From NCBI RefSeq assembly GCF_001458775.1, contig NZ_CZPZ01000004.1, forward strand, positions 1 to 64,000: a stretch of DNA of 64,000 nt, in the 5' to 3' direction. Below, in pieces: positions 1-64,000 of this stretch. The notes beneath the pieces were generated by a model. It had not been told where the DNA came from. It saw only the letters and a list, made by a program, of their open reading frames with translations, and made no database searches. The position numbers and the translations under genes were made by a program. Each line of letters begins with the position of its first letter. Position 1 is the first letter of the stretch. Source of the stretch: Candidatus Nitrospira nitrificans. GTDB lineage: Bacteria; Nitrospirota; Nitrospiria; Nitrospirales; Nitrospiraceae.

Positions 1-1550
1 GCCCGCGCGATGCCGATGCGTTGCCGCTGCCCCCCGCTGAGGGCCACCCCCCGCTCCCCCACCCGGGTGGCATACCCGTCCGGCAACTCCTCCCGCACAA
101 ACTCGTCCAGATTGGCGATGCGCGCGGCCTCCCGCACCCGCTCCATGTCGATCTGGTCGGGGAGCACGCCAAAGGCAATATTCGCCGCGAGGCTGTCGTC
201 GGCGACATAGATGTGCTGCGGCACATACCCCAGTTGTTGCTGCCAGGCCGTCACATTCGCCGCCGTGATCGGCAGGCCGTCCACGAGCAGGGAGCCGTGT
301 TGCGGGGCAATCAGCCCCAGAATGAGATCCACGATCGTGGTCTTCCCGGCCCCCGTGCTCCCGACCAACGCGATCGTCGCATTCCGCGGGATCGTCAGCG
401 TGAACTGATCGAGCACCGGCGCGCGCCCCGGGGAGTAGGCGAAGCGAATGTTCCGGAGGACAATCTCCCGCTCAAAGGTCACGCGGGGCCGGGCCTCGGG
501 CCCCCGCGGCGGGGCCTCGCGGACGGGGACGCGCGCCGACCCTGTCAGCTGCGCTTCCAGCGCCTCCAAGGAGCTCAGATTGAACCGGATCTGCGTGGCG
601 CTACTGAAGAGCTGCTGAAAGGCCGGCAGCAACCGGTAGGCCGTGAAGGCATAGAGGACCAGCACCGGCATCGCGTCGGTGAACGCTCGGTGCGTCGCCA
701 GCAGATAGAGCACCACCCCGATCATCGAGCCAAACGCGAGGCTTTCGATCGCGTAGCGCGGCACCAGCGTCACAGTGGCGCTGAGCCACTGATTCCTGGC
801 ATACACCGCCGACCAGTGCGCAAACCGTTGGGGATAGGCTTGATCTTGGCCCAGAATCTTGAGCTCCTTGATCCCATGCAACATCTCGGTGGCCAGGCGC
901 ACCCGTTCGCGGTGGGCGTGTTTACTGGCCGCGCCCAGGCGGGTCACGAAGTGCCGCACCCCGAGAAACACGCCGGTGTAGAGGGTCCCAAGCACCAGCC
1001 CGACTGAGAGCGCCAACCAGGGATCGACCCACAGCACCAGCAGCAGGAGGCTGAGGACGATGACCCCTTTGGCCAGCGCCTGGAGGGTCGGCGCGACGAT
1101 GCCGTTGGTGACGCGGACCACATCCTCCGTGCAGGACACCACCAGGTGTGAGGTATTGTGGTCCAAAAAATAGGCGTAGGGTTGCCGCAAATAGCTCGTG
1201 AGGATCCGCCGGGACAGGTGGTGCCCCAGCCGGCTCGCAAACCGCAAGATGGCCGCCGCGGTGGCGAGCGACACGGCGTTACTGAGGAGCAGGAGCCCCA
1301 ACGCCCCCAGCCCCAAACCGATCAGAAAGCGCTGGGGGGAGTCGAATGCCAGCCCGGTAAACAGCGTGTGCAACCAGCGATTCGTCTCGATCACGGCCGG
1401 GTTGGCCACCACGGCCATGAACGGCAAGATCGAGGTCACGCCCGCGACGTCGATGAAGCCGGCCAGCACCATCGCCCCGAGCAGCAGCGCCGCGCGCCGT
1501 TGGTCCCGGGTGGTCAAGAGCTGCCGCAGTCGTGTCAGGGGAAGCCCCAT
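1..1550 (-). CDS. ABC transporter, fused membrane and ATPase domains (PglK-like), 3' end outside window
   Basis: About 516 residues are visible; the C-terminus lies beyond the left edge. The N-terminal half is a hydrophobic exporter-type membrane domain opening MGLPLTRLRQLL, with the segment GVTSILPFMAVVANP that is characteristic of PglK/MsbA-like flippases in glycan clusters. The ATPase follows: Walker A GSTGAGKTT near residue 395 and the signature LSGGQRQRIGIAR near residue 500. Walker B and the H-loop are cut off. The start at 1550 is preceded by GGAGACGGAGGC. Such half-transporters form homodimers in the inner membrane and flip lipid-linked sugars or lipids; the substrate cannot be told from sequence. 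The gene is richer in G+C than the DNA to its right. Confidence 0.9.
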   Translation of the reverse strand, partial: MGLPLTRLRQLLTTRDQRRAALLLGAMVLAGFIDVAGVTSILPFMAVVANPAVIETNRWLHTLFTGLAFDSPQRFLIGLGLGALGLLLLSNAVSLATAAAILRFASRLGHHLSRRILTSYLRQPYAYFLDHNTSHLVVSCTEDVVRVTNGIVAPTLQALAKGVIVLSLLLLVLWVDPWLALSVGLVLGTLYTGVFLGVRHFVTRLGAASKHAHRERVRLATEMLHGIKELKILGQDQAYPQRFAHWSAVYARNQWLSATVTLVPRYAIESLAFGSMIGVVLYLLATHRAFTDAMPVLVLYAFTAYRLLPAFQQLFSSATQIRFNLSSLEALEAQLTGSARVPVREAPPRGPEARPRVTFEREIVLRNIRFAYSPGRAPVLDQFTLTIPRNATIALVGSTGAGKTTIVDLILGLIAPQHGSLLVDGLPITAANVTAWQQQLGYVPQHIYVADDSLAANIAFGVLPDQIDMERVREAARIANLDEFVREELPDGYATRVGERGVALSGGQRQRIGIAR

Positions 1551-1585
1551 GCCTCCGTCTCCATTCAGCGTGACCCAGCGTGACG

Positions 1586-1655
1586 TTAGAGACTGACCCC
1601 GGCCCGCCGGTCCGCGAGGGCCGCCGCCCGCCCGTTCAGCTCGGCCACGGCAAGG
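1586..1655 (-). pseudogene. 3' end of a truncated upstream gene
   Basis: A very G+C-rich minus-strand stretch reads as a coding tail (VAELNGRAAALADRRAGVSL, then TAA) 35 bases upstream of the ABC transporter start. Near 1655 it stops abruptly against much more A+T-rich DNA. It looks like the last codons of the preceding gene of the same operon, cut off by a rearrangement. The parent gene cannot be identified. Confidence 0.3.
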
Positions 1656-1736
1656 ACAGTTCAACTCGATCAGATTCAGTCGAGAACCACCTCATGGCGG
1701 CTCTTGCTGTCGACTGAGGCCTGTGCAGAACCGCGC

Positions 1737-2057
1737 TTATGCTGCACTAGACTCAGACGTTTGTCGGCAAAAAGCACGCGACGGGAAATCGGGAGGGTGG
1801 AAGATAGAAACGAGAAACACCTGTTGACCGACAGTGGAGCGAAGACCGTTTCCAACTTTCATAACGAAGAAAATATTGACGCCTCCGGTGACGGCAACCA
1901 GAGCGCTTGCGGCAAGAATCGATGTTTCTACAGAGTTGTCTGCGATATGACTTGAATCCCATAGGGAGGCCCGAATACCGACCATCTGCATAACGACGCA
2001 GCATACGAGCAGCCCGACAATGATACCGAATAGTATTCCGTTCCTAAACAGCGGCAT
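1737..2057 (-). CDS. small predicted membrane protein
   Basis: This 106-residue ORF has two convincing hydrophobic segments: residues 7-28 (GILFGIIVGLLVCCVV) and about residues 46-66 (SILAASALVAVTGGVNIFFV). A purine-rich stretch precedes the ATG. The C-terminal 35 residues are polar and could be read-through into non-coding DNA. No family is recognised. It stands alone in a region with mobile-element remains, so it may be a decayed or transferred gene. Confidence 0.4.
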   Translation of the reverse strand: MPLFRNGILFGIIVGLLVCCVVMQMVGIRASLWDSSHIADNSVETSILAASALVAVTGGVNIFFVMKVGNGLRSTVGQQVFLVSIFHPPDFPSRAFCRQTSESSAA

Positions 2058-2477
2058 TCACTCACACCCCCCACGCGGCGATAGATCTCATCCTGACTGC
2101 GGACCATACCCACGTTCGGTAACTCCGACACCCATACGTTGGTTGAGCAAGTTGGATACCGTGGCGACTGTTTCCCTGTTCCCACCCGCCGCAACCGACA
2201 TAGTGCGTATGTATTTCAATACCTTACAGAACAGGATCGCGTTTTCATCCATGGACAACAAAAGTATGAAAGTATGATGGTTGTTACCGATGCGACGGCT
2301 AGAGCCTACAGTGTTGCCTCATCATGAGTCTCCCACAGATACGTACGGCATCAGAGCGGACAGGGTTACCGCGAATGAATGAAGCGAACAAGGGATTCAA
2401 GAACAAGTGCAGGTCCCAACCCACACTTTGAGCAGTCTATAACTTGCAACGGCTAATAGACCGCTATCGACAAGACG
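2058..2477. other. intergenic stretch, nothing recognised
   Basis: The short ORFs here show no coding character, ribosome-binding site or motif. Base composition is close to 50% G+C, lower than the neighbouring genes, which fits non-coding or decayed DNA next to the transposase fragment. Confidence 0.5.
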
Positions 2478-2600
2478 ATGTCGTACGAGTTTTACCGCGT
2501 TGTGTTCCGGAAAGAGATCTATGGGACCTTGAATGCCTTGCAAGCCACGTTAGAGTCGTGGACATACAAGTCCACCACGCATCGAAGTCGGCATGAGTGA
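2478..2600 (+). pseudogene. IS481-type transposase C-terminal fragment
   Basis: Forty codons translate to a peptide containing YEFYRVVFRKEIYGTLNALQ followed by ATLESW. This matches the C-terminal end of the integrase core of IS481-like transposases, where a phrase such as FYRVxFRKxxYxTLxxLQxxLDxW precedes the YNxxRTHQG motif. The RTHQG end is garbled and the catalytic part is missing, so only a scar remains. Confidence 0.55.
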
Positions 2601-2913
2601 TGATGTCATGAGGAATACCAATGTAGATGTTGATCAACAGCTCAGGAAGAGATGATGCTCGCGGCTCAATTTGAGGAAACGGCTTATCTGGCGAGGTGAG
2701 TTCCTCACTTTAGAGATGAGACCTTTTACATTTTTGGGCATTTGGCGGGCAAATGCGAGGCACGTTAGCATCACATCACTAGCACATCACGAGGGCATGA
2801 CATATCGCCTCACCAAAGGACAAGCGATTACTTCCAGATCATCGCCTGTCCCTCGTCCGTCCTCACGGATGTGTGAACGTCCAACCCCTGCCGTCTGTAT
2901 TCTTACAGCAGGC
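2601..2913. other. intergenic stretch, nothing recognised
   Basis: No ORF with a plausible start site or family resemblance was seen on either strand. It separates the transposase fragment from the small-protein unit. Confidence 0.4.
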
Positions 2914-2994
2914 TTATTGGCTCTTCTTATACACCACTAAGCCACCGATAAAAATCGCGAACATGACGCCCATAAACATTACGAGGGTGTCCAT
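2914..2994 (-). CDS. 26-residue single-pass membrane protein
   Basis: The ATG at 2994 is preceded by AAGGAAAGGAGCTAGTC, a strong ribosome-binding site. The peptide MDTLVMFMGVMFAIFIGGLV ends in VYKKSQ: one hydrophobic helix plus a positively charged tail, as in small accessory subunits of membrane complexes (CydX-type peptides have this shape). No partner gene lies beside it, so the role is unknown. It is downstream of the promoter at 3462-3489 on the same strand. Confidence 0.5.
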   Translation of the reverse strand: MDTLVMFMGVMFAIFIGGLVVYKKSQ

Positions 2995-3090
2995 GACTAG
3001 CTCCTTTCCTTGGAACCAAAGACCTCGAACGCTTGTCGTCTACCCCTCACATCATGTTGCCGCCCCAGGGGGAAGCCCGGTGAAACCACG

Positions 3091-3122
3091 GCGAGGAGCT
3101 CCCCATCCGGGGAGCTCCTCGC
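3091..3122. repeat. perfect 14-bp inverted repeat, 4-base loop
   Basis: GCGAGGAGCTCCCC, loop ATCC, then the exact reverse complement. Neither side has a T-run, so this is not a standard intrinsic terminator. On the minus strand it lies between the two short ORFs and could be a processing, stability or attenuation hairpin. Confidence 0.6.
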
Positions 3123-3325
3123 AGATGGCGCTTAGGACGCCTAGCATATCTTGTCTGTATTGATGAAGACCCGCGCGAGGAATAGACTTAGAGGCAACTC
3201 GTCAAGAGCAATGCGATTTTCTCGCCAGCGATCACATGCTTACGCTAGCCTCGAATCTCACCCAGGCTCATCTGATTCAATAATGTATTCCCTACACGGG
3301 AATGTGACAGCCAATGGAGAACCGG

Positions 3326-3397
3326 CTAACGTAACTGGCGAGACGCCCGCCCATGACTCGGCGGGCCATTGTGATCCGGTGGACTAAGGTCTTCCAT
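3326..3397 (-). CDS. 23-residue short ORF with strong ribosome-binding site
   Basis: The ATG at 3397 follows AAGGAGGAGGTGAAG, one of the strongest ribosome-binding sites in the window. The peptide begins MEDLSPPDHNGPPSHGRASR and ends at TAG. It is hydrophilic and resembles nothing known. It is the first ORF downstream of a near-consensus promoter and may be a leader peptide for the membrane peptide at 2914-2994, although 330 bases separate them. Confidence 0.35.
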   Translation of the reverse strand: MEDLSPPDHNGPPSHGRASRQLR

Positions 3398-3461
3398 CTT
3401 CACCTCCTCCTTGATTGGGAATCACCTGGAGAATCGTGTAGACAGTGAACTATTTATCTTC

Positions 3462-3489
3462 TGTATACCTCTTCCAGCTTAACTGTCAA
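3462..3489 (-). promoter_or_regulatory. sigma-70-type promoter, TTGACA-16-TATACA
   Basis: On the minus strand TTGACA (3489-3484) and TATACA (3467-3462) are separated by 16 bases within A+T-rich DNA. Transcription would start near 3455 and read through the short ORFs at 3397 and 2994. No other gene on this strand could use it before 2057. Confidence 0.6.
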
Positions 3490-3630
3490 CTAGGATAATT
3501 CAAATTCCTCCGAATTTTAAAGAGAGCATGAGTTATGCCACCCCCATCAAAAAAGATAACAATTGATACAGAATATGCGGCCTGATTTCTATTCGATTAT
3601 TCTAGTGAGAGGTTGGCAAGGCGGCAGATA

Positions 3631-4626
3631 CTACCGCTGCACACGTAAGATGGGGCCAAGGGTCAGCCATTTGGATGGGCCCAACGCAGCCATGTGGGGC
3701 AAGTGAGCGACGTACCAGAACACGATGTCTTGCTCCTGCACTCCCTCATTATCTTCGTCGTATCCCAACTGGCCTCGCGCTCCGAAACTCCACGGCACAT
3801 CTTCGCTTGCATTGGCTCGGCGGATTGCCACATCGATGTCCGCAAACCTGTCTCGTTCGCCGTCATCCTTCAGTGGAACATATCCGGCACCGGGCAGAAT
3901 CCAGACTCCGTGGCCGTTCAGCTGATCGCGCACCAACCAAACCTTATGGAGAGCGGGAATCTTGACGTCGTTTCGTTCATTCCCGTACTTCCGCCACCCC
4001 GGTCCCCACCCTCGATCCGCCCCTCCGTCTTCGTGGACGAAGACCTGATCCATACCGTTCCCGTTGATATCGAAATCAAACCGCCAATAGGGGTGATGAT
4101 CATGGTTGGTGTTGCACGACAAGCCCCGACTATGCAGCACGGGACGGAGTTCGCCGTCATCCGACAGGTGCCAGGCTTGATAGAGATGATATTCCCCGAT
4201 CCTGGCATAGATTCCCAACTCGAGCCACTTCACATTATTCTGGGTTGAGCTTTCCGTGCAGACTTTCCGATCGCCGCAGTTGACGATCGGCACCAGATCC
4301 TGCCACCTCAGCCGATCCTGAAACGGGCCGCATCGTCCGCTGTCAGCCCGCGAGCCAAACCACGTGAAGGGATTCCACCAGACCATCTCTTTCACATACT
4401 TTACGCGGACGACGGGCATGCTGGCCTTGCCAAGAATCAGTTCATCGCCATACTTCACGTTTCGCAACGCCAAGCCCTGGTTGTCCCGGACTTCCCAGTC
4501 GAAACTCCACTTCCCCCAGTCGACATGTTCGGATTGCGTCTCGGCAAGAACCGGCTCGGAGTACGCGAGTGCGCAGGCAAGGAGTATTCCGCTCCACCAG
4601 ATTCGCGTCATCGTCTTCTCACTCAC
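3631..4626 (-). CDS. secreted protein with shortened copper amine oxidase-like catalytic domain
   Basis: 331 residues with a signal peptide (about 1-29, LLACALAYSEPVLA). From residue 35 the sequence follows the catalytic beta-sandwich of copper amine oxidases. GEYHLYQAWHLSDDGEL (144-160) aligns with the GNYDY segment that carries the TPQ tyrosine. NHDHHPYWRFDFDING (174-189) aligns with the HxH copper motif before RLDLDVDG. DIVFWYVAHLPHMA (300-313) aligns with the third copper His region. ADSG (94-97) matches the catalytic Asp region. Tyr146, His175, His177 and His311 are therefore conserved, but the Asn before the TPQ Tyr is Glu. The domain is about half the usual length. Its ATG overlaps the upstream lipoprotein stop by ATGA. 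Whether it is an active oxidase is not known. Confidence 0.6.
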   Translation of the reverse strand: MSEKTMTRIWWSGILLACALAYSEPVLAETQSEHVDWGKWSFDWEVRDNQGLALRNVKYGDELILGKASMPVVRVKYVKEMVWWNPFTWFGSRADSGRCGPFQDRLRWQDLVPIVNCGDRKVCTESSTQNNVKWLELGIYARIGEYHLYQAWHLSDDGELRPVLHSRGLSCNTNHDHHPYWRFDFDINGNGMDQVFVHEDGGADRGWGPGWRKYGNERNDVKIPALHKVWLVRDQLNGHGVWILPGAGYVPLKDDGERDRFADIDVAIRRANASEDVPWSFGARGQLGYDEDNEGVQEQDIVFWYVAHLPHMAALGPSKWLTLGPILRVQR

Positions 4627-5411
4627 GAGCGAGGCGGCTCCTCACCCGCATCCAAAACTTTCTCCTCGGTCAGATCGACGACCGCCCAATATTTGGGATC
4701 TCCGTCCTGTCCTTTTGAAAAGGTAATCCACATCGTGCGGTGGGCGTAGCCGGGATCGTTTCTGAAAAACCCCCGGTCTGGTTGCATCAGTAATCCGTGG
4801 CCTTGGAGCTGTTCCACCTTGCCGGCCAGACGGGGATCGGCCTTGGCCAATTCAATCCCTCGTTGGACATCCTGTTGTCCTTCCGGAGGAAGATACCCTT
4901 CCAGGGGCGAGACGCTGAGCAGATTTCCCCCCTTCATCCGGACGTCCACGGCAACATTTTGGCTGTAGCTGTAGTAGACGAGCCTCGTTAGCTTGGCCGC
5001 CTCGCGGCAACATCCAAATGAGATCTTGCCTTCGGGCGGCACACGATCAGCGTCGATAAACGCCCATCGGCTACCCAGAAGCTTGGCGACACGCGCATCG
5101 CGTTCGGCCGCGCTCCGTAACGCCGCCACCTCGTTGGCGGTCAACACAGCCGAGGCATTCGTGGACCGCTTCACGGCCGCATCCGAAACAGCCCCGACCA
5201 TTTTGGGCTTGTGATGACCAGCGGCGTCGTCGCCGGTAAATTGGAGCATGTGCGGAGAAGGGGGTTTCTCGGGCAACTGGGTTTTCCGCACAGGAGTCTC
5301 GGGATCCTCTGGGCCGAACGGACCACGGGAGCCGGCATCGAGGCTACAACCATAGCCGATACCAAGGACCGTCAACAGGAAGAGAGTCCGCCACCCCGTG
5401 GGGTAGGTCAT
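4623..5411 (-). CDS. lipoprotein with amine-oxidase N-terminal (N2/PepSY-like) domain
   Basis: The start at 5411 gives MTYPTGWRTLFLLTVLGIGY followed by a GC lipobox, so this is a lipoprotein; the ORF could extend upstream but would lose its signal peptide. Residues 105-235 include LVYYSYSQNVAVDVRMKGG, then LSVSPLEGYLPPEGQQDV and IELAKADPRL. This is the pattern of the small N-terminal (N2/N3) domains of copper amine oxidases, where a YxNYxxNxxVxVxVD strand is followed by PPL/PPE and AxxLAxxDPRV. The catalytic-like domain is the next gene, joined by an ATGA overlap. Together they resemble an amine oxidase split into two secreted chains. It could also be a stand-alone PepSY-type protein. Confidence 0.55.
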   Translation of the reverse strand: MTYPTGWRTLFLLTVLGIGYGCSLDAGSRGPFGPEDPETPVRKTQLPEKPPSPHMLQFTGDDAAGHHKPKMVGAVSDAAVKRSTNASAVLTANEVAALRSAAERDARVAKLLGSRWAFIDADRVPPEGKISFGCCREAAKLTRLVYYSYSQNVAVDVRMKGGNLLSVSPLEGYLPPEGQQDVQRGIELAKADPRLAGKVEQLQGHGLLMQPDRGFFRNDPGYAHRTMWITFSKGQDGDPKYWAVVDLTEEKVLDAGEEPPRS

Positions 5412-5415
5412 AGCG

Positions 5416-5934
5416 TTACACCGCCAGCTTCCCGGCAATTCCCAATGCAAGTCTGGAGATCTGCGCGGCGGCCTTGATGACGGCAGCCCGCTTTTTTCGA
5501 GAGGCCGCATTCAGAATGGCTTCCTTCATAAGCTCTTTGTAGGCCTTGACCTCATCTCTCGTGAAAGGAACGATCTGTGCGATGGTTTCATTATTAAAGG
5601 TATTGGCCAGCTGGACGTACAGGTTGGAGATTTCCGCCGCATAAATCCCTCGACGAAGGGGATCATTCTTGTAGGTTTCGAATTTCTTCCGTAATGCCGC
5701 CACCGCTTCAAGGAGCGCCTTTTGGCGAACCCTGGTTTCATCCTGCCTTCCGACCTCGAATTCGACCGTTGCCAACTGATCGACCAGCGCCTTCGCCTCT
5801 TCACGGGCATGGTCCACCTGAACCGAGAGATCGGTGATTTCCTGATGCGCACCCTCGGCGGTTTCCATCAACTGCTTGATCAGACTATCGTTCTCTTCCA
5901 GAAAGCCCACGACCCCAGCCATACTGGTCTCCAT
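5416..5934 (-). CDS. coiled-coil protein of unknown function
   Basis: 172 residues, no signal peptide. Residues 1-110 are largely heptad-like and charged (QEITDLSVQVDHAREEAKAL), followed by a basic alanine-rich C-terminus. The start at 5934 follows GAGGCAGC; Met5 is an alternative. It lies 4 bases before the lipoprotein gene and 10 bases after the preceding lipoprotein, inside a tight five-gene operon. It is the only cytoplasmic-looking member. No family is recognised. Confidence 0.75.
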   Translation of the reverse strand: METSMAGVVGFLEENDSLIKQLMETAEGAHQEITDLSVQVDHAREEAKALVDQLATVEFEVGRQDETRVRQKALLEAVAALRKKFETYKNDPLRRGIYAAEISNLYVQLANTFNNETIAQIVPFTRDEVKAYKELMKEAILNAASRKKRAAVIKAAAQISRLALGIAGKLAV

Positions 5935-5944
5935 GCTGCCTCCT

Positions 5945-6655
5945 CTATTGCCCGTCGTCTTTCTTCAACCGGTCTAGAAGGTCGACCAAGTCCGCGGTAA
6001 AGGTATGGGCCCGTTCCAGGCTCCTCATCCGAACCATGCGCGAGCCCGTCACTTCCTCCAACGCATCATTGACGGTTCGGGAATGATTCAACGTCTCCAT
6101 GATTCGCGCAGATCGGCCTGGAGCCTGCTCCACCAAGGCAGCCACAAACTCCGGATCGACAGAGGCCAAGCCCGACTTCTCCGCATGGCGCTTCAACTGG
6201 GCATGGATCGCCGCCGCGCGCTTCCATGAGTCGTTTAACGCATTGGCCGTGTCACGTAGGTTGCAGAAGTCTTCTTCAAATTGTTCCCACACCGCCTTTT
6301 CCAAGCCCTGATAGTCGGCCACGTACATCTGACCCACGAGATAGGCCGCGGCATACGCGGCCTCGCCTTTCTTGCCGGCGACGTTTCGATACGAAGAGAG
6401 CACGAACTGATGCTTCGCTTCCTGCGCCCTCAGTGACGTGAACGCGTCGTTCAACTCGTTGCGGGCTTTCTCCAAGAACTTGATGCGGTCTTCCGTTTCC
6501 TTCTGAAACAGATCGATGTTCGTCTGTGCCGCATCGATCTTCGTGCCTTCCATGCGAATCAGGTCACGAACCGCCTCACTATGAATCGAATGACAGCCCA
6601 CCACGCTGATCGCGATGAGCGTGATGCTCAGGCCGCTGACTATCTGTCGGATCAT
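5945..6655 (-). CDS. predicted lipoprotein, alpha-helical
   Basis: The signal sequence MIRQIVSGLSITLIAISVVG ends in a CH lipobox. The remaining 215 residues are almost entirely helical and charged, with coiled-coil character at 40-90 (KETEDRIKFLEKARNELNDA). No catalytic motif is seen. It is the second gene of the operon, 30 bases after the upstream lipoprotein. Shared secretion and close packing suggest that the operon products form one envelope assembly (inference). Confidence 0.8.
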   Translation of the reverse strand: MIRQIVSGLSITLIAISVVGCHSIHSEAVRDLIRMEGTKIDAAQTNIDLFQKETEDRIKFLEKARNELNDAFTSLRAQEAKHQFVLSSYRNVAGKKGEAAYAAAYLVGQMYVADYQGLEKAVWEQFEEDFCNLRDTANALNDSWKRAAAIHAQLKRHAEKSGLASVDPEFVAALVEQAPGRSARIMETLNHSRTVNDALEEVTGSRMVRMRSLERAHTFTADLVDLLDRLKKDDGQ

Positions 6656-6685
6656 ACAGGTTTCCTCCTGCTCAGGAGCGAGTCA

Positions 6686-7315
6686 TCATCGGCGCAAGGT
6701 CCGCACGGCCTCTGCGAGCGACTGCACTTCGTCACGGGATACGGTGACGTCAATATCCAGATACTGCTTAAGGATCGCGTTGATTCGGCGAAGCGCGCCC
6801 ACGTTGTTGCCGTACTGATCGAAGGCCGTCAGATCCACATTTGCGGAAGCTTGGGCATCCTTTTCTATGCGCTGCGCGATCCGACCGGTGAGTTCAGGAA
6901 GCTTCTGAAGGAGATTGCTCATGTCTCCCGTACCGGCCTGAAACACGACCTGCCCATCCGGCCCTTTCCGCTCGGGAAGATTCTTGAGACGAATGTCATT
7001 GATCAGCGCGATGACCTCGGCCCCTAGCAGCTCGGCGTCGTCCTTCGCCAACTCGGCATCGGCGACGTCGGTCAGTTTGGGGTTCGTCGTGGCCCACTGC
7101 AACGCCAAGTTGAGCTTGAGCCTGGTTTGAACATGGCGATACCACTGGTGATGCCGTTCGGTGACGTTCGTCACCAACTCTCGGTATTGTTCCATCAACC
7201 GCTGGTTCTCCGTATAGGCCTGATCCTTGGCGATCACGGCTTGTTTGACTTCCGGCGGAGTGGCGCAGCCGAGACAGGCCAGACTCAGCGCGACAAGAAC
7301 CTGCGCTGCTTTCAT
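6686..7315 (-). CDS. predicted lipoprotein, first gene of operon
   Basis: The start at 7315 is set by GGAGGAATCACC and the lipoprotein signal MKAAQVLVALSLACLGC. The ORF is open further upstream, but that extension has neither signal peptide nor ribosome-binding site. The mature 193 residues are helical and charged (AKDQAYTENQRLMEQYRELV), without a known motif. It heads the minus-strand operon 7315-3631. Confidence 0.8.
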   Translation of the reverse strand: MKAAQVLVALSLACLGCATPPEVKQAVIAKDQAYTENQRLMEQYRELVTNVTERHHQWYRHVQTRLKLNLALQWATTNPKLTDVADAELAKDDAELLGAEVIALINDIRLKNLPERKGPDGQVVFQAGTGDMSNLLQKLPELTGRIAQRIEKDAQASANVDLTAFDQYGNNVGALRRINAILKQYLDIDVTVSRDEVQSLAEAVRTLRR

Positions 7316-7517
7316 GGTGATTCCTCCTTCCGACTCACGCCTGGAGCAAACCGTCACCGAACGCCAGTGCCGCCTGACTACCTCGATAACGAGGGTGGAG
7401 CAGTGCCGGAGAAGTCGACTCCTGTCACCCCTGCACATCAACTATGTAGTAATGATCGGTAGTATGGACTCGTTAGGCGAGCAAGTACACAGAGCCTAGT
7501 ACAATTCAGTAACTTTC

Positions 7518-8711
7518 CTAGGTGAGCCCACGTATGATTTCTTGATAGTACGCCTCAAGAAGCGTGGCGCGCGCTTCTTCTATCATGACCAATTGCCGTT
7601 GATCGAATGTATTCGCGCAGTACAGATAGTGCGTTTCATCCACGATCCCCAGCTCCACATGCACTTGTCGGCCGTCCGGCTCCTCGCGCGTCAATTCATG
7701 GATGATCGTTCGTTCCGTCAATTCTTCCCACACAACCTGCGCCGAGGGGCCATGGTTCTCGTAGAGCGGTTCGTTGGGATCGATGGAGTTCGCCAGCATG
7801 GCGTTGAGCGTGAAGAGAGTCCCATCATCCAACTCCGGCAATTCATCCCAGGCGACTGTGACCTGATGCCCCTTGTTCAAGACATAAAAAGGCCCATCCT
7901 CCACCGGCTCTTCAATGGATCGGTATTGAATCGGATCCGCTGGGTGCGCGAGTTGTAGCCCTCGGCCGGCTAGCGCGCGCTGGAATGGGATTCGCCTGGC
8001 CAATTGCCGTGTTTTCTCACTCACGATCATGCGGCCATGTGGGCGTAGGGCCTGGCACAGACTGTCAAGTCGGATCGCCAACCCTGTCCGCCGTTCAAAC
8101 GCCGTCTGGCGCGCTGGATCGTCTCCACGATCGAACGTCTTCCAACTCTCGCTGGGTATCCCAGGATCCTGTTCAGCTTGAAGCAGTGCATGCGTCGCCA
8201 AGACCATGTCGAAGGAACCTACAAGAGATTCCCTTTCGATATCCAGGCAGATGAACCGAAGATTACGCAGGCCCAGGTCCTTCGTCTTTTGTTGTGCGAG
8301 CGCAATCGATGACGCCGAGCGATCGATGCCGACCAGATTCACATCGGGGAAACGACGGGCGTACAAGGTCGTCAGGATACCGGGCCCACAACCGAAATCG
8401 AGAATGTCCCAGGCCTTGCCGAGGTGAGCCATCGTTCGCAGCCCGATCGCTTCATAATATTCATACCGCTGGCTATAGAGAGCCGGAACGATCTTCGGAT
8501 GCGCGGCAAGATCATAGAACGCGGTTTCGTCCACATGATTGCCCGTGCGCTTTCGTTCGGCGTGGATACGGAGCCGGTTCAGTTCTTCGACGGAGAGCCG
8601 CTGCCGCTGCCACAAGAAGTAATCGCGGTCGGATGTGAAGTGTCTGAGCCCCCACCACGCAAGATGCTCGCGAAGCGCCTCTCGTACCCCGTCGTTCGCA
8701 TCAACCAGCAC
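7518..8711 (-). CDS. class I SAM-dependent methyltransferase-domain protein
   Basis: 397 residues. The GTG at 8711 follows an in-frame stop that itself forms the TGAGGA ribosome-binding site. SAM-binding motif I is ILDFGCGPGILTTLY (103-117), with VNLVGIDRS as the acidic loop and RFICLDIERESLVGSFDMVL as motifs II-IV. The N-terminal 100 residues and the roughly 160-residue C-terminal part are not recognised; the C-terminal part could select the substrate. It follows the ProA-like gene by 34 bases on the same strand, so the two are probably co-transcribed. Substrate unknown. Confidence 0.8.
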   Translation of the reverse strand: MLVDANDGVREALREHLAWWGLRHFTSDRDYFLWQRQRLSVEELNRLRIHAERKRTGNHVDETAFYDLAAHPKIVPALYSQRYEYYEAIGLRTMAHLGKAWDILDFGCGPGILTTLYARRFPDVNLVGIDRSASSIALAQQKTKDLGLRNLRFICLDIERESLVGSFDMVLATHALLQAEQDPGIPSESWKTFDRGDDPARQTAFERRTGLAIRLDSLCQALRPHGRMIVSEKTRQLARRIPFQRALAGRGLQLAHPADPIQYRSIEEPVEDGPFYVLNKGHQVTVAWDELPELDDGTLFTLNAMLANSIDPNEPLYENHGPSAQVVWEELTERTIIHELTREEPDGRQVHVELGIVDETHYLYCANTFDQRQLVMIEEARATLLEAYYQEIIRGLT

Positions 8712-8745
8712 GGATGTTCCTCAAGGGTCGACGCTTCACGAGAAA

Positions 8746-10119
8746 TCACGGCCGTTTCAGCATGATGGCATCGAAGTACGCGTCCGGCACAGGATGCGGA
8801 CGTCGAAGCTGTCCCGACCCAAAGGCCACATACTTCTCGCAGGTCAACTGTTCCAACCCGATCGGCCCCTTCGCATGCAGCCTCCCCACGCTCAGCCCCA
8901 CGTCGCTCCCCATCCCGAAACTATCGCCGGCATGAAGCCTGGTTGACACATTCACCAGCACCGCGCCGGCATCGACTTCCCTGGTGAATCGCAAGGCGGA
9001 CTCGTAGCGCGTGGTGGCGATCCCGGCGGTGAGGCAGGGGCCGTGCACTTTGATATGAGCCAGCGCTTCATCGAGGTCTTCGACCATTTTTACGGCCAGC
9101 GTCGGACCGGCGAACTGCGTATGCCAATCCGCATCCGTCGCCGGAATAATCGCGGTATGGCCCGTCATCGCCATTTGCCCCATGAGCGCGACCGTCTTCG
9201 GACACGCATGCACTTCGACCTTGAATTCATCCAGTAGGCGGTTGATCAACGGAGGTAAGAACTGCCGGCTCACGAGCTGCTGCACCAGTAAGGTATCCAG
9301 CGCGTTGGAGGCTCCCGCCCGCTGCACCTTCGAGTTGATGACCAGATTTTGCGCGACCGAAATATCCGGGTCTTCATCGATATACAACTGCGTGAGACCC
9401 CCGTCATCGCAGAGCACCGGGACTTTAGCTTGCTCCGCCACCGTTTTGCGCAAGCCGGCGCCGCCACGCACGATGAGCGCATCGAGGGTTCTGGCCGATC
9501 GAATCAGGTCGAGCGCGACTTCCTTCTCTTGGCGATCGATGAGCACCCAGGCCCCAGGAGGCACGCCATGCTCCGTTGCCGCCTCACGAAATCGCGCATC
9601 AATCGCCTGATGCGTCAACTTCCATTCCGGCGCCCCGCGAAAGATGCAGAGATTGCCCGCCTTCAGACAGAGCGCGATCGATTCCACGGTAACGAGAGGA
9701 CTCCGTTCGGAGATCACGCCGATCACCCCGATCGGCACCCTCACCCTGGAGACCTGCAGTCCATCCGGACGTTCCTGCCGCGATGTCACGGCGCCGACGG
9801 GGTCCGGCAGATCGGCGATGCCATGCAGCCGCTCGACCATCTCTTTCATGTGGTCAGTCGTCAGGCGGACGCGAGCCACGGCAGCCTTCATCCGATCTTT
9901 CATGTCCGCATTCTCGAAAGACTTTCCCACGGCCTCGACATCTTTGCCGTTTTCCGCGAGAATGCCGTCTTCGTCTGCAGCGAGTCGATCGGCAACAGCA
10001 TGCAGCGCCTTCGACTTCACGGGACCGGGAAGCAGCGCCAGATCGACCGATACGTTCCGGCACTCTTTCAATAACTTATCGAGATATAATCTGATCGGAA
10101 CTTCAGTCGCCATCGGCAT
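8746..10119 (-). CDS. ProA-like (glutamate-5-semialdehyde dehydrogenase family) protein lacking the catalytic Cys
   Basis: 457 residues with the full ProA architecture: RPDGLQVSRVRVPIGVIGVI (118-137), LCLKAGNLCIFRG (150-162), and VDAGAVLVNVSTRL with GMGSDVGLSVGRLHAKGPIG near the C-terminus. ProA normally reduces gamma-glutamyl phosphate using the Cys of the motif CNAxETLLV. Here the same position reads ASNALDTLLV, with Ser271 encoded by TCC and Ala before it. The normal HxDG(I/V)CH stretch is replaced by CDDGGLTQLYID. It may be a paralogue with a new role or an inactive relative; a standard proA would then be elsewhere. Start at 10119; Met4 is an alternative. Confidence 0.85.
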   Translation of the reverse strand: MPMATEVPIRLYLDKLLKECRNVSVDLALLPGPVKSKALHAVADRLAADEDGILAENGKDVEAVGKSFENADMKDRMKAAVARVRLTTDHMKEMVERLHGIADLPDPVGAVTSRQERPDGLQVSRVRVPIGVIGVISERSPLVTVESIALCLKAGNLCIFRGAPEWKLTHQAIDARFREAATEHGVPPGAWVLIDRQEKEVALDLIRSARTLDALIVRGGAGLRKTVAEQAKVPVLCDDGGLTQLYIDEDPDISVAQNLVINSKVQRAGASNALDTLLVQQLVSRQFLPPLINRLLDEFKVEVHACPKTVALMGQMAMTGHTAIIPATDADWHTQFAGPTLAVKMVEDLDEALAHIKVHGPCLTAGIATTRYESALRFTREVDAGAVLVNVSTRLHAGDSFGMGSDVGLSVGRLHAKGPIGLEQLTCEKYVAFGSGQLRRPHPVPDAYFDAIMLKRP

Positions 10120-10266
10120 TCTTTTCCACGAAACACGGCGTCAGATGAGTCATTGCAATCACTCCATCCCCCTGAGACAATAGCACACAGTAAGACCTCC
10201 AGGGCGCGTGACTATACCACGCGTTTTTTTCATGAGTAAATGACCTGAAAGCCTCACGTTTTACGC

Positions 10267-10275
10267 TGCTATAAT
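10267..10275 (+). promoter_or_regulatory. extended -10 promoter element
   Basis: TGCTATAAT is a perfect extended -10 (TGn plus TATAAT), 72 bases before the lipoprotein start at 10348. There is no clear -35, as is common for extended -10 promoters. Confidence 0.5.
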
Positions 10276-10347
10276 TAACTACACCGTATGATGGCGAATA
10301 AGAAGTTGGCGTGCCGGCTCGCGTTGGCGCAAGAGAAAGGAACTGCG

Positions 10348-11178
10348 ATGCGCTCACTAGTTCAAGTGAAGAGACATGGTTTCAGAGTGGCTCTCTTTGT
10401 GTTCTTAGCGGCAGTACTGGGGGCCTGTGCTCAAATGAAACCGGTGGGCCCTCTCGGTCCCCCCACGCAGGCCACACCCGAGCAAATAACCGAACGAGAA
10501 CGGGAAAACCAACCTCCCAAGGTCGTACAAACCCGTCCCAACGGCAGCAGCCCTCAACAATGCCTGGTCAATTTCGACGATGAGAGCGCGCTGGAACATA
10601 TCTATTCCCAGGCAAGATCAACCCTGGCCTACAGGACGAGCCGCATCGGATTCGGCCCCTTGCAGATGTGTGATCCGTCCAAACATAGCGACTGCTGGAC
10701 CTATCGCCAGCGCTGTTCCAAGCATGACGTCAATATCGACACGATCGGCCTCACACATTTCCACCTGAGCATGGAAACGGGGATCGAGTGCTATACCCTT
10801 CCGGATCCTGGGGACGGGCTCGGCCGTGGATTCGGCAAACTCGTGGACTTTAAATGCACCGAGGTCGATTGGGCGAAAACTCCCCGCGTCTTGTCCTCGC
10901 ACGATCAGAATCAGTGGGTCAAAATTTGGGTCAGCAATCCCGAGAGTCGCGCGCCGACGTCTTTCGACATGGAATCGATTTCGGTGTTGCCGGACACCTC
11001 AATTCAACTCTGGTTCCGGAAACGCGATGGAACCTGGTGGTTCTGGCCGGAGCTGAAGGCCGGCAACACCTGGAATATCCGTGAGCATGCGCGCGATGTA
11101 TCCGAAGTTCGGATCCGAGGCACCAAGGCGGGACGAGCCAGTTCCTACGTGATCGGTTCGATCGTCGTTCGGGACTAG
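10348..11178 (+). CDS. lipoprotein, paralogue of the one at 13074
   Basis: The start at 10348 follows AGAAAGGAACTGCG and opens a lipoprotein signal ending LGAC; an in-frame ATG at 10288 is less likely. The mature part has a Cys-rich centre (CDPSKHSDCWTYRQRC) and a C-terminal strand-rich half ending in the block STIQLWFRKRDGTWWFWPEL in the paralogue's form (here TSIQLWFRKRDG). It is clearly homologous along its whole length to the gene at 13074-13874. Four to six Cys suggest disulfides in the periplasm. No known family. Confidence 0.8.
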   Translation: MRSLVQVKRHGFRVALFVFLAAVLGACAQMKPVGPLGPPTQATPEQITERERENQPPKVVQTRPNGSSPQQCLVNFDDESALEHIYSQARSTLAYRTSRIGFGPLQMCDPSKHSDCWTYRQRCSKHDVNIDTIGLTHFHLSMETGIECYTLPDPGDGLGRGFGKLVDFKCTEVDWAKTPRVLSSHDQNQWVKIWVSNPESRAPTSFDMESISVLPDTSIQLWFRKRDGTWWFWPELKAGNTWNIREHARDVSEVRIRGTKAGRASSYVIGSIVVRD

Positions 11179-11735
11179 GTTTGCCTATCTCCGCCGGTGA
11201 TTGCGAATACTATCCGGCAAAGCCGACACTTCGAGGATGCGATGAGCTTTTACCGCAAGGGAGAGAACACCGACGAAAGGCTTTCGTGAGATACACGCTG
11301 ACAGTGCTTACTTTATTCCCGCCTCACATCGCCCATTCACGCCAATCCTTAACAATCGATCGGCTCTTCGCGCCGTAATCAGCAATTTTCCTCGAGCAAA
11401 TAGAGATGAGCGTTGAAGCCCTATTGTCAATACCAGCTTAGGGGCGTATGCTTATGTGCCTCGGCTGCCGGTATCGGTGAGAGCCAGAGGATGTGATCGA
11501 ACCCGATCGCGATGAACTCAAGCCATGGGGACTGAGCTTCCATTGCTCGACTTGATCGGAATCTATTCCGACGGGTCACCGACTCCCTCCCATCTCCTGA
11601 AAAAATCCAAGCAGCACCATGGCATCGATCGCCGGCTGTGCCGAACCTGCCGCGTGACCGCGGTTGTAACAGCCAATGTAGCGACGACGCTCGGTGCCGG
11701 CGGCATGAATCACGCTCTCAACCGGGAGGTGGCTT
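11179..11735 (+). other. 557-base gap, nothing firmly recognised
   Basis: Short ORFs are present but none has a ribosome-binding site, signal peptide or coding bias. The last 30 bases hold the GGGAGGTGGCTT ribosome-binding site of the next gene. It probably contains that gene's promoter, which could not be pinned down. Confidence 0.4.
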
Positions 11736-12944
11736 ATGGCACGTACACATAGCCTGACTCATGCGGCGTTCATCCTTCTGATCGGATGGTGCATGTTGCT
11801 GGTTTCCATTCAGGACGCGGGGCTGGCTCAAGACGGACCGCCCGGCACTGTCTCACTTTTGCGACTCTGGTCCGCAGAGTTTCACGACAATATGACAGTC
11901 AGTTTGGTGCCCGCGTTTGCAGCGAGCATTTCCGGCAGGCCGAGAGATTTTCTGGGCACGTATGCCGACAGCACTCTTCAAGGTTACATCTTCTCTCCTG
12001 ACTCAAAGACACCGCCGCCTGCCGGCACGGTGCCGCTGCACGAACGATTCAGTCCATCAAGAACCGATAGCTACACGGCGATCTGGAGAGGCCCTGGTCG
12101 GGCCGAAGATGCGCCATTTTCCCCCGACTATTCGGCTCCGGTTCTTCTCGACTACATTTATGATCCGAGCCTTCCACAGCCTGAGGGAACGGTTCCCTTG
12201 ATTCGCTGGTGGAGTCCCTCGCGAAAGGATAACCATACGACGACCATGCCGGCCTGGCGTGGCGCAGCCGGAGAATGGCGTGAACCGGACTATTCAGATC
12301 CGCAGCTCGAAAGCTACGTGTTCCCACCCCTCGGGATGGAGCCCGCATCCCAGCCACCGCCTGCTGCGCTGCGAGACATGACGTTCACATTGGACCGAGT
12401 GGTTGTGCATGATGACTGTGATGACATCAGCCCCGGCGATTGGTTCATTGGAATCGCGGCCGTCAATCCAGGAAATCCGAGCCATATCCAGCGTGCCAGA
12501 TTCCCGAGCAGTGGAAACGCACGGAATGTGAGTACGGGAGAAACACTCTCGATCGGGACCTCGATCACCTTATCGTCCGTTCCGGTGACCAACAGCATCC
12601 GGTTTGTGATCGAGGCCATGGACTGCGATGCCAACGGTCAATTGTCCTGGGCCTTGCTCTTTCCGTTCTCACTGTTCTCCACAGTGGATCGAGACGGGTT
12701 GAGTCCCACCGGACTGGGGTCGACACTGTGTCACAACGAAGAGGAGTTTTGGGAAATCTCCGGGAACGATGATTACGTCGGGAATGCCGATCGACTTGTG
12801 ACTCCCGAGGAATGGCAATCCGGCCGCACATTCACGCTTTCAGCCCCTAGTAGGGGATCAGACTGTGAGCGCGCGGTAAGTGGCATCGGCGATCCCGGCG
12901 GGCCGCCGAACTACACGGCGACCGTGACGGTCCGAGCAAGGTAG
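11736..12944 (+). CDS. secreted protein with tandem W/S-rich repeats
   Basis: 402 residues with a signal peptide (HAAFILLIGWCMLLVS... AQD). The first half holds three imperfect repeats of 50-60 residues built around GTVxLxRxWSxxxxDNxT and DYSxPxLxxYIFxP, seen at VSLLRLWSAEFHDN, VPLHERFSPSRTDS and VPLIRWWSPSRKDN. Such repeats resemble beta-propeller or beta-trefoil surface repeats, but no named family is assigned. The second half (about 220-402) has DCDDISPGDWFIGIAA and a closing VTVRAR strand, like a beta-sandwich. It lies between two paralogous lipoproteins on the same strand. Function unknown. Confidence 0.75.
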   Translation: MARTHSLTHAAFILLIGWCMLLVSIQDAGLAQDGPPGTVSLLRLWSAEFHDNMTVSLVPAFAASISGRPRDFLGTYADSTLQGYIFSPDSKTPPPAGTVPLHERFSPSRTDSYTAIWRGPGRAEDAPFSPDYSAPVLLDYIYDPSLPQPEGTVPLIRWWSPSRKDNHTTTMPAWRGAAGEWREPDYSDPQLESYVFPPLGMEPASQPPPAALRDMTFTLDRVVVHDDCDDISPGDWFIGIAAVNPGNPSHIQRARFPSSGNARNVSTGETLSIGTSITLSSVPVTNSIRFVIEAMDCDANGQLSWALLFPFSLFSTVDRDGLSPTGLGSTLCHNEEEFWEISGNDDYVGNADRLVTPEEWQSGRTFTLSAPSRGSDCERAVSGIGDPGGPPNYTATVTVRAR

Positions 12945-13073
12945 GCATGGTTGAGAATCGCCGTATGGTACGAACAGTCTGGGTGCGAGCATACCTTCGT
13001 CTCGGAGTGCCATCGGCTTTTGCGCCTCAGAAGTCGGCTTCACACAGGTCTGACTCGAAGAAGGGAGAACGCG

Positions 13074-13874
13074 ATGCGGTCTCGATCACGAGGGAAGATG
13101 CGGATCTCAATGGTCCTCTGTGCTCTTTTCACGCTCACATTGGGGGCCTGCGCCCATCTTGATCCTCCGAGACAAGCCACATCGGAGCAGGCTGCCGAGC
13201 GAGAAAAGGAGAGCGCCACTCCCAATATCATTCAAGCGCGCACAGGAAGCAGCCCCGAGCAATGCACCGTGACGTTCGACGATCCATCCGCCTTGGCACA
13301 AATTCGTCTGTTTGCCAGGGACAGTTTCGCATGGACAACCGGCAGATCGTCTTCCGGAGAACTGGAATTTTGCGATCCCTCCCGTCATAGCGATTGTTGG
13401 ACCTATCGGCAACGATGCACGACGCATGACGTCAATGTGGATCCTGTCATCTGGGGACATTTCCACTTGAGTTTTGAAACAGGCGGAATATGTATTATTT
13501 TTGATCCAGGAGACGCCCTTGGCCCCGCGTTCGGGAGACGGATCGATGGGAGATGTACCAGCATACCGTGGGTCTTCGAACAGAGAGTCCTTCATTCACA
13601 TCTGTCGGATCACTGGATCAAAATCTGGGTCGGGAACGCCGCCTCACATACACCCAGGTATTTTGACATGGAGTCGGTTTGGGTGCTGCCGGACCGATCG
13701 ATTCAACTCTGGTTCCGGAAACGCGATGGAACCTGGTGGTTCTGGCCTGAGCTCGGCGCAGGAACCATCTGGAATACCCGTGATTGGATCCGTGATGTGT
13801 CGGAGGTCAGGATAAGCGGGGCCAGGTCAGGCGCAGCCCCCTACGGAATCGGCGCGTTTGGAATCCGAGATTAG
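13074..13874 (+). CDS. lipoprotein, paralogue of the one at 10348
   Basis: The start at 13074 follows AGAAGGGAGAACGCG and gives the lipoprotein signal FTLTLGAC. The ORF also runs upstream to 12951, without a signal. The Cys-rich block CDPSRHSDCWTYRQRC and the closing block IQLWFRKRDGTWWFWPEL are near-identical to the gene at 10348; the middle part is more diverged. This points to duplication around the repeat protein at 11736, or a cassette of three envelope proteins. Confidence 0.8.
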   Translation: MRSRSRGKMRISMVLCALFTLTLGACAHLDPPRQATSEQAAEREKESATPNIIQARTGSSPEQCTVTFDDPSALAQIRLFARDSFAWTTGRSSSGELEFCDPSRHSDCWTYRQRCTTHDVNVDPVIWGHFHLSFETGGICIIFDPGDALGPAFGRRIDGRCTSIPWVFEQRVLHSHLSDHWIKIWVGNAASHTPRYFDMESVWVLPDRSIQLWFRKRDGTWWFWPELGAGTIWNTRDWIRDVSEVRISGARSGAAPYGIGAFGIRD

Positions 13875-13949
13875 CGCTGAGAAACGCGTCATACTCCAGA
13901 CGGCTCGTAACGGCTGATCGAGGCCGCTCGTCCTCAGGAGGTTTCTCTC

Positions 13950-15248
13950 TCAAGAGGGCTTCCTTCCTTTACACTGGCGCTCTTCATTCAATTGGCGGGC
14001 CAATGCCGTGGCCAGCCAGGCCCACACCCCCATCACGGGAACCAATACCCAAGCAATGTGAGTGGGCGTGGCGCCCAGAGCCTTCACCGCCGTTACGAGC
14101 CAGGCTGTCGATGCGTCACCACCACGCGAAATGGCCGTATCGATGAAGTTCTTGGCCTTATATTTTTCTTCGCGACTGACGACCGTGAACAGAACCTCCC
14201 GCGCCGGTTTGGACAGGGCGTACTCCCCCACCCTCCGCAATACGGAAAAGACGACATAGACCGCGAGACTCGGCCAGAAGGCGATCCCCAGAAACCCCAC
14301 CAGGCTGATCGCCGGCAGAAACAGCAACGCCGTCACCAGACCAAACCGGCTGACGAGTCTTCTGGTGATGAACACCTGCGTGAGCCAGGTCAAGAGGTTG
14401 GTCGTGAAGTCCAGCGCAGAAAAGAGCCGCGTGCGGGCCTCCGGTTGATCGAAATATTCCGCGACCAAGCGCGTCTGCTCAAAATAGAGAACCGTGGCGG
14501 TCATCGTCAGGATCGCCAGATAGCCGCAGATCCCGAGCAAGTAGGGCGACGAGAAGGTCAGACGGACTCCCGCGAAAAAGCCGCCGCGGAGCGGTTCCCC
14601 CTGCTGTGGCCGATGGTCGGCAGTCCGCGTCCGCCCCCATCGCTCCAATCGATAGACGCATCCGATGCAGGCCATCAGAAAACCGCTCGATGCCAACATC
14701 AGTACCGGAACCGGGAAGATAAACGTGAGGCCCGTGGTGAAGAGCGGGCCGAGCAACGCTCCACTGCTGCCTCCCGCGGCGATCACACCGAACAGCCGCG
14801 CGCCCTGCTCCGGCGTAAACAGATCCGCCATGAAACTCCAGAAGACCGACACAATGAAGAGATTCATCACCGACAACCAGACAAAAAAACTGCGGGCCAC
14901 CCACTCCGGGTACAGATGACTCGTCATCAACACATAAAAGGCCCAGAGATTCGCGATGAAGAACGCATAGACGGTCAGCAGCAGCCGGTAGCGCGAGCAT
15001 CGCGCCGAGAGCCACCCGAACAACGGCGTGGCGGCGAGCATGGTGAGGAATGTCGCGGTCATCATCCAAGGGAGATGTTGCAATCCTCCTTCGATGGCCA
15101 TTTCGTCACGCACGGGACGGAGAATGGAGTACCCGCACAAGAGACAGAAAAAATAGACGAAGGCCCACGCCAACGGGACCAATTCCTCCGGCTTCGCGCC
15201 GAGGGAGTGCGCCCATCGAGTCCGTGCTGTTTGATCCGGCCCGCCCAT
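13950..15248 (-). CDS. membrane transporter related to ATP/ADP (NTT) translocases and MFS carriers
   Basis: The ORF is open to 15905, but the coding part starts near 15248 (MGGPDQTARTRWAH); the upstream region is the shadow of ltaE. About 432 residues with 11-12 hydrophobic helices. FVYFFCLLCGYSILRPVRDE (first helix) is the characteristic opening of the NTP/NDP exchange transporter family, and NFIDTAISRGGDASTAW also fits that family. True NTT antiporters import ATP in intracellular bacteria; relatives occur in free-living bacteria and their substrate is not known. It diverges from ltaE, with promoters in the 90-base gap. Confidence 0.75.
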   Translation of the reverse strand: MGGPDQTARTRWAHSLGAKPEELVPLAWAFVYFFCLLCGYSILRPVRDEMAIEGGLQHLPWMMTATFLTMLAATPLFGWLSARCSRYRLLLTVYAFFIANLWAFYVLMTSHLYPEWVARSFFVWLSVMNLFIVSVFWSFMADLFTPEQGARLFGVIAAGGSSGALLGPLFTTGLTFIFPVPVLMLASSGFLMACIGCVYRLERWGRTRTADHRPQQGEPLRGGFFAGVRLTFSSPYLLGICGYLAILTMTATVLYFEQTRLVAEYFDQPEARTRLFSALDFTTNLLTWLTQVFITRRLVSRFGLVTALLFLPAISLVGFLGIAFWPSLAVYVVFSVLRRVGEYALSKPAREVLFTVVSREEKYKAKNFIDTAISRGGDASTAWLVTAVKALGATPTHIAWVLVPVMGVWAWLATALARQLNEERQCKGRKPS

Positions 15249-15338
15249 GCGCCCGCAGTGTAGCAGGTGTGCGTACGCCTGCAAGCGCAGATCTGTTAGA
15301 ATGAGCGGGCCGTACGGAATTCTTGGGAGATGGGAAAG

Positions 15339-16370
15339 ATGATCGATCTTCGGAGCGACACGGTGACCAAGCCGACGGAGGAGATGCGGAAAGCCATGGC
15401 GCGCGCCGAAGTCGGCGATGACGTGTATGGCGAAGACCCGACCGTCAATCGCCTTCAAGACATGACGGCGGCCATGCTCGGCAAGCGGTTTGCGCTCTTC
15501 GTCCCCTCCGGCACCATGGCCAATCAACTGGCAATCCGGGCCCAGACGCAACCGGGGCAAGAAGTTATCGTCGAGAGCAAGAGCCATGTCGTTCGCTATG
15601 AACAGGGCGCGGCCGGGGCACTGGCCGGCGTGCAACTCCATTGGGTGACCGGTGAGCGAGGAATCATGACGGCCGAGCAGGTGGAGGCCGCCATCAGACC
15701 GACCGATGCGCACAGCATCACGACGGCGCTGATTTGCATCGAGAACACCCACAATGCCGGAGGCGGCACGATTTATCCGCTTTCCACGATCGAAAAAATC
15801 AGAGCCCTGGCCGTGAGACATGGAATCCCCATGCACCTCGACGGGGCCAGACTCTTCAATGCCGTGGTCGCCACCACCCTGCCACCGACGGTGTACGCCC
15901 AACACTTCGAAACCGTCTCCCTCTGTCTCTCAAAGGGACTGGGAGCCCCGGTGGGATCGCTGCTGATCTCCAACGACCAACGACTCATGGATCGCGCGCG
16001 CCGCTTTCGCCGAATGTATGGAGGAGCGATGCGTCAAGCGGGCATCCTGGCCGCCGCCGGCATCTATGCATTGGAACGGCAGGTCGCTCGGCTCAAGACC
16101 GACCATGAGCATGCCAAAAAACTGGCTCGCCAGCTCCAACACATTTCCGCAATCCTGATTGCGCCCCAGCACGTCGAAACGAATATCGTCGTCTTCGACA
16201 TCGTCGACGCGCACCGTTCTCCGGCCGAGCTGGTGGCCGCGTTCAAAGAGCAAGGCGTGCTTATCAACGCTCTTGGAGGACAGAGCTATCGGGCGGTCAC
16301 CCATCTGCATATCACGGAGAAGCAGATCGACGAAGCCGTGGCCGTCTTTGCCAACGTCCTCAAACGTTGA
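15339..16370 (+). CDS. ltaE: low-specificity L-threonine aldolase
   Basis: Cleaves L-threonine or L-allo-threonine to glycine and acetaldehyde using pyridoxal phosphate in the cytoplasm. The family start [20 protein letters not shown] is seen, then [15 protein letters not shown] and [23 protein letters not shown] carries the Asp that binds the cofactor nitrogen, and [13 protein letters not shown] carries the Schiff-base Lys. The 343-residue length is normal. I chose the ATG at 15339 because GGGAG sits 9 bases upstream; the ATG at 15330 directly abuts that GGGAG. Confidence 0.93.
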
Positions 16371-16510
16371 CACCATATTCCTCCATCCATAGAATGCCGA
16401 AGCGACCAGGTCTTTCGCCGGGCGCGGCGCATGAGGTGAAAGACCACCGAGAACGAGAGGCAGACCCTTCGCCAGTCGATTCAGAGGGTTTGCATACACG
16501 ATTCATTGCT

Positions 16511-17314
16511 ATGGAACTAGAATACGTCATGGACACACACAGCACCACCGACACTCCCACGCGTGAAGAACTCAACGCCGAACTGCTTGAAGTCCCGGAA
16601 CCTCCGGAGCAGCCGGAATCGCCGCCTCCTCCCGGATTTGAAGCCAATGTGGAAGTCGCACTCCGGCACGTCAAAGGCCGAAGAGGCGGTGACCTCGTCG
16701 GCATCCTGCTCGTCGGATCGGGAGCTCGGAAGGCCCTGACACTCCACAGCGATATCGATGTGATCGCCCTCGTCAAAGGAGAGGCCGACAGTCACGAAAT
16801 CCTCCGTGTCGGCGACCGTCTGGCGGATATTCGCTACCATGGCTACCACGCCGTCGAGGAGGATCTCGCGTACTCGCTCCGGCTCCCCTCCCTACTTCGA
16901 AAAGCTAGAATCCTTTACGATCATGACGGCCTCTGCGCGAAACTGCTCGAGAAGGTCCACCACCGCTTTCGCCAAGGTCCTCCGCCGGCTTCGATCAACG
17001 AACAGATTCGCCTGAAGGCGGAGTGCTATCATTTGCTTGGAAAAACACAGGACCTCGTGGATAAACCTGGAACAGCCCACTACTTATTGACGCTATTTTA
17101 CGAGGACTGCATCTCGGCGTTCTTTCGGTTGAGAGGGTTTTGGCTGGTCGCCCCGGTGGATATTCATCGGTTCATGTTTTCGCGCGACCCGGCGCTCGCC
17201 GATCTGGCCGGGCAATTCCTGACCGCGACCACGCTCACCGATCGGCTCAACTTTGGCCGGCAATTTGCCGATCTCCTCTTTAAGGATGTCCCGAATCCTG
17301 CTCGCATCGACTGA
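16511..17314 (+). CDS. nucleotidyltransferase-domain protein
   Basis: 267 residues from the chosen ATG; Met at 16529 is equally possible, and the ORF extends to 16367 without a convincing start. An acidic, Pro-rich N-terminus (PEPPEQPESPPPP) precedes GILLVGSGARKALTLHSDID (about 78-97), the GS-x-A-R-xx-x-S-D-I-D motif of the nucleotidyltransferase superfamily with metal-binding Asp residues. A helical C-terminal half follows, similar to the arrangement in MNT or GlnE-like proteins. Substrate unknown. Confidence 0.7.
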   Translation: MELEYVMDTHSTTDTPTREELNAELLEVPEPPEQPESPPPPGFEANVEVALRHVKGRRGGDLVGILLVGSGARKALTLHSDIDVIALVKGEADSHEILRVGDRLADIRYHGYHAVEEDLAYSLRLPSLLRKARILYDHDGLCAKLLEKVHHRFRQGPPPASINEQIRLKAECYHLLGKTQDLVDKPGTAHYLLTLFYEDCISAFFRLRGFWLVAPVDIHRFMFSRDPALADLAGQFLTATTLTDRLNFGRQFADLLFKDVPNPARID

Positions 17315-17451
17315 CCGGAGCAGCGCATCATCCGGCTGCCTCCGCGTCGAAAACGTGTTTCATGTGCGCCGTGAGAGGAACCACATCTGCCTGTAGATCG
17401 ATCGACGGACGCACATCGGCTGTGACCGGCGACAAACCAAGGAGCTCTCTT

Positions 17452-18345
17452 ATGGAACTGGGATTCATCGGACTCGGCAAGATGGGGATGAACATGGTAA
17501 CGCGTCTCCGTCGCGACCAGCACCGTGTCGTGGTCTATGATCGCTCGAATGACTTGATCAAACAGGCTGAGAACCAGGGCTGCATCGGGTCTTCATCCCT
17601 TGCCGATCTTGTCGGTAAGCTCAGCGCTCCGCGTGCCGTCTGGGTGATGGTGCCTTCCGGAGCCCCGACCGAAGAAACCATCCAGACTGTGGCTGCATTG
17701 TTGCGCCCCGACGACACCATCGTGGACGGTGGAAACACCAAGTTTCACGACGATGTGAGGCGGGCCGCCGAGTTGAAGAAAAAAGGCATCCACTATGTCG
17801 ATGCGGGAACCAGCGGAGGGATCTGGGGGCTGAAAGTCGGTTATTGTCTCATGGTCGGCGGAGAAGACACAGCCGTCAAACGGCTTGAACCGGTGTTCAA
17901 GACCCTGGCGCCGGAAAACGGCTGGGCCCACGTCGGCGCGGCCGGTGCCGGGCACTATGTGAAGATGGTGCACAACGGCATCGAGTACAGCATGATGCAA
18001 GGCTACGCCGAAGGGTTTGAGCTGATGTCGAAAAGCGAATACAAGCTGGACTTGGCGCGCGTGGCCGATCTCTGGATGCACGGGAGTGTCGTCCGGTCCT
18101 GGTTGTTGGAACTGGCCGCAAGCGCGCTCAAGGACGATCAAAAGCTGGAAAAACTGAAGGGGTACGTGCAAGATTCCGGCGAAGGTCGATGGATGATCGC
18201 CGATGCCATCGAGAAGGACGTGCCGGTCCCCACCCTCACGACGGCGCTTTTTACGCGGTTTCGCTCACGACAGGAAGAATCGTTTGCCGAAAAGATGCTG
18301 GCGGCCCTGCGAAACGCGTTTGGTGGCCACTCGGTCCGGCGGTAA
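17452..18345 (+). CDS. gnd: 6-phosphogluconate dehydrogenase (short, NAD-type)
   Basis: Oxidative decarboxylation of 6-phosphogluconate to ribulose 5-phosphate. MELGFIGLGKMGMNMVTRLR contains the GxGxMG dinucleotide fold; VDGGNTKFHDD, GTSGGIWGLKVGYCLMVGG and MVHNGIEYSMMQGYAEGFEL are the substrate and catalytic signatures, with the catalytic Lys in HYVKMVHNG. At 297 residues it belongs to the short GndA/YqeC group, not the 470-residue form. The start at 17452 has AAGGAGCTCTCTT ahead of it. zwf follows 78 bases downstream. Confidence 0.95.
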   Translation: MELGFIGLGKMGMNMVTRLRRDQHRVVVYDRSNDLIKQAENQGCIGSSSLADLVGKLSAPRAVWVMVPSGAPTEETIQTVAALLRPDDTIVDGGNTKFHDDVRRAAELKKKGIHYVDAGTSGGIWGLKVGYCLMVGGEDTAVKRLEPVFKTLAPENGWAHVGAAGAGHYVKMVHNGIEYSMMQGYAEGFELMSKSEYKLDLARVADLWMHGSVVRSWLLELAASALKDDQKLEKLKGYVQDSGEGRWMIADAIEKDVPVPTLTTALFTRFRSRQEESFAEKMLAALRNAFGGHSVRR

Positions 18346-18423
18346 CTGCCGGCATCATGAACACGCTGTTGTAATTACTTCGATGCCGGCGGACTTTTTC
18401 AACATCCTGCGGAGGAGACCCTG

Positions 18424-19971
18424 ATGGCCCCAACAAGTCCGCGAATCGATATCCACCCCGCGCAGGAACCGCTGGCTCCGGTGGAGCCCTGTACGCTGAT
18501 TATTTTCGGTGGATCAGGCGACTTGGCTCGCCGTCGACTGATTCCCGCAGTCTACAACCTCCTCCTCGACGGGTTACTCCCGTCGAACTACGTCGTGATC
18601 GGCTTGGGCCGAACCCCCATGAGCGATGAAGAGTTCCGAACCAGCGTCCGCGATGGCGTCGTCAAACATTCCCGCCAGGCCCTCATCGAAGATACGTGGA
18701 ACGCCTTTTCCCAACACCTGTTTTACTTGGCGGGAGGGAACGACGACGCGCAGACCTATGCGCAACTAAAAGAACGGGCCGAGGAACTCGAGCGGAAGTT
18801 CCAACTGCCGGGAAATCGCATTTTCTATCTCAGCATCCCCCCCAGCTCCTTCACCGACGTCTGCGAAGGGCTGTCCCGTTCCGGACTGGCGGGAACTCCT
18901 GGGACTCGCGCGCCTTATACGCGTATCATCGTCGAAAAACCGGTTGGGCGCGATCTCACCTCGGCCCAGGCCATCAACGAGGTCACCGGTCGTGTCTTCG
19001 ACGAATCGCAAATCTTCAGGATCGATCATTATCTCGGGAAAGAGACCGTTCAGAATCTCATGGTCGTGCGCTTCGCCAACAGCATTTTTGAGCCGATCTG
19101 GAATCATAAATATGTCGACCACGTCCAGATCACGGTCAGCGAAGCGGAAGGCGTCGGCACGCGAGCAACTTACTATGAAGAAGCCGGCGCACTTCGTGAC
19201 ATGATCCAGAACCATTTGCTTCAATTGCTCTGCCTGGTCGCCATGGAGCCGCCCTACTCGCTCGACCCGGACGTGGTGCGAAACGCCAAAATGGAAGTTC
19301 TTCGATGCTTGAGACCCATCACGGCAAAAGATGTGGAAAAGTTTACAGTCCGAGCCCAATACACGGAAGGGACAGCCCATGGCACGCCGGTTCCCGGCTA
19401 TCGTCGAGAAAAAGGCGTGAAGCCCAACTCCACCACTGAGACGTATGTGGCAGTGAAATGTTTTGTCGAGAATTGGCGATGGTCCGGAGTTCCGTTCTAT
19501 TTGCGCACGGGGAAAGCCTTGCCGCTGCGGGCCAGCGAAGTCGCCGTCCAATTCAAAGAGATTCCACAGATCCTCTTCAATGCCGGCGGGCAAAGTCCTC
19601 AAGCGCCGAACGTGTTGGCGTTAAAGATTCAACCGGAAGAGGGGCTTTCACTCCGCATCATCTCGCGGGTACCGGGGACCCGTGCCCAGACCCATCCGGT
19701 TGAAATGGACTTCCACTACGGGGAAGTGTTCGGTCGACCCTCTCCGGAGGCCTACGAACGTCTCTTGCTCGACGTCATGGCGGGCGATGCGTCCCGCTTC
19801 ATGCGGCGCGATGCCGTGGAAGCATCCTGGGCCTGGATCACCCAGATTCTCGAAGCCTGGGACAAGTCGGGGCAACGGTGGCTCCCGGAATACCAAGCCG
19901 GCACATGGGGCCCGGTGGAAGCGGATCGGTTAATCCAAAACGACGGCCGCGCCTGGCGGGTATTAGATTGA
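18424..19971 (+). CDS. zwf: glucose-6-phosphate 1-dehydrogenase
   Basis: First step of the oxidative pentose phosphate pathway: glucose 6-phosphate to 6-phosphogluconolactone with NADP+. IIFGGSGDLARRRLIPAVYN (about 27-46) is the coenzyme fold and RIDHYLGKETVQNLMVVRFA holds the active-site signature with the catalytic His and Lys. 515 residues, normal length. CGGAGGAGACCCTG precedes the ATG. It is co-oriented with gnd. No 6-phosphogluconolactonase gene is next to it, so the lactone step is encoded elsewhere or is spontaneous. Confidence 0.97.
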   Translation: MAPTSPRIDIHPAQEPLAPVEPCTLIIFGGSGDLARRRLIPAVYNLLLDGLLPSNYVVIGLGRTPMSDEEFRTSVRDGVVKHSRQALIEDTWNAFSQHLFYLAGGNDDAQTYAQLKERAEELERKFQLPGNRIFYLSIPPSSFTDVCEGLSRSGLAGTPGTRAPYTRIIVEKPVGRDLTSAQAINEVTGRVFDESQIFRIDHYLGKETVQNLMVVRFANSIFEPIWNHKYVDHVQITVSEAEGVGTRATYYEEAGALRDMIQNHLLQLLCLVAMEPPYSLDPDVVRNAKMEVLRCLRPITAKDVEKFTVRAQYTEGTAHGTPVPGYRREKGVKPNSTTETYVAVKCFVENWRWSGVPFYLRTGKALPLRASEVAVQFKEIPQILFNAGGQSPQAPNVLALKIQPEEGLSLRIISRVPGTRAQTHPVEMDFHYGEVFGRPSPEAYERLLLDVMAGDASRFMRRDAVEASWAWITQILEAWDKSGQRWLPEYQAGTWGPVEADRLIQNDGRAWRVLD

Positions 19972-19987
19972 TTTGCGCGAAGACCGA

Positions 19988-20320
19988 TCACCGATCAAAC
20001 GTAACCTGTATTTGTTTCGCAATCTCCTCCCGCGTTCCCAGCCCTCCGATAAATTTCACAAATTCGCCATTGCGATACAATGCCAGCGCAGGGAGCGACG
20101 AAACTTCCAGTTCGGCGGGAATTTGAAAATTTTCGTCGACATTCATTGTCAGAATAAGTACCCGCCCGCACGATTCCTGCCGCAACTGTTCCAATTCGTT
20201 CATTAAAGCTCGACAATGGCCGCAGCCCGGCTTCCAGAATTCCACCAAGACAGGGACAGCGCTTGCCTCGATTACCCGGTCGAAGTCTCGATCAGTGACG
20301 GCTTGGAGCAAGGAACTCAT
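19988..20320 (-). CDS. thioredoxin-like protein (CGHC)
   Basis: 110 residues with a thioredoxin fold: PVLVEFWKPGCGHCRALMNE carries an active-site CGHC in place of the usual CGPC, and SSLPALALYRNGEFV carries the cis-Pro loop. CGHC is typical of more oxidising disulfide isomerase-type proteins. There is no signal peptide, so it is probably cytoplasmic. The ATG overlaps the stop of the SGNH hydrolase gene (ATGA), so I chose 20320 over the longer ORF. Confidence 0.85.
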   Translation of the reverse strand: MSSLLQAVTDRDFDRVIEASAVPVLVEFWKPGCGHCRALMNELEQLRQESCGRVLILTMNVDENFQIPAELEVSSLPALALYRNGEFVKFIGGLGTREEIAKQIQVTFDR

Positions 20321-20955
20321 GAGTGTCTGTCGCGTACCAACAGCGGTTTCAGGATGTGTGCAACTTGCTGGGCAAACACCCGATACCCGGCGGTGGTCAG
20401 ATGGATCCCGTCGTTCGAATAGTTCGCCGCCAGTTGACCGCTCTCCGGATCCGCAGTGACTACGAAAAGATCGACATAAGCCAGGCCTTTGGAACCAGCG
20501 TAATCTTGGATACGCTGGTTCAATCGGTTTCGCCGAACCAGATGCTCGGCAACCCACTCCTGCCCCTCTCTGCTGTCCGAAGCATCTTCCACTCGAATCG
20601 AAGGCACCGTCACAGGAATCGGAACCCCACCCATCGCCAAGGTCTGTTCGTACATCGTGATCAGATTGCCCATGATTTCAGACGGTGACTTATTCCATCC
20701 CAAATCGTTCGTGCCGCCCAGAATCGGGACATACCTCGGTCGATGATCGAGCACATCGCGCCGGAATCGCATGACCATTTCGCCTGTCAGCTCACCGCAG
20801 ATCCCGGAGATACGAACCTGCGCCGCATCGCCCACATAGGACTGAAGGAACTGGCCGTACGGAGTCTCCCGCCCGGTCTGGTTGTCCCTTGTCGGCGCTT
20901 GAAAGCCTGCCGTCAGACTATCGCCGAAACAGATCACAAGAGGAGGTCCACTCAT
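20317..20955 (-). CDS. SGNH/GDSL-type hydrolase (TesA-like esterase)
   Basis: 212 residues. Block I ICFGDSLTAGFQ (nucleophile Ser), GELTGEMVMRF (oxyanion Gly), LGGTNDLGW (Asn) and NDGIHLTTAGYRVFA (catalytic Asp and His) are all present, so it should be an active esterase or lysophospholipase-like enzyme. There is no evident signal peptide, whereas E. coli TesA is exported. It is translationally coupled to the thioredoxin-like gene. Confidence 0.88.
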   Translation of the reverse strand: MSGPPLVICFGDSLTAGFQAPTRDNQTGRETPYGQFLQSYVGDAAQVRISGICGELTGEMVMRFRRDVLDHRPRYVPILGGTNDLGWNKSPSEIMGNLITMYEQTLAMGGVPIPVTVPSIRVEDASDSREGQEWVAEHLVRRNRLNQRIQDYAGSKGLAYVDLFVVTADPESGQLAANYSNDGIHLTTAGYRVFAQQVAHILKPLLVRDRHS

Positions 20956-21088
20956 AGTGCGGTTTGCATTCTAACGATGCCTCCTATGACACACAAGCCA
21001 TTGAATCACGCACGTATCCGAAACGGAAAGGGCTGTCAAGAACGGCGATTTTCTTGACGAAGCTGCGACCTACCGGTAGGTCTTACCT

Positions 21089-22888
21089 ATGACAACGGAC
21101 CTCAAAACGGCTCAAGACATGATGGCCGCAGCAGTCGCCACACGCACGGCTGAAGACCCAGAGATGGTCTCCGTCAAACGTGTATTAAAACTGCTGGACA
21201 AGACGGCCAAATCGAATCGGACGTACGGCTCAACGAATCCCGTTGCCCAGAAATTTACGCAGCAATTATTCCAAGAATTAACCGATCACCTCACTGCTTA
21301 TTCAAGACTGACGTTGCTGGTTCAACGATCCGAATTGCTGTGCAGGGACACGGTCGTCTACCAGGCAGAGCGGGATGGAGGAAGCGAGAGTCTCGCCTTC
21401 AAACTATACGCCGATGGCATCCGAGAGCTCGTCCTGCACGAAGGTCTTACGCAAGAGGATCTGTCCCTTTTCCTCGCCTCCCTATGGAGCAACGGCGACT
21501 CAGTCGAGGACGACGATGATATCGTCACACGCCTATGGTCTCGGAATCTGTCGACGATCACCATCGCCACGGCCGAAGAACTCTCAAAGTCGTCGGTAGC
21601 GAACGACGGCGTGAACCACCCTGACAGTAGCATGAGTTCGTCCGATTCAACGCTCAGAGAGTTGCTGGATCGGGAGCGAGAACGAAAAAAGCGCATCAAA
21701 GAAGGTACCCACGCTGAGAGCGGCAGTTCCGGAAACGCCAAAAACCGTTTCCAGTCCGGACTTACAGGCTATGAAGTCACGGAAGAGGAGCTGGCCCTCC
21801 TCGCGCAAGAGATCGAGGGAGAGCGAAAACAAGACAGCCTCATGTACATCCTGGACATGTTGACCGCAATCCTGGCCTCAGAGAAGTCTCCCGCGTTGCT
21901 GACGAAACTTTTCAGCCTGTGGGGCACCGTCGTGGAATCCCTTCTCCGCGAGGGCAAATGGACGGTATTGGAGAACGTCTTAAGTCTCCTCCACGAAACG
22001 GATGCCGTGCGGCCGGATCTTGGCGAGGAGCACAAACAACAGTTGGCCTCGCTCCTCGACGGACTCGGCCGCACGGAACGAGTGAAGATGATAGAGGGTT
22101 ACCTCAACCAGCACCCGGACGCCGAGGTGAAAGGGCTCTCTACCATCTTCCTGCTAATGAAGCCGGATGCCGTCCCCGCACTCTGTTCGCTTCTCGCGAA
22201 CAGCACGTCACCGGTCCATCAAGCCATTGTGTCGGAAGCCCTCGTCACCCTCGCGAAAGACCATCCCGATCCCTTGTTGCGAGGGTTATCGGATCGGAGG
22301 CCTGGGTATGTTCGCAATCTGCTTTCGATTCTCATCAAGTGGAACAATCCCAAGTTCGCCGATGCAGTTGAACGATTGACCCGCTATCCCGACGCGCAGG
22401 TGCGTCGGGAAGTCGTTCGTGCCCTCGGCCTGTTCCGCCCTAACGGCAATGGCTCAAAACTCGTCTCCCTTTCGACCGACGAGGACGATGGGGTTCGCTT
22501 TGCCGCGCTGAAGCTGCTCATGTCCGGCCAATACACCATTCCCTTTTCCCAATGGTCCCCGCTTCTGTCGGAAGAAGGGTTTATGGATCGCCCGATCAAT
22601 GAGCGACGAGCCGTCTTCCAGGCTGTCCGCGCCACGTGCGGCGACGAAGCGGTTCCCTATTGGCAAGGCCTGATGACCGAATGGACCTGGATGAATCGGA
22701 AGAAAAAAGAAGAGCTGGCGGTACTGGGAGCAGAAATGCTCGGGAAACTTGCCACCCCTGCCGCCAGCGCCGCGCTCTCCCTTGGGGCCAAGAAGGGAAA
22801 TGCTGCGGTTCGTCAGGCCTGTGCCGCGGCATTGTCACAAGCTCAACGGCTCCAACGCAGCCTCCCCGCAACCGGTTCCATACACTAG
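21089..22888 (+). CDS. HEAT-repeat-like protein paired with HD-GYP gene
   Basis: 599 residues. An N-terminal helical domain (about 20-130) contains TYGSTNPVAQKFTQQLFQEL and AFKLYADGIRELVLHEGL, a motif pattern also seen near the start of the next protein (KIHGRANAALDKPVETML). The middle is acidic. From about residue 340 helical HEAT-type repeats run to the end (LLRGLSDRRPGYVRNLLSIL, PDAQVRREVVRALGLF). HEAT arrays bind proteins. The next gene starts 5 bases after its stop, so the two are co-translated; a scaffold for the phosphodiesterase is a reasonable inference. Confidence 0.8.
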   Translation: MTTDLKTAQDMMAAAVATRTAEDPEMVSVKRVLKLLDKTAKSNRTYGSTNPVAQKFTQQLFQELTDHLTAYSRLTLLVQRSELLCRDTVVYQAERDGGSESLAFKLYADGIRELVLHEGLTQEDLSLFLASLWSNGDSVEDDDDIVTRLWSRNLSTITIATAEELSKSSVANDGVNHPDSSMSSSDSTLRELLDRERERKKRIKEGTHAESGSSGNAKNRFQSGLTGYEVTEEELALLAQEIEGERKQDSLMYILDMLTAILASEKSPALLTKLFSLWGTVVESLLREGKWTVLENVLSLLHETDAVRPDLGEEHKQQLASLLDGLGRTERVKMIEGYLNQHPDAEVKGLSTIFLLMKPDAVPALCSLLANSTSPVHQAIVSEALVTLAKDHPDPLLRGLSDRRPGYVRNLLSILIKWNNPKFADAVERLTRYPDAQVRREVVRALGLFRPNGNGSKLVSLSTDEDDGVRFAALKLLMSGQYTIPFSQWSPLLSEEGFMDRPINERRAVFQAVRATCGDEAVPYWQGLMTEWTWMNRKKKEELAVLGAEMLGKLATPAASAALSLGAKKGNAAVRQACAAALSQAQRLQRSLPATGSIH

Positions 22889-22893
22889 GAAAC

Positions 22894-24450
22894 ATGATCG
22901 TGAAAGAAGGCCAGTCACAGTCTCTGGGAAACCCGCCCACCCACGATCAGAGCCAGCCGCTCCTGACACACGAAAAGTCGTTGTCACGGAAGATCGGCCA
23001 AGGGTCGGAAGCCGGAGATATCCTCGACCAACAGTTGGTGATGCTGGGATTCCAGCTCATTACACAGTTGAATACGCTGATTAAGACCTCAAAAATTCAT
23101 GGCCGAGCCAACGCCGCGCTCGACAAGCCCGTCGAAACGATGTTGACACTCATTGAAACCCTCGCCCACGACCGACCGGTCACGTTGTGGGTGCAGGACG
23201 ATTTCCTCTTCCTCGGCGAGAACCATCTGAAAGTGACGGCGCAACAAATGCTCGTCGTCTCAAGCATCCTCGACGCCTTGAAAAAGTGGAAGATCGGCGG
23301 CCTGACGTTTGCCTCTTCGGTCTCCTCCAAGGACCTTCGAGAGTTTGCCCACCTCTTCGTCACTCTCGACCCCGCCACGAAATCGATCGAGGACTTCCGA
23401 CGGGAATTGAGCAACCTGGCCGTGGCCGGCATCGAACTGAACGACCCTCGATTGCTCAACCTCAAAGAAGATCTTCCGGAAAACAGAAATTCGAAAACCC
23501 ACCACAAAGCGCGCTCAAAAACCGCGTATGGGAAAGCCGCCGATGCCGTCGGCAATCTAACTCAGTCCTCCCGCGACGGCAAAGCTCTGAACTTCAAGCA
23601 GGCCAAACGCGCCATTCAAAATATCGTCGACTTGATGATGCAGGACGAGTCGATCATGCTGGGCCTCACCACGCTTCGCTGCCATGATCAATATACCCAT
23701 AACCATTCCGTCAACGTCTCGCTGCTCTCCATCGCGCTCGCAAACAGAGCCGGGTATCCGAAAGTCGAGCTGGCCGATCTCGGCTTGGCTGCGCTGTTTC
23801 ATGACATGGGGAAGTCGACCATTCCACTGGAAGTCTTGAATAAACCGGGTGAGTTTACGGAAGACGAGTGGACGATGATGCGCAATCACCCCACGGAAGG
23901 CGTTTTGAGTCTCACGCAGTTACGTGGCATCACCAACCTTCCGGCGCGCATGGCGGCGGCATCCTTCGAACACCACATGAACCTGGACTATTCCGGCTAT
24001 CCCAAATTAAAGACACCGTGGAAATTGTCTCTGACGGGACGCATTCTCACGATCGCCGATTGTTACGATGCCATGACATCGTCTCGCGTGTACCGCCGAG
24101 AACCGATGTCGCCCTCGAAAGTACTCACTATGATGCTGGCGAAATCAGGGAAAAGTTTCGACGCGACCTTGCTGAAACTGTTCGTCAATTGCGTGGGAAT
24201 CATTCCGATCGGAAGCCTGGTCGTTCTCGATTCCGATGAATTCGCCGTCGTACTCAAGCCTGCCGCCGACACGACCGAGAGCGAACGGCCGGTCGTGAAA
24301 GTCATCACCGATGCAGAGGGGACTCCCATCGAGCACGGTCCCGAGTTGGATTTGACTGAAAAGGACGACACCGGCGAGTACCGCCACAGCATCATTCGAT
24401 TGGTTGACAATACGGAGCATAAATTCGATACGAGCCGTTACTTCGTCTAG
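22894..24450 (+). CDS. HD-GYP domain protein (probable cyclic-di-GMP phosphodiesterase)
   Basis: The start at 22894 follows TAGGAAAC; a longer ORF from 22636 overlaps the HEAT gene. Residues 60-200 share the helical N-terminal domain of the upstream protein. The HD-GYP domain spans about 260-430: HDQYTHNHSVNVSLLS, LAALFHDMGKSTIP (HD), MRNHPTEG, SFEHHMNLDYSGYP (the GYP signature) and ILTIADCYDAMTSSRVYR. The metal ligands are intact, so hydrolysis of cyclic di-GMP is likely, though some HD-GYP proteins act on other cyclic dinucleotides. Confidence 0.9.
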   Translation: MIVKEGQSQSLGNPPTHDQSQPLLTHEKSLSRKIGQGSEAGDILDQQLVMLGFQLITQLNTLIKTSKIHGRANAALDKPVETMLTLIETLAHDRPVTLWVQDDFLFLGENHLKVTAQQMLVVSSILDALKKWKIGGLTFASSVSSKDLREFAHLFVTLDPATKSIEDFRRELSNLAVAGIELNDPRLLNLKEDLPENRNSKTHHKARSKTAYGKAADAVGNLTQSSRDGKALNFKQAKRAIQNIVDLMMQDESIMLGLTTLRCHDQYTHNHSVNVSLLSIALANRAGYPKVELADLGLAALFHDMGKSTIPLEVLNKPGEFTEDEWTMMRNHPTEGVLSLTQLRGITNLPARMAAASFEHHMNLDYSGYPKLKTPWKLSLTGRILTIADCYDAMTSSRVYRREPMSPSKVLTMMLAKSGKSFDATLLKLFVNCVGIIPIGSLVVLDSDEFAVVLKPAADTTESERPVVKVITDAEGTPIEHGPELDLTEKDDTGEYRHSIIRLVDNTEHKFDTSRYFV

Positions 24451-24533
24451 CCGCCATGCACCGCGCCCCTCTCGCCCCCACACGTCCTGTTCCTCGCTTG
24501 ACAGTCTGAAATCCGATCTTCGACAATGCGCAC

Positions 24534-25472
24534 ATGGGGGGACATGTCGTCATCGAACGATTGGAATTTCGCGGCCGCTGCGGTGTGACGCCCGAGGAAC
24601 GCGCTCGCCCGCAACCCCTCGCTCTCGACTTGGAATTAGACTATCGACTGGAAGCAGCAGGGTTGTCCGACGACCTTGTTCATACGATCGACTACGCAAA
24701 AGTGGCCGAGCGAGTCGTCGACATCGGAACCGTACAGGAGTCTCAGCTGCTGGAAACGCTGGCGGAACGACTCATGGCCGCCCTGTTTGATGAATTCCCG
24801 ATCAATCGCATCAAGCTGTGGTTGCGAAAGCTGCATCCTCCGATTTCCAACGTGACCCGTTCCGTGGGGATTCGCATTGAGCGCACAAGGCTCACACAGC
24901 ACATCCTCCGAACAGATCCCCCACCGGCCCGGTTTCTCGTCCGGCAACTTCACCGGCTTCCCAAAGGCAGGGTCCTCGATGTGGCTTCCGGCAGCGGGCG
25001 TCACGCGCTGTTCCTCGCCTCGCTTGGCTACCAGGTCGACGCCGTCGACCGCGACGAACAGGCCCTCGCACGCCTTTCGTCCGGCGCCCGAGCACGACAC
25101 CTCACCGGCATCAGTTCGCGAGTGTTCGATCTGGAGCCGCCGACGCAGAATCCGCCACTAGGGCATGAAACATACGACGCCATTCTCATCTTCTTTTACC
25201 TGCACCGCCCCCTCTTCCCCTCTCTCGTTGACGCGCTTAAGCCCGGCGGGGTTTTGCTGTATGAAACTTTTACCCTTGACAACCATATCCGGCACCACCA
25301 TCCAAAGCGTCGAGAATTTTGTCTTGCACAGGGTGAACTCGTACGCCTTCTCCCAGACCTCCGCATTCTCCATTATGATGAAGGACTCCATGAAGGAGTG
25401 AACGGAGCAGAGTCCGTCTACACAGCCCAACTTGCGGCGCTGAAACCCCTAACTGTAGGACCGACGACATGA
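24534..25472 (+). CDS. fusion: dihydroneopterin aldolase (FolB) + SAM methyltransferase domain
   Basis: 312 residues in one frame. Residues 1-118 are FolB: RLEFRGRCGVTPEER with the active-site Glu, TIDYAKVAERV with the Tyr, and KLWLRKLHPPISNVTRSVGI with the catalytic Lys; FolB makes 6-hydroxymethyl-dihydropterin for folate. Residues 125-305 are a TehB-like class I methyltransferase: GRVLDVASGSGRHALFLASL (motif I), VDAVDRD (acidic loop) and LKPGGVLLYETF. No internal start or ribosome-binding site is seen at the junction, so the fusion looks genuine. The methyl acceptor is unknown; a folate or pterin link is only suggested by the fusion. Its stop overlaps the next start by ATGA. Confidence 0.85.
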   Translation: MGGHVVIERLEFRGRCGVTPEERARPQPLALDLELDYRLEAAGLSDDLVHTIDYAKVAERVVDIGTVQESQLLETLAERLMAALFDEFPINRIKLWLRKLHPPISNVTRSVGIRIERTRLTQHILRTDPPPARFLVRQLHRLPKGRVLDVASGSGRHALFLASLGYQVDAVDRDEQALARLSSGARARHLTGISSRVFDLEPPTQNPPLGHETYDAILIFFYLHRPLFPSLVDALKPGGVLLYETFTLDNHIRHHHPKRREFCLAQGELVRLLPDLRILHYDEGLHEGVNGAESVYTAQLAALKPLTVGPTT

Positions 25473-26317
25473 GCCGCCTGGACCTTCATCTGCATACCAC
25501 CCATTCCGACGGAAGTTGCACGCCCACTGAGGTGGTCCATATGGCGCATCAAGCAGGGGTGACGGCCTTGGCGATCACCGATCATGACATCATGACGGGC
25601 GTCACCGAGGCCATTGAGGTCGGACAACAGTGTGGAATCGAGATCATACCCGGCGTGGAAATCAGCTCGCTTGCCGGCAACTCCGAATTGCACATTCTCG
25701 GATATTTTCTTGACCGGCAAGACTCCGACTTACTTGTTCGCCTGAAGACGCTGCGAGACGCTCGTCACCGCCGGAACCCTCAGATCATTGAACGATTGCA
25801 GGCTCTCGGAGTCGAGATTACGTACGACGAAGTCCGCGCACTCGCGAACACGGACTCGATCGGCAGGCCGCACATCGCCCGTGTCTTGATGGACAAACAC
25901 GTCGTCGCCTCCGCGAAAGAGGCCTTTGATCGGTTTCTTGCCGATGGAAAACCGGCCTACGTTCCTCGGGAGCTCCCGAGCCCTGCAGAAGCCATTCGCT
26001 GGATCAAAGCCGCTCGCGGACTGGCCGTCCTGGCTCACCCGACGTGGGTCAAGGTCGCAGATCGGTCGCTGGTCGATTTGGTTCGACAACTCAAAGCGGA
26101 CGGGCTCGACGGTGTAGAGGTGTACTATAGCACTCATGCTGCGCGACAAACTCGAGAATACCTCAACCTGGCTCAGCAACTCGGTCTCTTGGTGACCGGC
26201 GGAAGCGATTTTCATGGTCTCACAAAACCTGATATCGAAGTCGGCATCGGGAAGGGCACGCTGCACATCCCGCCCTTGCTGCTGCCTAAGATGAAAGAAG
26301 CCGTTGGGCGACTCTAG
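25469..26317 (+). CDS. PHP-domain phosphoesterase (RNase AM / YciV-like)
   Basis: 282 residues. The PHP motifs are complete: LDLHLHTTHSDGS, ITDHDIMTG, GVEISS, LAHPTWV and GSDFHG, which supply the metal ligands. This matches the YciV/TrpH family, which removes 3' phosphates from nucleoside 3',5'-bisphosphates and degrades short RNAs from the 5' end. It is translationally coupled to the FolB-methyltransferase gene by ATGA. Confidence 0.88.
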   Translation: MSRLDLHLHTTHSDGSCTPTEVVHMAHQAGVTALAITDHDIMTGVTEAIEVGQQCGIEIIPGVEISSLAGNSELHILGYFLDRQDSDLLVRLKTLRDARHRRNPQIIERLQALGVEITYDEVRALANTDSIGRPHIARVLMDKHVVASAKEAFDRFLADGKPAYVPRELPSPAEAIRWIKAARGLAVLAHPTWVKVADRSLVDLVRQLKADGLDGVEVYYSTHAARQTREYLNLAQQLGLLVTGGSDFHGLTKPDIEVGIGKGTLHIPPLLLPKMKEAVGRL

Positions 26318-26403
26318 CGCAATATCCGCTCGTGGATTTCCTCCGATCCATTGACTCTCCTTCGGTATCCGCTAGACTCTGACTATCTTCAGATCTCATC
26401 ACC

Positions 26404-27801
26404 ATGGTCAACGCGTCACGCTGGACCCTTCAATATGCGCTGGTCGCGCTGGTTGCCCTCTTTGCCGGTCCCGTACTGCGCAAACTACCGGCGGCCGAGT
26501 CGTTTCCCCTCTCGCTGTTCGGCTTGACCGGCTCCCAAACCATTTACTTCATCGTTGAAGGAATAGGGGTGGTCGCTCTCTGCATTCTTTCGCTCCGCGC
26601 ATTTCTCCAGATGCCGGATAACGGACGAGGTTTCTCATTTTTGCGACAACTGGTCCTTCCGGTCACGACCCTGTTTATGGTGATTGTGACGGATAAGATC
26701 CTCCGGATCACCGGGCTTTCGCTTCTCGACTCCGTGGATCCCACACACTATGCCCTGGCGTACGCTGCGGCATTGACGCTGAGTGGGATCTGGATCACGG
26801 CTGCCTGGCTTCTGCATCGTGACGCCCTTCGCCGCTTTTTCGTGAAGCCTGTGCCATCGACTCGACGTCAAGCACCTGGACCATCGGCGGAGGATACCGC
26901 CGAGCTCGATTCGGAACATGCCGGTCGTGAAGCTGAGACCGCGGCGTCCATCCACACCACGCAAAACGGTCCACCCGGCACGCTCGGTCGGTATAAGGTG
27001 TTAAAGGAGTTGGGGCGTGGTTCGATGGGAGTGGTGTATCTGGGAAAAGATCCGACGATCCAGCGATTCGTGGCGATCAAGACCATGCGGCTGGACGAGA
27101 TCGACGACCACGATAAACTGCAGGAAGTGAAGGCTCGGTTCTTTCTTGAAGCGGAATCCACCGGGCGATTGTCTCACCCCAATATCGTCACCATCTTCGA
27201 TGCCGGGGAGGAAGACGACCTCGGCTACATCGCCATGGAGATGCTTCAGGGTACCACGCTCAAGCAGTGGTCGCGGAAACCGCATCTCCTGCCGCTCGAA
27301 AAACTGATTCCGATACTGGCGACCGTCGCCGACGCGATGGACTATGCCCATCAGCAGGGGGTGGTGCATCGCGACATCAAACCGGCGAACATCATGCTGA
27401 CCACCGACGAGGCCGTCAAGATCATGGACTTCGGCATCGCCAAAATGGCGACGTCGTCGAAAACGCAGACGAACATTGTGCTGGGAACTCCCACCTACAT
27501 GTCCCCTGAGCAGATTTCCGGGAAAAAGGTGGATGGGCGATCGGACATTTTTTCGCTCGGCGTCGTCATGTTCGAACTCCTGACCGGTCGGCCTCCCTTT
27601 ATTGCGGACAACGTCTCAGCCTTACTGTTTGCCATCGCTCACACGCCGCATCTCAGCGTGAAAGCCATCAGACCGGATCTCTCTCCCATCGTAAAGAAAG
27701 TCCTGGATCAAGCGTTGCAAAAGGATCCGGCCCTTCGCTATCGCCGCGCCGGCGAGTTCGCCATGGCACTCCGGTCCTGTCTTGAAGGGTTGGCTGCATA
27801 A
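26404..27801 (+). CDS. membrane-anchored Ser/Thr protein kinase
   Basis: 465 residues. Four N-terminal transmembrane helices (about 9-25, 47-70, 80-100, 112-135) are followed by a linker and a Hanks-type kinase from about residue 197: ELGRGSMGVVYLG (glycine loop), VAIKTM (Lys), HRDIKPANIM (catalytic loop), MDFGIAKM (DFG), LGTPTYMSPEQ (activation segment end) and DIFSLGVVMFELLTGRPPF. All catalytic residues are present. The usual single-helix extracellular sensor is replaced by an N-terminal four-helix membrane domain that could itself be the sensor. Confidence 0.92.
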   Translation: MVNASRWTLQYALVALVALFAGPVLRKLPAAESFPLSLFGLTGSQTIYFIVEGIGVVALCILSLRAFLQMPDNGRGFSFLRQLVLPVTTLFMVIVTDKILRITGLSLLDSVDPTHYALAYAAALTLSGIWITAAWLLHRDALRRFFVKPVPSTRRQAPGPSAEDTAELDSEHAGREAETAASIHTTQNGPPGTLGRYKVLKELGRGSMGVVYLGKDPTIQRFVAIKTMRLDEIDDHDKLQEVKARFFLEAESTGRLSHPNIVTIFDAGEEDDLGYIAMEMLQGTTLKQWSRKPHLLPLEKLIPILATVADAMDYAHQQGVVHRDIKPANIMLTTDEAVKIMDFGIAKMATSSKTQTNIVLGTPTYMSPEQISGKKVDGRSDIFSLGVVMFELLTGRPPFIADNVSALLFAIAHTPHLSVKAIRPDLSPIVKKVLDQALQKDPALRYRRAGEFAMALRSCLEGLAA

Positions 27802-27942
27802 ATACGGGGTGTTCCTTCTCTCGACTCTTCGCGAGTGTTCAGCTCGAACGACTCCTCTCCATCGTTGTCTCTGAATCGTCTCAGGTTGCCGGCGGGACAC
27901 AACACAACGGCCATGAAGGAACGATGCCCGGTATGCCGATCT

Positions 27943-28590
27943 TCAGTTTCGTAAGTGGAGACGCCCTTTAGGTAAGCTTTGGTAGCAGCTTTCTGAAAGC
28001 TCCTGCTCATGCTCTTGCAAACATCGCAGGAGACGGCCGTCGCCTGGCTGCACGGTTAGACAGACCCGCTTCACATCTTCGACACAGGCAAGCCCATACC
28101 CTTCGGCTTCCGTCCAACGTACCAGCCGTTGCCGTACGATCTGTTGACAGGGAGGGTCCAATCGTTTCATGCGCTGCACGACACAATGTCGCCGGTCTTC
28201 TCCTGAAAGCGAATCGGGACAGTACTGCTGGACCTCGGCCTCACACTTCATTTCCGCGATTTGCCTGGCACGGCTGTCGCGCGGAACGGATACGCCACCG
28301 TGAGTGGCCGCCGACTCCGATTTTCCCGCTCCTGCCGGACGGTCAGCCGGCTGCCTGGTCACGCCTGGAATCGTGAGATCGAGCTCAGGGACGCGCTGCG
28401 TAGCAGCAAGCGAGGAAGTCGATTGTGCCGAGAGGAGCTCTTCCTTCGATGGGAGGTTCGCCCAGATGACGGTCCAAACTAAGACCAACCCCGCCACCGA
28501 GATGGAGTTCGTGATCACATTCCCGAATCGTTCTTCGGCGCCGGCGGCCTTCATCACGGTGAGGATAAAATAACGCTGCGGAAAAATCAT
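27943..28590 (-). CDS. membrane protein with GLG1-type Cys-rich repeats
   Basis: The start is uncertain: Met at 28590 (MIFPQRYFILTVMKAAG) or 28554; the ORF is open to 28662. One transmembrane helix (SISVAGLVLVWTVIWANLP) is followed by a low-complexity linker and two Cys-rich units: CEAEVQQYCPDSLSGEDRR with CVVQRMKRLDPPC, and ACVEDVKRVCLTVQPGDGRL with CLQEHEQELSESC. This is the Cys spacing of the GLG1 repeat found in Golgi glycoprotein 1 and in scattered bacteria. The repeats probably face the periplasm, where disulfides form. Role in bacteria unknown. Confidence 0.7.
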   Translation of the reverse strand: MIFPQRYFILTVMKAAGAEERFGNVITNSISVAGLVLVWTVIWANLPSKEELLSAQSTSSLAATQRVPELDLTIPGVTRQPADRPAGAGKSESAATHGGVSVPRDSRARQIAEMKCEAEVQQYCPDSLSGEDRRHCVVQRMKRLDPPCQQIVRQRLVRWTEAEGYGLACVEDVKRVCLTVQPGDGRLLRCLQEHEQELSESCYQSLPKGRLHLRN

Positions 28591-28681
28591 CGAAACAGAA
28601 GTTTTTCGCAGGGCCTGTGCGGTCCGCCGAACCAACCGGCTTGAAGAACACGGAAAGAGCAAAAGGCAGGAGCGAGGGAAA

Positions 28682-29698
28682 CTAGTTGTCCGGAGTCTCC
28701 ACGATATGGTTTTCGAACCTGGTGCAACCTTCCGCCAAGAGCCGATTGGTCAACATCTCTCCCGGCCATTCGATCGGCAGATCGGCGGTAAACACCCAGA
28801 CATCAGGGGAGGTCCAGACCGGACCATGCTCTTCCGGGAGCTCCGGATCGAACAGATCGGTCCATACCGGCATATAGACCCCATTCCCGCATTGCGTATG
28901 AAGATGGACGATGGTGCGGGACCTGACAAGCGGATCCAGCTCTCGCCACACTGCAGCCGTCTCATCGGCAAGGTGATGCAGCCTCACCGCGTTCTGCGCG
29001 TCAAACATCGCATACGCCGCATAAACCGGCGCCTCGATGGTATCGGGCGCGCACGCCAGTTCGGGACATTGCTTCACCAGCCCTTCGAGAATCTCACGGC
29101 GCTGTTCATCTTCCCACGCATCGGGCAACCCTGGGTCCGGAGCGCCGATCAGCTCAAACAGAAGAAATGCCGTATTTTCGACGGGAGGAAGCAACCGCGC
29201 CGCCACGGACTGGACGCGTCTGGAATCGGTGACCGTCACAAGGTGGTCATGGAACATTTGCAGGTTCAACATCTCCAAGGTGGCATCGGTCAAAAGGCGC
29301 GACTCCACGCGAACAACCGTTCCCGCGGGGAGCTGAAGAGACTTATGCAAGAGATCGGCCGTGGCGATCGGATCAATCTTCAGTTTGAGCGGCGCGGTTA
29401 AGTTCGCCTGCAGAGGAAGCTCCAGCGCCGCCATCGTGCCGTAGGCCGGCTTTTCGTCGTCTGGTCCGTCCAACAACAACGTGCAGCTGGCCTCGGCGAC
29501 CAGATCAAAGAGCCATTCGGCCATTTCTTCGTCAAGCGCCGCCAGCACGGTCAGTAGATCATGCTCGCGTCCTTGCTCAAGAAACGCCTGCAAGGTATCG
29601 ATCGCATCATCGGTGTCGCCATGATCGTGGCGACGGGCATTGATGAGATGAATGAGATCCCGGGTGAGTGGATCAGGGCGAGACCAGCCTAACATCAT
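28682..29698 (-). CDS. conserved hypothetical protein
   Basis: 338 residues, acidic, no signal peptide or membrane segment. It opens MMLGWSRPDPLTRDLIHLIN; Met2 (29695) is an alternative start. Alternating helical and strand-like stretches (VYAAYAMFDAQNAVRLHHLA; TIVHLHTQCGNGVYMPVW) suggest a globular cytoplasmic protein. No catalytic motif or family was recognised. It precedes the GLG1-type gene by about 90 bases on the same strand. Confidence 0.7.
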   Translation of the reverse strand: MMLGWSRPDPLTRDLIHLINARRHDHGDTDDAIDTLQAFLEQGREHDLLTVLAALDEEMAEWLFDLVAEASCTLLLDGPDDEKPAYGTMAALELPLQANLTAPLKLKIDPIATADLLHKSLQLPAGTVVRVESRLLTDATLEMLNLQMFHDHLVTVTDSRRVQSVAARLLPPVENTAFLLFELIGAPDPGLPDAWEDEQRREILEGLVKQCPELACAPDTIEAPVYAAYAMFDAQNAVRLHHLADETAAVWRELDPLVRSRTIVHLHTQCGNGVYMPVWTDLFDPELPEEHGPVWTSPDVWVFTADLPIEWPGEMLTNRLLAEGCTRFENHIVETPDN

Positions 29699-29825
29699 GG
29701 CTCCCTACTGTACGAGCCCACGGCCATGGCTCGACGGCTCAAAACGCATGTTGCCAAACTTTTCCTTCCCATGCAAGCCTCCGGACGATTACCCCTACCT
29801 CGCATAGACATGACGACGCTCATCC

Positions 29826-30239
29826 CTATTCACCGATAATCTTCACAAGTACCCGCTTACGACGACGTCCGTCGAACTCGCCGTAAAAAATTTGTTCCCA
29901 ATGGCCGAAATCAAGCTTGCCCCCGGTGAGCGCGACGACGACTTCACGCCCCATTACTTGGCGTTTCAGATGAGCATCGCCGTTGTCTTCGCCTGTGTCA
30001 TTGTGCCGATAGACCGCGTCGTGAGGAGCAAGCCGTTCCAGGAAATCGTCGTAGTCCCTTAACAAACCCGACTCATCGTCATTGATGTACACACTGGCGG
30101 TAATGTGCATCGCGTTCACCAGCACGAGGCCTTCCCGTATTCCGCTCTTCCGTACCACTGCCTCGATATGGGGCGTGATATTGATATAGGCCCGTCTGGT
30201 CTGTGTTTCAAACCAGAGTTCTTCGCGGTAGGACTTCAT
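29826..30239 (-). CDS. yjbQ: YjbQ family protein (UPF0047)
   Basis: 137 residues from 30239 ([20 protein letters not shown]). Signature pieces are [40 protein letters not shown] and GTWQ-like [13 protein letters not shown]. Members form small trimers; some rescue thiamine-phosphate synthase mutants, but the natural role is unsettled. The ORF extends to 30362 without a better start. Confidence 0.9.
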
Positions 30240-30510
30240 GACCGTTGCCACAGTATTGTGCCTGCCGCCTCGACAGACATGCAAGAGGCCTGAACGATTC
30301 TCTTCTCTTGCATGTTCCACTGCGTGCCCGAAGACATGGCATCGGCCGGGCCCTGCGCTCACGTCTTAATCCCATGTATGATCCTGGTGAGTGTACATCC
30401 GTACCAGAATAGACGCTGCTGAATATTGGTACAAAATTGACAGCCTATGGGCTTGGTGATAAGTATTTTTCTAGATTGTACGATGCTGTTCCGCTGGAGG
30501 GAGGTGCTTG

Positions 30511-31272
30511 ATGTTTGCTATCGCTGGGGGCCCGTCGTTGGCCGGCAGTCCTCTGACGTGGAGCCTGTTGTTTGCTCGTCAGCCGGAACCGGACTTGGAA
30601 TTCACGGAAGAGGAGTTGGAACAGACCACCACGATTCGATCACCTTCGCCTCCAAACCCGCCTAAAAAGTCGAGCGGGCGCCCGCTTCTGTGGGTACTTC
30701 TGTTGGTATTGATCGGCGGCGGCGCCTATGTCGCGATGGAGCCGGAGATGATCATGGACTATGTGGGGCCGCTTCTCGGCGAATCGCCGGCCCCACCACC
30801 TCAACCGCCTGTCGCCCGCAGACCGGCGCCGCCGAAACCTGCGCCGGCCGCTCAGCCTCAAGCCCCTGTTTCGACTCCACCCGCTGAAACGCCGGTCGAA
30901 GCACCGCAGGCCGCAGCGCCGCCGACGGCTCCCGTTCCCGAACCTCCGGCCATCCAGCCGATGCCGACGACCCCCGCTCCGATACAAGCCTTGCCGTCAC
31001 CCGCACCGGTTGCGCCTATCACCGCGACACCGACTCCGCTGTTCAGCGAAGGGCAACGGGTCAGTGTACTTGCAAATCCCACGAATCCCGGCGGGAAAGT
31101 GGTCCTGACTCAGGATGCCGAACGGACAAGGCCGGGACCGGCCATTCCGCCGGGAACCGCGCTCACGATTCTTGACGGCGACCTGCAGGGAAATGACTGG
31201 GTCTATTCCGTCCGTAGTGATTTCGGCACAAAAGGTTGGCTGATGGAAAAGCAGCTTAAATTGAAGCCCTGA
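30511..31272 (+). CDS. single-pass membrane protein with Pro-rich linker and SH3-type domain
   Basis: 253 residues. GGAGGGAGGTGCTTG precedes the ATG at 30511. A short cytoplasmic N-terminus is followed by a transmembrane helix (PLLWVLLLVLIGGGAYVAM, about 56-74), then about 90 residues of Pro/Ala linker (PPQPPVARRPAPPKPAPAA and similar). The C-terminal domain (FSEGQRVSVLANPTNPGGKV ... GNDWVYSVRSDFGTKGWLM) resembles bacterial SH3 domains that bind the cell wall. It could anchor a complex across the periplasm. Confidence 0.75.
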   Translation: MFAIAGGPSLAGSPLTWSLLFARQPEPDLEFTEEELEQTTTIRSPSPPNPPKKSSGRPLLWVLLLVLIGGGAYVAMEPEMIMDYVGPLLGESPAPPPQPPVARRPAPPKPAPAAQPQAPVSTPPAETPVEAPQAAAPPTAPVPEPPAIQPMPTTPAPIQALPSPAPVAPITATPTPLFSEGQRVSVLANPTNPGGKVVLTQDAERTRPGPAIPPGTALTILDGDLQGNDWVYSVRSDFGTKGWLMEKQLKLKP

Positions 31273-31299
31273 TCGCCTGTTCGCACGAGACCCTCCACG

Positions 31300-31334
31300 C
31301 ACAGAGGGCGGCGATCACATCGCCGCCCTCTGTG
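31300..31334 (+). terminator. hairpin, perfect 15-bp stem
   Basis: CACAGAGGGCGGCGA, loop TCACA, then the exact reverse complement, 28 bases after the stop of the SH3-type gene. There is no T-run on either side, so it may end transcription poorly or act as a 3' stabiliser. The arms are followed by TATAAT at 31336-31341, which could be the -10 of the next gene. Confidence 0.5.
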
Positions 31335-31397
31335 CTATAATGCCGCCCGTTCGCGCCTCCATCATGGTAGGTGAGACATCACGAGCCACGGGAATCC

Positions 31398-32081
31398 ATG
31401 CACGCCGTGATCTTCGACTTCGACGGTGTCATCGCCGACACCGAGCCGCTGCACTTTGAAAGTCTGCGCCGAACCTTGGCAGACATCGAGATCAATTTGA
31501 CCGAACAAGACTATTATGCGGACTATCTCGGCTTCGACGATCGCGGATGCATTCTGGAGGCACTCCGAATCAATCGCCGACCGACCTCTCCCTCGCTTCT
31601 CCAAGAGTTGATGGCGAAAAAGGCCGCCGCCTATATGACCTCGATCCAAGATCACCTCGTGATTTTCCCAGGCGTCAGAGAGTTTGTCGAAGCTGCCGCG
31701 GCCACCTACCCCATTGCCATCGCCTCGGGCGCCTTGCGCGCTGAGATCGAGTTGGTGCTGGAACAAATCGGAATCCGAAAAGCGTTCGGCCACATTACCA
31801 GCGCGGAGGATGTTGCGCAGGGCAAACCGAATCCTGAACCGTTCCTGCAGGCCCTGACCGGATTGAACCGTCATCAGTCCGCTGCAGCCATTTTCCCGCA
31901 TTCATGCCTGGTCATCGAAGATTCCCTCCCCGGCATCCGGGCCGCGAAAGCGGCGGGAATGAAGGTCTTGGCGGTGACCAATACGCACACGGCACAAGAC
32001 CTTCATGAGGCCGATGCCATCAGCTCCGGTTTGAGCGAGACACGCCTCCAGGATGTGCGTGCCCGCTTATGGCCGACATAA
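31398..32081 (+). CDS. HAD-superfamily phosphatase (beta-phosphoglucomutase-like)
   Basis: 227 residues from the ATG at 31398 (CGGGAATCC upstream); an in-frame GTG at 31371 is less likely. HAVIFDFDGVIADTEPLH is motif I with the nucleophile Asp and general acid Asp; AIASGALRAE is motif II; Lys in QGKPNPEPF is motif III; CLVIEDSLPGIRAAKAAGMK is motif IV. The helical cap is of the small type. Substrate probably a small sugar phosphate or phosphoglycolate. The BtuF-like gene starts 4 bases after its stop. Confidence 0.9.
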   Translation: MHAVIFDFDGVIADTEPLHFESLRRTLADIEINLTEQDYYADYLGFDDRGCILEALRINRRPTSPSLLQELMAKKAAAYMTSIQDHLVIFPGVREFVEAAAATYPIAIASGALRAEIELVLEQIGIRKAFGHITSAEDVAQGKPNPEPFLQALTGLNRHQSAAAIFPHSCLVIEDSLPGIRAAKAAGMKVLAVTNTHTAQDLHEADAISSGLSETRLQDVRARLWPT

Positions 32082-32085
32082 AACA

Positions 32086-33027
32086 ATGCGAATCTGCTCA
32101 CTCATCCCTGGGGCGACAGAAGTCATCGCCGCGCTCGATCTGGCCGACCGATTGGTCGGCATCAGCCACGAATGCGACTTTCCTGCCTCGGTTCGACGGA
32201 TTCCCGTCATGATCGAACCCCTGGTTGGAAAGGACGGAGGATCCGGCGGAGAAATCGACCGGCAGGTCAAAGAACTGGTGGCGTCAGGACAGCGACTCTA
32301 TCGACTCGATGAAGACGCCTTGCGCCGAGCCCGTCCGGACCTTATCCTAACGCAAGACCTCTGTCACGTCTGCTCAGTCACGCCGGACCAGCTCACACGC
32401 GTGATCGAGTCGCTTCAACATCGACCCGACGTGCTCACGCTCAGCCCGACCACCTTGGACGACATGCTCCATGATATTGAGCGCATCGCCGATGCGGCGG
32501 GTGTACGCGCGAAGGGACAGGCGCTCACCCAGGAACTCCGGCGTCGAGTGGACCACGTACGCGCACAAACCAGTAGGATGCCCGAGCGCCCGCGCGTGGC
32601 GTGTCTTGAATGGCTGGATCCTCTCTATGTCGCAGGCCACTGGGTTCCGGAAATGGTTGCGCTCGCCGGGGGTCTCGATGTCCTCGGATCTCGGGAGACT
32701 CCCTCGCATGAAACCACATGGCGCGCCGTGGAAGCCGCTCGACCCGACGTCGTCCTCATAATGCCTTGCGGGTACTCCGTCGAACGTACGGTCAACGAGC
32801 TCAGGCGCGTCGGACAAACCGGTGACGCATGGCGGCGGGCTTGCGAACAGTGGCCGGATCTGTACGTCGTCGATGCAACCTCCTTCTTCAGCCGCCCAGG
32901 CCCTCGGCTCGTCGACGGCGTGGAACTGCTCGCGGCCATCCTCCACCCGACGCCTGACCATCCGCTTGACCCGGCCCACGCGATCAAACTTGAGACCTCG
33001 ACGCTGATCGGGAGTTGCGCATCATGA
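32086..33027 (+). CDS. BtuF-like periplasmic-binding-fold protein without signal peptide
   Basis: 313 residues. MRICSLIPGATEVIAALDLA and LVGISHECDFP are the usual start of the cobalamin/heme-type (type III) substrate-binding proteins, followed by PDLILTQDLCHVCSV and a second lobe VACLEWLDPLYVAGHWVPEM. A signal peptide is absent and the fold begins at residue 2, so the protein stays in the cytoplasm as written. Many bacteria carry such a cytoplasmic relative of unknown role. It is coupled to hpnD by ATGA. Confidence 0.85.
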   Translation: MRICSLIPGATEVIAALDLADRLVGISHECDFPASVRRIPVMIEPLVGKDGGSGGEIDRQVKELVASGQRLYRLDEDALRRARPDLILTQDLCHVCSVTPDQLTRVIESLQHRPDVLTLSPTTLDDMLHDIERIADAAGVRAKGQALTQELRRRVDHVRAQTSRMPERPRVACLEWLDPLYVAGHWVPEMVALAGGLDVLGSRETPSHETTWRAVEAARPDVVLIMPCGYSVERTVNELRRVGQTGDAWRRACEQWPDLYVVDATSFFSRPGPRLVDGVELLAAILHPTPDHPLDPAHAIKLETSTLIGSCAS

Positions 33028-33884
33028 TGGCCGCTGAAGCACAAGCCTATTGCACGGCCTACACAAAGAAGAGCGGCAGCAATTTTTACTATTCGTTCCT
33101 CTTCCTTCCCAAAGCCAAACGCGATGCCATGTACACGGTCTATGCCTTCTGCAAAGCCGTCGACAGCGCCGTCGACGAACCGGCTGCCGGGAGCAACCCC
33201 AAAGATGAGCTGAAGCGCTGGCGCGAGGAACTGGACGCGGTGTATTCCGGCATCCCGACCATTCCCATCATGGTGAGCCTCGCCTACCACGTGAAAATCT
33301 TGGGCATTCCGAAAGCGTACTTCGAAGAGTTGATCAAAGGCGTCGAAATGGATCTGTTCAACAATCGGTATGGGACGTTCGATGAATTGTCGCTCTATTG
33401 CTATCGCGTCGCCTCGGTGGTGGGCCTCATCTGTTTGCATATCTTCGGTGTCACATCGGCGCGCGCGCAGGATTATGCGGTGGCGCTCGGCATGGCCTTC
33501 CAACTGACGAATATCCTTCGCGATGTCGGAACGGATGCCGCCGAACGCCGGATCTATCTGCCGTTGGATGACTTGCAGAAGTGGAACTATCCCGAGAAAT
33601 CCATGCTTAATCGGAGCTATTCAGCTGAGTTTCGAGCGTTGATGGAATATGAGGCGTCACGAGCGCACCACTATTACAAGAGAGCCGATGCGGCACTCCA
33701 GGGACTCTCGCCTCAAGAGCGTCGCGCGCTGACGGTGGCGGAAATCATGCGCGGCATCTACAGTCGGATCCTGGAACGGATCGAACGGTCCGACTATCAG
33801 GTCTTCGGACCACGTATCACCCTCACCACAACCCAACGGGTCGTGATTGCCTTAGGTATTTGGCTCCGCTCCCGATTCTCGTGA
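33024..33884 (+). CDS. hpnD: presqualene diphosphate synthase HpnD
   Basis: Condenses two farnesyl diphosphates to presqualene diphosphate in hopanoid-type squalene synthesis. The first Asp-rich motif is in AFCKAVDSAVDE (D47, D51) and the second in QLTNILRDVGTDAAERRIYL. 286 residues, normal length. The start at 33024 overlaps the preceding stop (ATGATG) and has CGGGAG upstream. HpnC, which converts presqualene diphosphate to hydroxysqualene, is not adjacent and must be elsewhere if the pathway is complete. Confidence 0.93.
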   Translation: MMAAEAQAYCTAYTKKSGSNFYYSFLFLPKAKRDAMYTVYAFCKAVDSAVDEPAAGSNPKDELKRWREELDAVYSGIPTIPIMVSLAYHVKILGIPKAYFEELIKGVEMDLFNNRYGTFDELSLYCYRVASVVGLICLHIFGVTSARAQDYAVALGMAFQLTNILRDVGTDAAERRIYLPLDDLQKWNYPEKSMLNRSYSAEFRALMEYEASRAHHYYKRADAALQGLSPQERRALTVAEIMRGIYSRILERIERSDYQVFGPRITLTTTQRVVIALGIWLRSRFS

Positions 33885-35197
33885 CCGCTCCACCTCCACA
33901 GTCCGTTCTCGTTCTCGGCGCCGGCCTGGCCGGCCTGACCACTGCGTACCATCTTCATCAGCGGGGCTACGAGATCACCTTGCTCGATCATCCCGACTGG
34001 CGCGATGGATTCCGAACTGACGCATCCCAACCGGCCCCGATCGTTCTCGGATGCCACCAGGAGACGAGGCGGATCCTTCGCGCGCTCGATCGGGAAGGAT
34101 CTTCGGAAGCCGACCGGCCGATTCCACTGGAATTTCAGCTGCCAGACGGGCGCATCGCTCCCTATCAGTCCGCTCGCCTCCCAGGAGCGTTTCAGTGGAT
34201 GATGAGCCTTTTCAGCTTCCACGGCCTTTCCTGGCAGGACCGGTGGAGACTCTTCTCCCATGTCGAGCAAATTTGGGAACAAGCTCAAACTCTCCCGGCA
34301 GATTTAGAGAGTCGGACGGCGGATGAATGGCTGACGGCGGCCGGACAAAGTCCGGACGCCAGAGAACGGATTTGGGATCCGCTCGCGCAATGGTTGGCGG
34401 GCAACGCACTGACACGTCTCTCCGCCGCAACGTTCGTTCATCTGCTGTCAACCGTGTTTCTTCGTGACGCATCGGCCGCGCGGCTCACACACCTGGCCGG
34501 CTCCGTCGACCATCGGTTTATCGCGCCCATGAAACAGGCGCTCCAGCAGAGGCATGCGCGGATCGTCTCCTTGACCCATCGACCGATCCTTCGGTTTGGA
34601 CAGACCGGCGTGAGCGAAGTTCGGCTTCACGACGATACGAGACTGCGGGCCGACCGGTACATCATCGCGCTGTCCTATCGGAACCTCCTGCAGCTGATGC
34701 CGGAACGGTTGCTGACACGCTACGCCTACTTCGCCCAGATCACCGAGCTGAAAAGTCTGAGCGAAGTCGTGATTCGATTGACCTGCCCCACGACGAAACC
34801 ACGATCTCGCCTCCTCCTCCTCTCAGGCCGACCGTTCCACCAGCTCACCGGCACATCGATCGAGTCGGGCGAGAGTGACTATCGGCTGTCCGCCGTCGGA
34901 AACGCCCTCGCTGAGTTGAACGACGATCAGTTGATCGAGACGGCACAGACCGCGATGTGCGAGCTGTTTTCAGGAACGGCCAGGGAGGATGTGATCGCCC
35001 GATCAGTCGTTCGTGAAAACCATGCTGCTCTGTCGCTTGCGCCGGGCGCTGCGCAATTGCGGCCGCTTCAACAAAGTCCCATCGAGAATTTACTCGTGAC
35101 CGGGGCATGGACCGACACCGGATGGCCTGCCAATCTCGAGAGCGCACTCGTCAGCGCCCATCGCTGTGCGGAGCTCGTCTCGGCCCACCCCGCTTGA
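33881..35197 (+). CDS. hpnE: hydroxysqualene dehydroxylase HpnE
   Basis: FAD-dependent amine-oxidase-fold enzyme that reduces hydroxysqualene to squalene. VLVLGAGLAGLTTAYHLHQR is the FAD-binding motif; the C-terminal LLVTGAWTDTGWPANLESAL is the second flavin-contact signature. 438 residues from GTG 33881, which overlaps the hpnD stop as GTGA; a TTG at 33860 is in frame but less likely. Confidence 0.92.
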   Translation: MTAPPPQSVLVLGAGLAGLTTAYHLHQRGYEITLLDHPDWRDGFRTDASQPAPIVLGCHQETRRILRALDREGSSEADRPIPLEFQLPDGRIAPYQSARLPGAFQWMMSLFSFHGLSWQDRWRLFSHVEQIWEQAQTLPADLESRTADEWLTAAGQSPDARERIWDPLAQWLAGNALTRLSAATFVHLLSTVFLRDASAARLTHLAGSVDHRFIAPMKQALQQRHARIVSLTHRPILRFGQTGVSEVRLHDDTRLRADRYIIALSYRNLLQLMPERLLTRYAYFAQITELKSLSEVVIRLTCPTTKPRSRLLLLSGRPFHQLTGTSIESGESDYRLSAVGNALAELNDDQLIETAQTAMCELFSGTAREDVIARSVVRENHAALSLAPGAAQLRPLQQSPIENLLVTGAWTDTGWPANLESALVSAHRCAELVSAHPA

Positions 35198-35228
35198 CCT
35201 TGTCATGGTTGGATGGTACGAGCATGAC

Positions 35229-35537
35229 ATGGCATCGTGGGCCAAAATCGTTGTGCTTGCGCTTCCGCTGATCGTGGGAAGCTGTGCGCAGAGTCCCTAC
35301 GAACGTGGAGGCCACCCCCCGGGATTCAACCGATCTGATATGGAGCGGGACTATATGGAATGTGAGTATAAAGCGAGGTTAGCGAATGAGCAGCACTTCT
35401 ACGGCTCCAGTTCTCCGTTTCCGTTCGGTTCCGGACCCCAGAGCCCTGCCGATCATGCCCGGGCTTTGCATGGCCTTTCGACGATCAACAGTATGCGAGA
35501 TACCTGTCTCGCGGCAAAAGGCTACCACCTTAATTAG
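35229..35537 (+). CDS. small lipoprotein
   Basis: 102 residues from ATG 35229: MASWAKIVVLALPLIVGSC is a lipoprotein signal. The mature part is short, with MERDYMECEYKARL and a late Cys (DTCLAAKGYHL) that may form a disulfide. In-frame earlier starts (35166, 35205) overlap hpnE and lack a proper signal. Its end overlaps the convergent gene by 8 bases. No family. Confidence 0.65.
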   Translation: MASWAKIVVLALPLIVGSCAQSPYERGGHPPGFNRSDMERDYMECEYKARLANEQHFYGSSSPFPFGSGPQSPADHARALHGLSTINSMRDTCLAAKGYHLN

Positions 35538-36150
35538 GTTCGGCGCGCAGATAGCACAAATCCTCAAACCGCTCGCCGCCCCGATACTTGGCGATGACCA
35601 TCCACTCCCGTCGAGCATCGGTCAAGCCGATATAAGCAACACCATCAAGCCGAAACGGTTGAATCGTAAAGACGGCGCTCAACGCAGGAGACGTCGATGC
35701 CTTGTCCATGGGAAGAGATGTCAGGGGATATGTTCCGCCGGTCCGTTCGAACTTGTCTTGCGTGGCCAACAGGGGGCGCATGTCTTGCCAACTCAGTTGG
35801 TCGAGGACCTGACTATCGGCGGGGAATACATAGAAGCTATCACTTGGCACACCCTTCATGCAAAACGTGGTCTTCACCACTAAGTCATCGCGCCCATCGT
35901 TGTTCAGATCTATATTCGCCTTATCGAGACTCGAACAGCGCCTGATCTTAGGTCCCTCTCCCTTCAACTCCACCGCCGTCCACTCCACAGTCTTTGATAG
36001 CTCGGAGGGGGCATTCAGCCGTTCTCCGAGCAACGTCACCATTTTTTCACACAACGGCCTATCGCTGTACGCCGCCAGTTCCACTGATGCCGCAGATACC
36101 AATGCCGGAATCATCACGACCGCCAGACCTCCAAGACTCATGACCTTCAT
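35530..36150 (-). CDS. secreted hypothetical protein with Asp-rich loop
   Basis: Signal peptide MKVMSLGGLAVVMIPALVSA cleaved before ASVE. The ATG at 36150 is set by GGAGGAGGCGTGGAT. The mature part holds DLNNDGRDDLVV (DxNxDGxxD), a calcium-binding-type loop as in FG-GAP/EF-like repeats, and three Cys. Possibly an envelope protein; nothing more specific is supported. Confidence 0.75.
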   Translation of the reverse strand: MKVMSLGGLAVVMIPALVSAASVELAAYSDRPLCEKMVTLLGERLNAPSELSKTVEWTAVELKGEGPKIRRCSSLDKANIDLNNDGRDDLVVKTTFCMKGVPSDSFYVFPADSQVLDQLSWQDMRPLLATQDKFERTGGTYPLTSLPMDKASTSPALSAVFTIQPFRLDGVAYIGLTDARREWMVIAKYRGGERFEDLCYLRAEPN

Positions 36151-36183
36151 ATCCACGCCTCCTCCGACACCTCATTATCTCGA

Positions 36184-36212
36184 TTGACATCCCGGCTGTC
36201 CGTTTTTAAGAT
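36184..36212 (+). promoter_or_regulatory. sigma-70-type promoter, TTGACA-17-TAAGAT
   Basis: A perfect -35 TTGACA (36184-36189) lies 17 bases before TAAGAT (36207-36212), 31 bases ahead of the uracil-DNA glycosylase start. It is well placed to drive that gene. Confidence 0.6.
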
Positions 36213-36242
36213 ACCGAGACTAATTCGTTGCCCTCGCGACTC

Positions 36243-36896
36243 ATGACACTTACTCTTCTCCAAGACCTCGCGCAATCCCTTGTTGATTGCCGGCGGTGCA
36301 AGCTAGCCAAGCTGGGGCGCAGTCAAGTTGTGTTCGGCGTCGGGAATCCTCACGCCAGTATCATGTTCGTCGGGGAAGCGCCGGGTTTCAATGAAGATCA
36401 GAAAGGGGAACCGTTCGTCGGAGCAGCCGGCAAGCTCTTGAACGACCTCCTCGCCTCGGCAGGTCTCTCGCGCGATCACATCTATATTGCGAACGTCATC
36501 AAATGCCGGCCACCCAACAATCGCGATCCGGAGCAGGACGAAGTGGAAACGTGTAAGCCGTTTCTCTTGCAACAGATTCAGCTGATTCGACCGAAGCTGG
36601 TCTGCACCCTGGGCAACTGGGCTACTCAGACCCTCTTGGAACGCAAGGTGGGTATCACCAAGGTGAAAGCGCAGGCCTTCTATATGAAGGATTTTGTGCT
36701 GTTCCCCCTCCTGCACCCGGCAGCCGCGCTCCATCAAGGCAACCTCCTCGGCACGCTGAAAGAGGATTTCAAGAAACTCAAAGAGTTTCTCGACCGCCAC
36801 TCCAATCCGGCTGAGCCAACCAGCTCAGCTCCAGGGCCGACCGCGCCGGTCTTGAATATTGAAGCCCCCCAGCCCGCACAGATGGATTTATTCTGA
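36243..36896 (+). CDS. uracil-DNA glycosylase, family 4 (Fe-S type)
   Basis: Removes uracil from DNA to start base-excision repair. CRRCKLAKLGRSQVVFG supplies two cluster Cys, MFVGEAPGFNEDQKGEPFVG is the active-site motif A, IANVIKCRPPNNRDP carries the third Cys, ETCKPFL the fourth, and LLHPAAALHQ the C-terminal motif. 217 residues with a short Pro-rich tail. Start at 36243; an in-frame TTG at 36228 is possible. Confidence 0.92.
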   Translation: MTLTLLQDLAQSLVDCRRCKLAKLGRSQVVFGVGNPHASIMFVGEAPGFNEDQKGEPFVGAAGKLLNDLLASAGLSRDHIYIANVIKCRPPNNRDPEQDEVETCKPFLLQQIQLIRPKLVCTLGNWATQTLLERKVGITKVKAQAFYMKDFVLFPLLHPAAALHQGNLLGTLKEDFKKLKEFLDRHSNPAEPTSSAPGPTAPVLNIEAPQPAQMDLF

Positions 36897-37123
36897 TAGC
36901 GGTCTGGTGAAACAGCCGGCTTCGCGCTCGCCTTACTTCCCCTGTTTGTCCATGTACGGTTACTGATAACGAATGCAGCTTGTCCGAGATCCATCGGATC
37001 GTAGACGAGGCCCCCTCGATAAAAGTACCCCCCAGAAAGTGGGGATTCACAGAACAAGGGTTGCTCTATTTCCGCTGACCGGAACAAATGGTGGAGAGAG
37101 GATTTTACTCGGAGCACAAACTC

Positions 37124-37132
37124 TGCTATACA
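37124..37132 (+). promoter_or_regulatory. extended -10 element
   Basis: TGCTATACA matches the extended -10 consensus and lies 50 bases before the 18-residue Lys-rich ORF. No clear -35 is visible. Confidence 0.4.
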
Positions 37133-37181
37133 ACACACATCAGATCACAATTTTTTGAAATCGAAGGGGGGTGGAGTGCTC

Positions 37182-37238
37182 ATGGCAACGAAGAAAGCAG
37201 CGAAGAAGCCAGCGAAGAAGGCGGCCAAGAAGAAGTAG
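37182..37238 (+). CDS. 18-residue Lys/Ala-rich (histone H1-like) peptide
   Basis: ATG GCA ACG AAG AAA ... TAG encodes MATKKAAKKPAKKAAKKK, preceded by GGGGGGTGGAGTGCTC. It is the bare repeat unit of histone H1-like bacterial DNA-binding tails. Promoter-like and hairpin elements on either side support it as an expressed gene. It may bind DNA or RNA by charge alone; it could also be the last remnant of a longer H1-like gene. Confidence 0.5.
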   Translation: MATKKAAKKPAKKAAKKK

Positions 37239-37249
37239 TCGTCGCATCA

Positions 37250-37279
37250 TGAGGAGGCGTCGGCCACGTCGCCTCCTCA
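37250..37279 (+). terminator. hairpin after the Lys-rich ORF
   Basis: TGAGGAGGCG and CGCCTCCTCA form a 10-bp stem 11 bases after the stop. It lacks a T-run, so termination strength is uncertain. Confidence 0.4.
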
Positions 37280-37974
37280 CCTTCCCGCATCCTTGATCTT
37301 CCTCAGTCCCATATCGCATCGCACAAGTCGCTGTTCGATCGACACCTCCTCGGCAACGCTTCCAATCGATTCGACCACCAGAGAGAACCTGCATCATCGG
37401 CGAGAGAATCCCTTCTCTGGCCAGCCCTCACTTAGGATGGATCGGCAAAAGTGTCCGGATGCAACCCGGCTACCCCCCGCAAAGCACACCCTCATGAAAG
37501 GAAGAATAAGGCAAAAGAGACAGACCGACCGGTAGGCTGACGTCACGACAACGAGGAAGCGATGCGGCAAAAGAAAGGGGAGGTGATGGCCACATCACCT
37601 CCCCCAGTTTCTTAGCGCCAGGTGAGACTCCATGGCGTAAAGAAAGCAGCGGGTGAATCTTAGCATGAACCTTCCCTTGAAAACAGAATATACATATCAA
37701 TAAAATCAACAACTTGAGAAATTTAATCTAAAAATACGACGCGAAAGGACTGTGCGACCTCCCCCCTCCGAAACTACCCCATTGGCTTGGACGTTCACAA
37801 ATGCTGAGAGCAGTCTCTCCGAAGGGGAGCCATGACCAGGACACGGCATAGGGATGAACAAGTCATTGCCGTGCGCAAGGACCTCCAAGTGAACATCGGG
37901 GGTCTAAGAGGAGGCGGGAAAAGTCAGCCAGCAGAATCAGGGCTCATACCCGCCAACACCGTTCTTGTCCAAGC
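37280..37974. other. gap between the Lys-rich ORF and the CRISPR remains
   Basis: No gene is recognised. The only clear element is the hairpin at 37577-37604. Short ORFs cross that hairpin and have no start signals. Confidence 0.5.
37577..37604 (-). terminator. intrinsic terminator, probably of the CRISPR transcript
   Basis: GGGGAGGTGATG, loop GCCA, then the exact reverse complement: a 12-bp stem. On the minus strand it is followed by TTTCTTTT, the T-rich tail of a rho-independent terminator. The CRISPR array is read on this strand and ends about 440 bases upstream, with no gene between. Confidence 0.6.
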
Positions 37975-38003
37975 CGGTTCATCCCCACTCGCGCGGGGAA
38001 CAC
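37975..38003. repeat. solitary type I-E CRISPR repeat
   Basis: 29 bases starting CGGTTCATCCCCACT and ending CGCGCGGGGAACAC-like (GCGCGGGGAACAC). This matches the type I-E consensus CGGTTTATCCCCGCTGGCGC...GGGGAACAC at most positions, and its translations contain the familiar GSSPLARGT and VHPHSRGEH phrases. No second copy is seen within 250 bases, and no I-E cas genes are in the window. It ends 40 bases before the first I-C repeat. It is probably the remnant of a lost array. Confidence 0.75.
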
Positions 38004-38043
38004 GGCTGCACGTGTGTACTACTTCTCGGAGTGGGCTTTCTCT

Positions 38044-38938
38044 GTTTCAATCCTCGCCCGCCCTTTCGAGCGGGCGCTACCCACGGTAGGCCCTCTCAAT
38101 CTCGTTTTTACGACGTTTCAATCCTCGCCCGCCCTTTCGAGCGGGCGCTACCGGCTCTCCACCACTCGGGCGAGGAGAGAATTATGTTTCAATCCTCGCC
38201 CGCCCTTTCGAGCGGGCGCTACGGAGATGGGGACGCGCCGGATCTCCCGGATGGCCGAGTTTCAATCCTCGCCCGCCCTTTCGAGCGGGCGCTACGGTGA
38301 GCCTATGAGGATGAGCCTCTGCGGTGTGCGTTTCAATCCTCGCCCGCCCTTTCGAGCGGGCGCTACCCAAGGAGCCACAATGAGTGAGACTATGGACCGT
38401 GTTTCAATCCTCGCCCGCCCTTTCGAGCGGGCGCTACTGGGGGCTCAGAGACAGAGGAGAGTAGAGACAGAGTTTCAATCCTCGCCCGCCCTTTCGAGCG
38501 GGCGCTACGATGAGGTATTTTATCGGCTCCTGCCTGTCCGCAGTTTCAATCCTCGCCCGCCCTTTCGAGCGGGCGCTACGGCCTACTCTCAGATCGACAA
38601 CTCTTGCCCAATGTGTTTCAATCCTCGCCCGCCCTTTCGAGCGGGCGCTACCCGCCGAGCCTTTGATTTCGTGTTCGTCCTCAGTGGTTTCAATCCTCGC
38701 CCGCCCTTTCGAGCGGGCGCTACCCTGATCCAGCGGGACGCACGACGGATGGAGATAGTTTCAATCCTCGCCCGCCCTTTCGAGCGGGCGCTACCACTCG
38801 GGCGAGGAGCATCACATGACGCCAGAGAGTTTCAATCCTCGCCCGCCCTTTCGAGCGGGCGCTACGCAGCACCGACTGGCTGAGGAGCTCGGTGTGGAGC
38901 GGTTTCAATCCTCGCCCGCCCTTTCGAGCGGGCGCTAC
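38044..38938 (-). CRISPR. type I-C CRISPR array, 13 repeats, 12 spacers
   Basis: Thirteen 37-base repeats (plus-strand start GTTTCAATCCTCGCCCG, end GAGCGGGCGCTAC) begin at 38044, 38115, 38186, 38259, 38330, 38401, 38472, 38543, 38615, 38687, 38758, 38829 and 38902. All look identical; spacers are 34-36 bases. Read on the minus strand, the repeat ends in GATTGAAAC, the usual 3' handle, and a CGCCCGC/GCGGGCG stem forms in the middle. The leader is therefore on the right, next to cas2, so the newest spacer is at 38866-38901 and the oldest at 38081-38114. No degenerate terminal repeat is present. Two spacers share 15 bases. Confidence 0.98.
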
Positions 38939-39116
38939 AGTACTACTCGAAAACCCTCTACTACCGATGACTTATGGAGTTTTCTCCGCGAACCTAGGAA
39001 AACACTCCGATATTCCGACACCACGCTCCCTTCACATTCACTGAATGTCTTGCTCGCACAATAAGTTAGCTGCATCGCGATCCTTCCGGCTTTTCCTCAG
39101 CGCTCGTGGTCCGCGC
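38939..39116 (-). promoter_or_regulatory. CRISPR leader
   Basis: 178 bases between cas2 and the leader-proximal repeat, non-coding and A+T-richer than its surroundings. It holds the perfect inverted repeat ACATTCA-C-TGAATGT at 39034-39048, a possible protein-binding site or hairpin. Transcription of the array should start here on the minus strand. Confidence 0.75.
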
Positions 39117-39407
39117 TTACAACACCAACGGCTCCTCGAAATCAACCGCGGTATTCACCCCGTAGACCTGCACATATTTCTCCTTCGGCTCAATCAAGCG
39201 ATACACCCGCAGACTGTCTTCTTTTTCTTCAATGATGTCCAATAATCGCCGCATCACCTCCTCATACTGCATCTCGGTAACCGAGCATTCGAAGACGGAT
39301 TTCTGCACCCGTTGTCCAAAATCCAGGCACGCCAGCGCGACTTTGCGAAGCCGCCTACGGCCAGCCGGGGTCTCCGTCGAGACATCATAGGTGATGAGCA
39401 CATTCAT
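39117..39407 (-). CDS. cas2: CRISPR-associated endonuclease Cas2
   Basis: 96 residues. [20 protein letters not shown] carries the conserved Asp of the first strand (D8); [10 protein letters not shown] and YRLIEP follow the Cas2 ferredoxin-like fold. Cas2 dimers bridge two Cas1 dimers in spacer integration. It is the last cas gene, 9 bases after cas1. Confidence 0.97.
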
Positions 39408-39416
39408 CGATCCTCC

Positions 39417-40448
39417 CTACCGGTGCAAATACGGTGGATAGGCCTCCAGATCGCCGCGCAGCACACGCGCCAGCAAGCGGGCCTGGATGTGCGGCACGAG
39501 TCCCAACAGCATCTTCTGATCCAGCACCGGATGCGTGATTTCCTCTTGCTTGCGTTTCTGGTACGCGACGATGACGTCCTTCCTCGCCTCATCCTCCAGA
39601 TGGACGGCGCCACCGGGCCGAGCTTGGAAATGTTTGGCCGCGACTTGACGCCGATTGATCAACGTCAGCACCAGGCGGTCCGCCAAGACGCTGCGCAGCT
39701 CTTCCATGAGATCCAACGCCAATGCCGCACGGCCCGGCCGCAAGGCATGGAGAAATCCCATCTGTGGATCAAGCCCCACCCCCTCCACGGCGGCCACGCA
39801 ATCGTTCATCAGGAGCGCATACAGAAACGACAGCAACGCATTCACCGGATCGCGCGGTGGGCGGCGATGTCGTCCGTCCAGCGTAAACGTGGGGCGATCT
39901 TCCTTCACCATGCGATCGAACGTCCCGAAGTACACACGAGCTGATTCCCCCTCGATCCCTCTTAGAACATCTAAGTTTTCACACAACGGCAGCCGACCTA
40001 AAGCATTGCCGAGCGCTTCGCCGGTCGCTTTCAATGGCGCGACATCGGTGGCATCATCCGCCTCTCTCGCCCCCCGCAATACCACCTGTCGCGTATTCTG
40101 GATCTTCCCGGCAACGATATTCCGCGCAATGGCGAGCGTTTGCTCAGTATTCTTCATCGCGGCATGCTGGGCACACCGCAAAAGCACATTGCCGCTGACC
40201 GGCCCCTCCACCCGCGCCTTGAACCGCCCATTCCGATCCAGCAGCACCACGAACCGCCCATCCTCCGCGCAACGGGCCATCGCTGCCGGACTGATCATGA
40301 TATCGCCGAAGCAGACGACGCCACCGATGTGATGCAGCGGCACTTGCAGCTTGGTCTCCTTCTCAACCTCGATCTTCAACGTGTCATGATCCACACGCAC
40401 GTAAGCGCCATCGGTCGTGATATAGAGCGTGTTCAGCAATTGTTGCAT
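39417..40448 (-). CDS. cas1: CRISPR-associated integrase Cas1 (type I-C)
   Basis: 343 residues from ATG 40448 (GGAGGCTGAAGGCCGC upstream); the ORF is open to 40571, overlapping cas4. The N-terminal beta domain (MQQLLNTLYITTDGAYVRVD) is followed by the helical catalytic domain, with the Glu in GIEGESARVYFG, the His in GFLHALRPGR and the Asp in LALDLMEELR as likely metal ligands. Inserts new spacers at the leader end with Cas2 and Cas4. Confidence 0.97.
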   Translation of the reverse strand: MQQLLNTLYITTDGAYVRVDHDTLKIEVEKETKLQVPLHHIGGVVCFGDIMISPAAMARCAEDGRFVVLLDRNGRFKARVEGPVSGNVLLRCAQHAAMKNTEQTLAIARNIVAGKIQNTRQVVLRGAREADDATDVAPLKATGEALGNALGRLPLCENLDVLRGIEGESARVYFGTFDRMVKEDRPTFTLDGRHRRPPRDPVNALLSFLYALLMNDCVAAVEGVGLDPQMGFLHALRPGRAALALDLMEELRSVLADRLVLTLINRRQVAAKHFQARPGGAVHLEDEARKDVIVAYQKRKQEEITHPVLDQKMLLGLVPHIQARLLARVLRGDLEAYPPYLHR

Positions 40449-40455
40449 GCGGCCT

Positions 40456-41082
40456 TCAGCCTCCCTTCGCGACAAACAGTCCGCGCACGAGGACTCGCGC
40501 TCGCTGTTGCTCACCAATGACAGACGGCATGCACGACTCCCGCAACGAACAGTGTTCACAGCGACGGTCATTCACCGGAGGCGGAAGCGTGCCGCTCTCC
40601 AGCATTCGGCGAACCTCGGCGATGACCTCTTCGACATGCCGACGCAGTTCCGGCGTAAAGACCACTTCGCGGCGACGCCGAGAGCTGTGATGATAGATCG
40701 CGCCGCGCCGCACCTCCTTGCCCATCATCTCCTCCAGACATAGCGCCTGAGCACAGACTTGGAGGTCGTCATGTTCCTTCTCTCGCCGTGGCCCGTGCTT
40801 GTATTCCACGGGATAGGGCGTCTCTCCGTGGAATTCCACCACATCCGCCTTACCGATCAACCCCAACCGTTTCGACCAGAGCGGCACCGCCCGTTCGACG
40901 CGAACACCGTCTACGATTTCAGACTCCGGTTCATCCACGCGCTTATGAACGGCCTGTCCACGCATGGTGTAGAGATTCTCGTCAAACGTCTGTTCGATAT
41001 GGATCAGCGCACACTGGCGCGGGCAATAGCTCCAATGCTCCAGCGCGGAGATCATGATGGGATCGTCGCTTGCGTCAGTCAT
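40456..41082 (-). CDS. cas4: CRISPR-associated exonuclease Cas4
   Basis: 208 residues of the RecB-nuclease fold: SYCPRQCALIH gives the first cluster Cys, VEYKHGPRREKEHDDLQV the nuclease Asp-Glu-Lys region, and RRCEHCSLRESC the three C-terminal Cys of the Fe-S cluster. It trims prespacers and selects those with the correct PAM. It ends 7 bases before the cas1 start. Confidence 0.96.
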   Translation of the reverse strand: MTDASDDPIMISALEHWSYCPRQCALIHIEQTFDENLYTMRGQAVHKRVDEPESEIVDGVRVERAVPLWSKRLGLIGKADVVEFHGETPYPVEYKHGPRREKEHDDLQVCAQALCLEEMMGKEVRRGAIYHHSSRRRREVVFTPELRRHVEEVIAEVRRMLESGTLPPPVNDRRCEHCSLRESCMPSVIGEQQRARVLVRGLFVAKGG

Positions 41083-41104
41083 CGAACGTCAGCTCCCGTC
41101 CCGG

Positions 41105-41992
41105 TCAAAAACCATCAATACGCTCTGGCGTGAGCCCGTTGAGCGAAGCAAGCTCAATACCGCCATCGGGCTTCACAGTCAGCGTGCGATGAACCTTGGC
41201 GGAGGAGTACTGACCCGCTTTGCAATTATGCTTCCACCAGATTACTTCAAGAATCTCCATGCTGCCTGCTGGACGCGCTGAGGATTCATCATTTTCAAAG
41301 AGCCTCGGCAGTACTTGTTTAATAGCCTCGGCATCTACATCACTAAACCCTGTCTTTTTCGCCAATTGAGGATTCATACTCCCGAAGAAAACGTACACCC
41401 CATTTTCAACACGGTGCTTTGTACCCATTGTGTCGGAACTTCTTTTGCCGTCCTTAGTGTCTTCACCGCTCGCACTCTTGGTTATCTGGGTGCTCGCAAT
41501 GTCGATAGGCGCTACACTGAATCCGGATTGGACAGTGACCGGGCCACGAATTCCAATGGAGATACCGGTATCGCCGTCGCCTTCATTTTCCTCGCCTTTC
41601 TTGGTCTTCTTGCCACCTTTCAGTGCGAACAGTTGACCGAAAGCACGTACATCCAACCACTTCTTGCATGCCAATTCGACAGTCTGGGGCGAGCCAAGCT
41701 TGTTGCCCAAGCCAGCTTCGGCACGTGCTCGAAGACTTTTACATTCATCTTCTTTGCGGTCATCCGACTGCACAAAGATCTCGTTCCCGTCATCTTCTTT
41801 TTTGCCAGCAGCAACCCATCTCTCCAACAACCGATCCCTGATCTTCCGCTTGTTGCAAACATCGGTCATTTCTCCGTAGTTGTCATAGTCGGTGCGGGGA
41901 CGATTTCCATTAAGCGGGTCGCCATTTGGATTGGCCCGTTTAACACGAAGCACTACTGCAAAGTCGATCTTGTTTTGAAGTATTGTCATCAT
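41105..41992 (-). CDS. cas7c: Cas7c (Csd2), crRNA-binding backbone
   Basis: 295 residues. RVKRANPNGDPLNGNRPRTD is the standard N-terminal RAMP motif of Csd2, followed by MTDVCNKRKIRDRL and GIRGPVTVQSGFSVAPIDI. Several copies coat the crRNA in the I-C Cascade. The ATG shares its A with the cas8c stop (TAATG), after AAGGAGAG. A Lys/Glu-rich loop (GGKKTKKGEENEGDG) is inserted, as in many relatives. Confidence 0.96.
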   Translation of the reverse strand: MMTILQNKIDFAVVLRVKRANPNGDPLNGNRPRTDYDNYGEMTDVCNKRKIRDRLLERWVAAGKKEDDGNEIFVQSDDRKEDECKSLRARAEAGLGNKLGSPQTVELACKKWLDVRAFGQLFALKGGKKTKKGEENEGDGDTGISIGIRGPVTVQSGFSVAPIDIASTQITKSASGEDTKDGKRSSDTMGTKHRVENGVYVFFGSMNPQLAKKTGFSDVDAEAIKQVLPRLFENDESSARPAGSMEILEVIWWKHNCKAGQYSSAKVHRTLTVKPDGGIELASLNGLTPERIDGF

Positions 41993-43935
41993 TACTCTCC
42001 TTGATCCGTTTGGGTCTCGGTGGATTCTTCAGCGTTGGTCGATTCGGGCTTTGACCATAGGGCTTGTCTCTGACAGTGGTATCCCAGGAGGAATTCGCCT
42101 GAAAGCCTTGCTTCACTCATGAAATCTTGTCCCCTGAATGTGCAGATGATTCCGTCGAGGAGTTTTTCCATATTGACAAGAAAGCCTGGTAACCTTGTGC
42201 GAAGTCGAGCCTTGTAAGGTGCCAGAGAGAGCTCGATGGTCCGCCATGTAGAATAAGGATGGTCGGCGAAGCGCTGCATGAGCTTAGCTGCGCTGGTGCC
42301 TCGATTTTCCTTGGCTAAATACAGCGCCATATCTTCGATGCGTTCCGCTACGGCCAGGAGGCGCCCGAAGAGGTAATCCCGGGATGTTCTGTCTAACTCC
42401 AATGCCATTTCGTAACTCCTTTGCTTGTGATGTCCTCTAAATAGAGCGCAGGCGATACCCAAGTTTTTCTCCCACTCCCATTTCTCAAGCCCCAGCCGAT
42501 TGACTGCTCTGCGTACCGTGGATTCCACAAGGTCTCGCGGTATAGGTCGCCCATCGATGATGCAGGGAAGAAGCCGTTCCACCGTAGCCTTGCGAAGCTT
42601 CTCGCCTGACTTGCCTTCCACTTGACGACCATAGGCGGCCTCAGTGATATCTCTCGGCGAGGGAACGCCTACAAACTTCAAGTTCTTGCCAAAGCTCTGA
42701 TGCCAGGCACAGGACTCGTGCCATAGCTGAATACGTTCAAGGAATTCCGAGCCGGTTAGTTCCCGGTAATAGGTGATGGCCATGCGTCCGGGCGTGGCCG
42801 AGTCTAACCCCATGACCACAATTGCATCCGTCGAGCCGAGGCGTGTTCGATAGCCGGCGATATATTTTTTCAGCCTGACAGCAAAGGCCTGACCTGCATC
42901 CCCTTGATACACGGGCGTGGCATCCTCCTCTCTGGATTCCAAGCCAAACATCTGGGCGGAGTTGGCAAACGGGTCAGGCAGAGGCTTGCCGGATACGGCC
43001 CAGGCCACGATGACCTGATTTCCGTTGCGGAATGCCTGTCTGCGTTCAAAATCAAGCAACCATTGCAAAGCCTTATGGGCTTGTTGAGTAACTACGAACC
43101 CAACGCCGCAGGCTTCGACGGCATCACTGAAGCGTCCGCGAAAAGTGTATCCGCTGGTGTCATTGGAAGAAATCAGCTTTGCCTTGTCACCCGCGTTCCG
43201 AAGCTTGGCAGGGTGCTGCTCAGCAAGTATGGCTTCATTTCCTGTGACCATACATAGCCCGCGTTTGCTCTGCTGGCTGGCGTAGTAACGAATCCAGGCA
43301 TCGATGATTTCTTTGTCTTTCCAGATCGCAGTCTCGGGATCGTTGGCAAGTTCTACGTGCCAGCGGATGAAGGCATCTTCTGGGCTAGACCCTGCAGGTA
43401 TGACTTTGAATATCGCCGGTACATTCTTCTTGTCACCATTCCATTTTTTTAGCAGCTTCCCCTGCGAATCTAAAGGCAAGAGTCTTTCACGTACCAGGTC
43501 GTGAACCACGTGTTTTTTTCGAACATAGGTCAGAATTGCGGCAAGCTTGTAGTGACCTTCCGGCGACGCTCCCCATGCCTCCAAATCCTTCAAGTAGCTG
43601 CAGTGAGGTTCTTCCTTCTCTTTGGCGAACCCAATAGTTACTTCACCACCCAGTTCCCAATAGTCACCAGCCACGTATTGGAGCTTGTCGCATAGAGGAT
43701 GATTTTTGGGTTTACTTCCGGCCCGCCCCCCAGACTCCTCGGTGCACGGAATCAGCGTCGTTTGATCTGCCTTGCTGACCACGTTGGCTCGCCGGAAATT
43801 GCCGCTACCATCAATCACAATTTCGATGTGCGCCTGCTGCGTCGTGTGACTGATAGGAAGTAGAGGATTGCTGCTGAATTGTGGCAACCCGGCACATAGC
43901 TCGTATGTTTCGTTAAGTTTTTGAATCCAGCTCAT
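41992..43935 (-). CDS. cas8c: Cas8c (Csd1), Cascade large subunit
   Basis: 647 residues from ATG 43935 (MSWIQKLNETYELCAGLPQF); the longer ORF to 44136 overlaps cas5c and is not coding there. Csd1 family features include LPISHTTQQAHIEIVIDGSG near the start and GLCMVTGNEA and IVVMGLDSATPGRMAITYYR further on. It recognises the PAM and recruits Cas3; an internal start in cas8c makes a separate Cas11c in known I-C systems, and a similar internal start may exist here but is not obvious. Confidence 0.95.
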   Translation of the reverse strand: MSWIQKLNETYELCAGLPQFSSNPLLPISHTTQQAHIEIVIDGSGNFRRANVVSKADQTTLIPCTEESGGRAGSKPKNHPLCDKLQYVAGDYWELGGEVTIGFAKEKEEPHCSYLKDLEAWGASPEGHYKLAAILTYVRKKHVVHDLVRERLLPLDSQGKLLKKWNGDKKNVPAIFKVIPAGSSPEDAFIRWHVELANDPETAIWKDKEIIDAWIRYYASQQSKRGLCMVTGNEAILAEQHPAKLRNAGDKAKLISSNDTSGYTFRGRFSDAVEACGVGFVVTQQAHKALQWLLDFERRQAFRNGNQVIVAWAVSGKPLPDPFANSAQMFGLESREEDATPVYQGDAGQAFAVRLKKYIAGYRTRLGSTDAIVVMGLDSATPGRMAITYYRELTGSEFLERIQLWHESCAWHQSFGKNLKFVGVPSPRDITEAAYGRQVEGKSGEKLRKATVERLLPCIIDGRPIPRDLVESTVRRAVNRLGLEKWEWEKNLGIACALFRGHHKQRSYEMALELDRTSRDYLFGRLLAVAERIEDMALYLAKENRGTSAAKLMQRFADHPYSTWRTIELSLAPYKARLRTRLPGFLVNMEKLLDGIICTFRGQDFMSEARLSGEFLLGYHCQRQALWSKPESTNAEESTETQTDQGE

Positions 43936-43936
43936 G

Positions 43937-44659
43937 TCAGCACTCCAGCCCGACGATTTCCGCTTCCGCGCCAACGAGATTCCGACCGGTCGTAAACTGC
44001 TTGGGCTGCATCTCCCGGATGAATTTCTTGATTTCGCAATTCTCAGGCGAGATAAACCGGATAACGCCATCAGCCATCGTCGGTCGCCAGAAACGAGCTT
44101 GAAGTTTGCTCTCGCCAGTCTCGTCCGGGTAGTCAAAGCCGTGGAAAGTCAGGCTGAATCCCAGTTCTCCTGCACCATCGTAATGCCCCGGCCCGGAACC
44201 GAATTCGCAAGGCTCCACGTAGCCCTGGCAATCCCGCGTGCCCAGGAAAATGTCCTGTCGGCCGCCCCGCTCAAGCATGCGCTTGGCAATCAGGTGATGT
44301 TTTGGTTCACTCCGGTCATCCGCGAGTTCCGGCCGAAATTGGTTCCATTCGAAATGAGCTCTGACCTGATATTCCACATCCGCCAGGAAGGTATAAATGG
44401 CCAAGGTGTTGCCGCCGCCAAACTCCAGGGGTTTAATGCCCTTGGTCTGGGTGCGTATGCGCTTCATCACACGCACCTCGTCGATAACCCAAATGAAGGT
44501 GGGCTTCCAGTAGATAGACTTGGCAATACCCTTCAGCGCCTCGTAGGTCGGTAGGTGATAGGAACATTTTTCTCCGCCGATACGGGTCAAGGGGTCCGTG
44601 AAAAGAGCGTATCGGCCCCACACCTTGAATTCGATGCTGCTGTTGCGCGAATCAGGCAT
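43937..44659 (-). CDS. cas5c: Cas5c (Csd5), crRNA-processing subunit
   Basis: 240 residues: IEFKVWGRYALFTDPLTRIG is the conserved N-terminal RAMP segment of Cas5c, followed by SYHLPTYEALKGIAKSIYWK with the Tyr and Lys of the catalytic group, and FLGTRDCQGYVEP. In type I-C there is no Cas6; Cas5c cuts the pre-crRNA at the repeat stem. It overlaps the cas3 stop by 8 bases. Confidence 0.96.
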   Translation of the reverse strand: MPDSRNSSIEFKVWGRYALFTDPLTRIGGEKCSYHLPTYEALKGIAKSIYWKPTFIWVIDEVRVMKRIRTQTKGIKPLEFGGGNTLAIYTFLADVEYQVRAHFEWNQFRPELADDRSEPKHHLIAKRMLERGGRQDIFLGTRDCQGYVEPCEFGSGPGHYDGAGELGFSLTFHGFDYPDETGESKLQARFWRPTMADGVIRFISPENCEIKKFIREMQPKQFTTGRNLVGAEAEIVGLEC

Positions 44660-47171
44660 ATAGCACCTCCATTGTTCCTTCTGGCGTCTGACTCAGGCCG
44701 AACGACTGGTTGTAATAACGGGCATCGGACAAATGGAGAATGTCCACATCCTTCTGGATTGCAGACACGGCCCCGGCCTTCTGAAGTTTCTCCAAGTCTT
44801 GGGGAAAAACATTGACTGTGTATTGCTGTGCTCGGCGCAACAGCACGAACTGCTTTTCAACCTCGAAGGCCGAGCAAAGATTGTTAACCACATCACGCCC
44901 AGCTTTTCCGTAGGGCACGATGATGCCTCGCGTCGGTGCGTCGATGACTTTGAAGGCATGGGCAGCGGACATGAAGGATTGCCGAAGATAGATGTTGGGC
45001 GCGATGCCGTAATTGCGTCCATATTCGTCCATAGCGAGCGAGTTGGTTGAAAGAAGATTCAACAGTGTGTCATCACGACCGACACTCTGGGCGGATACGG
45101 GGTAATCCATTTCCAGATGGCGGTTAAAGAAGAAGTATTCGAAGTACCGCTCTATGGCTTTCGGCCCGATCAGATTGCCACCAAAGTCCTCGCTACCAGC
45201 CTCAACATCGTCAAGCAATCGCTCGGTAATGCCTTTACCGCACTGAATATCCTTGAGCCTGTCTATATTTTCCACGGCCGGATTAACCACGTGAACCCGC
45301 CCTACCTTAGGATTTCCATCAGCATCTTTTTGCTTTCCATTGCGATTACAACGGCCAGCGGCCTGAGCAATAGAATCCAGGCCAGCGGTGTAGCGAATGA
45401 CCGCGCCGAAATCCACATCCACCCCAGCTTCAATCAACTGAGTACTAATACAGAGCACGGGAGACTCGTCATCTAACAGCTGCCTAATTTGGTCGAGAAC
45501 TTCCTTGCGGTGTGCAGGGCACATATTGGTGCTCAGGTGAAAGGTCTGTATCCCCACAGCTTCCCGGCATAGACGAAAAAGTGTCTGCGCGGACTTCTTC
45601 GTGTTAACGATCACGAGGCAGCTCTTACTTTGCGCGACCTCATCCAGAGCAAGTCGAGCGATTTCCTCGTCAGTCCATCCACCAGGTTTGCGGCGATTGA
45701 GCACCTCCACACGCTTCAGGTCGTCGAACAGTCCCTTTACGTCGGGCATAAGGTCATCGTTCTTTGTGAACTTCAGCGCACCTTTGCTTTGGTCTACACG
45801 GTTCAGCAAGGGTTGTGTGGCCGTGCATAGCACCACCGTACTGCCGCAGTGCTCGACTAGAAAATTCATAGCATTGGAGAAGAGATGCACACAGTTGACG
45901 GGCAAGGTCTGGATTTCGTCAAAGATCAGCACCGCATTGGCCAACTGGTGCATCCGCCGAGCACCGCGCGTACCTCCACCAAAGATGGTCTCTAGCAGCT
46001 GTACGCTGGTGGTGAAGACAATCGGGGCGTCCCAGTTCTCCGTCAGTATCTTTTCCCGCCATCCCTGCTGTTCTGGGGTGAGGTTGGAGTGATGTTCAAG
46101 CACTACCCGGCCACGGTCGTCCTTCGTCGGCTCTAGGATGTCGCGAACCACCTTGGCGTTCTGGTCAATGATGGACGTGAAGGGAATGACATAAATCGCT
46201 CGATCCATCTTATGACGTTCCGCGTGATGTAAAGCAAAGCGCAGGCTGGCAAGAGTCTTCCCGCCTCCCGTGGGTACGGTCAGAGTATAAATGCCTTTAT
46301 CACGAAGGGCGCTATTGAGGCAGTGATCGGAAATGTTCTGCCTGAATTCATCGATAGGATTCCGGACGGTGAATCCTTGCAGGTGCTTCTCAAGACGCTC
46401 GATCAGCAGAGGCCATTCGGTGTATTGCCCGTTGAGCCGATATTTTGCGGCCTTTGGCCTTTCGAAATCAGCCGTATCGGCGCGATCTGCATCGATTAGA
46501 CAACTGAACAGAAAACGCACGAGCAGACCTAATTTGAACTGCGTGATCTGATTTTTGCTTGGATCTAGCCCTTTGATGTGATCGCGGAGTATCACCTGGC
46601 GAATAGATTCTTTGAGACCATTAATCAGTCCAGGGCTGCTCACCAACTCGCGGAAGCGATTATAGATCAGTGTGTCCACTTTGCTCATGGCTTCGCGAAA
46701 ATGGGATCGGTCATCCCGCTTACCAATCCGCCTTGTAAAAATATCCTCGACACAACTATTGGTGTCCGAAGACAGACAGTTGATCAATCCGGAATGATGT
46801 GAGGCGATGCACAAGGCGAGAAATTGGCCAGCAATCCTACCCATGTCGCCTTGCTGGGACAATTCCTCCCAAACAAGCTGAGCCCCTGCGGTGGAATGAT
46901 CCACCTTTCTCTTGAGTCCACGCGCATCGACAAACTCAGCTTCATCTTGGTTGATCAAACCGACAGCCGACTTGAGATAAGCTTGAAACTCATTGCTGTA
47001 CTTTCCCAAATCATGGAGTAGCCCTATCAACTCGCCTTGATGTTCGAGGTGAATCTTCGAGGCAAGCCCTTTTGCTATCTCAGCAACTCCCAACAGATGC
47101 TCTTCGAGGCTCTGGGGATCACCTCCCGTTTTTCGGACATGGGCAATATATGCAGGCAACTCCTTATTCAT
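44652..47171 (-). CDS. cas3: Cas3 helicase-nuclease
   Basis: 839 residues from ATG 47171; a start at 47192 (METEGRT) is also possible. N-terminal HD nuclease: SLEEHLLGVAEIAKGL and LIGLLHDLGKYSNEFQAYL. Superfamily 2 helicase: TVPTGGGKTLASLRFALHHA (Walker A), LIFDEIQTLP (motif II), STQLIEAGVDVDF and AGRCNRNGK (motifs V-VI). It degrades DNA recruited by Cascade. Its ATG overlaps the stop of a truncated upstream HD-domain ORF as ATGA, so translation may be coupled to that remnant. Confidence 0.97.
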   Translation of the reverse strand: MNKELPAYIAHVRKTGGDPQSLEEHLLGVAEIAKGLASKIHLEHQGELIGLLHDLGKYSNEFQAYLKSAVGLINQDEAEFVDARGLKRKVDHSTAGAQLVWEELSQQGDMGRIAGQFLALCIASHHSGLINCLSSDTNSCVEDIFTRRIGKRDDRSHFREAMSKVDTLIYNRFRELVSSPGLINGLKESIRQVILRDHIKGLDPSKNQITQFKLGLLVRFLFSCLIDADRADTADFERPKAAKYRLNGQYTEWPLLIERLEKHLQGFTVRNPIDEFRQNISDHCLNSALRDKGIYTLTVPTGGGKTLASLRFALHHAERHKMDRAIYVIPFTSIIDQNAKVVRDILEPTKDDRGRVVLEHHSNLTPEQQGWREKILTENWDAPIVFTTSVQLLETIFGGGTRGARRMHQLANAVLIFDEIQTLPVNCVHLFSNAMNFLVEHCGSTVVLCTATQPLLNRVDQSKGALKFTKNDDLMPDVKGLFDDLKRVEVLNRRKPGGWTDEEIARLALDEVAQSKSCLVIVNTKKSAQTLFRLCREAVGIQTFHLSTNMCPAHRKEVLDQIRQLLDDESPVLCISTQLIEAGVDVDFGAVIRYTAGLDSIAQAAGRCNRNGKQKDADGNPKVGRVHVVNPAVENIDRLKDIQCGKGITERLLDDVEAGSEDFGGNLIGPKAIERYFEYFFFNRHLEMDYPVSAQSVGRDDTLLNLLSTNSLAMDEYGRNYGIAPNIYLRQSFMSAAHAFKVIDAPTRGIIVPYGKAGRDVVNNLCSAFEVEKQFVLLRRAQQYTVNVFPQDLEKLQKAGAVSAIQKDVDILHLSDARYYNQSFGLSQTPEGTMEVLYA

Positions 47172-47443
47172 TGTTCGGCCCTCGGTCTCCAAGCTGCTCT
47201 CTCGTTCCTGCGAACAATATAGTTTTGGAATGGCAAGGAGTCTTTCCCGAGATCATGCCAGAGCCCTGCGAGTTGCCCCCATTCAGCATGCCCGAAGGTC
47301 GATGCAAACTCCCCTGCGAGATCCCCTACCGCGCGCAAGTGCTCTTCAAGCTCATGGATGGCGAACGACCCGTCGTCGTTCCGCCGCACATGGGCCAGAG
47401 CGGGCTTACGATACTCTCCACAACGCAGTTCCTCATTCCTCAT
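47168..47443 (-). pseudogene. truncated second cas3, N-terminal HD fragment
   Basis: 91 codons from ATG 47443 (GTCGAGGAA upstream). ALAHVRRNDDGSFAIHELEE, then HLRAVGDLAGEFASTFGHAE and WGQLAGLWHDLGKDSLPFQN are the start of a Cas3 HD domain, closely parallel to the intact Cas3 (AYIAHVRKTGGDPQSLEEH; LIGLLHDLGKYSNEFQ). After about residue 75 the similarity stops and the ORF ends in the overlap with the cas3 start. It is the 5' stub of another cas3, left when the present I-C operon replaced or joined an older one. It might still be translated. Confidence 0.75.
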
Positions 47444-47532
47444 TTCCTCGACTCCTTCCCCCATCCAGCGGACCAAATGGCACGCTCTCGCGCCGGCTTT
47501 GTCTTTCTCTCCTCTTCCTGTACAATCGCTGC

Positions 47533-47802
47533 ATGGCGTTTGATCCCGATAATCCGCCGATTTGGCTGCGCAAGCTCCATATGAGCGCGGCACAGATCAG
47601 TGCTCATGACTACGCGGTCACGCCTGAGGAAGGCATCTTGGAGTGCTGCCGTTTCTCCGATGCCATACGACGATGGTCGAACGTGTGCGCGCACGCGCTG
47701 GGACTTTCTCCGCTCCCTCCCCCTCCTCCATTGGACAACCCCTTCCGCCGTGTGTCATCGATCGACCACGCTCCGTCAGTCTTGCGCGATGTCGCCCGCT
47801 AG
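47533..47802 (+). CDS. small protein upstream of nucleotidyltransferase
   Basis: 89 residues from ATG 47533 (MAFDPDNPPIWLRKLHMSAA), ending in a Pro-rich stretch and VLRDVAR. The reading frame is open far upstream, but the region before 47533 is the antisense of the cas3 stub. It overlaps the next gene by 14 bases, so the pair is coupled. The small size and coupling resemble the antitoxin or partner gene of nucleotidyltransferase modules, but no family match is claimed. Confidence 0.5.
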   Translation: MAFDPDNPPIWLRKLHMSAAQISAHDYAVTPEEGILECCRFSDAIRRWSNVCAHALGLSPLPPPPPLDNPFRRVSSIDHAPSVLRDVAR

Positions 47803-48361
47803 CCCCGACTCACTCGCCGATTATCTTCACGCCATTGTCACGGCATTGCCGCCGTCGAGCCCATATTGCCTCGTCGGCGCGCTGGCCGTGAATGCGTGGG
47901 GACGTCTTCGCGCCACGAAAGATATTGATCTGCTCGTACTCGCCGACATACCCGCTCGCACCGAATTGATCGATGCGTTGCATGCCCACGAGTTTCGGAT
48001 CGACGAGACCTGGCTGGAGCACAATCCGATGGCCAAGGATGTCGTGATGCGTCTGACTCATCCTTCTTATCCTATGATTCCTCTAGACCTTCTCTTTGCG
48101 AACGATCGCCAGGCCCAATCGGCCCTTGCTCGCAGACAGGCTCTGCAGCTTCTCGGCGTCTCCCTGTATGTCTGCAGTCCGGAGGACCTGATTCTCCTCA
48201 AGCTTAAGGCCGGTCGTCCTCATGATTTTGAAGATGCGCTGGGCGTCATCAAGAATCCTCACTTACACGTGGATCTCGACTACCTCTGGGGCTGGGCGAA
48301 CCAGCTTGGCCTTCCCGGCGAACTGTCCTACGTGCTCCACGCAGCCGACACCGGACGGTAG
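47789..48361 (+). CDS. nucleotidyltransferase-fold protein (MNT/AbiEii-like)
   Basis: 190 residues. YCLVGALAVNAWGRLRATKD followed by IDLLVL is the nucleotidyltransferase core (VGGxAVxxxGxxRxTxDIDL), with IPLDLLFA and SPEDLILLKLKAGRPHDFED as later conserved motifs seen in AbiEii-like and uncharacterised nucleotidyltransferases. Such proteins act as toxins or antitoxins, or modify tRNA or partner proteins. It diverges from cas3 and follows a small coupled gene, so a defence or toxin-antitoxin role is plausible. Confidence 0.75.
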   Translation: MSPASPDSLADYLHAIVTALPPSSPYCLVGALAVNAWGRLRATKDIDLLVLADIPARTELIDALHAHEFRIDETWLEHNPMAKDVVMRLTHPSYPMIPLDLLFANDRQAQSALARRQALQLLGVSLYVCSPEDLILLKLKAGRPHDFEDALGVIKNPHLHVDLDYLWGWANQLGLPGELSYVLHAADTGR

Positions 48362-48589
48362 AGACGTTCGCCTGTCTCGTTTCGGCCCTTGCCATGTTTT
48401 TGTTCCCCGACTCCTCCCTCCATCCAACGGCGCAAACGACACGTCGGCGTTGTATTGGTTCGCCGGATTCAACGGATTGTCCGGATGATAGCGATTGACC
48501 GGATTCAAAGGGTTGCTCGGACTGTATTGGTTGATGGGGTTGGCCGGATTGCCGGGATCGTATCGATTCACGCCGAACGGCATGGTCAT
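48263..48589 (-). CDS. Asn-Pro repeat protein
   Basis: 108 residues; Met3 (48583) is an alternative start. After MTMPFGVNR come three 12-residue tandem repeats of the form Y-x-P-x-N-P-x-N-P-x-N-(Q/R), then YNADVSFAPLD and a charged tail. The last third overlaps the convergent nucleotidyltransferase gene, so the true C-terminus may be decayed. The repeats are encoded by degenerate 36-base units. Function unknown. Confidence 0.4.
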   Translation of the reverse strand: MTMPFGVNRYDPGNPANPINQYSPSNPLNPVNRYHPDNPLNPANQYNADVSFAPLDGGRSRGTKTWQGPKRDRRTSLPSGVGCVEHVGQFAGKAKLVRPAPEVVEIHV

Positions 48590-48796
48590 TGCGCGGCATG
48601 GTTTACCCTGAAAACCGGCGAGAGAACGCTGGTTCAGGGGGAAACCCGTTGTATGAATCGGAAAAGAAGGACGATATCGAGAGGACTCCCGGCACCGACG
48701 TGTGGCATCTATGGAATAGCGCCATGGAGGGCCCTGCTCGTTGGCTGCGGGCTAACAATGCTAGGGGAAGGCTTGTACGCTGATTTACTGTCCTAA

Positions 48797-48927
48797 GCAA
48801 CCCCCTCCTTCGCATCGGGTACGGGGCTGCGCCCTATTAGCTCTTGGACCCCGAGTAAATCAAGTCGAGCACCCCACAGCCTTATCAATGCTGAGGCAAC
48901 GCGGGTGCAGGAAGGGGGTTGTTTTTT
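48797..48927 (+). ncRNA. structured RNA or leader ending in a U-run
   Basis: GCAACCCCCTCC (48797-48808) pairs with GGAAGGGGGTTG (48910-48921), with one bulged base, and is followed at once by TTTTTT (48922-48927). Inside lie TCGGG/CCCGA with an inner GGGC-TGC-GCCC hairpin, and GCACCC/GGGTGC enclosing CAGC/GCTG. The whole folds as a three-way junction closed by a terminator-like stem. It ends about 75 bases before the secreted-protein start at 49003. It could be an attenuator leader or an independent small RNA. It does not match SRP RNA, tmRNA or the common riboswitches by eye. Confidence 0.45.
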
Positions 48928-49002
48928 CTCTTTCAGGCGTACAAAATATCGCGGCTTTGTCAGCGGACCTTATCGTCAACCACTAGAGAGAGAGGCATAA
49001 CC

Positions 49003-49419
49003 GTGAGTCTGCGAAATCTTCTACGGCTTGTTCTTGCAGTCGGGGTCTGCGGTACCGCCGGCCCAGTCTGGGCGTATGATCCAAGTCCTAATATCGGTAC
49101 CGACCTGACCGCTTGTGACCAGGTCATCTTTTCTACTTTCACACCTCCTCCCTTCTCCGCGGACAAAAACAATGTCACCGTGGCCCCGAAATCGGAGTTT
49201 TCATTCCTTGCATCCAAGGCAACTACTTCCGCAAGCATCACGGTGAAGATCAAGGATGAAAAAGTTCCGATCACCGTCACTTCAATCGGTTACGGGTTCC
49301 AGGTCAAAGGGAAACTGCCCCCCAACATCAAAGGCAGCTACATCCGACTCGATATTTTCGCCAAAGGGCCCGGTGACTGCGACAAAGCCGATGGGTGGCT
49401 GCTCAAGGTAGGAAACTGA
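49003..49419 (+). CDS. small secreted protein, paralogue of 57247
   Basis: 138 residues from GTG 49003, preceded by GAGAGAGAGGCATAACC. Signal peptide LLRLVLAVGVCGTAGPVWA. The mature part follows the paralogue at 57247 throughout: CDxVxFSTFxPxPxS, VAPxSxFSFxASKxT, VKIKDEKVPITVT, and an end GDCDKADGWLLKVGN. A compact beta-sandwich with one disulfide (two Cys) is likely. Family unknown. Confidence 0.8.
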   Translation: MSLRNLLRLVLAVGVCGTAGPVWAYDPSPNIGTDLTACDQVIFSTFTPPPFSADKNNVTVAPKSEFSFLASKATTSASITVKIKDEKVPITVTSIGYGFQVKGKLPPNIKGSYIRLDIFAKGPGDCDKADGWLLKVGN

Positions 49420-49489
49420 CCGTTGCCAAAACGATATGGGTGGGACTCTCCTGCCCATGTCGTTGTCCCGACACTCGCCGACATCATCT

Positions 49490-49636
49490 TCACAACTCTT
49501 CTTCCACAGACTCGATCGACTCTTGCAGTGCCGCCACAAAGGCCTCCGGCTGAGCGAGGGCATTCTCCGTTAATTGGAATTCGCTCACCAAGACCCCGTC
49601 TCTATCGACCAGTAGTAACCGATAGCCCATCTTCAC
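49490..49636 (-). CDS. 48-residue hypothetical protein
   Basis: GTG at 49636 with GGAGGGTCTACT upstream (Met3 at 49630 is alternative). The peptide runs MKMGYRLLLVDRDGVLVSEF, then QLTENALAQPEAFVAALQES and ends in an acidic helix (IESVEEEL). Strong ribosome-binding site, good codon use and a stop shortly before the convergent gene support it. The first half (strand-turn-strand with DRDG) looks like a mini domain; no family known. Confidence 0.55.
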   Translation of the reverse strand: MKMGYRLLLVDRDGVLVSEFQLTENALAQPEAFVAALQESIESVEEEL

Positions 49637-49708
49637 AGTAGACCCTCCGCTCTCCCTGTAGACTATGAGAAGTGACCTGTCGCACGGACGGAATAGGATC
49701 GCGGCCTG

Positions 49709-50161
49709 TTAGAAGGGGACACGGATGCCCAGTTGGACCTCGTTTGGGATGAGGTGTTGTCCAAACAGGCCCCTCAGTCCAGCATTGGTGGAGCCGGAAG
49801 AAGACGAGAAGGATGGCGAGGCATGCAGGGAACGGTCTAACTCCGTGACATAGCCGCCTCCGAATCCTGCGCCGATATAGGGCATCAGCTTCGTCCCTCC
49901 CACCGACACCTGTTTCGACAGGCTTGGAACGGCCCTCTGGACTACCACATTATTTTCCACTGGCAGGGATGCCGACGGCGCCATTGCCGCCTCCGTGATC
50001 ATGACGGCGCTCGAAGATGCTGTCACACTGGAGGTTGCCGGCCCGATCGTTGAGTATTCCTCTCCAGTTGGCTCCGCATACGAGAGCGACCAGCACATAC
50101 CGAAGCCGATCGTAGTGCTGATTCCCAAGAGCAACTTCATTATTGTATGAGTGTGCCGCAT
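49709..50161 (-). CDS. outer-membrane-type secreted protein (short)
   Basis: 150 residues from ATG 50161 (AAAGAGGTAT upstream); Met8 at 50140 is an alternative. Signal peptide around LLLGISTTIGFGMCWSLSYA. The C-terminal half has YIGAGFGGGYVTEL, a Ser-rich loop and ends GIRVPF with a terminal Phe, the usual signal of barrel strands inserted by BamA. It is too short for a full barrel, so it may be a truncated or two-to-four-strand derivative. Confidence 0.6.
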   Translation of the reverse strand: MRHTHTIMKLLLGISTTIGFGMCWSLSYAEPTGEEYSTIGPATSSVTASSSAVMITEAAMAPSASLPVENNVVVQRAVPSLSKQVSVGGTKLMPYIGAGFGGGYVTELDRSLHASPSFSSSSGSTNAGLRGLFGQHLIPNEVQLGIRVPF

Positions 50162-50252
50162 ATACCTCTTTACCATACAACCTGCCCGGCACCTGGTCAA
50201 GAAACCCTCTCTCCCGCCGTGCGGAAACATCGGCCCCCAATCCGTTAACCCA

Positions 50253-50808
50253 TCACACTGTGAGCGTACTCTCATCCGTATGGTGAAACAGATCCGGCCG
50301 CCCCGACATGCGGAGTTGCGTGTCCTCCTTGTAGTGAAACCGTTCTGGTCGAGGATGGTCACCGTCAATTCGTAGCGCAGCGTCTTGAACTCCTTGTCGA
50401 GGACCGGTTTGAGCAGATCCCATAGGTGTCCGATCCCACCTCTGCGACCAGCCTAAATGGTGGCGGAAGGCGCCGCCGTCCCACCGGCAACCAGCGCCAC
50501 CCGCGCGGTACGGTGAAACAGCGCAGCACCTGCCCCTCGCTCGGATCCCAGAGCCAGTAGCCCACTTCCTCGTGGAGCAGCACATCACGCTCCCCGATCC
50601 GCTGCGCCACCGTCGCATAGCGCGAGCCATACAACACTTGCTCGTGATTGCGTACAGGCCCGATCGGCTCAAGGGTAATCCGTTCGCGAAACTGATTCTG
50701 CTCCGTACCCCGATCGTCCGGCTACGCAACATCCTCGCCTTTGTCTCCCGCCCACTGACCCGCCAACATCGTCAGCGGCCCGAGCTGCCGCATCAGATCC
50801 GAATCCAT
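50253..50808 (-). pseudogene. heme-binding-type beta-barrel (FABP/nitrobindin-like) protein, frameshifted
   Basis: AGGAGGTCTT sits before the ATG at 50808, and the family sequence can be followed to TGA at 50253 only by changing frame. A TAG interrupts GDKGEDVA-PDDRGTEQ. LLHEEVGYWLWDPSEGQVLR and CFTVPRG are in frame, then VALVAGGTAAPSAT in another, FRLVAEVGSDTYGICSN back, PVLDKEFKTLRYELTVTILD in a third, and HYKEDTQLRMSGRPDLFHHT last. That is one stop and four frame changes over a gene of about 185 codons. Clearly inactive. Confidence 0.8.
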
Positions 50809-51039
50809 AAGACCTCCTGAATAGATAGGATGAAAAGGAAGCATGGACTATACTTCCGTCCGTACCCACAACATAGGTGTCACAAATCAGGGAGGGATGG
50901 TAGGAGTTCACCACAATCGGCGCAATCAGGTGGAAGGAGGACGGCCATGCTTCAGACATCCTCTATTTTCTTGGCGAGTCGGCCTCGCCACGATATCGTA
51001 GGCGCTGTGCACCGATGAGACGGACACTTGAGCTCCTCT

Positions 51040-52443
51040 ATGCGATCCTACGACATGGTGGTAGTCGGCAGTGGACCAGCCGGCCAGAAAGCAGCAGTCC
51101 AAGCGGCGAAACTGTCCAAACGAGTGGCCATCATCGAGAAATCGCGCCAACTCGGCGGAACTTCGCTCAATACCGGCACCCTCCCCAGCAAGACTCTCAA
51201 GGACACGATCGAGTATATCCATGGCTTGGGACGACGAGGATTGCACCAGCTGGGTGCAGCGCTCACCAAGCAGTTGACGCTCCCGGACCTGATGACACGC
51301 AAGAACCAGGTCATCGAAACCGAAGTCGCCGTGATCACCAATCAGCTGCAGCGTAACGGCATCGAGATCATCCAAGGCACAGCCGGCTTTGTCGATCCCC
51401 ATACCGTGAGCGTGGTGAGATCGGATGGGCACGTCGATCACGTCCAGGCCTCAGTCATTATCCTAGCCACGGGGTCGCGACCACGCCGCCCCACGGAGAT
51501 CCACTTCGACGACCTGATCGTGTGCGATTCCGACTCGTTTCTCCGCACGACCAGGAACCCCGCCAGCATCATCGTCCTCGGAGGCGGTGTCATCGGCACA
51601 GAGTATGCTTCGATGTTAGCCGCCTTCGGCATCAAGGTCACCCTCATCGATCGGCGGATGCAACTGTTGCGGTTCTTGGATCAGGAAATCGCGCAAGCCC
51701 TCGACTCCCAGATGCAGCAACAGGGGGTCGCAATCCGACTCGGACAAGAGCATCTGAACATCGGCATGAATGAAATCGGGCACCCGACGATCCAACTCCA
51801 CAACGGCGAGACAGTGACCGCCGACATGCTGCTCTACACCATGGGACGGATCGGCAATACGGACGCATTGAACCTCGCCGCGATCGGCCTTACCACTGAT
51901 CCGCAGGGGCAACTTACAGTCAACGCCCAGTACCAAACGGCCATTCCCCACATCTATGCGACAGGTGATGTCATCGGGTTTCCCGCGCTCGCTGCAACCG
52001 CCATGGAACAAGGCCGCCTCGCGGCCTGCCATGCCTTTCAGGTGTACGAGTCGCACGACGTCAACGTGATTCCCTATGGCATCTACAGCATCCCCGAGGT
52101 CTCGATGGTGGGGAAAACCGAGGAAGAACTCACCACCGCCGGTGTCCCGCACGCCACCGGAAGGGCTTTTTTCAGAGAAATGGCGCGCGGCCATATCAGC
52201 GGCGACCTCCATGGTTTCTTAAAGGTGATCTTTCACTCCGAGACCCATAGGCTCCTTGGCGTCCATATCATCGGGCCTGGTGCCACCGAATTGGTTCATA
52301 TCGGCCAATCGGTCCTGACCTATGGAGGCGCGGTGGAGTACTTCGTCCACAATGTCTTCAATTATCCCACGATGGCCGAGTGTTACCGCACCGCCGCCCT
52401 CGACGGTTTGAATCGGCTGCACCATCATTCATCTCAGCAGTGA
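51040..52443 (+). CDS. sthA: soluble pyridine nucleotide transhydrogenase (Si-specific)
   Basis: 467 residues of the flavoprotein disulfide reductase fold: MVVVGSGPAGQKAAVQAAKL (FAD), SIIVLGGGVIGTEYASMLAA (NAD), YATGDVIGFPALAATAMEQG, and the C-terminal dimer domain. The redox Cys pair of true reductases is absent: the site reads GGTSLNTGTLPSKTL with no Cys at all, as expected for a transhydrogenase; many SthA proteins keep one Cys. It balances NADPH and NADH. The start at 51040 was preferred to the TTG at 51028. Confidence 0.85.
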   Translation: MRSYDMVVVGSGPAGQKAAVQAAKLSKRVAIIEKSRQLGGTSLNTGTLPSKTLKDTIEYIHGLGRRGLHQLGAALTKQLTLPDLMTRKNQVIETEVAVITNQLQRNGIEIIQGTAGFVDPHTVSVVRSDGHVDHVQASVIILATGSRPRRPTEIHFDDLIVCDSDSFLRTTRNPASIIVLGGGVIGTEYASMLAAFGIKVTLIDRRMQLLRFLDQEIAQALDSQMQQQGVAIRLGQEHLNIGMNEIGHPTIQLHNGETVTADMLLYTMGRIGNTDALNLAAIGLTTDPQGQLTVNAQYQTAIPHIYATGDVIGFPALAATAMEQGRLAACHAFQVYESHDVNVIPYGIYSIPEVSMVGKTEEELTTAGVPHATGRAFFREMARGHISGDLHGFLKVIFHSETHRLLGVHIIGPGATELVHIGQSVLTYGGAVEYFVHNVFNYPTMAECYRTAALDGLNRLHHHSSQQ

Positions 52444-52703
52444 GCAGAGACGAAGGGTCTCTCACCAGCCTAGCCGGGCCCTCAGCCTCCGATCGAGAAA
52501 GACCTATTGATTCGCCCCGCGCATTTGCGCATACTTTCACACGGGCTATACTTCATGTGTACTCTCGGGCGTCATGATCGACGTGGAGTCGTAATCATGC
52601 ACTCTCTCCCGACCATCATCCTCTCGGTTCCGAAGCAATCTTCCGGCAAGAACACCCACCAACGGTCTCCGTCTGGAGATTGACTGCCATAGGAGGTGCG
52701 CCC

Positions 52704-53186
52704 ATGCCTATTCCACACACACTAAAAACTCATCTCGATCGTGAGCATGTTCATTACGATGTCTTGCCCCATTCAGAAACATTCCGAGCGGTTGCCGTCG
52801 CTCAGACGCTCCATGTACCCGAGCAAGAGATGGTGAAGGTGGTGATCGTGAAAGTGAAGGAACGATTCGTCACGACGGTGCTGCCGGCGACGGCAAAAGT
52901 GGATGTGACGCGTCTACGGAAGATCTTCGGAACCCATCGCGTACGTCTTGCGACCGAGGAGGAGATCTCGCAGCTCTTTCCCGACTGCGAAGTCGGCGCC
53001 ATGCCGCCGCTCGGCACGCTCTATGGACTGCCGGTGTACGTCGATCGCTCGCTCACCGGCGATGAAGAAATTGTCTTTGAAGGGGGCACCCACTCCGAGG
53101 CAATCCGCATGCGCTACTGGGATTTCGCCGCTTTGGTGTTTCCCGTGGTCGCTGAGTTCAACCGTCCGCCGATGGCGAACTGTTGA
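52704..53186 (+). CDS. YbaK/ProX-type aminoacyl-tRNA deacylase domain protein
   Basis: 160 residues. AGGAGGTGCGCCC precedes the ATG. HYDVLPHSETFRAVAVAQTL, VKVVIVKVKERFVTTVLPAT and VGAMPPLGTLYGLPVYVDRS (the GxxxPxG loop) are the hallmarks of the YbaK/prolyl-tRNA editing fold. Free-standing members hydrolyse mischarged tRNAs such as Ala- or Cys-tRNA(Pro); the specificity is not evident here. Confidence 0.85.
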   Translation: MPIPHTLKTHLDREHVHYDVLPHSETFRAVAVAQTLHVPEQEMVKVVIVKVKERFVTTVLPATAKVDVTRLRKIFGTHRVRLATEEEISQLFPDCEVGAMPPLGTLYGLPVYVDRSLTGDEEIVFEGGTHSEAIRMRYWDFAALVFPVVAEFNRPPMANC

Positions 53187-53402
53187 CGGTATCAGCTCAG
53201 GAGGCCGCGAATTCTTCGTTCCTTCCCCTCTGACGGAACTTGTGATCAACCTTGCTCACATCCCGCGCACATAACCAACCTCGTTCAACAAGCAACGACT
53301 TCTTTCATCCAAGAAGTACGCCGCCGGGCATTTTGTTTTCAAAGCTGCTAGGATAGGCCTGTGCCGATCAGAATGTGCCACCCTGTTGCAAAAAGGAAAC
53401 CC

Positions 53403-54413
53403 ATGATCAAAAGTTCACAACTCATAGCGGTCTGTATCGTCCTCTCACTCATCGGCCTCCCGACCCTCACATTGGCCAAGGCGCGTGGAGGATCGGGCGG
53501 AGGATTTTCCAGCGGCTCACGAGGCGGAGGGTACGGAACCATGGGCAGCCGTGGGTCCCGTACCCATCAAGACAACGGCGCCAAGCCGATCGAGCAATCC
53601 ACGACGGCCAAACCATCGACGGCACCGCCGCCAAACGCCGCCAACAGCCCCACGGGCCAGTCCGCGCCGACCACTTCACCGTCATGGTTGCAACGCAACC
53701 CCCTGCTCGCTGGAATCGCCGGTGGTCTGGCAGGAACCTGGATCGGACACATGCTCTTCGGCGCGACGGAAAGCAGCGCCAAGACGACGGACACCGAAGA
53801 GCCGGCTTCGCCGTCCAACTCATTCGGGCTGATCTTCCTCGTCATGTTACTCGGGGCCGGTGCGCTCTACTATTTCAAACGAGTCCGACAGACACCCGCT
53901 CCGGTGTTCACGGGACTCTCGCGCAACACAGCCGCGCGGGGCAGTCTCATTGATATCTCGTCCAACAGCGGCACCGACAGGCCGACGATTGACACGACCT
54001 ACGCCGTGACCACCGAAGATAAGGCCGCCTTTCAGCAATTGCTGGTCGATATTCAATCAGCATGGAGCGCGCAAGATGTGACAGGACTGCGACGCTGTCT
54101 GACGCCGGAAATGCTGAGCTATTTCAGCACCGCCTTGGCCGAAGACAACAGTCGAGGCGTGCAGAATCACGTGGAAGGCGTGGAGTTGCTCAAGGGAGAC
54201 GTGCGTGAAGCCTGGTCCGAAAATACGACCGACTATGCCACCGTGGACCTACGCTGGAACGCCCGCGACTATACGATCTCCACAACCATCCCGCGCGGAG
54301 AACCGGGCTATCTGGTCGAAGGCAGTGAAGAAACACCGACCGAATCATGCGAAGTCTGGACCTTCATGCGCGTGCGTGATGGACGCTGGCTTTTGTCGGC
54401 CATTCAACAATAG
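53403..54413 (+). CDS. TIM44-like domain membrane protein
   Basis: 336 residues from ATG 53403 (AAAAAGGAAACCC). Signal peptide ending LTLAKA, then a Gly/Ser/Arg-rich low-complexity region (RGGSGGGFSSGSRGGGYG), a glycine-rich hydrophobic hairpin (LLAGIAGGLAGTWIGHMLFG), a second transmembrane helix (SFGLIFLVMLLGAGALYYF), and a C-terminal cystatin-like TIM44/MRPL45 domain (LLVDIQSAWSAQDVTGLRRC ... ESCEVWTFMRVRDGRWLLSA). This domain order is common in bacterial TIM44-like proteins of unknown function. Confidence 0.85.
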   Translation: MIKSSQLIAVCIVLSLIGLPTLTLAKARGGSGGGFSSGSRGGGYGTMGSRGSRTHQDNGAKPIEQSTTAKPSTAPPPNAANSPTGQSAPTTSPSWLQRNPLLAGIAGGLAGTWIGHMLFGATESSAKTTDTEEPASPSNSFGLIFLVMLLGAGALYYFKRVRQTPAPVFTGLSRNTAARGSLIDISSNSGTDRPTIDTTYAVTTEDKAAFQQLLVDIQSAWSAQDVTGLRRCLTPEMLSYFSTALAEDNSRGVQNHVEGVELLKGDVREAWSENTTDYATVDLRWNARDYTISTTIPRGEPGYLVEGSEETPTESCEVWTFMRVRDGRWLLSAIQQ

Positions 54414-54443
54414 TCTCCGAGGGAAGGCGGCTGACTCACAGGG

Positions 54444-54665
54444 TCAGCCGCCGATCCACTTCCAGACAGAGGGTGTGAGCATGTAGGCAGCGGCCGAGAC
54501 CAGCACCCCGATCACCACGCCAAGAAGCCCCGCCACGTAAAGTCCCGCAAACGGCGCCGCAAACACAACCACGATCATGAACAGGGCCAGCGACCGATGG
54601 TCTTCATAGAACCTTCGGCGGGCTTCCGCAGAAAAGGAACCAGTAGAGTGGGAACCATCAGACAT
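54444..54665 (-). CDS. small membrane protein, two helices
   Basis: 73 residues from ATG 54665: a polar N-terminus (MSDGSHSTGSFSAEARRRFY) and two adjoining hydrophobic segments (SLALFMIVVVFAAPFAGLYV; GLLGVVIGVLVSAAAYMLTP). It follows the lipoprotein gene at 55246 by 26 bases on the same strand. No family. Confidence 0.65.
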   Translation of the reverse strand: MSDGSHSTGSFSAEARRRFYEDHRSLALFMIVVVFAAPFAGLYVAGLLGVVIGVLVSAAAYMLTPSVWKWIGG

Positions 54666-54691
54666 GTCTGGCAACTCGGTTCTTCTCGTTT

Positions 54692-55246
54692 TTACTGTGC
54701 TGTTTGTCGCTTCAAGTTCATGCGCAGGGTCTTCACCCCTCTACCATTCACGGAGTTGTGCCCCTTGCCCGTCAGAGACAGCGTGCCACCTCCGAACGTC
54801 TCCAGTTCTTTGCATCCCCGCTTGTTGAACTCAACGACATAGGTCAACGCCGCACTCACGGCTACCTTGTTTTCATGATTCGGCGTCGTCTTGGTTTCCT
54901 GCGGTTCAAGATCGAACTTTTTCTCTTCCACCTTCTCGCCCAACTCGCACTTGAATTGGATATGGCCGGTCAGGGCAACATCCTTCACCCCACTGTCCTG
55001 ATCTTCTACCGTCAGCGTCACCACATACTGATCGCTTCCCGCCACCTCGACAGTCTGTCCCTCCTGCACAATATCTTTTCGCTCCTTGGTCACTACATTG
55101 TACGTCTGCCAGGCGAGAGTCGGAGGAGAAGCGTCGAAGCCGGGAATTGCCACCATCGGCACCGGCTTGATGCATCCGGTGGATATAAGACCGAGCATGC
55201 TTACAGTCAACACAGATATCGTGACAGCGACACGGCTTGATTTCAT
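54692..55246 (-). CDS. lipoprotein, beta-rich
   Basis: 184 residues with signal SVLTVSMLGLISTGC as lipobox. The mature part has immunoglobulin-like strands (DQYVVTLTVEDQDSGVKDVA; GHIQFKCELGEKVEEKKFDL) ending in a basic strand. Two mature Cys could pair. Unknown family; exposed at the envelope. Confidence 0.75.
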   Translation of the reverse strand: MKSSRVAVTISVLTVSMLGLISTGCIKPVPMVAIPGFDASPPTLAWQTYNVVTKERKDIVQEGQTVEVAGSDQYVVTLTVEDQDSGVKDVALTGHIQFKCELGEKVEEKKFDLEPQETKTTPNHENKVAVSAALTYVVEFNKRGCKELETFGGGTLSLTGKGHNSVNGRGVKTLRMNLKRQTAQ

Positions 55247-55451
55247 GAAAGACTCCTTGCGTTCATTGAAGTGAGCGGCGGCATGCTAGGCGGTTCGTGT
55301 AGAGGAGTCAAGCGCACGGCAGCAAGCTGCTTGAACTACCCGTGAAAATATCTTTTTCACTCTTGATATCATTCTGGATATCCGTACGGCCGACCTGATA
55401 AAAGATGGCGGTGATCGGGTTGTTGCTGACCTAGTCCGAAAGGAATACTGC

Positions 55452-56177
55452 GTGATGATGTCAGCATTCACAGCAATCGGAGTGCGCATCCGTATACCAC
55501 GAGGCGCCGTGTCAACAAGCACGAGGAGTACGCAGCACCTCATTCGCCGCGCATGTCGTGCAACGATGTTGCTGGTGACGATCGCCGTCGCGGCTCAGGC
55601 GGTGCACGCCGCAGCCGTGGGCCAGACGAAGTTCAGGCGTATCTCCACCCAGTACATCGCGGCTTTGGGCGATCTAGGTGCGACCGCCGGGAGCGGCGCG
55701 CAATTGTGGGGTCTGTGGCTGCTGGATCCGGGTCCGCGAGGCGTCAAGCTGAACCATTATCCATCATTGAAGGATGCCGGTGGTGTCGCCCCGGCGCGCT
55801 GGAAGTTCGACGAGACGGACTGGTGGCTGGAGGAACACGGCTTGATCATGGAGCAACCGACCGTTCCACTCCCTCCCGGCAAATATCTGGTCACGGGCGC
55901 CCGCAAGGTGACAGCCGTGCTGACGATCCATCCCGCCGACAGCCACGGCGACAGGCGCTGGGAGCTCGATCAAGGCGCGACACTCTACGACGTAACCCAC
56001 CTGGCCTGCCGTTCCGCGCGCTATACACCGGCGGCAGTGGGTGGTGCATGCTCGCCGGCCAACGCAAAGCAAACATCGTTTCCAGTGGCGCCAGGAGGCG
56101 CGATGCCTCCGGTCGACGGCTGCACAAAACAGGACTATGCGGTGCTCATCGTGATCGGCGTCGGCGTGGAAGACTGA
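55452..56177 (+). CDS. secreted hypothetical protein; parent of two downstream 3' fragments
   Basis: 241 residues; the start is uncertain (Met at 55452, 55455 or 55566). The signal-like segment MLLVTIAVAAQAVHAAAVG suggests the true start at 55566, but earlier Met codons are in frame. The mature part has LWGLWLLDPGPRGVKLNHYP, WKFDETDWWLEEHGLIMEQP and PVAPGGAMPPVDGCTKQDYA before the end. The last 120 bases recur in decayed form at about 56765 and 57852. Function unknown. Confidence 0.65.
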   Translation: MMMSAFTAIGVRIRIPRGAVSTSTRSTQHLIRRACRATMLLVTIAVAAQAVHAAAVGQTKFRRISTQYIAALGDLGATAGSGAQLWGLWLLDPGPRGVKLNHYPSLKDAGGVAPARWKFDETDWWLEEHGLIMEQPTVPLPPGKYLVTGARKVTAVLTIHPADSHGDRRWELDQGATLYDVTHLACRSARYTPAAVGGACSPANAKQTSFPVAPGGAMPPVDGCTKQDYAVLIVIGVGVED

Positions 56178-56310
56178 ACCGCGGCGGCACACCGACGGCT
56201 TGTGCGGCAAGCTCGACGAAAAACTCCCAACTCATATCCAACCTCGCTGTGACGAATCATGAACGGCGCGGCAAGGTATAGTTGATTCGACAACCGACAC
56301 AATTCGTCAC

Positions 56311-56719
56311 TAAAAGATCCCCGACCCCTTTAAATGAAACAACCTGACAAATCATTGACAGATTCATCTCTTTACATCGTCAATTTTGACAACAATCACT
56401 GCTCAGTTTAACTACGTATGTCACGAATCCTTGAAATGCTGACCCTGACAATTTGGCGCAGCTCTTGCTTACATCGCTGCTAACAGTGAACCTAACCACC
56501 TTAGGAGGGATCAATGAAATGTCCGAAGTGTAAAGGGATGCTGCTGCTGGAGCGGTTCTCAGATTTCTTTCTTGTGTTCTACGCATGGAAATGCATCAAC
56601 TGCGGGGGCATGATCGACCGCACCATTTCCAACAATCGCCGAAAGAGTCTGGCAGCCCGTGAGTCCCAGACGGTTGCCGTGCGCTAAGAAGTTGAGCCAA
56701 AGGGGTCGGGAATCTTTTA
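56311..56719. mobile_element. MITE-like element bounded by 21-bp inverted repeats
   Basis: TAAAAGATCCCCGACCCCTT at 56311 and AAAGGGGTCGGGAATCTTTT at 56699-56719 are reverse complements with one mismatch over 21 bases, enclosing 409 bp. A third, direct copy of the right end lies at 57801-57819. Related AAAGGGGTC motifs commonly border REP-type tyrosine transposase elements (recalled from general knowledge). No transposase is inside; the cargo is the zinc-ribbon gene. Confidence 0.5.
56514..56687 (+). CDS. 57-residue zinc-ribbon protein
   Basis: TTAGGAGGGATCA precedes the ATG. The peptide MKCPKCKGMLLLERFSDFFL continues VFYAWKCINCGGMIDRTISN and ends in a basic tail. Two CxxC pairs (C3/C6 and C27/C30) make a zinc ribbon. 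Very small proteins of this design recur in Nitrospira-like genomes, often in intergenic repeats (recalled, not searched). Role unknown, perhaps nucleic-acid binding. Confidence 0.75.
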   Translation: MKCPKCKGMLLLERFSDFFLVFYAWKCINCGGMIDRTISNNRRKSLAARESQTVAVR

Positions 56720-56764
56720 TTATATTAGTTGACCACCGAACAACCACCCGACCCGTGCGCTAGA

Positions 56765-56963
56765 TACCCGCGGCGGTGGAAGGGCCCTGCTTCCCGGCCC
56801 AAGCAACGCTGACAGCCTTTCCCGTTGCGCCAGGGGGCGCGATGCCTCCGGTCGAGGACTGCACGAAGCAGGACTATACGGTGCTCATCGTGATCGGTGT
56901 GGCGTGGAAGACTGAATACCGGTGGTGTGCCGACAGCTTGCGCGGCAGCTTTATAATGACTCC
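56765..56963 (+). pseudogene. decayed copy of the 3' end of the gene at 55452
   Basis: FPAQATLTAFPVAPGGAMPP followed by VEDCTKQDYTVLIVIGV matches the C-terminus of the upstream protein; similarity continues past the original stop (GACAGCTTGCGCGGCAGCT versus GACGGCTTGTGCGGCAAGCT). A one-base deletion changes the last codons. No start codon belongs to it. It lies just after the right repeat of the MITE-like element. Confidence 0.7.
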
Positions 56964-57246
56964 CGGTACATTTTATCCATCCGAAGCTACACGTTGCATT
57001 CTCCGGCACGGTTTGATCCGTCAGCGGATTCGCCACCGTCGGGGCTTGGTTCGAAGGAAACGGTCAGTCAGATTCGCGATGCTCCCGTCGGCAAAGTACA
57101 GGGTCTCCACAACGAACGAGCCACTCACCCCGGTCCTTGCGAGTCATCCGAGGTTTGCTTTTTCTCCCTCAGGGATTACACAATAGCAAATACTCATTGC
57201 CCCCGCCATCCTGGCCACTATCAATAATCAACAGCGAGGTATCATC

Positions 57247-57666
57247 GTGAATGTTCGACATGCCCTAGCGATCGTTATGGCACTGAGTGCCTTCGGCAAC
57301 ATCAGCGATGTCCGAGCCGGCTATGATTCAGCCCCTTCCGGCTCTGGCAGCGTGGATGGTTGCGACGGCGTATCGTTTTCCACGTTCCTGCCGAAGCCAT
57401 ACTCACAAACAGACAACAATATAGAAGTCGCGCCGCAATCGGCATTTTCGTTTGTGGCATCCAAGTCGACGTTTCCCAAAACCATTATGGTGATGATCAA
57501 GGACGAAAGCGTCCCGGTCACCGTGACGCCTCACTTCGGTGGGTTTCTAGTCAGCGGCAAGATCTCCGCCTCGGCCAAAGGCACCTTCATCAGAATTGCT
57601 ATTACGGGGAAAGGTCCCAATCTCTGTGAGCGCGGCGACGGATGGCTCTTGAAAGTAGGAAAATGA
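57247..57666 (+). CDS. small secreted protein, paralogue of 49003
   Basis: 139 residues from GTG 57247 (CAGCGAGGTATCATC upstream). Signal peptide ALAIVMALSAFGNISDVRA. The mature sequence shares the framework of 49003: CDGVSFSTFLPKPYS, NNIEVAPQSAFSFVASKSTF, VMIKDESVPVTVT and the end GDGWLLKVGK. The two flanking 3' gene fragments show that this locus was rearranged around it. Confidence 0.8.
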   Translation: MNVRHALAIVMALSAFGNISDVRAGYDSAPSGSGSVDGCDGVSFSTFLPKPYSQTDNNIEVAPQSAFSFVASKSTFPKTIMVMIKDESVPVTVTPHFGGFLVSGKISASAKGTFIRIAITGKGPNLCERGDGWLLKVGK

Positions 57667-57800
57667 TCGAGGGCAGGATAGAGATGGCTCCGGTTGGTTG
57701 GCCAGTGTAGGCCATTCCTAATATGGCGCCTGGTAGATGTGACGACACGGCGGTGCGCCGTGTCGTCAGAATGCCATCTCTACAATCTGACAATTTACAT

Positions 57801-57977
57801 AAAGGGGTCGGGAGTCTTTCTTTATTATCCGTTGACCATGGAGCAACTAGCCGGCCAACGCAAAGCAGGCGGCGTTTCCAATTGCACCAGGTGGCGCGAT
57901 GCCTCCGGGCGAAGGCTGCGCGAAGCAAGACTATGCCGTGCTCATCGTGATCGGCGTGGGCGTGGGACTGAACCTCA
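57801..57977 (+). pseudogene. second decayed copy: repeat arm plus 3' gene fragment
   Basis: AAAGGGGTCGGGAGTCTTT at 57801 and GTTGACCA at 57831 repeat the right end of the MITE-like element. From about 57852 the translation PANAKQAAFPIAPGGAMPPG followed by EGCAKQDYAVLIVIGVGVG repeats the C-terminus of the protein at 55452. So the arm and the gene fragment were copied together. Confidence 0.65.
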
Positions 57978-59136
57978 GGCTCTGAGTACCAGCCCAGGGC
58001 TGCTCACAGGAATCCCAACTGCTCTCCCTCTAGATCGGCCCTTATCTGCTGCCTGATTCTATCGAGCTTGCTCCCCAAGAGAGGTCTGGAAAATTTGATC
58101 TGATTGCTTGAGAGGTGGGCAAGCAACGCGGACTGGACTTTGCGACTTCTGGATTTTGACAGGACTTCAAGGGCATAAAGCCTGTCAATTAGAATATCTT
58201 CTCTCCCCTCTCTGAAAATAGATTCGATTTGGGCAAGGCCGTAGACTCATCGGAAAGAAGCCCATCAAAGAACTGCCCTAGCCTTTGAAGCTTATTATGA
58301 ACAGCAAGCGTTAAAGAGCGAGAAAGTTGCTCTAGCTCCTCACGAGGTAATTGCGTGAGACATTGAATCCAGGCCATTTTTACTTCCACGTTATCTTCTT
58401 TCTCAAAAGCCTGCTTTGCCCATGCAGGGCCGTTTCTACCTAGGGTTTTCATACTCAATAAAAGAGCGGCCTGCCTTCTCGTATTCCAGTTTATGCTTCG
58501 AAGCCTAGAAAGCCGCCAAATTTGAGACCATGTTTCTGGCTCGAGAATTAATAAGTATCGAAGCGATAGGATTAGGCTTGCTTGCTGAAATGGAAACAGC
58601 TCTCGCTCCTTAGCTAGTAATTCCGCTATCCGTTGAGCGGTTACCCTCTGATTGCCACGAAGAAATCGGATATAACTAACCCACTTCTCAGACAACCTGG
58701 CATCTGGGTTCCTTTCCATCTGGTCAATAATATGTCGTACTAAGCCAGGGTGCTTTAACAGCGTGTAGGCTGTTTCAGCCTCCTGAAAAGCCGAAACGCC
58801 CGATCTTTAATAACACCTTTCCGGCCGCCGATACCTCGCACATAACGCCATAGTACTTTCTGGAACTCCTCACGCGGTTTTACAGTTATCGTCGCTTGCG
58901 CCTAATTTGATCAATTGCCTTATTAAGAGCAGCTAGTTCAGGGTCGAACAGTTCCGACCGTAAGTCAGGCCCTTCCAATATTCGGGTTTTAGCACCTTGT
59001 ATGTTGAGCCGAAGCGAAGGAAGCCTTTCGTTCATGAGGAAGAGAGATTCGCGCGCGACACTTTTCTCCTTCGCAAATACTTTAACGTCATCCATATATC
59101 TGAAATTGATCTTCCCTCGATTTCATGGACACGTGG

Positions 59137-60000
59137 TTACGCGACTGCTGCCCGCGCTTCATACTCAGCTGGGGAGTGATAGCCGAGGGTTGAGTGCCGA
59201 CGCTGCCGATTGTAGAACCCCTCGATGTATTCGAAGATCTCCTTCTTGGCTTCGTCTCGGGTGGCATAGTGCCGATGGTACCCGAGCTCCCGCTTGAGCG
59301 TTCCAAAGAAACTTTCGACGCACGCGTTGTCCCAGCAGTTGCCTTTGCGGCTCATACTGGGAATAAGGCCATACTCAGCGAGTCGGTGCTGGTAGCTCGT
59401 CGCGGCATACTGACTGCCGCGGTCCGAATGGTGCAGGAGCCCTACCCTGGGAATTCGGTTCATCACGGCCATCAGGAGGGCCTGCTCCGCCAACTCACCC
59501 GTTAATCGCTGGCCCATCGCCCAGCCGACCACCCGGCGTGAATACAGATCGAGTAGAACCGCCAGATAGAGCCAGCCCTCCCGTGTCCAGACGTAGGTCA
59601 GGTCTCCGGCCCACACTCGATTAGGAGCTTCAACCGTGAAGGCCCGATCCAGAGTATTCGCGGCCACCGGGAACTGATGCTGGGACTGGGTGGTGGCGCG
59701 CCACTTCGTCACGGTCTTCGCCCGAATACCGTCTTGGCGCATGAGCCGAGCGACGCGATGCTCGCCAACGCGGTGCCCCTGTTTGACTAAGGCGTCCCAG
59801 ATCCGGGGACTGCCGTACGTTTCCCGCGACTCCTGGTGGATCACCCGAATGGCTGAGCGCAGTATACGCGTCTGGATGGACCGGGCACTTTCAGGCCGTG
59901 ATCGCCACGCGTAATAGCCCGCTGCCGAGACGGCGAGGACACGGCACATTAAGCGGATCGGATAGCGACGGTCGTGTTCGTGGATCACGCGGTATCTCAT
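59137..60000 (-). CDS. IS3-family transposase OrfB (DDE integrase domain)
   Basis: 287 residues: HTH_21-type start (MRYRVIHEHDRRYPIRLMCR), RETYGSPRIWDAL, then the integrase core VWAGDLTYVWTREGWLYLAV (first Asp), LLHHSDRGSQYAATSYQHRL (second Asp) and KGNCWDNACVESFFGTLKRE (Glu). It ends RRRHSTLGYHSPAEYE-like (QRRHSTLGYHSPAEYEARAA). All catalytic residues are present. Its ATG overlaps the orfA stop as ATGA; IS3 elements usually make the full transposase by frameshifting, and here coupling may serve. Confidence 0.95.
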   Translation of the reverse strand: MRYRVIHEHDRRYPIRLMCRVLAVSAAGYYAWRSRPESARSIQTRILRSAIRVIHQESRETYGSPRIWDALVKQGHRVGEHRVARLMRQDGIRAKTVTKWRATTQSQHQFPVAANTLDRAFTVEAPNRVWAGDLTYVWTREGWLYLAVLLDLYSRRVVGWAMGQRLTGELAEQALLMAVMNRIPRVGLLHHSDRGSQYAATSYQHRLAEYGLIPSMSRKGNCWDNACVESFFGTLKRELGYHRHYATRDEAKKEIFEYIEGFYNRQRRHSTLGYHSPAEYEARAAVA

Positions 60001-60293
60001 CGCGACTCCTTCGCGAAGAACGCCGCCGCACGTTTTAAAAAATCCCGCTCCTGCTTCAAAATAGCATTTTCACGCCGGAGCTGGATCAGTTCCGCCTGTT
60101 CGGCCCGGAGAGAGTGCCGGGTCTGTCCACACCCCTCAGCCTGCTGTTGCTCCGCGCGCCACCGGTAGAGGAGATGGTCCGCAATCCCCAGATCCCGCGC
60201 CACCTGTGCAACGGGATGTCCTGACTCCCGGACTAAGCGCACCGCTTCTTCTTTGAACGCCTCCGTATACGACCGTCGTGTCTTCGAGCTCAT
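59997..60293 (-). CDS. IS3-family transposase OrfA (helix-turn-helix)
   Basis: 98 residues from ATG 60293 (GGAGGACAGT upstream): MSSKTRRSYTEAFKEEAVRL, VAQVARDLGIADHLLYRWRA, and a leucine-zipper-like end (QLRRENAILKQERDFLKRAA). This is the HTH_8-type OrfA that binds the element ends. The reading frame is open into the reverse transcriptase upstream, giving an accidental RT-OrfA fusion ORF to 60944. Confidence 0.93.
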   Translation of the reverse strand: MSSKTRRSYTEAFKEEAVRLVRESGHPVAQVARDLGIADHLLYRWRAEQQQAEGCGQTRHSLRAEQAELIQLRRENAILKQERDFLKRAAAFFAKESR

Positions 60294-61384
60294 ACTGTCC
60301 TCCGATTTCCTCATTCTCCCACTTAGGGAGGTGTCTGTGAAATCGGGGGAAGGGCAAATACCTAACATCGTGACTTTACCGAACGTAATGAACGCTTCAT
60401 CTAGAGGAAGAAGATAAATGTTTCCAGGGAAACTGCTGACAGCATTTCCTTGAGGGATGCCGCGCGGCGAATAGGCGCCGTGTACTGCTGGCCACGCCCA
60501 ATACTCCAACATAGTCACAAGGAAATTGATGATTCGAATTTGGTTGGGAAGATGAGAAACCAGAATGTCCGGAAGAACTTTGAGATCTAAATTTTCGAAA
60601 TAGGCTGCAATGTCCGAAATTACCAGGAAGGTATATCCGTCCCTTTCATATACATATTCCATTTGCTCAACAAACTGGGGCCATTGCCCATACCAAGACT
60701 CCGCAATATCAATTTGCTTCCGAATCGTTTCTCCTTTTAGAAATGGCAGCTGAAGGATCTCGAGGTCTTGAAACAGCTCATCACTATTTTCTTTTATTCG
60801 CCACGAATAGACCGACCGCGGCAACTTCTTGTCCAACTGCCTGGCGATAGAAAGTGTGATGGCAAACAGAACTATCATGTCCTCTATTTCTAAAACAGTT
60901 CCTGGTCGTACAGAGAGTGTGGATTTTGGTATGTCAATTTTCAATGGAGGGCTCGGGTGTAGGTTCCGAGGGCAAGACTTTGAGAAATGTGCCGCAGCCT
61001 ATCATCCAGCCGATAGGCAAAGTCCGAATACCGGTAAGCATCCGCAATGAAATGTGATCTGGAATAATGGCGTGCCAAATGCCAGGAGCGACGGAGAAGC
61101 GAGATGTCTGAAAGTTGTGAGTACAGATCCCGCATTGCTGCTTAGCAGAACAGCTTCCCCCTGGCTATTATTATGGGTCTTCGGGCCGCATTAGATTCAC
61201 AAGTGTAGCTACAAAGACACACAAATAATAGTGCTCGACCGTCACGTCGGACGAATGGCTTTTCCAATCATCATTTTGGCTTGGTTGCAGGGCACCCTCG
61301 TACTGACTAATGCCATCAGAAGCTGGTACTGCAACCTTGCAGATGCGTCGAGGTCATCGCGATACGAGAAGAGATGGCTTTCCG

Positions 61385-62560
61385 CTACAAGACCTGCACG
61401 ATGAAACACTTCAAATAACGCGTCTCCGGCATGCTGGCCAGGATCGGATGGTCGGCACTTTGGCCTCGTTGCTCAATCAGGCGAATGTCTCGCTTGGCGT
61501 CGCGTGCCGCGAGACGGATGCTCTTCCAGAGATCTGCTTCAGAGACAGGATGAGAGCAGGAACTGGTGACCAGAAACCCTTCCGGCTTGAGTAGCTTCAA
61601 ACCCAAGAGATTGACATCCTTATACCCGGTCAATGCGCCGGCCAAGGCCTGCTGGCTGCGCGCGAAGGCCGGAGGATCGAGGATCACCAGATCATAGCGT
61701 CGCCCCGCCTTCACCAGCTTGCGCATCTCTTCGAACGCATCGGCCTGGCGATAGGTGCAGCGATCCTCCACCTTGTTCATCGTGGCCTGTGTTCGGGCCA
61801 TGGCCAGTGTGTCCAGACTGACATCGAGGCCCTCCACTGACACGGCTCCGGCGAGCGCGGCATGAAGGCCGAAGGCGCCGGTATGGCAGAACACTTCCAG
61901 CACCTCGGCTCCTGATGCCAACTTGGCCGCTGCCAGCCGGTTTTCCCGTTGGTCGCAAAACCAGCCGGTCTTCTGCCCCCGTTCCACATCCACGAGAAAC
62001 TTCGCGACCCCTTCGTGAATCTCGACTTGTGTCGGGCCGCTGCCACGGAGAAATCTCCGTTCGAGAGGCAACCCTTCGAGTTGCCGACTCTTGGCCTCGT
62101 TCCGCAGGTACACACTCGTCAGATTCAATTCTTTCATCAGAATGTCGGCTAAGAGTTCTTTCCGGCTATCCATGCCGAACGATAAGCACTGCATGACCAG
62201 CAGTTGATCGTACCGATCCACGATCAACCCCGGTAGTCGATCGCCTTCTGCATAAATCAGCCGATAGGCATTGGACTGCGCGACCACTCGCTGCCGGAGG
62301 CGGATCGCCTGCTGAATTCTTCCCCGCCAGAACGTCTCGTCGATGGATTCATCCTCGAATGTCAGGAGCCGGATGCGAATTTTTGACGCAGGATTATAGA
62401 GACCACGTCCGTAGAATTGTCCGTCGGGGGTCAGGACATCGACCAAATCCCCGGCTGCGGCTTGACCGGTGACCGGCCCGACATGACCGGCAAAGAGCCA
62501 GAGAGGCCGTCCTTCCGGGGCGCGGAGCGACGTAAGGCGGACCTGGGCCATCGTTGTCAT
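61385..62560 (-). CDS. rlmI: 23S rRNA (cytosine-C5)-methyltransferase RlmI-like
   Basis: 391 residues. N-terminal PUA domain (LFAGHVGPVTGQAAAGDLVD; GRGLYNPASKIRIRLL), then a SAM methyltransferase: GQKTGWFCDQRENRLAA, EVLEVFCHTGAFGLHAALAG (motif I), YDLVILDPPAFARSQQAL (catalytic motif IV) and FLVTSSCSHPV with the motif VI Cys. Methylates a 23S rRNA cytosine; the exact site is assumed from the family. GGAGACAAGACG precedes the ATG. Confidence 0.9.
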   Translation of the reverse strand: MTTMAQVRLTSLRAPEGRPLWLFAGHVGPVTGQAAAGDLVDVLTPDGQFYGRGLYNPASKIRIRLLTFEDESIDETFWRGRIQQAIRLRQRVVAQSNAYRLIYAEGDRLPGLIVDRYDQLLVMQCLSFGMDSRKELLADILMKELNLTSVYLRNEAKSRQLEGLPLERRFLRGSGPTQVEIHEGVAKFLVDVERGQKTGWFCDQRENRLAAAKLASGAEVLEVFCHTGAFGLHAALAGAVSVEGLDVSLDTLAMARTQATMNKVEDRCTYRQADAFEEMRKLVKAGRRYDLVILDPPAFARSQQALAGALTGYKDVNLLGLKLLKPEGFLVTSSCSHPVSEADLWKSIRLAARDAKRDIRLIEQRGQSADHPILASMPETRYLKCFIVQVL

Positions 62561-62722
62561 CGTCTTGTCTCCTGTGACTGGGTGTAGCTGACTGTGTGCG
62601 TGAGCGTTCGCCTGCCGGCTGTCGTCAACTCGATCATCACGCGCTCATTGCTTGACGAACCCCGGCCAGTATGTTTTCCTGATGACGAAGCGTTTCAACC
62701 GACCATGTGAGGATAAAGAAGA

Positions 62723-64000
62723 ATGGGCGACAAAGCCACCATTGGTTCCGCGGTACTGGATCGCCTGTATCGCCTGGGCGTTCGCCATATTTTCGGCATT
62801 CCCGGGGACTATGTCCTCTCCCTCTATCAACTGATCGAGGCCTCGCCGATCACACACATCGGAACCACGCGAGAAGACTGTGCCGGGTTTGCAGCGGACG
62901 CCTATGCCAGGATCAATGGGATAGGCGCGGTCTGTGTCACGTACTGCGTCGGCGGGCTCAATACCGTCAATGCCATCGCCTGTGCCTACGCCGAACGCTC
63001 GCCGGTCGTACTCCTGACCGGATCACCCGGTCTATCTGAACGAACTCGAACTCCCTATTTGCATCATATGGTTCGGGATTTTGCCACCCAACGAGAAGTC
63101 TTTGAGCGAATGACCGTCGCGGCCGTGACACTGGACGACCCGTTGACGGCTGAACGGGAGATGGATCGAGCCTTTGCCGCCCTGCTCCGCTACCGCCGTC
63201 CTATTTATATCGAAATCCCCAGAGACATGGTCCACTGTCCGCTGACAGGAGGCATGAAGCCGTTCTGCATCGAGGATACGCCGAGTGACCCGGCGGCACT
63301 GGAGGAAGCGATCAGCGAGGTGCGAATCATGCTCGCCTCTGCCAAACGGCCGGCCATGCTCGTCGGCGCGGAAGTCGGCCGCTTCGGACTCCAGGACGAT
63401 CTGGCTCGCTTAGTGGAGCGGCTGAATATCCCCATCGCCTCCACCTTGCTCGGGAAATCGATCATTCGAGAAGACCATCCGCTCTATGTCGGCGTGTACG
63501 GCGGACTCATCGGCCGGGAAGAAGTGCAGCAGTTCATCAATGAGTCCGACTGCCTGTTGCTCCTGGGATCCATTCTCTCTGATGTGGAAGATTTGGATGC
63601 CACATCGCCGTTGCTGTCCGAAGGACGAACCATCCATGCCACCGCCGACCGCGTGGCGATCAAACACCATCGGTACGAATCGATTAAATTCCAGGACTTT
63701 GTCCAAGGCCTTGTGAAATCTCCGCTTCCCTCCTTTTCTCATTCCCAGCAGCCGTTCCCCGCTCAAATCCTTCCTGTCCCGGCGACACCGGACCCGGATG
63801 CACCAGTGACGCTCGGCGGACTCTTCCGCCACCTGGATACGGTGCTCACCGAAAAGACAGTTGTCATTGCCGACGTGGGCGAATCACTCTTTGCGGCGGC
63901 CGATTTGCACGTGCGCCACCGGTTTGAGTTTCTATCGCCGGCCTATTACACATCGATGGGGTTTGCCGTTCCCGCGGCATTAGGCGCTTCGTTTGCGGAC
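62723..64000 (+). CDS. thiamine-diphosphate-dependent 2-oxoacid decarboxylase, 3' end outside window
   Basis: 426 residues visible. GTGAGGATAAAGAAG precedes the ATG. The start VLDRLYRLGVRHIFGIPGDY, then GTTREDCAGFAADAYARING with the Glu that activates the cofactor (REDCAG), PVVLLTGSPG, the central domain (AKRPAMLVGAEVGRFGLQDD) and the start of the cofactor domain (TSMGFAVPAALGASFAD) place it in the indolepyruvate/pyruvate decarboxylase group of the acetolactate synthase-like superfamily. The GDG...N cofactor motif lies beyond the window. Substrate cannot be fixed. Confidence 0.9.
   Translation, partial: MGDKATIGSAVLDRLYRLGVRHIFGIPGDYVLSLYQLIEASPITHIGTTREDCAGFAADAYARINGIGAVCVTYCVGGLNTVNAIACAYAERSPVVLLTGSPGLSERTRTPYLHHMVRDFATQREVFERMTVAAVTLDDPLTAEREMDRAFAALLRYRRPIYIEIPRDMVHCPLTGGMKPFCIEDTPSDPAALEEAISEVRIMLASAKRPAMLVGAEVGRFGLQDDLARLVERLNIPIASTLLGKSIIREDHPLYVGVYGGLIGREEVQQFINESDCLLLLGSILSDVEDLDATSPLLSEGRTIHATADRVAIKHHRYESIKFQDFVQGLVKSPLPSFSHSQQPFPAQILPVPATPDPDAPVTLGGLFRHLDTVLTEKTVVIADVGESLFAAADLHVRHRFEFLSPAYYTSMGFAVPAALGASFAD

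What the first reader, a model, noticed from the sequence alone, without database searches (positions are those of the whole stretch)
3631..7315. Operon with a split, shortened copper amine oxidase-like pair
Two adjacent coupled genes (ATGA overlap) carry what look like the N-terminal domain (as a lipoprotein, 4623-5411) and the catalytic domain (secreted, 3631-4626) of copper amine oxidases. Aligned by eye with the E. coli enzyme, the catalytic part keeps the TPQ-position Tyr146, both His of HxH (175, 177) and the third His (311) without gaps around them, but is only about 300 residues long and has Glu in place of the Asn before the TPQ Tyr. Three further genes (two lipoproteins and a coiled-coil protein) complete the operon. 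I know of no described two-chain miniature amine oxidase.
Basis: partly seen in the sequence, partly recalled or inferred. Interest (0 to 1): 0.72.

Follow-up and report, generated by a model that had tools for sequence, protein, structure and literature searches.

The report
Two-gene short copper amine oxidase relative
Nitrospira bacteria carry a small relative of copper amine oxidases whose helper domains and active-site domain are encoded by two separate neighbouring genes, an arrangement I could not find described for these well-studied enzymes; whether it actually oxidises amines still has to be tested at the bench.

Summary
The secreted 331-aa protein (3631-4626, -) matches only the catalytic D4 domain of copper amine oxidases (Pfam E 1.4e-8; profile-profile E 4.8e-14; predicted fold Z 17.6 to the Arthrobacter enzyme). 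The upstream lipoprotein (4623-5411, -) matches only domains D2-D3 (E 1.1e-5; Z 9.4). Reversed, shuffled and crossed controls give nothing. The three copper His, the cofactor Tyr and the Tyr equivalent to E. coli Tyr369 are invariant in all relatives; the Asn before the cofactor Tyr is replaced (Glu, Gln, His, Ala, Trp). The active-site base is unresolved. The five-gene operon recurs in many Nitrospira. The two-gene core also occurs without the other three genes, as a paralogue, and on an alphaproteobacterial plasmid. Single-chain short relatives exist too; the tree separates canonical, single-chain short and two-chain forms. All five genes are under purifying selection. Most likely: an envelope-anchored two-chain copper/topaquinone oxidase, split at the D3-D4 boundary. 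Activity, cofactor and physical association are inferred. [quoted passage not shown]

The parts
3631..4626 (-). cat: secreted catalytic-domain (D4-like) protein, 331 aa from GTG (326 aa from the conserved ATG at 4611)
   Evidence: Pfam PF01179 34.5 bits, cut-off 27; hhalign to CuAO D4 E 4.8e-14; VIA Z 17.6, rmsd 3.8, 245 residues to 1avk
4543..4626 (-). probable Sec signal peptide of cat, cleavage after VLA (residue 28)
   Evidence: sequence inspection: hydrophobic core and A-x-A-like end, kept in relatives; no signal-peptide program available
4396..4398 (-). Tyr77, equivalent to E. coli Tyr369 (hydrogen bond to TPQ O4)
   Evidence: joint alignment: Tyr in 100% of canonical, single-chain and two-chain forms
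4315..4317 (-). Asp104, the only invariant acidic residue between Tyr77 and Tyr146; candidate active-site base
   Evidence: Asp in 55 of 55 short forms; not placed on E. coli Asp383 by the profile alignment, so unresolved
4189..4191 (-). Tyr146, equivalent to the TPQ precursor (E. coli Tyr466); preceded by Glu145 instead of Asn
4096..4104 (-). His175-x-His177, first two copper ligands (E. coli His524, His526)
3694..3696 (-). His311, third copper ligand (E. coli His689)
4623..5411 (-). nter: lipoprotein carrying the D2-D3-like domains, 262 aa, lipobox Cys22
   Evidence: hhalign to CuAO D2-D3 E 1.1e-5, to D4 E 0.4; Foldseek only CuAO at E<0.001, VIA Z 9.4 to E. coli CuAO 87-284; Cys22 nearly invariant
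5416..5934 (-). cc: predicted coiled-coil protein, 172 aa, no signal peptide seen
   Evidence: conserved in the operon; no family hit over cut-off
5945..6655 (-). lp2: helical lipoprotein, 236 aa, lipobox VVGC21
   Evidence: conserved in the operon; single copy in the genome
6686..7315 (-). lp1: helical lipoprotein, 209 aa, lipobox CLGC17
   Evidence: conserved in the operon; single copy in the genome

Best explanation
A short copper amine oxidase relative made of two chains. The D2-D3 domains are a lipid-anchored protein and the D4 copper/active-site domain is a separate exported protein; the ancestral chain was cut at the D3-D4 linker (shown by alignment). Both chains carry export signals (sequence), so they should meet at the cell envelope and re-form the D2-D3-D4 unit (inferred). 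Copper bound by His175, His177 and His311 would convert Tyr146 to topaquinone, with Tyr77 in the place of E. coli Tyr369, and the enzyme would turn amines into aldehyde, ammonia and hydrogen peroxide outside the cytoplasm (inferred from the invariant site). lp1, lp2 and cc are accessory, perhaps anchoring or scaffolding; the pair exists without them.
For: Domain assignment is exclusive: cat to D4 E 4.8e-14 but to D2-D3 0.27; nter to D2-D3 1.1e-5 but to D4 0.4; reversed and 20 shuffled controls no better than 0.01. Folds: Z 17.6 over 245 residues for cat, Z 9.4 for nter. Tyr77, Tyr146, His175, His177, His311 invariant in the relatives aligned; acidic residues of a structural calcium site also kept (Asp184, Asp186, Asp300 = E. 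coli 533, 535, 678). nter lies directly upstream of cat in at least four settings: the operon, a second Nitrospirota family without lp1-lp2-cc (L063, L064), a Nitrospira paralogue (L057) and a Microvirga plasmid (L103). A single-chain short form with both halves exists in Nitrospira, Variovorax and Nonomuraea. Purifying selection, median dN/dS 0.065 (cat) and 0.093 (nter).
Against: The Asn before the cofactor Tyr is absent; N381A in the Arthrobacter enzyme cuts TPQ formation 180-fold and kcat 160-fold (PMC9491219). The residue after it is His, not Asp/Glu. No residue could be placed securely on the essential base Asp383. AF2 models are of modest confidence (pLDDT 59 and 64), lowest around residues 75-104. 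No test of association was possible.
Confidence: 0.6

Rival explanations
1. Pseudo-enzyme: the fold and a copper site are kept but no topaquinone is made; the pair binds copper or a ligand at the envelope, or is a structural part of a lipoprotein complex with lp1, lp2 and cc.
For: Asn of the consensus is missing and varies freely; the base is not identified; the D4 is about 100 residues shorter than the Pfam domain model.
Against: The precursor Tyr and Tyr77 have no need to be invariant in a mere copper binder, yet they are, together with Asp104, down to relatives that share 25% identity in other phyla.
Confidence: 0.25
2. A copper oxidase with other chemistry: the altered cofactor surroundings serve another substrate or a Tyr-derived cofactor used differently, for instance acting on protein lysines or on non-amine substrates.
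For: Consistent replacement of Asn and of the following Asp/Glu across the whole short group; a single-chain relative in Variovorax lies next to a galactose oxidase-like gene.
Against: No direct evidence for any other chemistry; all placed active-site residues fit amine oxidation.
Confidence: 0.12
3. Artefact: a normal single gene split by a frameshift or assembly error.
For: The two frames meet within four bases.
Against: Same two-gene layout in some 40 genomes, each with its own export signal, low dN/dS, and in another phylum.
Confidence: 0.01

Closest known systems
Copper-containing (TPQ) amine oxidases, Pfam PF01179 with D2 and D3, e.g. E. coli TynA, Arthrobacter globiformis AGAO, Hansenula HPAO-1
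   Same: Homologous D4 and D2-D3 by profile and by predicted fold; cofactor Tyr, three copper His, Tyr369 equivalent, Ca-site acids
   Different: Two chains instead of one; D4 about 300 instead of about 400 residues, with shorter stretches between the active-site strands; no Asn before the cofactor Tyr; base not identified; own lipid anchor on the D2-D3 chain
Single-chain short relatives of about 550 aa (L058-L061 in Nitrospirota, L104 Variovorax plasmid, L105 Nonomuraea), annotated as hypothetical where annotated
   Same: Same shortened D4 with invariant Tyr, His and Asp104; D2-D3-like part in front
   Different: One chain, no export signal seen, Trp before the cofactor Tyr; separate clade
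Lysyl oxidases (LOX, LTQ cofactor)
   Same: Copper- and Tyr-derived-quinone amine oxidation
   Different: Described as non-homologous to TPQ enzymes (PMC3382800); no hit here

Membership tests
TPQ copper amine oxidase | D4 beta-sandwich enzyme domain homologous to PF01179 | tested here: met
TPQ copper amine oxidase | Three copper-binding His (HxH plus a distant His) | tested here: met
TPQ copper amine oxidase | Precursor Tyr of TPQ at the homologous position | tested here: met
TPQ copper amine oxidase | Strictly conserved second Tyr (E. coli 369, HPAO-1 305) | tested here: met
   Tyr77
[quoted passage not shown]
   A-R-I-G-E-Y-H in the window; Asn position is Glu 44, Trp 4, Gln 2, Asn 1, His 1 of 52
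TPQ copper amine oxidase | Conserved Asp as active-site base (E. coli 383) | tested here: inconclusive
   Asp104 is invariant but aligns elsewhere; region has low model confidence
TPQ copper amine oxidase | D2 and D3 domains in the same chain, before D4 | tested here: not met
   D2-D3 on a separate upstream gene
TPQ copper amine oxidase | Homodimer of 70-80 kDa subunits with beta-hairpin arms | not testable with these tools
   chains are about 37 and 28 kDa by length; no complex prediction available
TPQ copper amine oxidase | Bound copper, TPQ and amine oxidation with hydrogen peroxide release | not testable with these tools
   needs protein

The most novel reading that the evidence does not exclude
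An obligate two-chain quinoenzyme: the lipid-anchored D2-D3 chain is needed for copper loading, topaquinone formation or substrate gating by the D4 chain, and the short group makes its cofactor without the Asn that all characterised enzymes depend on.
Probability: 0.25. Interest if true: 0.75.

Novelty: new variant of a known kind. Interest (0 to 1): 0.6.

Why it matters
Every structurally characterised copper amine oxidase is described as a homodimer of one 70-80 kDa chain (PMC3382800). A naturally split, roughly one-quarter shorter form with all copper ligands and the cofactor Tyr would show how little of the enzyme is needed to build topaquinone, what D2-D3 do, and how the cofactor can form without the conserved Asn. 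It also gives Nitrospira, including this amoA-bearing (comammox-type) genome, a candidate envelope source of ammonia and hydrogen peroxide from amines.

Tried and rejected
Link with complete ammonia oxidation: the genome has amoA, but 17 genomes of a sister genus carry the operon without it and several amoA genomes lack it; dropped. Viral contigs: no relatives. PDB profile search with nter alone: no hit; the relation shows only by profile-profile and fold comparison. hhalign with the narrow alignment A1 against a single sequence was weak (E 0.027); wider profiles resolved it. Function of lp1, lp2 and cc: only sub-threshold helical matches and no paralogues of lp1 or lp2 in the genome. Prior description: papers on split or two-subunit copper amine oxidases or on PF01179 in Nitrospira were not found; the 2025 family survey covers plants and animals only. 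One 2024 paper mentions an amine oxidase in a Ca. Nitrospira abstract without saying which kind in the passages found.

Full report
Observation. The four named residues are correct. The overlap is GTGA with a GTG start, not ATGA; most relatives support the ATG at 4609-4611 as the start.

Identity of the catalytic half. The only Pfam family over its cut-off is Cu_amine_oxid, E 1.4e-8. A profile of close relatives finds, in the whole PDB, only copper amine oxidases below E 0.001 (2e-5 for the Arthrobacter enzyme). A wider profile aligned to the D4 domain of 12 canonical enzymes (E. coli TynA plus plasmid-borne ones) gives E 4.8e-14 over 281 columns, and 6e-18 when single-chain short relatives are added. 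The AF2 model is modest (mean pLDDT 59), but Foldseek's 50 best matches are all copper amine oxidases, and VIA-align gives Z 17.6, rmsd 3.8 over 245 residues to 1avk.

Identity of the upstream half. Sequence searches alone fail. Profile-profile comparison maps residues 79-259 onto D2-D3, E 1.1e-5, and not onto D4. The AF2 model (pLDDT 64) has two successive helix-plus-sheet units; all 24 PDB chains at E below 0.001 are copper amine oxidases, and VIA gives Z 9.4 to E. coli residues 87-284. The large rmsd (12) of the two-domain match reflects the relative placing of the domains; single domains fit at about 3 A. The lipoprotein ends at the D3 end and the secreted protein resumes at the D4 start, so the cut lies at the domain linker. 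Controls: the reversed alignment and 20 column shuffles gave E no better than 0.01, and the crossed pairs 0.27 and 0.4.

Active site. In a joint alignment of canonical, single-chain short and two-chain forms, Tyr77, Tyr146, His175, His177, Arg182 and His311 are identical in all rows and fall on E. coli 369, 466, 524, 526, 531 and 689. Acids of one calcium site of the E. coli enzyme are also kept (assignment of that site from my own knowledge of the structure). The consensus Asn is not: Glu in 44 of 52, otherwise Trp, Gln, His or Asn, Ala in Microvirga. Mutating it in known enzymes slows but does not abolish cofactor formation: 5-10% TPQ for HPAO-1 N404A (PMC3382800), 1/180 rate for AGAO N381A (PMC9491219). 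The base is open: Asp104 is the only acid invariant in all 55 short forms between Tyr77 and Tyr146, but the profile places it on a different column from Asp383.

Distribution. 40 of 296 Nitrospirota genomes, in five genera of two families, have a match (some are fragments or distant paralogues). Five-gene order in 24 of 25 loci. In L065 the lp1-lp2-cc block lies on the opposite strand beside the pair. In the second family (L063, L064) the pair occurs without the block. In G199 a paralogue (L057) again has a D2-D3 gene directly upstream (E 5.9e-20). On a Microvirga ossetica plasmid (L103) a 247-aa D2-D3 protein (30% identity, E 2e-23) precedes a D4 protein with a repeated C-terminal extension. 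The two-chain forms are one clade (support 96/93), the single-chain short forms another (100/99), and both are cut off from canonical enzymes (100/100) (long branches noted by the program). Because canonical enzymes are single-chain, one fission in the short lineage is the simplest history (inference).

Selection. Median dN/dS is 0.065 for cat, 0.093 nter, 0.088 cc, 0.117 lp2, 0.118 lp1 (synonymous changes near saturation, so values are rough). Some genomes hold broken or fragmentary copies (L068, L069, L070, L071), so the system is dispensable.

Mechanism. Shown: homology of both halves, split at the linker, conserved copper and cofactor residues, conserved gene pairing. Read from sequence: export signals on both. 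Inferred: association, copper, topaquinone, amine oxidation, envelope location. Accessory role of lp1, lp2 and cc: inferred from gene order only.

Comparison and verdict. It is a homologue of copper amine oxidases, and it probably works like one, but the consensus around the cofactor and the one-chain architecture were tested and not met, so it is not filed as a canonical member. I rate it a new variant of a known kind. I found no earlier description in the open-access papers searched; subscription papers were not covered.

Noticed in passing
L104:4037-5626 and 6013-7818: Variovorax plasmid: single-chain short copper amine oxidase relative (annotated hypothetical) next to a galactose oxidase-like gene and an FG-GAP repeat protein, two possible copper/tyrosine oxidases side by side.
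   Followed up: no
L103:4881-7070: Microvirga D4 protein has a roughly 40-residue Gly/Ala-rich insert where Nitrospira has the conserved WWNPFTWFG loop, and a C-terminal array of about 45-residue repeats that looks like a lectin-type propeller.
   Followed up: partly
L057:4591-5358, L056:4519-4836: G199 paralogues: D2-D3 protein with a His-rich stretch (RHSHNHSHEG) and no clear lipobox next to a D4 protein with a long C-terminal tail; the L056 D2-D3 copy appears truncated.
   Followed up: partly
L068, L069, L070, L071: Broken or fragmentary copies of the operon in four Nitrospira genomes, in two of them (L068, L071) with lp genes partly kept.
   Followed up: partly
L117 (G000:C32:159741-160448): The window's genome carries amoA-type AMO (E 7.9e-100), so it is a candidate complete ammonia oxidiser.
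   Followed up: partly
window 7518-8711: Methyltransferase-domain protein directly upstream of the operon on the same strand; not checked for linkage in relatives.
   Followed up: no
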